NCBI GenBank assembly: GCA_008933525.1
Contig: WBUV01000081.1
Location: 1 to 10,127, forward strand
DNA: 10,127 nt
Direction: 5' to 3'
DNA from: Bacteroidales bacterium
GTDB lineage: Bacteria > Bacteroidota > Bacteroidia > Bacteroidales > Tenuifilaceae
Shown piece after piece: positions 1 through 10,127 of this stretch. Below the pieces are notes generated by a model. That model made no database searches, was not told the DNA's origin, and saw only the letters and a program-made list of their open reading frames with translations. Each line of letters begins with the position of its first letter. Within the stretch, counting starts at the first letter, position 1. A program made the position numbers and the translations under genes.

Positions 1-1738
1 CTAGAATATTCATCAAAAACGCCTCGCTATCCTCAACTAATCTCTTTGCCTTATAAAGTTCTTCGTTTGTTTGGAGCAATTCCTCGTTTAAGGCTAAGTA
101 TTCCTCGTTTTGCTCCTTGAGAACCTCTTCACTCTTTTTTCTTTCGGTAATATCCTGAATAATTCCTACGCCTCCAATAATCTTTTCGTTAGTAAATATT
201 GGGGCAAATAAAACCTGAACAGGTGTTGTTTTATTGGCAGTGATGGAGTGATAATAATCCTCGTAATGTCCTAATCCACCTGTTAAAGAGATTTCAACTG
301 CTTCAACAATCTTTTTATCGGGTAACTTTAACATATCAAGGCCTTCCAAGGCTTGCTTCGACGACCCAATTATCCGAACAAACTCCTCGTTGCACGAGAT
401 TATTCGACCTTTACTATCGAAATGAATAAGCCCGAGCGGTGCATTCTCAAAAACCAAACGGTACTTTGCCTCGCTCTCCTCCGCGAGTTCTTTAGCACGA
501 ATCAGTTCAAACTCTGTTTGTTTTCTTAGAGTAATATCTCTATTAACAAAAATAATACCTACTGGATTATTGTTGGAATCGTGAAGCACATTGGCATTGG
601 ACTCACAGTAGAATTTAGAACAATCTTTCCTGAGCATTACGTATTCAGCAGCACCAGTTAAATTTCCTTTTAGCATTTCGGAAATTAAGTATGATGCTTT
701 GTCTCTATGCACTTCATCTACAAATTCCAGAACATTTCTCCCAATAATTTCCTCTGAAGAACTATACCCCCAAAGCGATACAATTTGATTAGTTACAAAT
801 TGGACAGTACCATCGAGAGCGGATATTGCAATACCATCGGGCGATGTTTCGATTATGGTTTTTAACTTACGCTCATTCTCTATTAAGGTTTTTTCAAAAA
901 CTTTTCTTTCGCTGATATCGCGCATAAACGATTGGTAAGTTCCATTGGGCATCTTTCGCGATGTCATTTCAACAATCACAGTAGAACCTTCCTTTCGTAA
1001 AATTTCTCTTTCAGCGGTAATAATCTCGCCCTTATCTAACAAATCGAACCTTAGGGGTTTTTTATTTAACTCCGAAGAGGAGAATAACTGTCGCATATTC
1101 ATTGTTAGCAATTCTTCTTCAGAATACCCTGTAAAGGTCATTGCACGCTTATTGGCCATAATAAAATTACCTACAGCGTCGCCCTGAAAGAATGCATCGG
1201 GGGCAAGTTCTAATAGCAAACGGTAATTCTCTTCGCTTTCGCGAAGTGCCTTTTCAGTTTTTTTTCTCTCTGAGATATTCTGATGCATGAGCACAAATCG
1301 TTCCGGAACTCCATCTGCATCAAACAATGGAAATGCAATCATTCTAATCCACACAGGTGTATCGGGAACACTAATATCTACCTCATGTGCATTGTAGTAT
1401 AAATCAGGAAATCGAACCGATTCTCCACCTCTTAACTTTTCGAACAGGTAATCATATTTTAGTTCCTTTATCTGTAAATCTTCAAAAACTGAGTAGTTTT
1501 TTTGTGGCACTGCCCCAAATAACAACTTGAACGATTCATTCACCAAAAGAGAATATCCATCCTTATCAACAATTTGCAACGATATCGGATTATACTCGAT
1601 AATATCGCGGATTTGCTTTATGGACAAATTTTGCTCCTCGATTGTTTTTTGATGCAGTTGCTTTAGCGAATCGTACTCCTTTTTTAATTTATCCAATTCC
1701 TCAAGGAGTTGTTCCTTCGATTTATCCTTCATATCCAT
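1..1738 (-). CDS. Multi-PAS sensor protein, probable histidine kinase (C-terminus outside window)
   Basis: This minus-strand frame stays open from an ATG at 1738 to the left edge, giving 579 residues with no stop. It starts with a short charged coiled-coil-like segment (about residues 5-40). Four PAS-type modules follow, each ending in the usual PAC-like signature: about 42-158 (ends NISERKK), 165-278 (DISERK), 285-405 (DITLRK) and 420-533 (DITERKK). Residues about 535-575 form a Glu/Leu-rich coiled-coil linker (LNEELLQTNEEL) of the kind that leads to another PAS or a HisKA domain. No transmembrane segment or signal peptide is visible, so the visible part looks cytoplasmic. The output domain is not in the window; histidine kinase is inferred from common architecture, and a diguanylate cyclase or other output is possible. 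A second ATG at 1732 is an equally plausible start. The gene diverges from gltX. Ligands cannot be told from the sequence. Confidence 0.85.
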   Translation of the reverse strand, partial: MDMKDKSKEQLLEELDKLKKEYDSLKQLHQKTIEEQNLSIKQIRDIIEYNPISLQIVDKDGYSLLVNESFKLLFGAVPQKNYSVFEDLQIKELKYDYLFEKLRGGESVRFPDLYYNAHEVDISVPDTPVWIRMIAFPLFDADGVPERFVLMHQNISERKKTEKALRESEENYRLLLELAPDAFFQGDAVGNFIMANKRAMTFTGYSEEELLTMNMRQLFSSSELNKKPLRFDLLDKGEIITAEREILRKEGSTVIVEMTSRKMPNGTYQSFMRDISERKVFEKTLIENERKLKTIIETSPDGIAISALDGTVQFVTNQIVSLWGYSSSEEIIGRNVLEFVDEVHRDKASYLISEMLKGNLTGAAEYVMLRKDCSKFYCESNANVLHDSNNNPVGIIFVNRDITLRKQTEFELIRAKELAEESEAKYRLVFENAPLGLIHFDSKGRIISCNEEFVRIIGSSKQALEGLDMLKLPDKKIVEAVEISLTGGLGHYEDYYHSITANKTTPVQVLFAPIFTNEKIIGGVGIIQDITERKKSEEVLKEQNEEYLALNEELLQTNEELYKAKRLVEDSEAFLMNIL

Positions 1739-1777
1739 AGTGGCAATTCATTATCATCGATTAATAATCAATGGTTT

Positions 1778-1802
1778 ATTATCCAAATACTAATAGGATA
1801 AT
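1778..1802. promoter_or_regulatory. Inverted repeat in the divergent sensor/gltX intergenic region
   Basis: ATTATCC (1778-1784) and GGATAAT (1796-1802) form a perfect 7-bp inverted repeat with an 11-nt spacer, 40 nt upstream of the sensor-gene start. It could be an operator for a dimeric regulator of the sensor gene. The region is AT-rich, so chance is a real alternative. A TTGACA at 1828-1833 is also visible on the plus strand, without a convincing partner box. Confidence 0.2.
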
Positions 1803-1874
1803 GAAACTTACAATTTATTTATTTTTCTTGACATACAGTAAGGTTGTAAAATTTAATGTTTGACCAAAAAGAAT

Positions 1875-1882
1875 TAAATTTG
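1875..1882 (+). promoter_or_regulatory. Candidate Bacteroidota -7 promoter box of gltX
   Basis: TAAATTTG fits the Bacteroidota sigma-ABfr -7 consensus TAnnTTTG exactly and is followed by C. Initiation would fall near 1886, after the upstream ATG at 1856 and about 18 nt before the ATG at 1904, which supports 1904 as the gltX start. No well-spaced -33 TTTG is present: TTTG at 1859-1862 is too close and TTG at 1844-1846 too far. The call is therefore tentative. Confidence 0.4.
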
Positions 1883-1903
1883 CACCTCAAATTATTGAAT
1901 AAA

Positions 1904-3433
1904 ATGAATAACCGTAGAGTCAGAGTTCGTTTTGCCCCAAGTCCAACTGGGCCATTACATATTGGTGGAGTTAGAACTGCACTATTCAACTACTTTTTTG
2001 CCTGCAAACATGGTGGCGATTTTTTACTTAGAATTGAGGATACTGACTCGCAGCGTTTTGTGCCTGGCGCAGAGGAGTATATTAACGAAAGTTTACGTTG
2101 GTGCGGAATTAAGATAGATGAGGGCGTTCGCGAAGGCGGCCCACATGCACCATACCGCCAAAGCGAGCGAAAACCTATTTACAAGCAATATGCCGATAAA
2201 CTCGTGGAGAGTGGAAACGCTTATATTGCTTTCGATGCTCCCGATGTTCTGGATAAACTCCGCACCGATGCTGAGGCAAAAGGTGAAGCCTTTATATACA
2301 ACTATACAATCCGTGAAAAAATGGAAACTTCGCTTGTACTTTCGGCAAGCGAGGTTAAGCAACGTATTGAACGTGGCGACCAGTGGGTTGTACGTTTTAA
2401 AATGCCCGAAAACGAAGAGGTTGTAATGCAGGATTTAATTCGCGGCGAAGTTCGTGTAAACACATCAACACTCGACGATAAGGTTCTTTTCAAAAGCAGC
2501 GATATGCTCCCCACATACCATTTGGCAAACGTTACCGACGATTACCTTATGGAAATCTCGCACGTAATTCGTGGCGAGGAGTGGTTACCTTCATTACCTT
2601 TGCACGTACTACTTTACCGTGCATTGAACTGGGAGGATAAAATGCCCCAATTTGCACATCTTCCTTTACTGTTAAAACCAACTGGTAACGGAAAACTCAG
2701 CAAGCGCGATGGCGATAAAATGGGATTCCCCGTATTCCCACTTCTTTGGAAAACAGGCGAAAATGAAATTTCGAGGGGTTACCGCGAGGATGGTTATTTT
2801 CCCGAAGCATTCGTAAATCTTCTTGCACTTTTGGGCTGGAATTCTGGCACAGAGCAGGAATTGTTCTCAATGGATGAGCTAATCGAGCTGTTCAGCATTG
2901 AGCGTGTAAACAAATCGGGAGCCCGATTCGACCCCGAAAAGGCTAAATGGTTCAATCACCAATATTTAATCCGTAAAACCGATAAAGAGTTGGCAGAAAT
3001 GTTTTTGCCAATACTTGAGCAGTACAACTTTGATGTTCCTTTCGAAAAGTTAGTGCGCATTGTTGGTTTGGTTAAGGAACGCTTAAACTTTGTACACGAA
3101 ATTTGGGAACAAGCAAGTTTCTTCTTTGAGCGTCCATTGGAGTACGATCAACAAACCGTGGCAAAATTCTGGAAAGAGGATACTGCTGCAATTATGAATG
3201 AAGTTGCTGATGTTGTTAGTGGCATTGAGAAATGGGATGTTCAAGCCATTGAGCATTCAATAAAGGAGTTAATAACTGCCAAGGGTTACGGAATGGGCAA
3301 GGTGATGAACGCTGTAAGGCTTAGTCTTGTTGGAGCATCAAAAGGTCCAGGCGTTGCCGATATTTGCGAAGTGCTTGGCAAGGATGAAACCATTCAGCGC
3401 TTTAAGCAGGCGGTTGCAATACTTGGGAAGTAA
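1904..3433 (+). CDS. gltX: Glutamyl-tRNA synthetase (GluRS)
   Basis: Class I aminoacyl-tRNA synthetase that charges tRNA(Glu) with glutamate using ATP, in the cytoplasm. With the start at 1904 it has 509 residues, close to the length I expect for Bacteroidota GltX. The N-terminus [12 protein letters not shown] runs into the HIGH-type signature PLHIGG (about residues 17-22), and the KMSKS-type motif appears as KLSKRD (about 264-269). After it comes an insertion ([11 protein letters not shown]...[15 protein letters not shown]) that I associate with Bacteroidota GltX, followed by LLALLGWN and the helical anticodon-binding C-terminal half. The frame also offers an ATG at 1856, adding 16 residues, but homologues begin just before [10 protein letters not shown] and a promoter-like box lies between the two ATGs, so 1904 is preferred. 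No terminator follows; the cys leader promoter begins 37 nt after the stop. Confidence 0.97.
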
Positions 3434-3470
3434 TTAAACTTTTTGAAATTTATAGTGTTACTTTATTCAT

Positions 3471-3478
3471 TACATTTG
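3471..3478 (+). promoter_or_regulatory. Bacteroidota -7 promoter box of the cys leader/cysE transcript
   Basis: TACATTTG matches the TAnnTTTG consensus perfectly and sits 5 nt before the leader-peptide ATG at 3484. The expected start of transcription is about 3482-3484, so the leader peptide would be translated from an essentially leaderless RNA. A TTTG at 3442-3445 could be the -33 element, but the 25-nt spacer is longer than usual. The box lies exactly where a promoter for the attenuator must be, which raises confidence above motif matching alone. Confidence 0.55.
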
Positions 3479-3483
3479 TAACG

Positions 3484-3570
3484 ATGAAAAGAAACCATAA
3501 TATAGTTTGTTGTACCTGTTGTTGTCAAGGAAATACTTGGCCGCAAGGGGCATTGCTATGTTTAGGATAA
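3484..3570 (+). CDS. Cys-rich leader peptide of the cysE attenuator (28 aa)
   Basis: A 28-codon ORF from ATG 3484 to TAA 3568-3570. After a basic N-terminus (MKRNHN) it has Cys codons at positions 9, 10, 12, 13 and 14 (TGT TGT ACC TGT TGT TGT, 3508-3525) and one more at 26: six Cys in 28 residues, all TGT. It sits directly upstream of an intrinsic terminator and of cysE. This matches the layout of amino-acid leader peptides such as those of trp or his operons, where runs of the codon for the pathway's end product make the ribosome stall when the charged tRNA is scarce. I infer a regulatory, not structural, role for the peptide. An alternative is a small metal-binding or thiol peptide, less likely given the RNA structures downstream. 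No ribosome binding site is visible; the ATG lies almost at the predicted transcription start. Confidence 0.8.
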   Translation: MKRNHNIVCCTCCCQGNTWPQGALLCLG

Positions 3571-3615
3571 ATCTATTGAGTAGATACTAATACAATCAAA
3601 CATAACCCTTCCGGC
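3540..3615 (+). promoter_or_regulatory. Predicted antiterminator structure of the Cys attenuator
   Basis: The outer stem pairs 3540-3549 (GCCGCAAGGG, inside the leader ORF 15 nt after the last codon of the Cys run) with 3606-3615 (CCCTTCCGGC, the 5' arm of the terminator): nine Watson-Crick pairs around one C-C mismatch. A perfect 7-bp inner stem, TATGTTT (3557-3563) with AAACATA (3598-3604), stacks inside it. A small hairpin ATCTA/TAGAT (3571-3575 and 3581-3585) caps the inside. This fold and the terminator are mutually exclusive. A ribosome stalled on the Cys codons would reach only to about 3538 and leave the fold intact. One at the stop codon 3568 would cover 3557-3563 and block it. A weaker competitor, GCAA (3543-3546) with TTGC (3553-3556), may form when nothing is paired downstream. 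The base pairs are read by eye; the mechanism is inferred. Confidence 0.7.
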
Positions 3616-3632
3616 ATCCGGAAGGGTTTTTT
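3604..3632 (+). terminator. Rho-independent terminator of the cysE attenuator
   Basis: AACCCTTCCGG (3604-3614) and CCGGAAGGGTT (3618-3628) form a perfect 11-bp, GC-rich stem with a 3-nt CAT loop, and the T-run extends to 3632. It lies 33 nt downstream of the leader stop codon and 25 nt upstream of the cysE ATG. It therefore stands between promoter and structural gene, as an attenuator does, and not merely as a gltX terminator. Its 5' arm is the segment used by the alternative antiterminator. Confidence 0.93.
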
Positions 3633-3657
3633 ATTTTCAATTTAAACACTACACCGT

Positions 3658-4437
3658 ATGAACTTTTTGAAATTTAGACTTAAAAACAGATACAACATAA
3701 AGGTAGATGTCGAGGAATTTTCCCAACTTGTGCTAATGCATATTTTCCCTGAAATGCTTAACCGAAGAACGTTTAGGGTTAGTTCAAGCGAGGTCTATAA
3801 AAGGCTTAAACAACTTCTTGTAAAGCAAATGAGCGATGGCGTAAAGGCCGATTTTATTGCGAAGCAATTTATAGCAGAACTACCATTGCTGCATAAAGAA
3901 CTAATTGCCGATGCTCGCTTTATTGCTAAAAACGACCCTGCTGCAAGTGGAATTGATGAGGTGATTATTGCATATCCTGGGTTCACTGCTATCTGCACTT
4001 ATCGCTTGGCGCACTCTCTTGCAAGTAAAAATGTTCCATTGATTCCACGAATTATGACAGAGTGGGCCCATTCAACAACAGGTATCGATATTCACCCGAA
4101 AGCAACCATTGGAAAGGAGTTCTTTATAGACCACGGAACGGGCATAGTAATTGGCGAAACGGCCATTATTGGCAATAGGGTCAAAGTTTACCAAGGCGTT
4201 ACAATTGGTGCACTAAGCGTAGGCAAGGAACTGGCTCAAACAAAGCGTCACCCAACCATTGAGGATGATGTGGTAATATATGCCGGAAGTACAATTCTGG
4301 GAGGTAATACTACCATTGGGCATAATAGCATTATTGGCGGCAACGTATGGCTCACCAAAAGCGTTGAGCCAAACTCCTTGGTTTACCACGAAAGCAGAGT
4401 AATTGTTAGAGAGCGAGAGACTGTAAGTCGAGTATAG
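3658..4437 (+). CDS. cysE: Serine O-acetyltransferase
   Basis: Transfers acetyl from acetyl-CoA to L-serine, giving O-acetylserine, the acceptor for sulfide in cysteine synthesis; cytoplasmic. The 259-residue protein has a helical N-terminal region of about 80 residues. The SAT hallmark follows (DARFIAKNDPAA, about 85-96, then YPGFTAICTYRLAHSL), and then left-handed beta-helix hexapeptide repeats from about 143 to 235 (DIHPKATIG, GTGIVIGET, NRVKVYQGVTIG, GHNSIIGG). By comparison with the enterobacterial enzyme, D144 and H159 (in IDHGTG) are the expected catalytic pair, and R197-H198 in KRHP bind substrate. The C-terminal tail (about 240-259) is the region that in CysE homologues mediates feedback inhibition and CysK docking; it ends in SRV here and lacks the typical terminal Ile. 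The gene is preceded by the Cys leader attenuator and followed, after a repeat-rich gap, by cysK. Confidence 0.96.
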   Translation: MNFLKFRLKNRYNIKVDVEEFSQLVLMHIFPEMLNRRTFRVSSSEVYKRLKQLLVKQMSDGVKADFIAKQFIAELPLLHKELIADARFIAKNDPAASGIDEVIIAYPGFTAICTYRLAHSLASKNVPLIPRIMTEWAHSTTGIDIHPKATIGKEFFIDHGTGIVIGETAIIGNRVKVYQGVTIGALSVGKELAQTKRHPTIEDDVVIYAGSTILGGNTTIGHNSIIGGNVWLTKSVEPNSLVYHESRVIVRERETVSRV

Positions 4438-4453
4438 TTGATAAAGAGATGGT

Positions 4454-4543
4454 TGCCTTCGGCGAATCCTTCGGGTTTCGACAGGCTCAGCATGACAAAT
4501 TACGTTATTCTTTGTCATTTCGAGTGGTAGCGAGAAATCCATA
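4454..4543. repeat. REP-like intergenic inverted repeat
   Basis: The core is ATGACAAA (4492-4499) and TTTGTCAT (4511-4518), a perfect 8-bp inverted repeat with an 11-nt loop. It is flanked on the left by a TTTCGACAGGCTCAG segment and on the right by TTTCGAG...CGAGAAATC, itself an imperfect palindrome (4517-4538). A GCC-TTC-GGC mini-hairpin lies at 4455-4463. Such sequences (GACAGGCTCAGCATGACAAA with ATTTCGAG...GAGAAATC) are, from memory, among the commonest dispersed intergenic repeats of Bacteroidota genomes. Only one copy is in this window, so dispersal cannot be shown here. Confidence 0.55.
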
Positions 4544-4615
4544 ATAATCTTGAGCTTTGATCAAAAAACACTATTGTCCGATAAAATTTTCGTTCTTCAA
4601 TTAATTAAATATCAC

Positions 4616-4755
4616 GCTACTATGTAGCTTAATTATTCAAATTCATATGGTTTGTCTACAAATATTTCGCCGCTTCGCGGCTAATAATTAGCAGCAGCGC
4701 TGCGATCATATTTGTAGCTAATTAGAAGACAAGCAAAAGTAAGCTCCAGAGGAGC
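4616..4755. repeat. Array of four small hairpins upstream of cysK
   Basis: Four compact palindromes: GCTAC-TAT-GTAGC (4616-4628), GCCGC-TTC-GCGGC (4669-4681), GCAGCGCTGC (4694-4703) and GCTCC-AGA-GGAGC (4743-4755). The middle two are enclosed by a perfect inverted repeat, CTACAAATAT (4656-4665) and ATATTTGTAG (4708-4717). Hairpin centres are spaced about 53, 24 and 50 nt. None is followed by a T-run, so these are not intrinsic terminators. The pattern resembles REP/MITE-type intergenic repeats and the array at 5859-5983. Confidence 0.6.
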
Positions 4756-4850
4756 GAAATATTATTTTAGTATCTGAAATAATGGTTATAGAGTTTAAAA
4801 ATCATTTTAATCGAACAACATTGATTAAGAAACATAAAACAAATAAAAAT

Positions 4851-5759
4851 ATGAAAGCACAAAGTTTACTGGAGACTGTTGGTGGAACACCACATATCCG
4901 ACTCAACAAACTATTTCCTAACAGCGAAGTTTGGATTAAGGATGAACGAAGAAATCCTTCAGGAAGCATTAAGGATAGAGCAGCCTTGGCAATGATAGAG
5001 GATGCTGAAAGAAGTGGGGTCTTAAAAAGCGAAAGCGTTATTGTGGAGCCCACATCGGGCAATACGGGCATTGGCTTGGCAATGATATCGGCAATTAAGG
5101 GTTATAGGCTGATTCTAACAATGCCTGAATCGATGTCCATTGAGCGTCGACGATTACTTAGCGCTTACGGCGCAGAGCTGGTTCTTACACCAAAAACCGA
5201 AGGTATGAAGGGTGCAATTGCCAAGGCCGAGGAAATTGTAGGAGCCACACCAAACTCGTGGATGCCAATGCAGTTTGCAAATAAATCGAACCCCAGCACC
5301 CATTATATCAACACTGCAAAAGAAATTGTTGCTGATTTTCCCGATGGCATTGATTATTTGGTTGTTGGCGTTGGCACTGGTGGGCATATCTCAGGTGTAG
5401 GAAGTAAGCTAAAAGAACTATTCCCTGATATAAAAATTATTGCAGTGGAACCGCTTGATTCTCCAATGATATCGGAAGGAAAGGCTGGTCCTCATCCAAT
5501 ACAGGGGATCGGTGCTGGGTTTATCCCATCGAACCTGAACAAAAGCATTATTGATGAGGTGATTAGGGTAAAAGGTGCAGATGCCTTCGAAATGGTAAGG
5601 AAGTATGCAAAAACAGAAGGATTTCTTGCCGGAATATCAACAGCGGCAAACTTGGTTGCAGTAACAGAGCTGCTTTCAACAATTGAAACGAACAAACGAA
5701 TACTAACATTTGCTTACGATTCTGCAGAGCGATATTTAAGCGTTGAGGGTTTGCTTTAG
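4851..5759 (+). CDS. cysK: Cysteine synthase (O-acetylserine sulfhydrylase), PLP-dependent
   Basis: Replaces the acetyl group of O-acetylserine with sulfide to give L-cysteine and acetate, the step after CysE; cytoplasmic. From the ATG at 4851 it has 302 residues and begins MKAQSLLETVGGTPHIRLN, aligning with the usual IGNTP...RLN start. The PLP lysine is K41 in NPSGSIKDR, and the substrate loop is TSGNTG (68-73). PESMSIERRRLLSAYGAE (92-109) is CysK-typical. The phosphate-binding loop is GVGTGGHISG (173-182), followed by GIGAGFIP (219-226), and S291 in DSAERYLS is in the place of the serine contacting the PLP ring nitrogen. An in-frame ATG at 4782 would add 23 atypical residues and is rejected. 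Some CysM-like enzymes share these motifs, so the CysK/CysM choice is by overall resemblance. Regulation may depend on the upstream cysE attenuator if the genes are co-transcribed. Confidence 0.94.
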   Translation: MKAQSLLETVGGTPHIRLNKLFPNSEVWIKDERRNPSGSIKDRAALAMIEDAERSGVLKSESVIVEPTSGNTGIGLAMISAIKGYRLILTMPESMSIERRRLLSAYGAELVLTPKTEGMKGAIAKAEEIVGATPNSWMPMQFANKSNPSTHYINTAKEIVADFPDGIDYLVVGVGTGGHISGVGSKLKELFPDIKIIAVEPLDSPMISEGKAGPHPIQGIGAGFIPSNLNKSIIDEVIRVKGADAFEMVRKYAKTEGFLAGISTAANLVAVTELLSTIETNKRILTFAYDSAERYLSVEGLL

Positions 5760-5858
5760 TTTTTACACAATTTGGATAAATGATACTTCAAAAAAAATGA
5801 ATTGTAAGATTCAAAATAAGGTAATAGAACAAAACATATAAGTAATAGTATGCATTTT

Positions 5859-5983
5859 TTCAAACCCAGAGGGTTTGAATATCAATAGCAATGAGCATGT
5901 TTAGAAATTCGACTCCAGCTGGAGTCGAATATTTTCTATTCATAAAGAGTTTCTATAAACATATGATGCCGTTGGCATCATAT
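5859..5983. repeat. Array of three perfect palindromes at about 50-nt pitch
   Basis: TTCAAACCC-AGA-GGGTTTGAA (5859-5879), a 24-bp perfect palindrome centred on CAGCTG (5907-5930, arms ATTCGACTCCAG and CTGGAGTCGAAT), and ATATGATGCC-GTT-GGCATCATAT (5961-5983). Centres are about 50 and 53 nt apart. The middle palindrome is bracketed by ATGTTTAGAAA (5897-5907) and TTTCTATAAACAT (5951-5963), nearly inverted copies of one linker. The first two hairpins are both followed by AATAT. This modular hairpin-plus-linker layout is that of dispersed REP-like elements in Bacteroidota; hairpin arms differ in sequence while the spacing is kept. Confidence 0.7.
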
Positions 5984-6014
5984 AAAACTAGCCTAATACC
6001 TAATTCAACAATGC

Positions 6015-6158
6015 AATAAGGTTAACCACCCAACGTAAAGAACTTATACCAAGGTTACTCTAAAAATAATGTCCACTTCATTTTTATTAACCTTATTTTG
6101 TTGTAATCAACCTTAGTAGCAGAAATTAATTTGACTTATTCAACCTTATTACCTTATT
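6015..6158. repeat. Cluster of AACCTTA(TT) motifs
   Basis: Six occurrences in 144 nt: AATAAGGTTAA (6015-6025, inverted), AAGGTTA (6051-6057, inverted), TTAACCTTATT (6087-6097), TCAACCTTAG (6107-6116), TTCAACCTTATT (6139-6150) and ACCTTATT (6151-6158). The first and third are exact 11-bp inverted copies. The cluster lies 60-200 nt upstream of the radical SAM gene, so it might be a multi-site operator, or simply a degenerate repeat in AT-rich DNA. Confidence 0.4.
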
Positions 6159-6220
6159 TAAAACAATCAGAATACTAAGTTTCCCAACGAATTCTCGTAT
6201 TTTTACGCTTTATTTTTACC

Positions 6221-7099
6221 ATGTACTTTAACTACGACGAACCACTTTTTAGGCCACCTGCAGAGGCCTACTCGGCTATTATCCAAGCAACCCTAGGTTG
6301 CTCGTGGAACAGATGCGCCTTTTGCGAGATGTACACCTCAAAGAAGTTTAAAGTTCGCTCTATTGATGAGCTTAAACCCGAAATTGAAACGCTTTCGAGG
6401 ATATATTCTGGTACAAAAAAGGTTTTCCTTGCCGATGGAAATGCTTTTGTACTATCGGCAAATAAGTTAATTCCTATACTAGAGGAGATAAATAAGCAAT
6501 TTGGACGAATTCAACGGATATCATCGTATGCAATGCCTAGGGATATAATTAGCAAGAGCGATGAAGAGTTGAAGAATCTCCGAGAGCTTGGGCTAAAACT
6601 TCTTTACATCGGTATTGAAACAGGCGACGATGAGCTTTTAAAGCTGATTGATAAGGGCGAAACGGCCAATTCCACTGTTGAAGGTATTCTTAAGGCGCAA
6701 AATGCTGGAATAGAAACATCAATTATGATTATTAATGGTCTAGGAGGTAAGTTATATAGCAAGCAACACGCCGAAAATTCTGCTAAAATTATCAATCAAA
6801 TCAATCCAAAGTTTCTTTCAACTTTGACTTTAAGTATGCCTTACGGAGAGAGTCATTTCAGGAGGAGATTTCAGGGAGAATACATGCCGTTAACAATTGT
6901 TGAACTATTTGAGGAATTGCGAACATTCATCGGTCTAACAGAACTGGATAATGTAATTTACCGTAGCAATCACGTATCGAATAACTTGATTCTTAGCGGA
7001 ACCTTGTCGAAGGATAAAGAAACTCTTTTGACACAGATTGATAGGGCTATTGAAACAACACCACGGGGTGTTTATCCAACATCTCCAGGGATTTTATAA
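6221..7099 (+). CDS. Radical SAM protein of unknown function
   Basis: 292 residues. The N-terminus (YFNYDEPLFRPPAEAYSAIIQ) leads to the iron-sulfur cluster motif TLGCSWNRCAFCEMY with Cys at 27, 32 and 35, that is CX4CX2C and not the textbook CX3CX2C. The rest fits a radical SAM partial TIM barrel: a KVFLADGNAF segment (about 67-76), an ISSYAMPRDI strand, and LKLLYIGIETGDDELL (about 125-140), the IEsGs-like SAM-contact strand of COG1032/Elp3-type enzymes. No B12-binding domain or additional cluster-binding domain is seen. The start at 6221 is the first ATG, 10 residues before the conserved RPP. From memory, a family of short radical SAM proteins beginning RPP(S/A)EA...GCS-NRC-FC shares this Cys spacing, but no reaction is known to me. 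It is upstream of an amidotransferase gene in the same direction (119-nt gap), which may or may not be functional. Confidence 0.88.
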   Translation: MYFNYDEPLFRPPAEAYSAIIQATLGCSWNRCAFCEMYTSKKFKVRSIDELKPEIETLSRIYSGTKKVFLADGNAFVLSANKLIPILEEINKQFGRIQRISSYAMPRDIISKSDEELKNLRELGLKLLYIGIETGDDELLKLIDKGETANSTVEGILKAQNAGIETSIMIINGLGGKLYSKQHAENSAKIINQINPKFLSTLTLSMPYGESHFRRRFQGEYMPLTIVELFEELRTFIGLTELDNVIYRSNHVSNNLILSGTLSKDKETLLTQIDRAIETTPRGVYPTSPGIL

Positions 7100-7111
7100 A
7101 GAAAAGAAGTG

Positions 7112-7179
7112 TTGGAGCAATGGAGTAATGAGAAAATGAAACGTCACTCTACTCCAAAACTCCATCAATCCATTACTCC
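7112..7179. repeat. TGGAGTAATG-type inverted and direct repeats
   Basis: GGAGTAATG (7122-7130) is perfectly inverted as CATTACTCC (7171-7179). TTGGAG (7112-7117) is inverted as CTCCAA (7152-7157), and a further CTCCAT occurs near 7160. The segment is a string of TGGAG units at 8-10-nt steps on one strand, then on the other, so it could fold into a long imperfect hairpin across 7112-7179. It fills most of the gap between the radical SAM and amidotransferase genes. No T-run follows. Confidence 0.5.
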
Positions 7180-7218
7180 TTATGTAAAATTTGAAACAAA
7201 CAATAGAAAAATTAACCC

Positions 7219-7899
7219 ATGAAAATTGGACTTCTCGTTTGCGATCATATTCAGGAAGGTTTTGCAAGATATCCGGAACTATTTGGGAATTTACTTCCCA
7301 ACCACGAACTAGTGAATTACTTTGTATGTGATGGTGTTTTTCCAGAATCAGCCTCAAAGCACGATGCTTGGATTATTACAGGCTCAAAGCACTCGGTTTA
7401 CGATGATATAGATTGGATTCATAGTCTCAAAAGTTTTGTTTGCGATATAGCAAATGCGAATAGAATTTGTGTTGGGGTATGTTTTGGACATCAAATGCTT
7501 GGCGAGGCAATGGGCGGAAAGGTACTCAAATCGCCAATGGGATGGTGTGTTGGCGTACATCAGTTCGACATTGTTGAGAGTAAGGATTGGATGATTCCTG
7601 AATGTTCTAAAGTAAATCTGTTAATGTCGTGTCAGGACCAAATACAGGTTCTTCCGCCAAATAGCAAGGTTATTGTCAGTGCTCCCAAATGTCCAGTTGG
7701 GATAATTCAAATTGGCGATAAAATGTTAGGAATTCAGGGGCATCCTGAGTTTTCAGCAGAGTATCTAAAATTCCTAATGGTGAGCAGAATAAATAGAATT
7801 GATGAAAGTATCATTAATGAGGGTCTAGAAAGCCTAAAACTACCCAAGCATAGCTATATTGTTGGAGAGTGGATAAATGAATTCTTAATGCAGCACTAG
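7219..7899 (+). CDS. Stand-alone class I glutamine amidotransferase (GMP-synthase-like)
   Basis: 226 residues forming a single class I GATase domain of the GuaA-N/GATase1 type. Seen: IITGSKHSVYDD (about 52-63) for the oxyanion region, the nucleophile elbow GVCFGHQM with C88 (86-93), GWCVGVHQF (108-116), MSCQDQI in place of the usual SH-D(x)V segment (about 136-142), and the catalytic dyad H175 and E177 in QGHPEF. Proteins of this type hydrolyse glutamine or other gamma-glutamyl compounds, but no synthetase or partner domain is present and none is encoded next door, so the acceptor is unknown. The start at 7219 is supported by MKIGLLVCD. A TAAAATTTG at 7185-7193 resembles a -7 box with one extra base. 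It converges on the GIN-domain gene with only 16 nt between the stop codons and no terminator there. Confidence 0.9.
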   Translation: MKIGLLVCDHIQEGFARYPELFGNLLPNHELVNYFVCDGVFPESASKHDAWIITGSKHSVYDDIDWIHSLKSFVCDIANANRICVGVCFGHQMLGEAMGGKVLKSPMGWCVGVHQFDIVESKDWMIPECSKVNLLMSCQDQIQVLPPNSKVIVSAPKCPVGIIQIGDKMLGIQGHPEFSAEYLKFLMVSRINRIDESIINEGLESLKLPKHSYIVGEWINEFLMQH

Positions 7900-7915
7900 G
7901 AGTATATGAATTATT

Positions 7916-8638
7916 CTATAGTTTAATTAACTCACCTTTACCATTTCTAGTCAAATTAATGGTTGGATTACCTGTGTAGAAAACATTGCCCGTTGATTCA
8001 ATTCTGACATCCAAGAAATTTTTTACACTAATAGATAAGTCCAAAATACTCTCCTGTGAGATTTGACAGGTATCGGTCTGGAATTCGGTGCAGCTAAACT
8101 TTGCTGAACCCCGACAATAGAAAACTGATTTAATGGCGCTTCCTTTAATTGAATATGAACCAAAACTATCGCCCGATGAATCAACTCTAAGAAAATCAGT
8201 GCTAACATCTAAGTTGCAATCGATAAAATTACCCCAATCAATCAAGCGAAACTGCGTTGAATTAAAGGTTCCAAGTGTTTGAATTTTTGAAGGCTTGTAA
8301 ACATCTATTGAAGAAATGTTGGGGATATGAATTTCGAGTTTAATTTTTTCGTATCCATTAATCCATTGATAGTTAACGCCATGGTTTAACATCAGAGTTT
8401 TTTCTTTGATACTGATTACTACCTTGGGTTGGAAATTTTCGCCACAGGTAATATCTACAAATGAACTATTGTCCTGAACTAAAGTAATATCAAACGTATT
8501 GTTAACTTTAATATGATCGATACTAGTGTTGATATTAAATCTTCGTGATTCAATATTTCCACCCCTAAAATTATCAAGCAAATCGCAGCCCGTAAGGATT
8601 ATCAATAAGTTGAGAATTATAATAAGCTTAGTGCTCAT
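7916..8638 (-). CDS. GIN-domain (DUF2807) lipoprotein
   Basis: 240 residues from the ATG at 8638. The N-terminus MSTKLIIILNLLIILTGC is a lipoprotein signal with lipobox LTGC, lipidated at C18. This start is chosen over an in-frame ATG at 8701, which would overlap the preceding gene and bury the signal. The mature protein begins DLLDNFRGG and shows no Lys/Glu/Asp-rich surface-export signal after the Cys, so it may face the periplasm. The body has the head-GIN pattern: FNINTSIDHIKVNNTFDITLVQDNS (about 34-58), then KLEIHIPNISSIDVYKPSKIQTLG (about 121-144), followed by repeating beta-strands to the C-terminus, consistent with a right-handed beta-solenoid. The family is common in Bacteroidota and of unknown function; the adhesin label is historical. 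It lies 7 nt after the stop of the PagL-like gene, so it is very likely co-transcribed and perhaps works at the same membrane. Confidence 0.85.
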   Translation of the reverse strand: MSTKLIIILNLLIILTGCDLLDNFRGGNIESRRFNINTSIDHIKVNNTFDITLVQDNSSFVDITCGENFQPKVVISIKEKTLMLNHGVNYQWINGYEKIKLEIHIPNISSIDVYKPSKIQTLGTFNSTQFRLIDWGNFIDCNLDVSTDFLRVDSSGDSFGSYSIKGSAIKSVFYCRGSAKFSCTEFQTDTCQISQESILDLSISVKNFLDVRIESTGNVFYTGNPTINLTRNGKGELIKL

Positions 8639-8645
8639 ATCGCAT

Positions 8646-9758
8646 CTAATTTTTAATAAAACCATACCGTATGCCAAGTTCAACAAAATCAGCTTTCGCA
8701 AGCCAATGTGCCTTTATTGACATTGATGCATAAAGGTTTTGCATTAATTGGTAACGTAAACCTACTTTATTTGTCAGTAAGCCATATGGCTTAAAACTAC
8801 TCTTTAAGTAAACACCTGGTTGGAATGCAAATACGACCCTACCCATCATAAGAGCATATGTAGGATTTATTGCTATGCAGAGATTATCAATTTTCTTATA
8901 GGTACTATCGTCTTCCAGTTTAAACTCATTATTGATTGATGTATCCCAATAACCAGTTATCTCGGCTCCAACCAAAACTGTTGAACTTTGTTGGTAAAGG
9001 TATTCCCCCGATAATCCAAGAATTGAGTAAAGTTTATTGTCGAAACGGGAGATTGATTTGAAGCCGGAAATTAGTCCGACATTAAGTTGATGTTTCATCA
9101 AACTCTGTTCTTTGGCAAATTGAGTATTTGCCATAAACCGTTCGTCGGAAAAGCTGTACTGACATCCTACACCAGCCGTTAAAATGTTAAATCCCTTATT
9201 GGGCTCTTTAACACTCCCATTTGATGTGTGGGTAAAACCAAGATTAAATCGAATGTTTAGGTTAGAGGATATCCTATAGTAAGTTATTAAATCGTACTGA
9301 ATAAAGACATTTATGGGAGTTGCAATTACCATATTGTACGGATTGCTATACATATCGTATTGCTTACTAATATGACTCAACCCAAAAGCAACCCTGTTTC
9401 CAATATTTAAACGATTTTGAATTGGCAAAAACCTTCTATCAACAAAAAGATAAAGCGCGTTCATTTTTCCGTAAATCCGATTGTTCCCCAACCCTGAATT
9501 ATAGTAACCAATACCAATTTGAGGATAGTTATAACTTACATGCCAATCCTTTGTTCCAAGGGTGGATAATCCAACGTTGACTTGTATACTTGTTATGTTT
9601 TTTTCTAAAAAATTGGCCATATAATCGTGGTGCGGAGCAACAAATCCATAACGAGGTTCAACTGAGAGGTTGAGTCTTTTATAAAATGAATTTTCCTGAG
9701 ATGTAGATTTCCCAAATAAAAAAACGATGTAAAAAATTGACAGAACGTACTTATTCAT
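8646..9758 (-). CDS. PagL-like acyloxyacyl hydrolase, outer-membrane beta-barrel
   Basis: 370 residues with an N-terminal signal peptide (MNKYVLSIFYIVFLFGKSTSQ, cleavage probably near residue 20), followed by alternating amphipathic strands typical of an outer-membrane barrel. The signature NLGFTHTSNGSVKEPNKGFN (172-191) matches the PagL/acyloxyacyl hydrolase motif H-x-S-N...P-N-x-G: H177 and S179 align by eye with the catalytic His126 and Ser128 of Pseudomonas PagL. The position of PagL Glu140 is N191 here, so the third member of the triad is different or elsewhere (E185 is nearby). Family members remove an acyl chain from lipid A, which in this phylum would remodel the outer leaflet; activity here is inferred. 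At 370 residues it is about twice the length of proteobacterial PagL. It follows the barrel gene by 19 nt and is followed by the GIN lipoprotein after 7 nt. Confidence 0.8.
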   Translation of the reverse strand: MNKYVLSIFYIVFLFGKSTSQENSFYKRLNLSVEPRYGFVAPHHDYMANFLEKNITSIQVNVGLSTLGTKDWHVSYNYPQIGIGYYNSGLGNNRIYGKMNALYLFVDRRFLPIQNRLNIGNRVAFGLSHISKQYDMYSNPYNMVIATPINVFIQYDLITYYRISSNLNIRFNLGFTHTSNGSVKEPNKGFNILTAGVGCQYSFSDERFMANTQFAKEQSLMKHQLNVGLISGFKSISRFDNKLYSILGLSGEYLYQQSSTVLVGAEITGYWDTSINNEFKLEDDSTYKKIDNLCIAINPTYALMMGRVVFAFQPGVYLKSSFKPYGLLTNKVGLRYQLMQNLYASMSIKAHWLAKADFVELGIRYGFIKN

Positions 9759-9777
9759 TTCTATTTTTTCTGATCAT

Positions 9778-10127
9778 CTATAGCTTATACCTAGCAACCA
9801 ATTCTAGAACTTGGTTATACTGCCCACGGTTTAACCGATAGGTTATATCTCCTGTATGTGCTCGAATTGGGAGAATTGAGTATGTAAAAAAAGCACCGAA
9901 AGCCCATTTCTCGCTATAGTTATATTCAACTCCTGCGATTCCTGCAAACTCAAATTTATTGAATGAATCGATATCTTCGTCAGGAAAAGAACCAAGTTCT
10001 GTCATTTCCTGCGCTTTACCCAAATATCCAATGCTAACACCACCCAAAGCCTGAAATCCATTCACAAATCTATATCCAACAAAAACAGGAATTTCAAAAT
10101 AGTGCAAACGCATCCTATAATATGTGG
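9778..10127 (-). CDS. Outer-membrane beta-barrel protein, PorT-like (5' end outside window)
   Basis: The frame is open through the right edge. An internal ATG at 10113 is probably not the start, since upstream codons (T-Y-Y-R) continue the family pattern YYR-x-R-L-H-Y-x-E-I-P. The visible 115 residues show RLHYFEIPVFVGYRF, then FQALGGVSIGYLGKAQE, a loop rich in Asp/Glu (SFPDEDIDSFNKF), and EFAGIAGVEYNYSEKWAFGAFFTYSIL. It ends VLELVARYKL, an aromatic/hydrophobic C-terminal strand as in outer-membrane barrels. This is the pattern of PorT/OMP_b-brl_2 proteins. The exact role is unknown. It is the first visible gene of a three-gene minus-strand string with the acyloxyacyl hydrolase and GIN lipoprotein, which points to an outer-membrane function. 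Confidence 0.75.
   Translation of the reverse strand, partial: TYYRMRLHYFEIPVFVGYRFVNGFQALGGVSIGYLGKAQEMTELGSFPDEDIDSFNKFEFAGIAGVEYNYSEKWAFGAFFTYSILPIRAHTGDITYRLNRGQYNQVLELVARYKL

Follow-up and report, generated by a model that had tools for sequence, protein, structure and literature searches.

Ribosome-mediated transcription attenuators of the trp/his type are a well-known kind of regulator in Proteobacteria. Leader-peptide attenuation is mentioned in passages of PMC1262725 and PMC2965389, and the main text of the latter contains no words beginning with Bacteroid, cysE or cysK. For cysteine, three described cases come closest. In Rhodobacterales, the uORFC-8-2 motif is located before cysS, and ribosome-mediated tRNA-Cys attenuation with a terminator is predicted for it (PMC8632094). 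In Actinobacteria, Cys leaders without conserved terminators were predicted (passages of PMC1262725), and leaderless polycysteine ORFs of M. smegmatis are reported to act on translation (Canestrari et al. 2020, as described in PMC9031893 and PMC13236596). Within Bacteroidota, hints of leader-peptide attenuation ahead of amino-acid operons have been described in Flavobacterium psychrophilum (passage of PMC9723704). Among open-licence PMC papers, the passages retrieved contained no Cys attenuator before cysE in Bacteroidota. This is compatible with the view of a preliminary description of the present locus that such elements are little described in the phylum, the F. psychrophilum suggestion being on record.

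Comparison of the locus with described attenuators

We analyzed a 10,127-nucleotide stretch of DNA from a member of the Bacteroidales (family Tenuifilaceae), hereafter called the window. Judged from its sequence, the region upstream of cysE is very probably a ribosome-mediated transcription attenuator that senses the charge of tRNA-Cys and controls a cysE-cysK operon. The features of the locus are as follows.

1856-3433, + strand: gltX, directly upstream of the leader region
3471-3478, + strand: TAnnTTTG (-7) promoter box, TACATTTG, an exact match; predicted transcription start at 3483
3484-3570, + strand: leader ORF of 28 codons plus TAA, MKRNHNIVCCTCCCQGNTWPQGALLCLG, with six Cys; homologous Cys leaders precede cysE in relatives
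3508-3525, + strand: control codons, five Cys among six (codons 9, 10, 12, 13 and 14)
3519-3546, + strand: segment 1:2 hairpin, in which 3519-3529 (in and beside the Cys codons) pairs with 3536-3546
3540-3549, + strand: segment 2, the 5' arm of the antiterminator, within the leader ORF
3557-3563, + strand: 5' arm of the inner stem, which pairs with 3598-3604 and brings segments 2 and 3 together
3598-3604, + strand: 3' arm of the inner stem, seven pairs with 3557-3563
3604-3632, + strand: intrinsic terminator with an 11-bp stem, a 3-nt loop and a six-U run (two U within the stem)
3606-3615, + strand: segment 3, pairing with 3540-3549 (antiterminator) or, as 3604-3614, with 3618-3628 (terminator)
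3658-4437, + strand: cysE, serine O-acetyltransferase (NCBIfam NF041874, 162 bits, cut-off 150)
4854-5759, + strand: cysK, cysteine synthase A (NCBIfam TIGR01139, 399 bits, cut-off 351)

Like the trp and his attenuators, the element has a leader ORF in which codons for the end product form a run, segments that can pair as 1:2, 2:3 and 3:4, an intrinsic terminator and a biosynthetic operon downstream. It differs from them in that it would sense Cys, in its occurrence in Bacteroidota, a phylum without Shine-Dalgarno initiation, in its apparently leaderless leader, and in the location of segment 2, which is part of the leader ORF and mostly ends 16-22 nt ahead of its stop codon. As described in PMC8632094, uORFC-8-2 resembles the window in its uORF with Cys codons in tandem, its stems and its U run; however, that motif carries two Cys codons, belongs to another phylum and precedes cysS, whereas the next genes in the window are cysE and cysK. 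The mycobacterial polycysteine ORFs have, like the window, a Cys-codon run and cysteine genes downstream, together with a leaderless start, which in the window is predicted from the box position; but they have no conserved intrinsic terminator and are reported to affect translation of the downstream gene, whereas a strong terminator is present in the window. The F. psychrophilum case concerns the same phylum and short peptides upstream of amino-acid operons; the passage in PMC9723704 names no amino acid or gene, while the window concerns Cys and cysE. We call the element a new family of a known kind.

Leader ORF and promoter box

The preliminary description had listed the promoter box, the 28-codon Cys ORF, the terminator, the antiterminator and the inner stem, all of which were confirmed at the coordinates given above; it had overlooked the 1:2 hairpin and the near-zero predicted 5'UTR of the leader. 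The leader is the sole site in the window with at least four Cys per six codons in any of the six frames, and its sixth Cys is at codon 26. Codons for the end product are clustered in the leader ORF, and this clustering recurs in relatives. In the leaders of the 32 loci assembled below, Cys is encoded by 120 TGT and 27 TGC codons, and since both are used, it is the meaning of the codon that is kept.

The TAnnTTTG box is found in the window at a frequency near chance (10 found vs 13 expected). In F. psychrophilum, the box lies at -12 to -5 from the transcription start (passage of PMC9723704), and the same spacing applied to the window predicts a start at 3483, one base before the AUG. Based on the position of the -7 box alone, the leader ORF of the window is thus probably leaderless, with a predicted 5'UTR of ~1 nt. 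Leaderless mRNAs are rare across Bacteroidota; they make up 5.5% of mRNAs in F. psychrophilum, and in B. thetaiotaomicron about 3.7% of 5'UTRs are shorter than 10 nt (PMC7366714). At nine of the 32 loci, the window among them, only 4-5 nt separate the box from the leader start, so that the predicted transcription start falls on the AUG or one base ahead of it (L001-L003, L010, L012, L015, L022, L115 and L121); these nine are not independent of each other, three being of one genus and three of another. In 12 of the 32 loci the box ends 16-29 nt ahead of the leader start, which is the ordinary arrangement, and in the remaining 11 an exact -7 box is absent.

Terminator and competing structures

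The terminator, located between the leader and the first gene, has a folding energy of -18.3 kcal/mol vs a shuffle mean of -6.3 (z -5.0), and none of 200 shuffles was as good. Its 5' arm is shared with an antiterminator, in which 3540-3549 and 3606-3615 form nine pairs with one C.C mismatch and a duplex energy of -11.8 kcal/mol. The preliminary description had taken the antiterminator to be mutually exclusive with the terminator. This holds for the 3540-3549/3606-3615 helix but not for the inner stem, since the minimum-energy fold of 3526-3632 consists of the inner stem together with 10 of the 11 terminator pairs, which leaves the former helix as the only true competitor. Second helices of differing sequence are also present in several relatives. 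The 1:2 hairpin is less distinct. In the window alone its energy is -12.4 vs a shuffle mean of -9.4, with 10 of 100 shuffles as good, and across the 32 loci it is modestly above shuffles (mean z 1.0), occurring in many relatives.

A scan of the window with Rfam 15, T-box and riboswitches included, gave no family above its gathering cut-off, and no Rfam matches were obtained at the loci of 14 relatives. A riboswitch or T-box was rejected, as no known one matches. The best Rfam match was Phe_leader (26.3 bits vs a cut-off of 55, E 0.63), which we read as a shared terminator shape.

Recurrence in the family and close relatives

A cysE search of 60 related genomes gave 30 loci, 15 of which have Cys-run leaders, while a further one (L016) keeps two adjacent Cys. 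All 16 carry CCCTTCC in the 5' arm of the terminator; 14 are from the window's own family, and L008 and L022 are from other families. In a search of the family itself, 27 genomes were returned, 16 with a matching cysE, and leader and terminator were found in 14 of these 16, counting L016 with its two Cys. The two exceptions (G011, which is L014, and G019, which is L013) lack both the Cys leader and a strong terminator, and their cysE score lower. Among the 29 close-relative regions tested, 17 have a strong terminator: the 15 with a leader holding three Cys in six codons, L016, and L028, which has an AT-rich hairpin without a Cys leader. None of the 12 regions without a strong terminator has a Cys leader.

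Recurrence in relatives shows that the arrangement is not due to chance. The alignment of relatives proposed in the preliminary description came out in favour of its reading, the Cys leader being missing within the family only at two loci where the terminator is missing as well. A locus that keeps the terminator and has lost the Cys codons, which it had named as speaking against an attenuator, was not seen in the family, the nearest being L016. The joint occurrence of Cys codons, terminator and antiterminator complementarity thus supports its proposal of a ribosome-mediated Cys attenuator, as far as sequence can indicate.

Wider recurrence in Bacteroidota

In total, 241 cysE loci were read, and 218 of their upstream regions were distinct and 300 nt or longer. 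The automatic test applied to these required an ORF, 8-50 codons long and holding three or more Cys in six codons, and a terminator-like hairpin within 110 nt. The test was passed by 34 of the 218 regions vs none of the 218 reverse strands, and by a mean of 0.2 in five dinucleotide-shuffled sets of 218. L021 and L044, with weak 7-bp hairpins and an ORF apparently within coding sequence, were dropped by eye, leaving 32 loci. Two loci that resemble members fail the three-in-six rule: L016, where only two Cys codons are adjacent, and L181, where the leader upstream of cysE carries two CC pairs (NMNYCCITLNCCGVYIS) and is followed by a GCCCTTCTC..GAAGGGC terminator. Applied to other amino acids, the same test gave 25 of 218 for Leu, 12 for Ile, 7 for Val, 6 for Ser and 0-5 for the others, against 0-0.8 in shuffles. 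The Leu, Ile and Val passes are taken to be mostly other frames of TGT runs, with exceptions possible case by case.

By source, the 32 loci comprise 15 of 29 regions from close relatives, 6 of 79 from named genomes (including Runella sp. and Flavobacterium suaedae), 2 of 54 from newly read members of the order, 1 of 48 from members of the phylum, and all eight loci found with the covariance model R1, a biased sample that says nothing on frequency. The element is present in 11 further families of the order (f9, f23, f32, f37, f58, f80, f82, f93, f97, f99 and f112) and in one class member of another order (L246). Its distribution is patchy, and most cysE regions beyond the own family are without it. 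R1 was built from 16 loci and is unspecific below about 50 bits. It matches 194 of 393 genomes at E 0.01, and a Cys-run leader was present in only 16 of 34 inspected loci; L124 (46 bits) has none, and at L130 the three-Cys ORF is doubtful and there is no cysteine gene. R1 was thus used only for finding candidates, and its loci were counted apart. In the own genome, R1 scores the cysE site at 91 bits and the next match at 35 bits; this search gave no second Cys attenuator of the same class, and divergent ones could escape the model.

Co-variation of the competing segments

Pairing was measured in the 32 loci as the best ungapped match between the terminator 5' arm and the stretch from the Cys run to the terminator. 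Segment 2:3 pairing is above shuffles (mean z 2.8), and it is weak (p 0.11-0.36) in L010, L031, L037, L069 and L121. In loci whose arm is not CCCTTCC, matching changes are often seen in both the leader arm and the terminator 3' arm, as in L246 (CTCTGC), L172 (CCTTCAA), and L115 and L125 (CCCTTTC). The leader pairing of L167 (CCCCTGCC) contains a single mismatch, and in L065 each of the two pairings contains one. When partners were swapped among 18 representatives, pairing fell only moderately, from an own mean of 18.1 to a swapped mean of 13.6 in combinations with a divergent locus, and each of the five divergent loci has at least one foreign partner that scores equal to or above its own. The three segments competing for pairing thus tend to co-vary, partially, at the sequence level. 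The distance from the end of the leader arm to the stop codon is 16-22 nt in 20 of the 32 loci, and in four the stop codon lies before or overlaps the leader arm.

These results bear on the possibility that the Cys leader acts on the translation of cysE and not on its transcription, as in mycobacterial leaderless polycysteine ORFs. The window shares a Cys run and an apparently leaderless start with that case (excerpts of PMC9031893 and PMC13236596), and some other Bacteroidota have Cys leaders without a terminator. However, a strong terminator sits between the leader and cysE, and the complementarity of its 5' arm to the leader region exceeds chance across the 32 loci, at the mean z given above, so that control of translation alone appears very unlikely.

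Gene order and downstream genes

In the window, gltX, the leader ORF, the terminator, cysE and cysK are on the same (+) strand. The cysE product also scores 161 bits with TIGR01172, under that model's cut-off of 211. Both downstream genes make cysteine, in agreement with the amino acid that the preliminary description had proposed to be sensed. It had put the distance between cysE and cysK at 413 nt; the gap is in fact 416 nt (4438-4853), and its + strand contains no exact TAnnTTTG box. This spacing is shorter at the other attenuator loci, and the gap of the window is ~290 nt longer than in two relatives of the same genus. Small palindromes at 4616-4628 and 4691-4703 within the gap are perhaps inserted repeats. 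Of the 30 attenuator loci long enough to tell, 29 have cysK immediately after cysE and on its strand, compared with 92 of 142 of the remaining loci, and cysK may be co-transcribed with cysE.

Since gltX ends at 3433 directly upstream on the same strand, and a scan of 3400-4900 showed no other terminator-like site on the + strand before 3604, the hairpin might be the end-of-transcript terminator of gltX, with the Cys-rich ORF a coincidence. We regard this as extremely improbable, as the promoter box separates gltX from the leader, the pair of Cys leader and terminator also precedes cysE at L006, whose upstream gene is not gltX, and once precedes cysK (L129), and chance yields 0 to 0.2 such regions per 218. 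It is likewise hardly credible that a nascent Cys-rich peptide senses metal, redox state or sulfide in the ribosome and hence causes stalling: dense Cys motifs (CCTCCC, CCCC) could bind metal, and a similar leader once precedes an OsmC-like gene (L117), but the number and spacing of Cys vary (CCC, CCCC, CICCC, CCWYC), as expected of codons that are read and not of a binding site, and the downstream genes are nearly always cysteine-synthesis genes, in loci mostly chosen by cysE.

A second design and other leaders

In family f134 of the same phylum, a short ORF ending in a Cys run (for example NNCICCCN and AAICCCCC) was found at 10 of 28 cysE loci by a strict rule and at 13 of 28 by a looser one (L179, L182, L185, L192, L199, L268-L270, L272, L277, L282, L283 and L285), against none of 28 on the reverse strand with the strict rule. 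At seven of the ten loci the stop codon lies 52-57 nt from the cysE start, at two others 66 and 68 nt, and at L192 47 nt, the last counted to a TTG (59 nt to an ATG). At five of the 13 loci (L179, L182, L185, L192 and L199), covered by the test of the 218 regions, no terminator-like hairpin lies within reach of the ORF. On the 218 regions, the strict rule gave 15 forward hits and one reverse, the 15 including members of the first design as well as L021 and L044.

The f134 type resembles the mycobacterial case more than it does the window's. We tentatively suggest, at somewhat less than even chances, that several classes of Bacteroidota control cysteine synthesis by sensing tRNA-Cys charge via tiny, often leaderless leader genes, and that at least two designs arose: the terminator/antiterminator switch of the window, and a terminatorless type with the Cys run abutting the stop codon, mostly 52-57 nt before cysE and probably acting on translation or Rho.

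Leaders with terminators were also seen before other genes. At L139 (gene at 1640-2713, + strand), an Asn-rich leader (MTTLQNNLFNNNSNNNLLRIGKAIV) overlapping the match at 1501-1576 and a terminator precede asparagine synthetase A (AsnA), a possible asparagine attenuator judged by sequence. At L138 (gene at 651-1493, - strand), a leader ending in ...FDFAYYFYFYFYFGPK and a terminator precede prephenate dehydratase, possibly forming a Phe/Tyr attenuator. L134 (gene at 428-1315, - strand) has an Ile-rich leader (MYNQFIISSIIIAGVISHSGKE from an internal Met) and a terminator before a class IV aminotransferase. The Cys leader (MENMILNLHTCCCSCRTITCWGCCVFKYD) and terminator of L117 (gene at 1021-1458, - strand) precede the OsmC-like gene, and the same genome also carries a Cys attenuator before cysE (L172). 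At L129, a five-Cys leader at 1475 and a terminator are placed before cysK (1659-2570, + strand) and not before cysE.

Proposed mechanism and implications

In the attenuator that we propose, transcription would begin at ~3483 and a ribosome would load at the near-terminal AUG. When Cys-tRNA is scarce, the ribosome would wait on the Cys codons at 3508-3525, covering the 5' arm of the 1:2 hairpin and leaving segment 2 (3540-3549) free. By way of the inner stem (3557-3563/3598-3604), segment 2 could then zip onto the nascent segment 3 (3606-3615), and with the 2:3 pairing formed the polymerase would continue into cysE and cysK. With ample Cys-tRNA, the ribosome would run to the stop codon at 3568 and cover the arm of the inner stem. 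Segment 2, which the ribosome has passed, could pair again with segment 1, segment 3 would pair with segment 4, and transcription would stop at the U run.

At -18 kcal/mol the terminator exceeds the antiterminator (about -12) in stability, which means that control must be kinetic. A kinetic choice fits the inner stem and the common distance of 16-22 nt from segment 2 to the stop codon, a distance that would place a terminating ribosome on the inner-stem arm, as follows from general knowledge of the ribosome footprint.

The element, an RNA that matches no Rfam family, would bring leader-peptide attenuation, complete with its terminator/antiterminator switch, into a phylum whose translation starts without Shine-Dalgarno pairing. 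If the leader is leaderless, as it appears to be, a testable question is how ribosome loading keeps pace with the polymerase when the AUG is the first codon of the transcript. On the reading of the sequence given here, a shortage of cysteine at the ribosome is probably what switches on its synthesis in these Bacteroidota, and the attenuator offers a concrete candidate, open to experiment, for the regulator of the first committed step of this pathway in the phylum.
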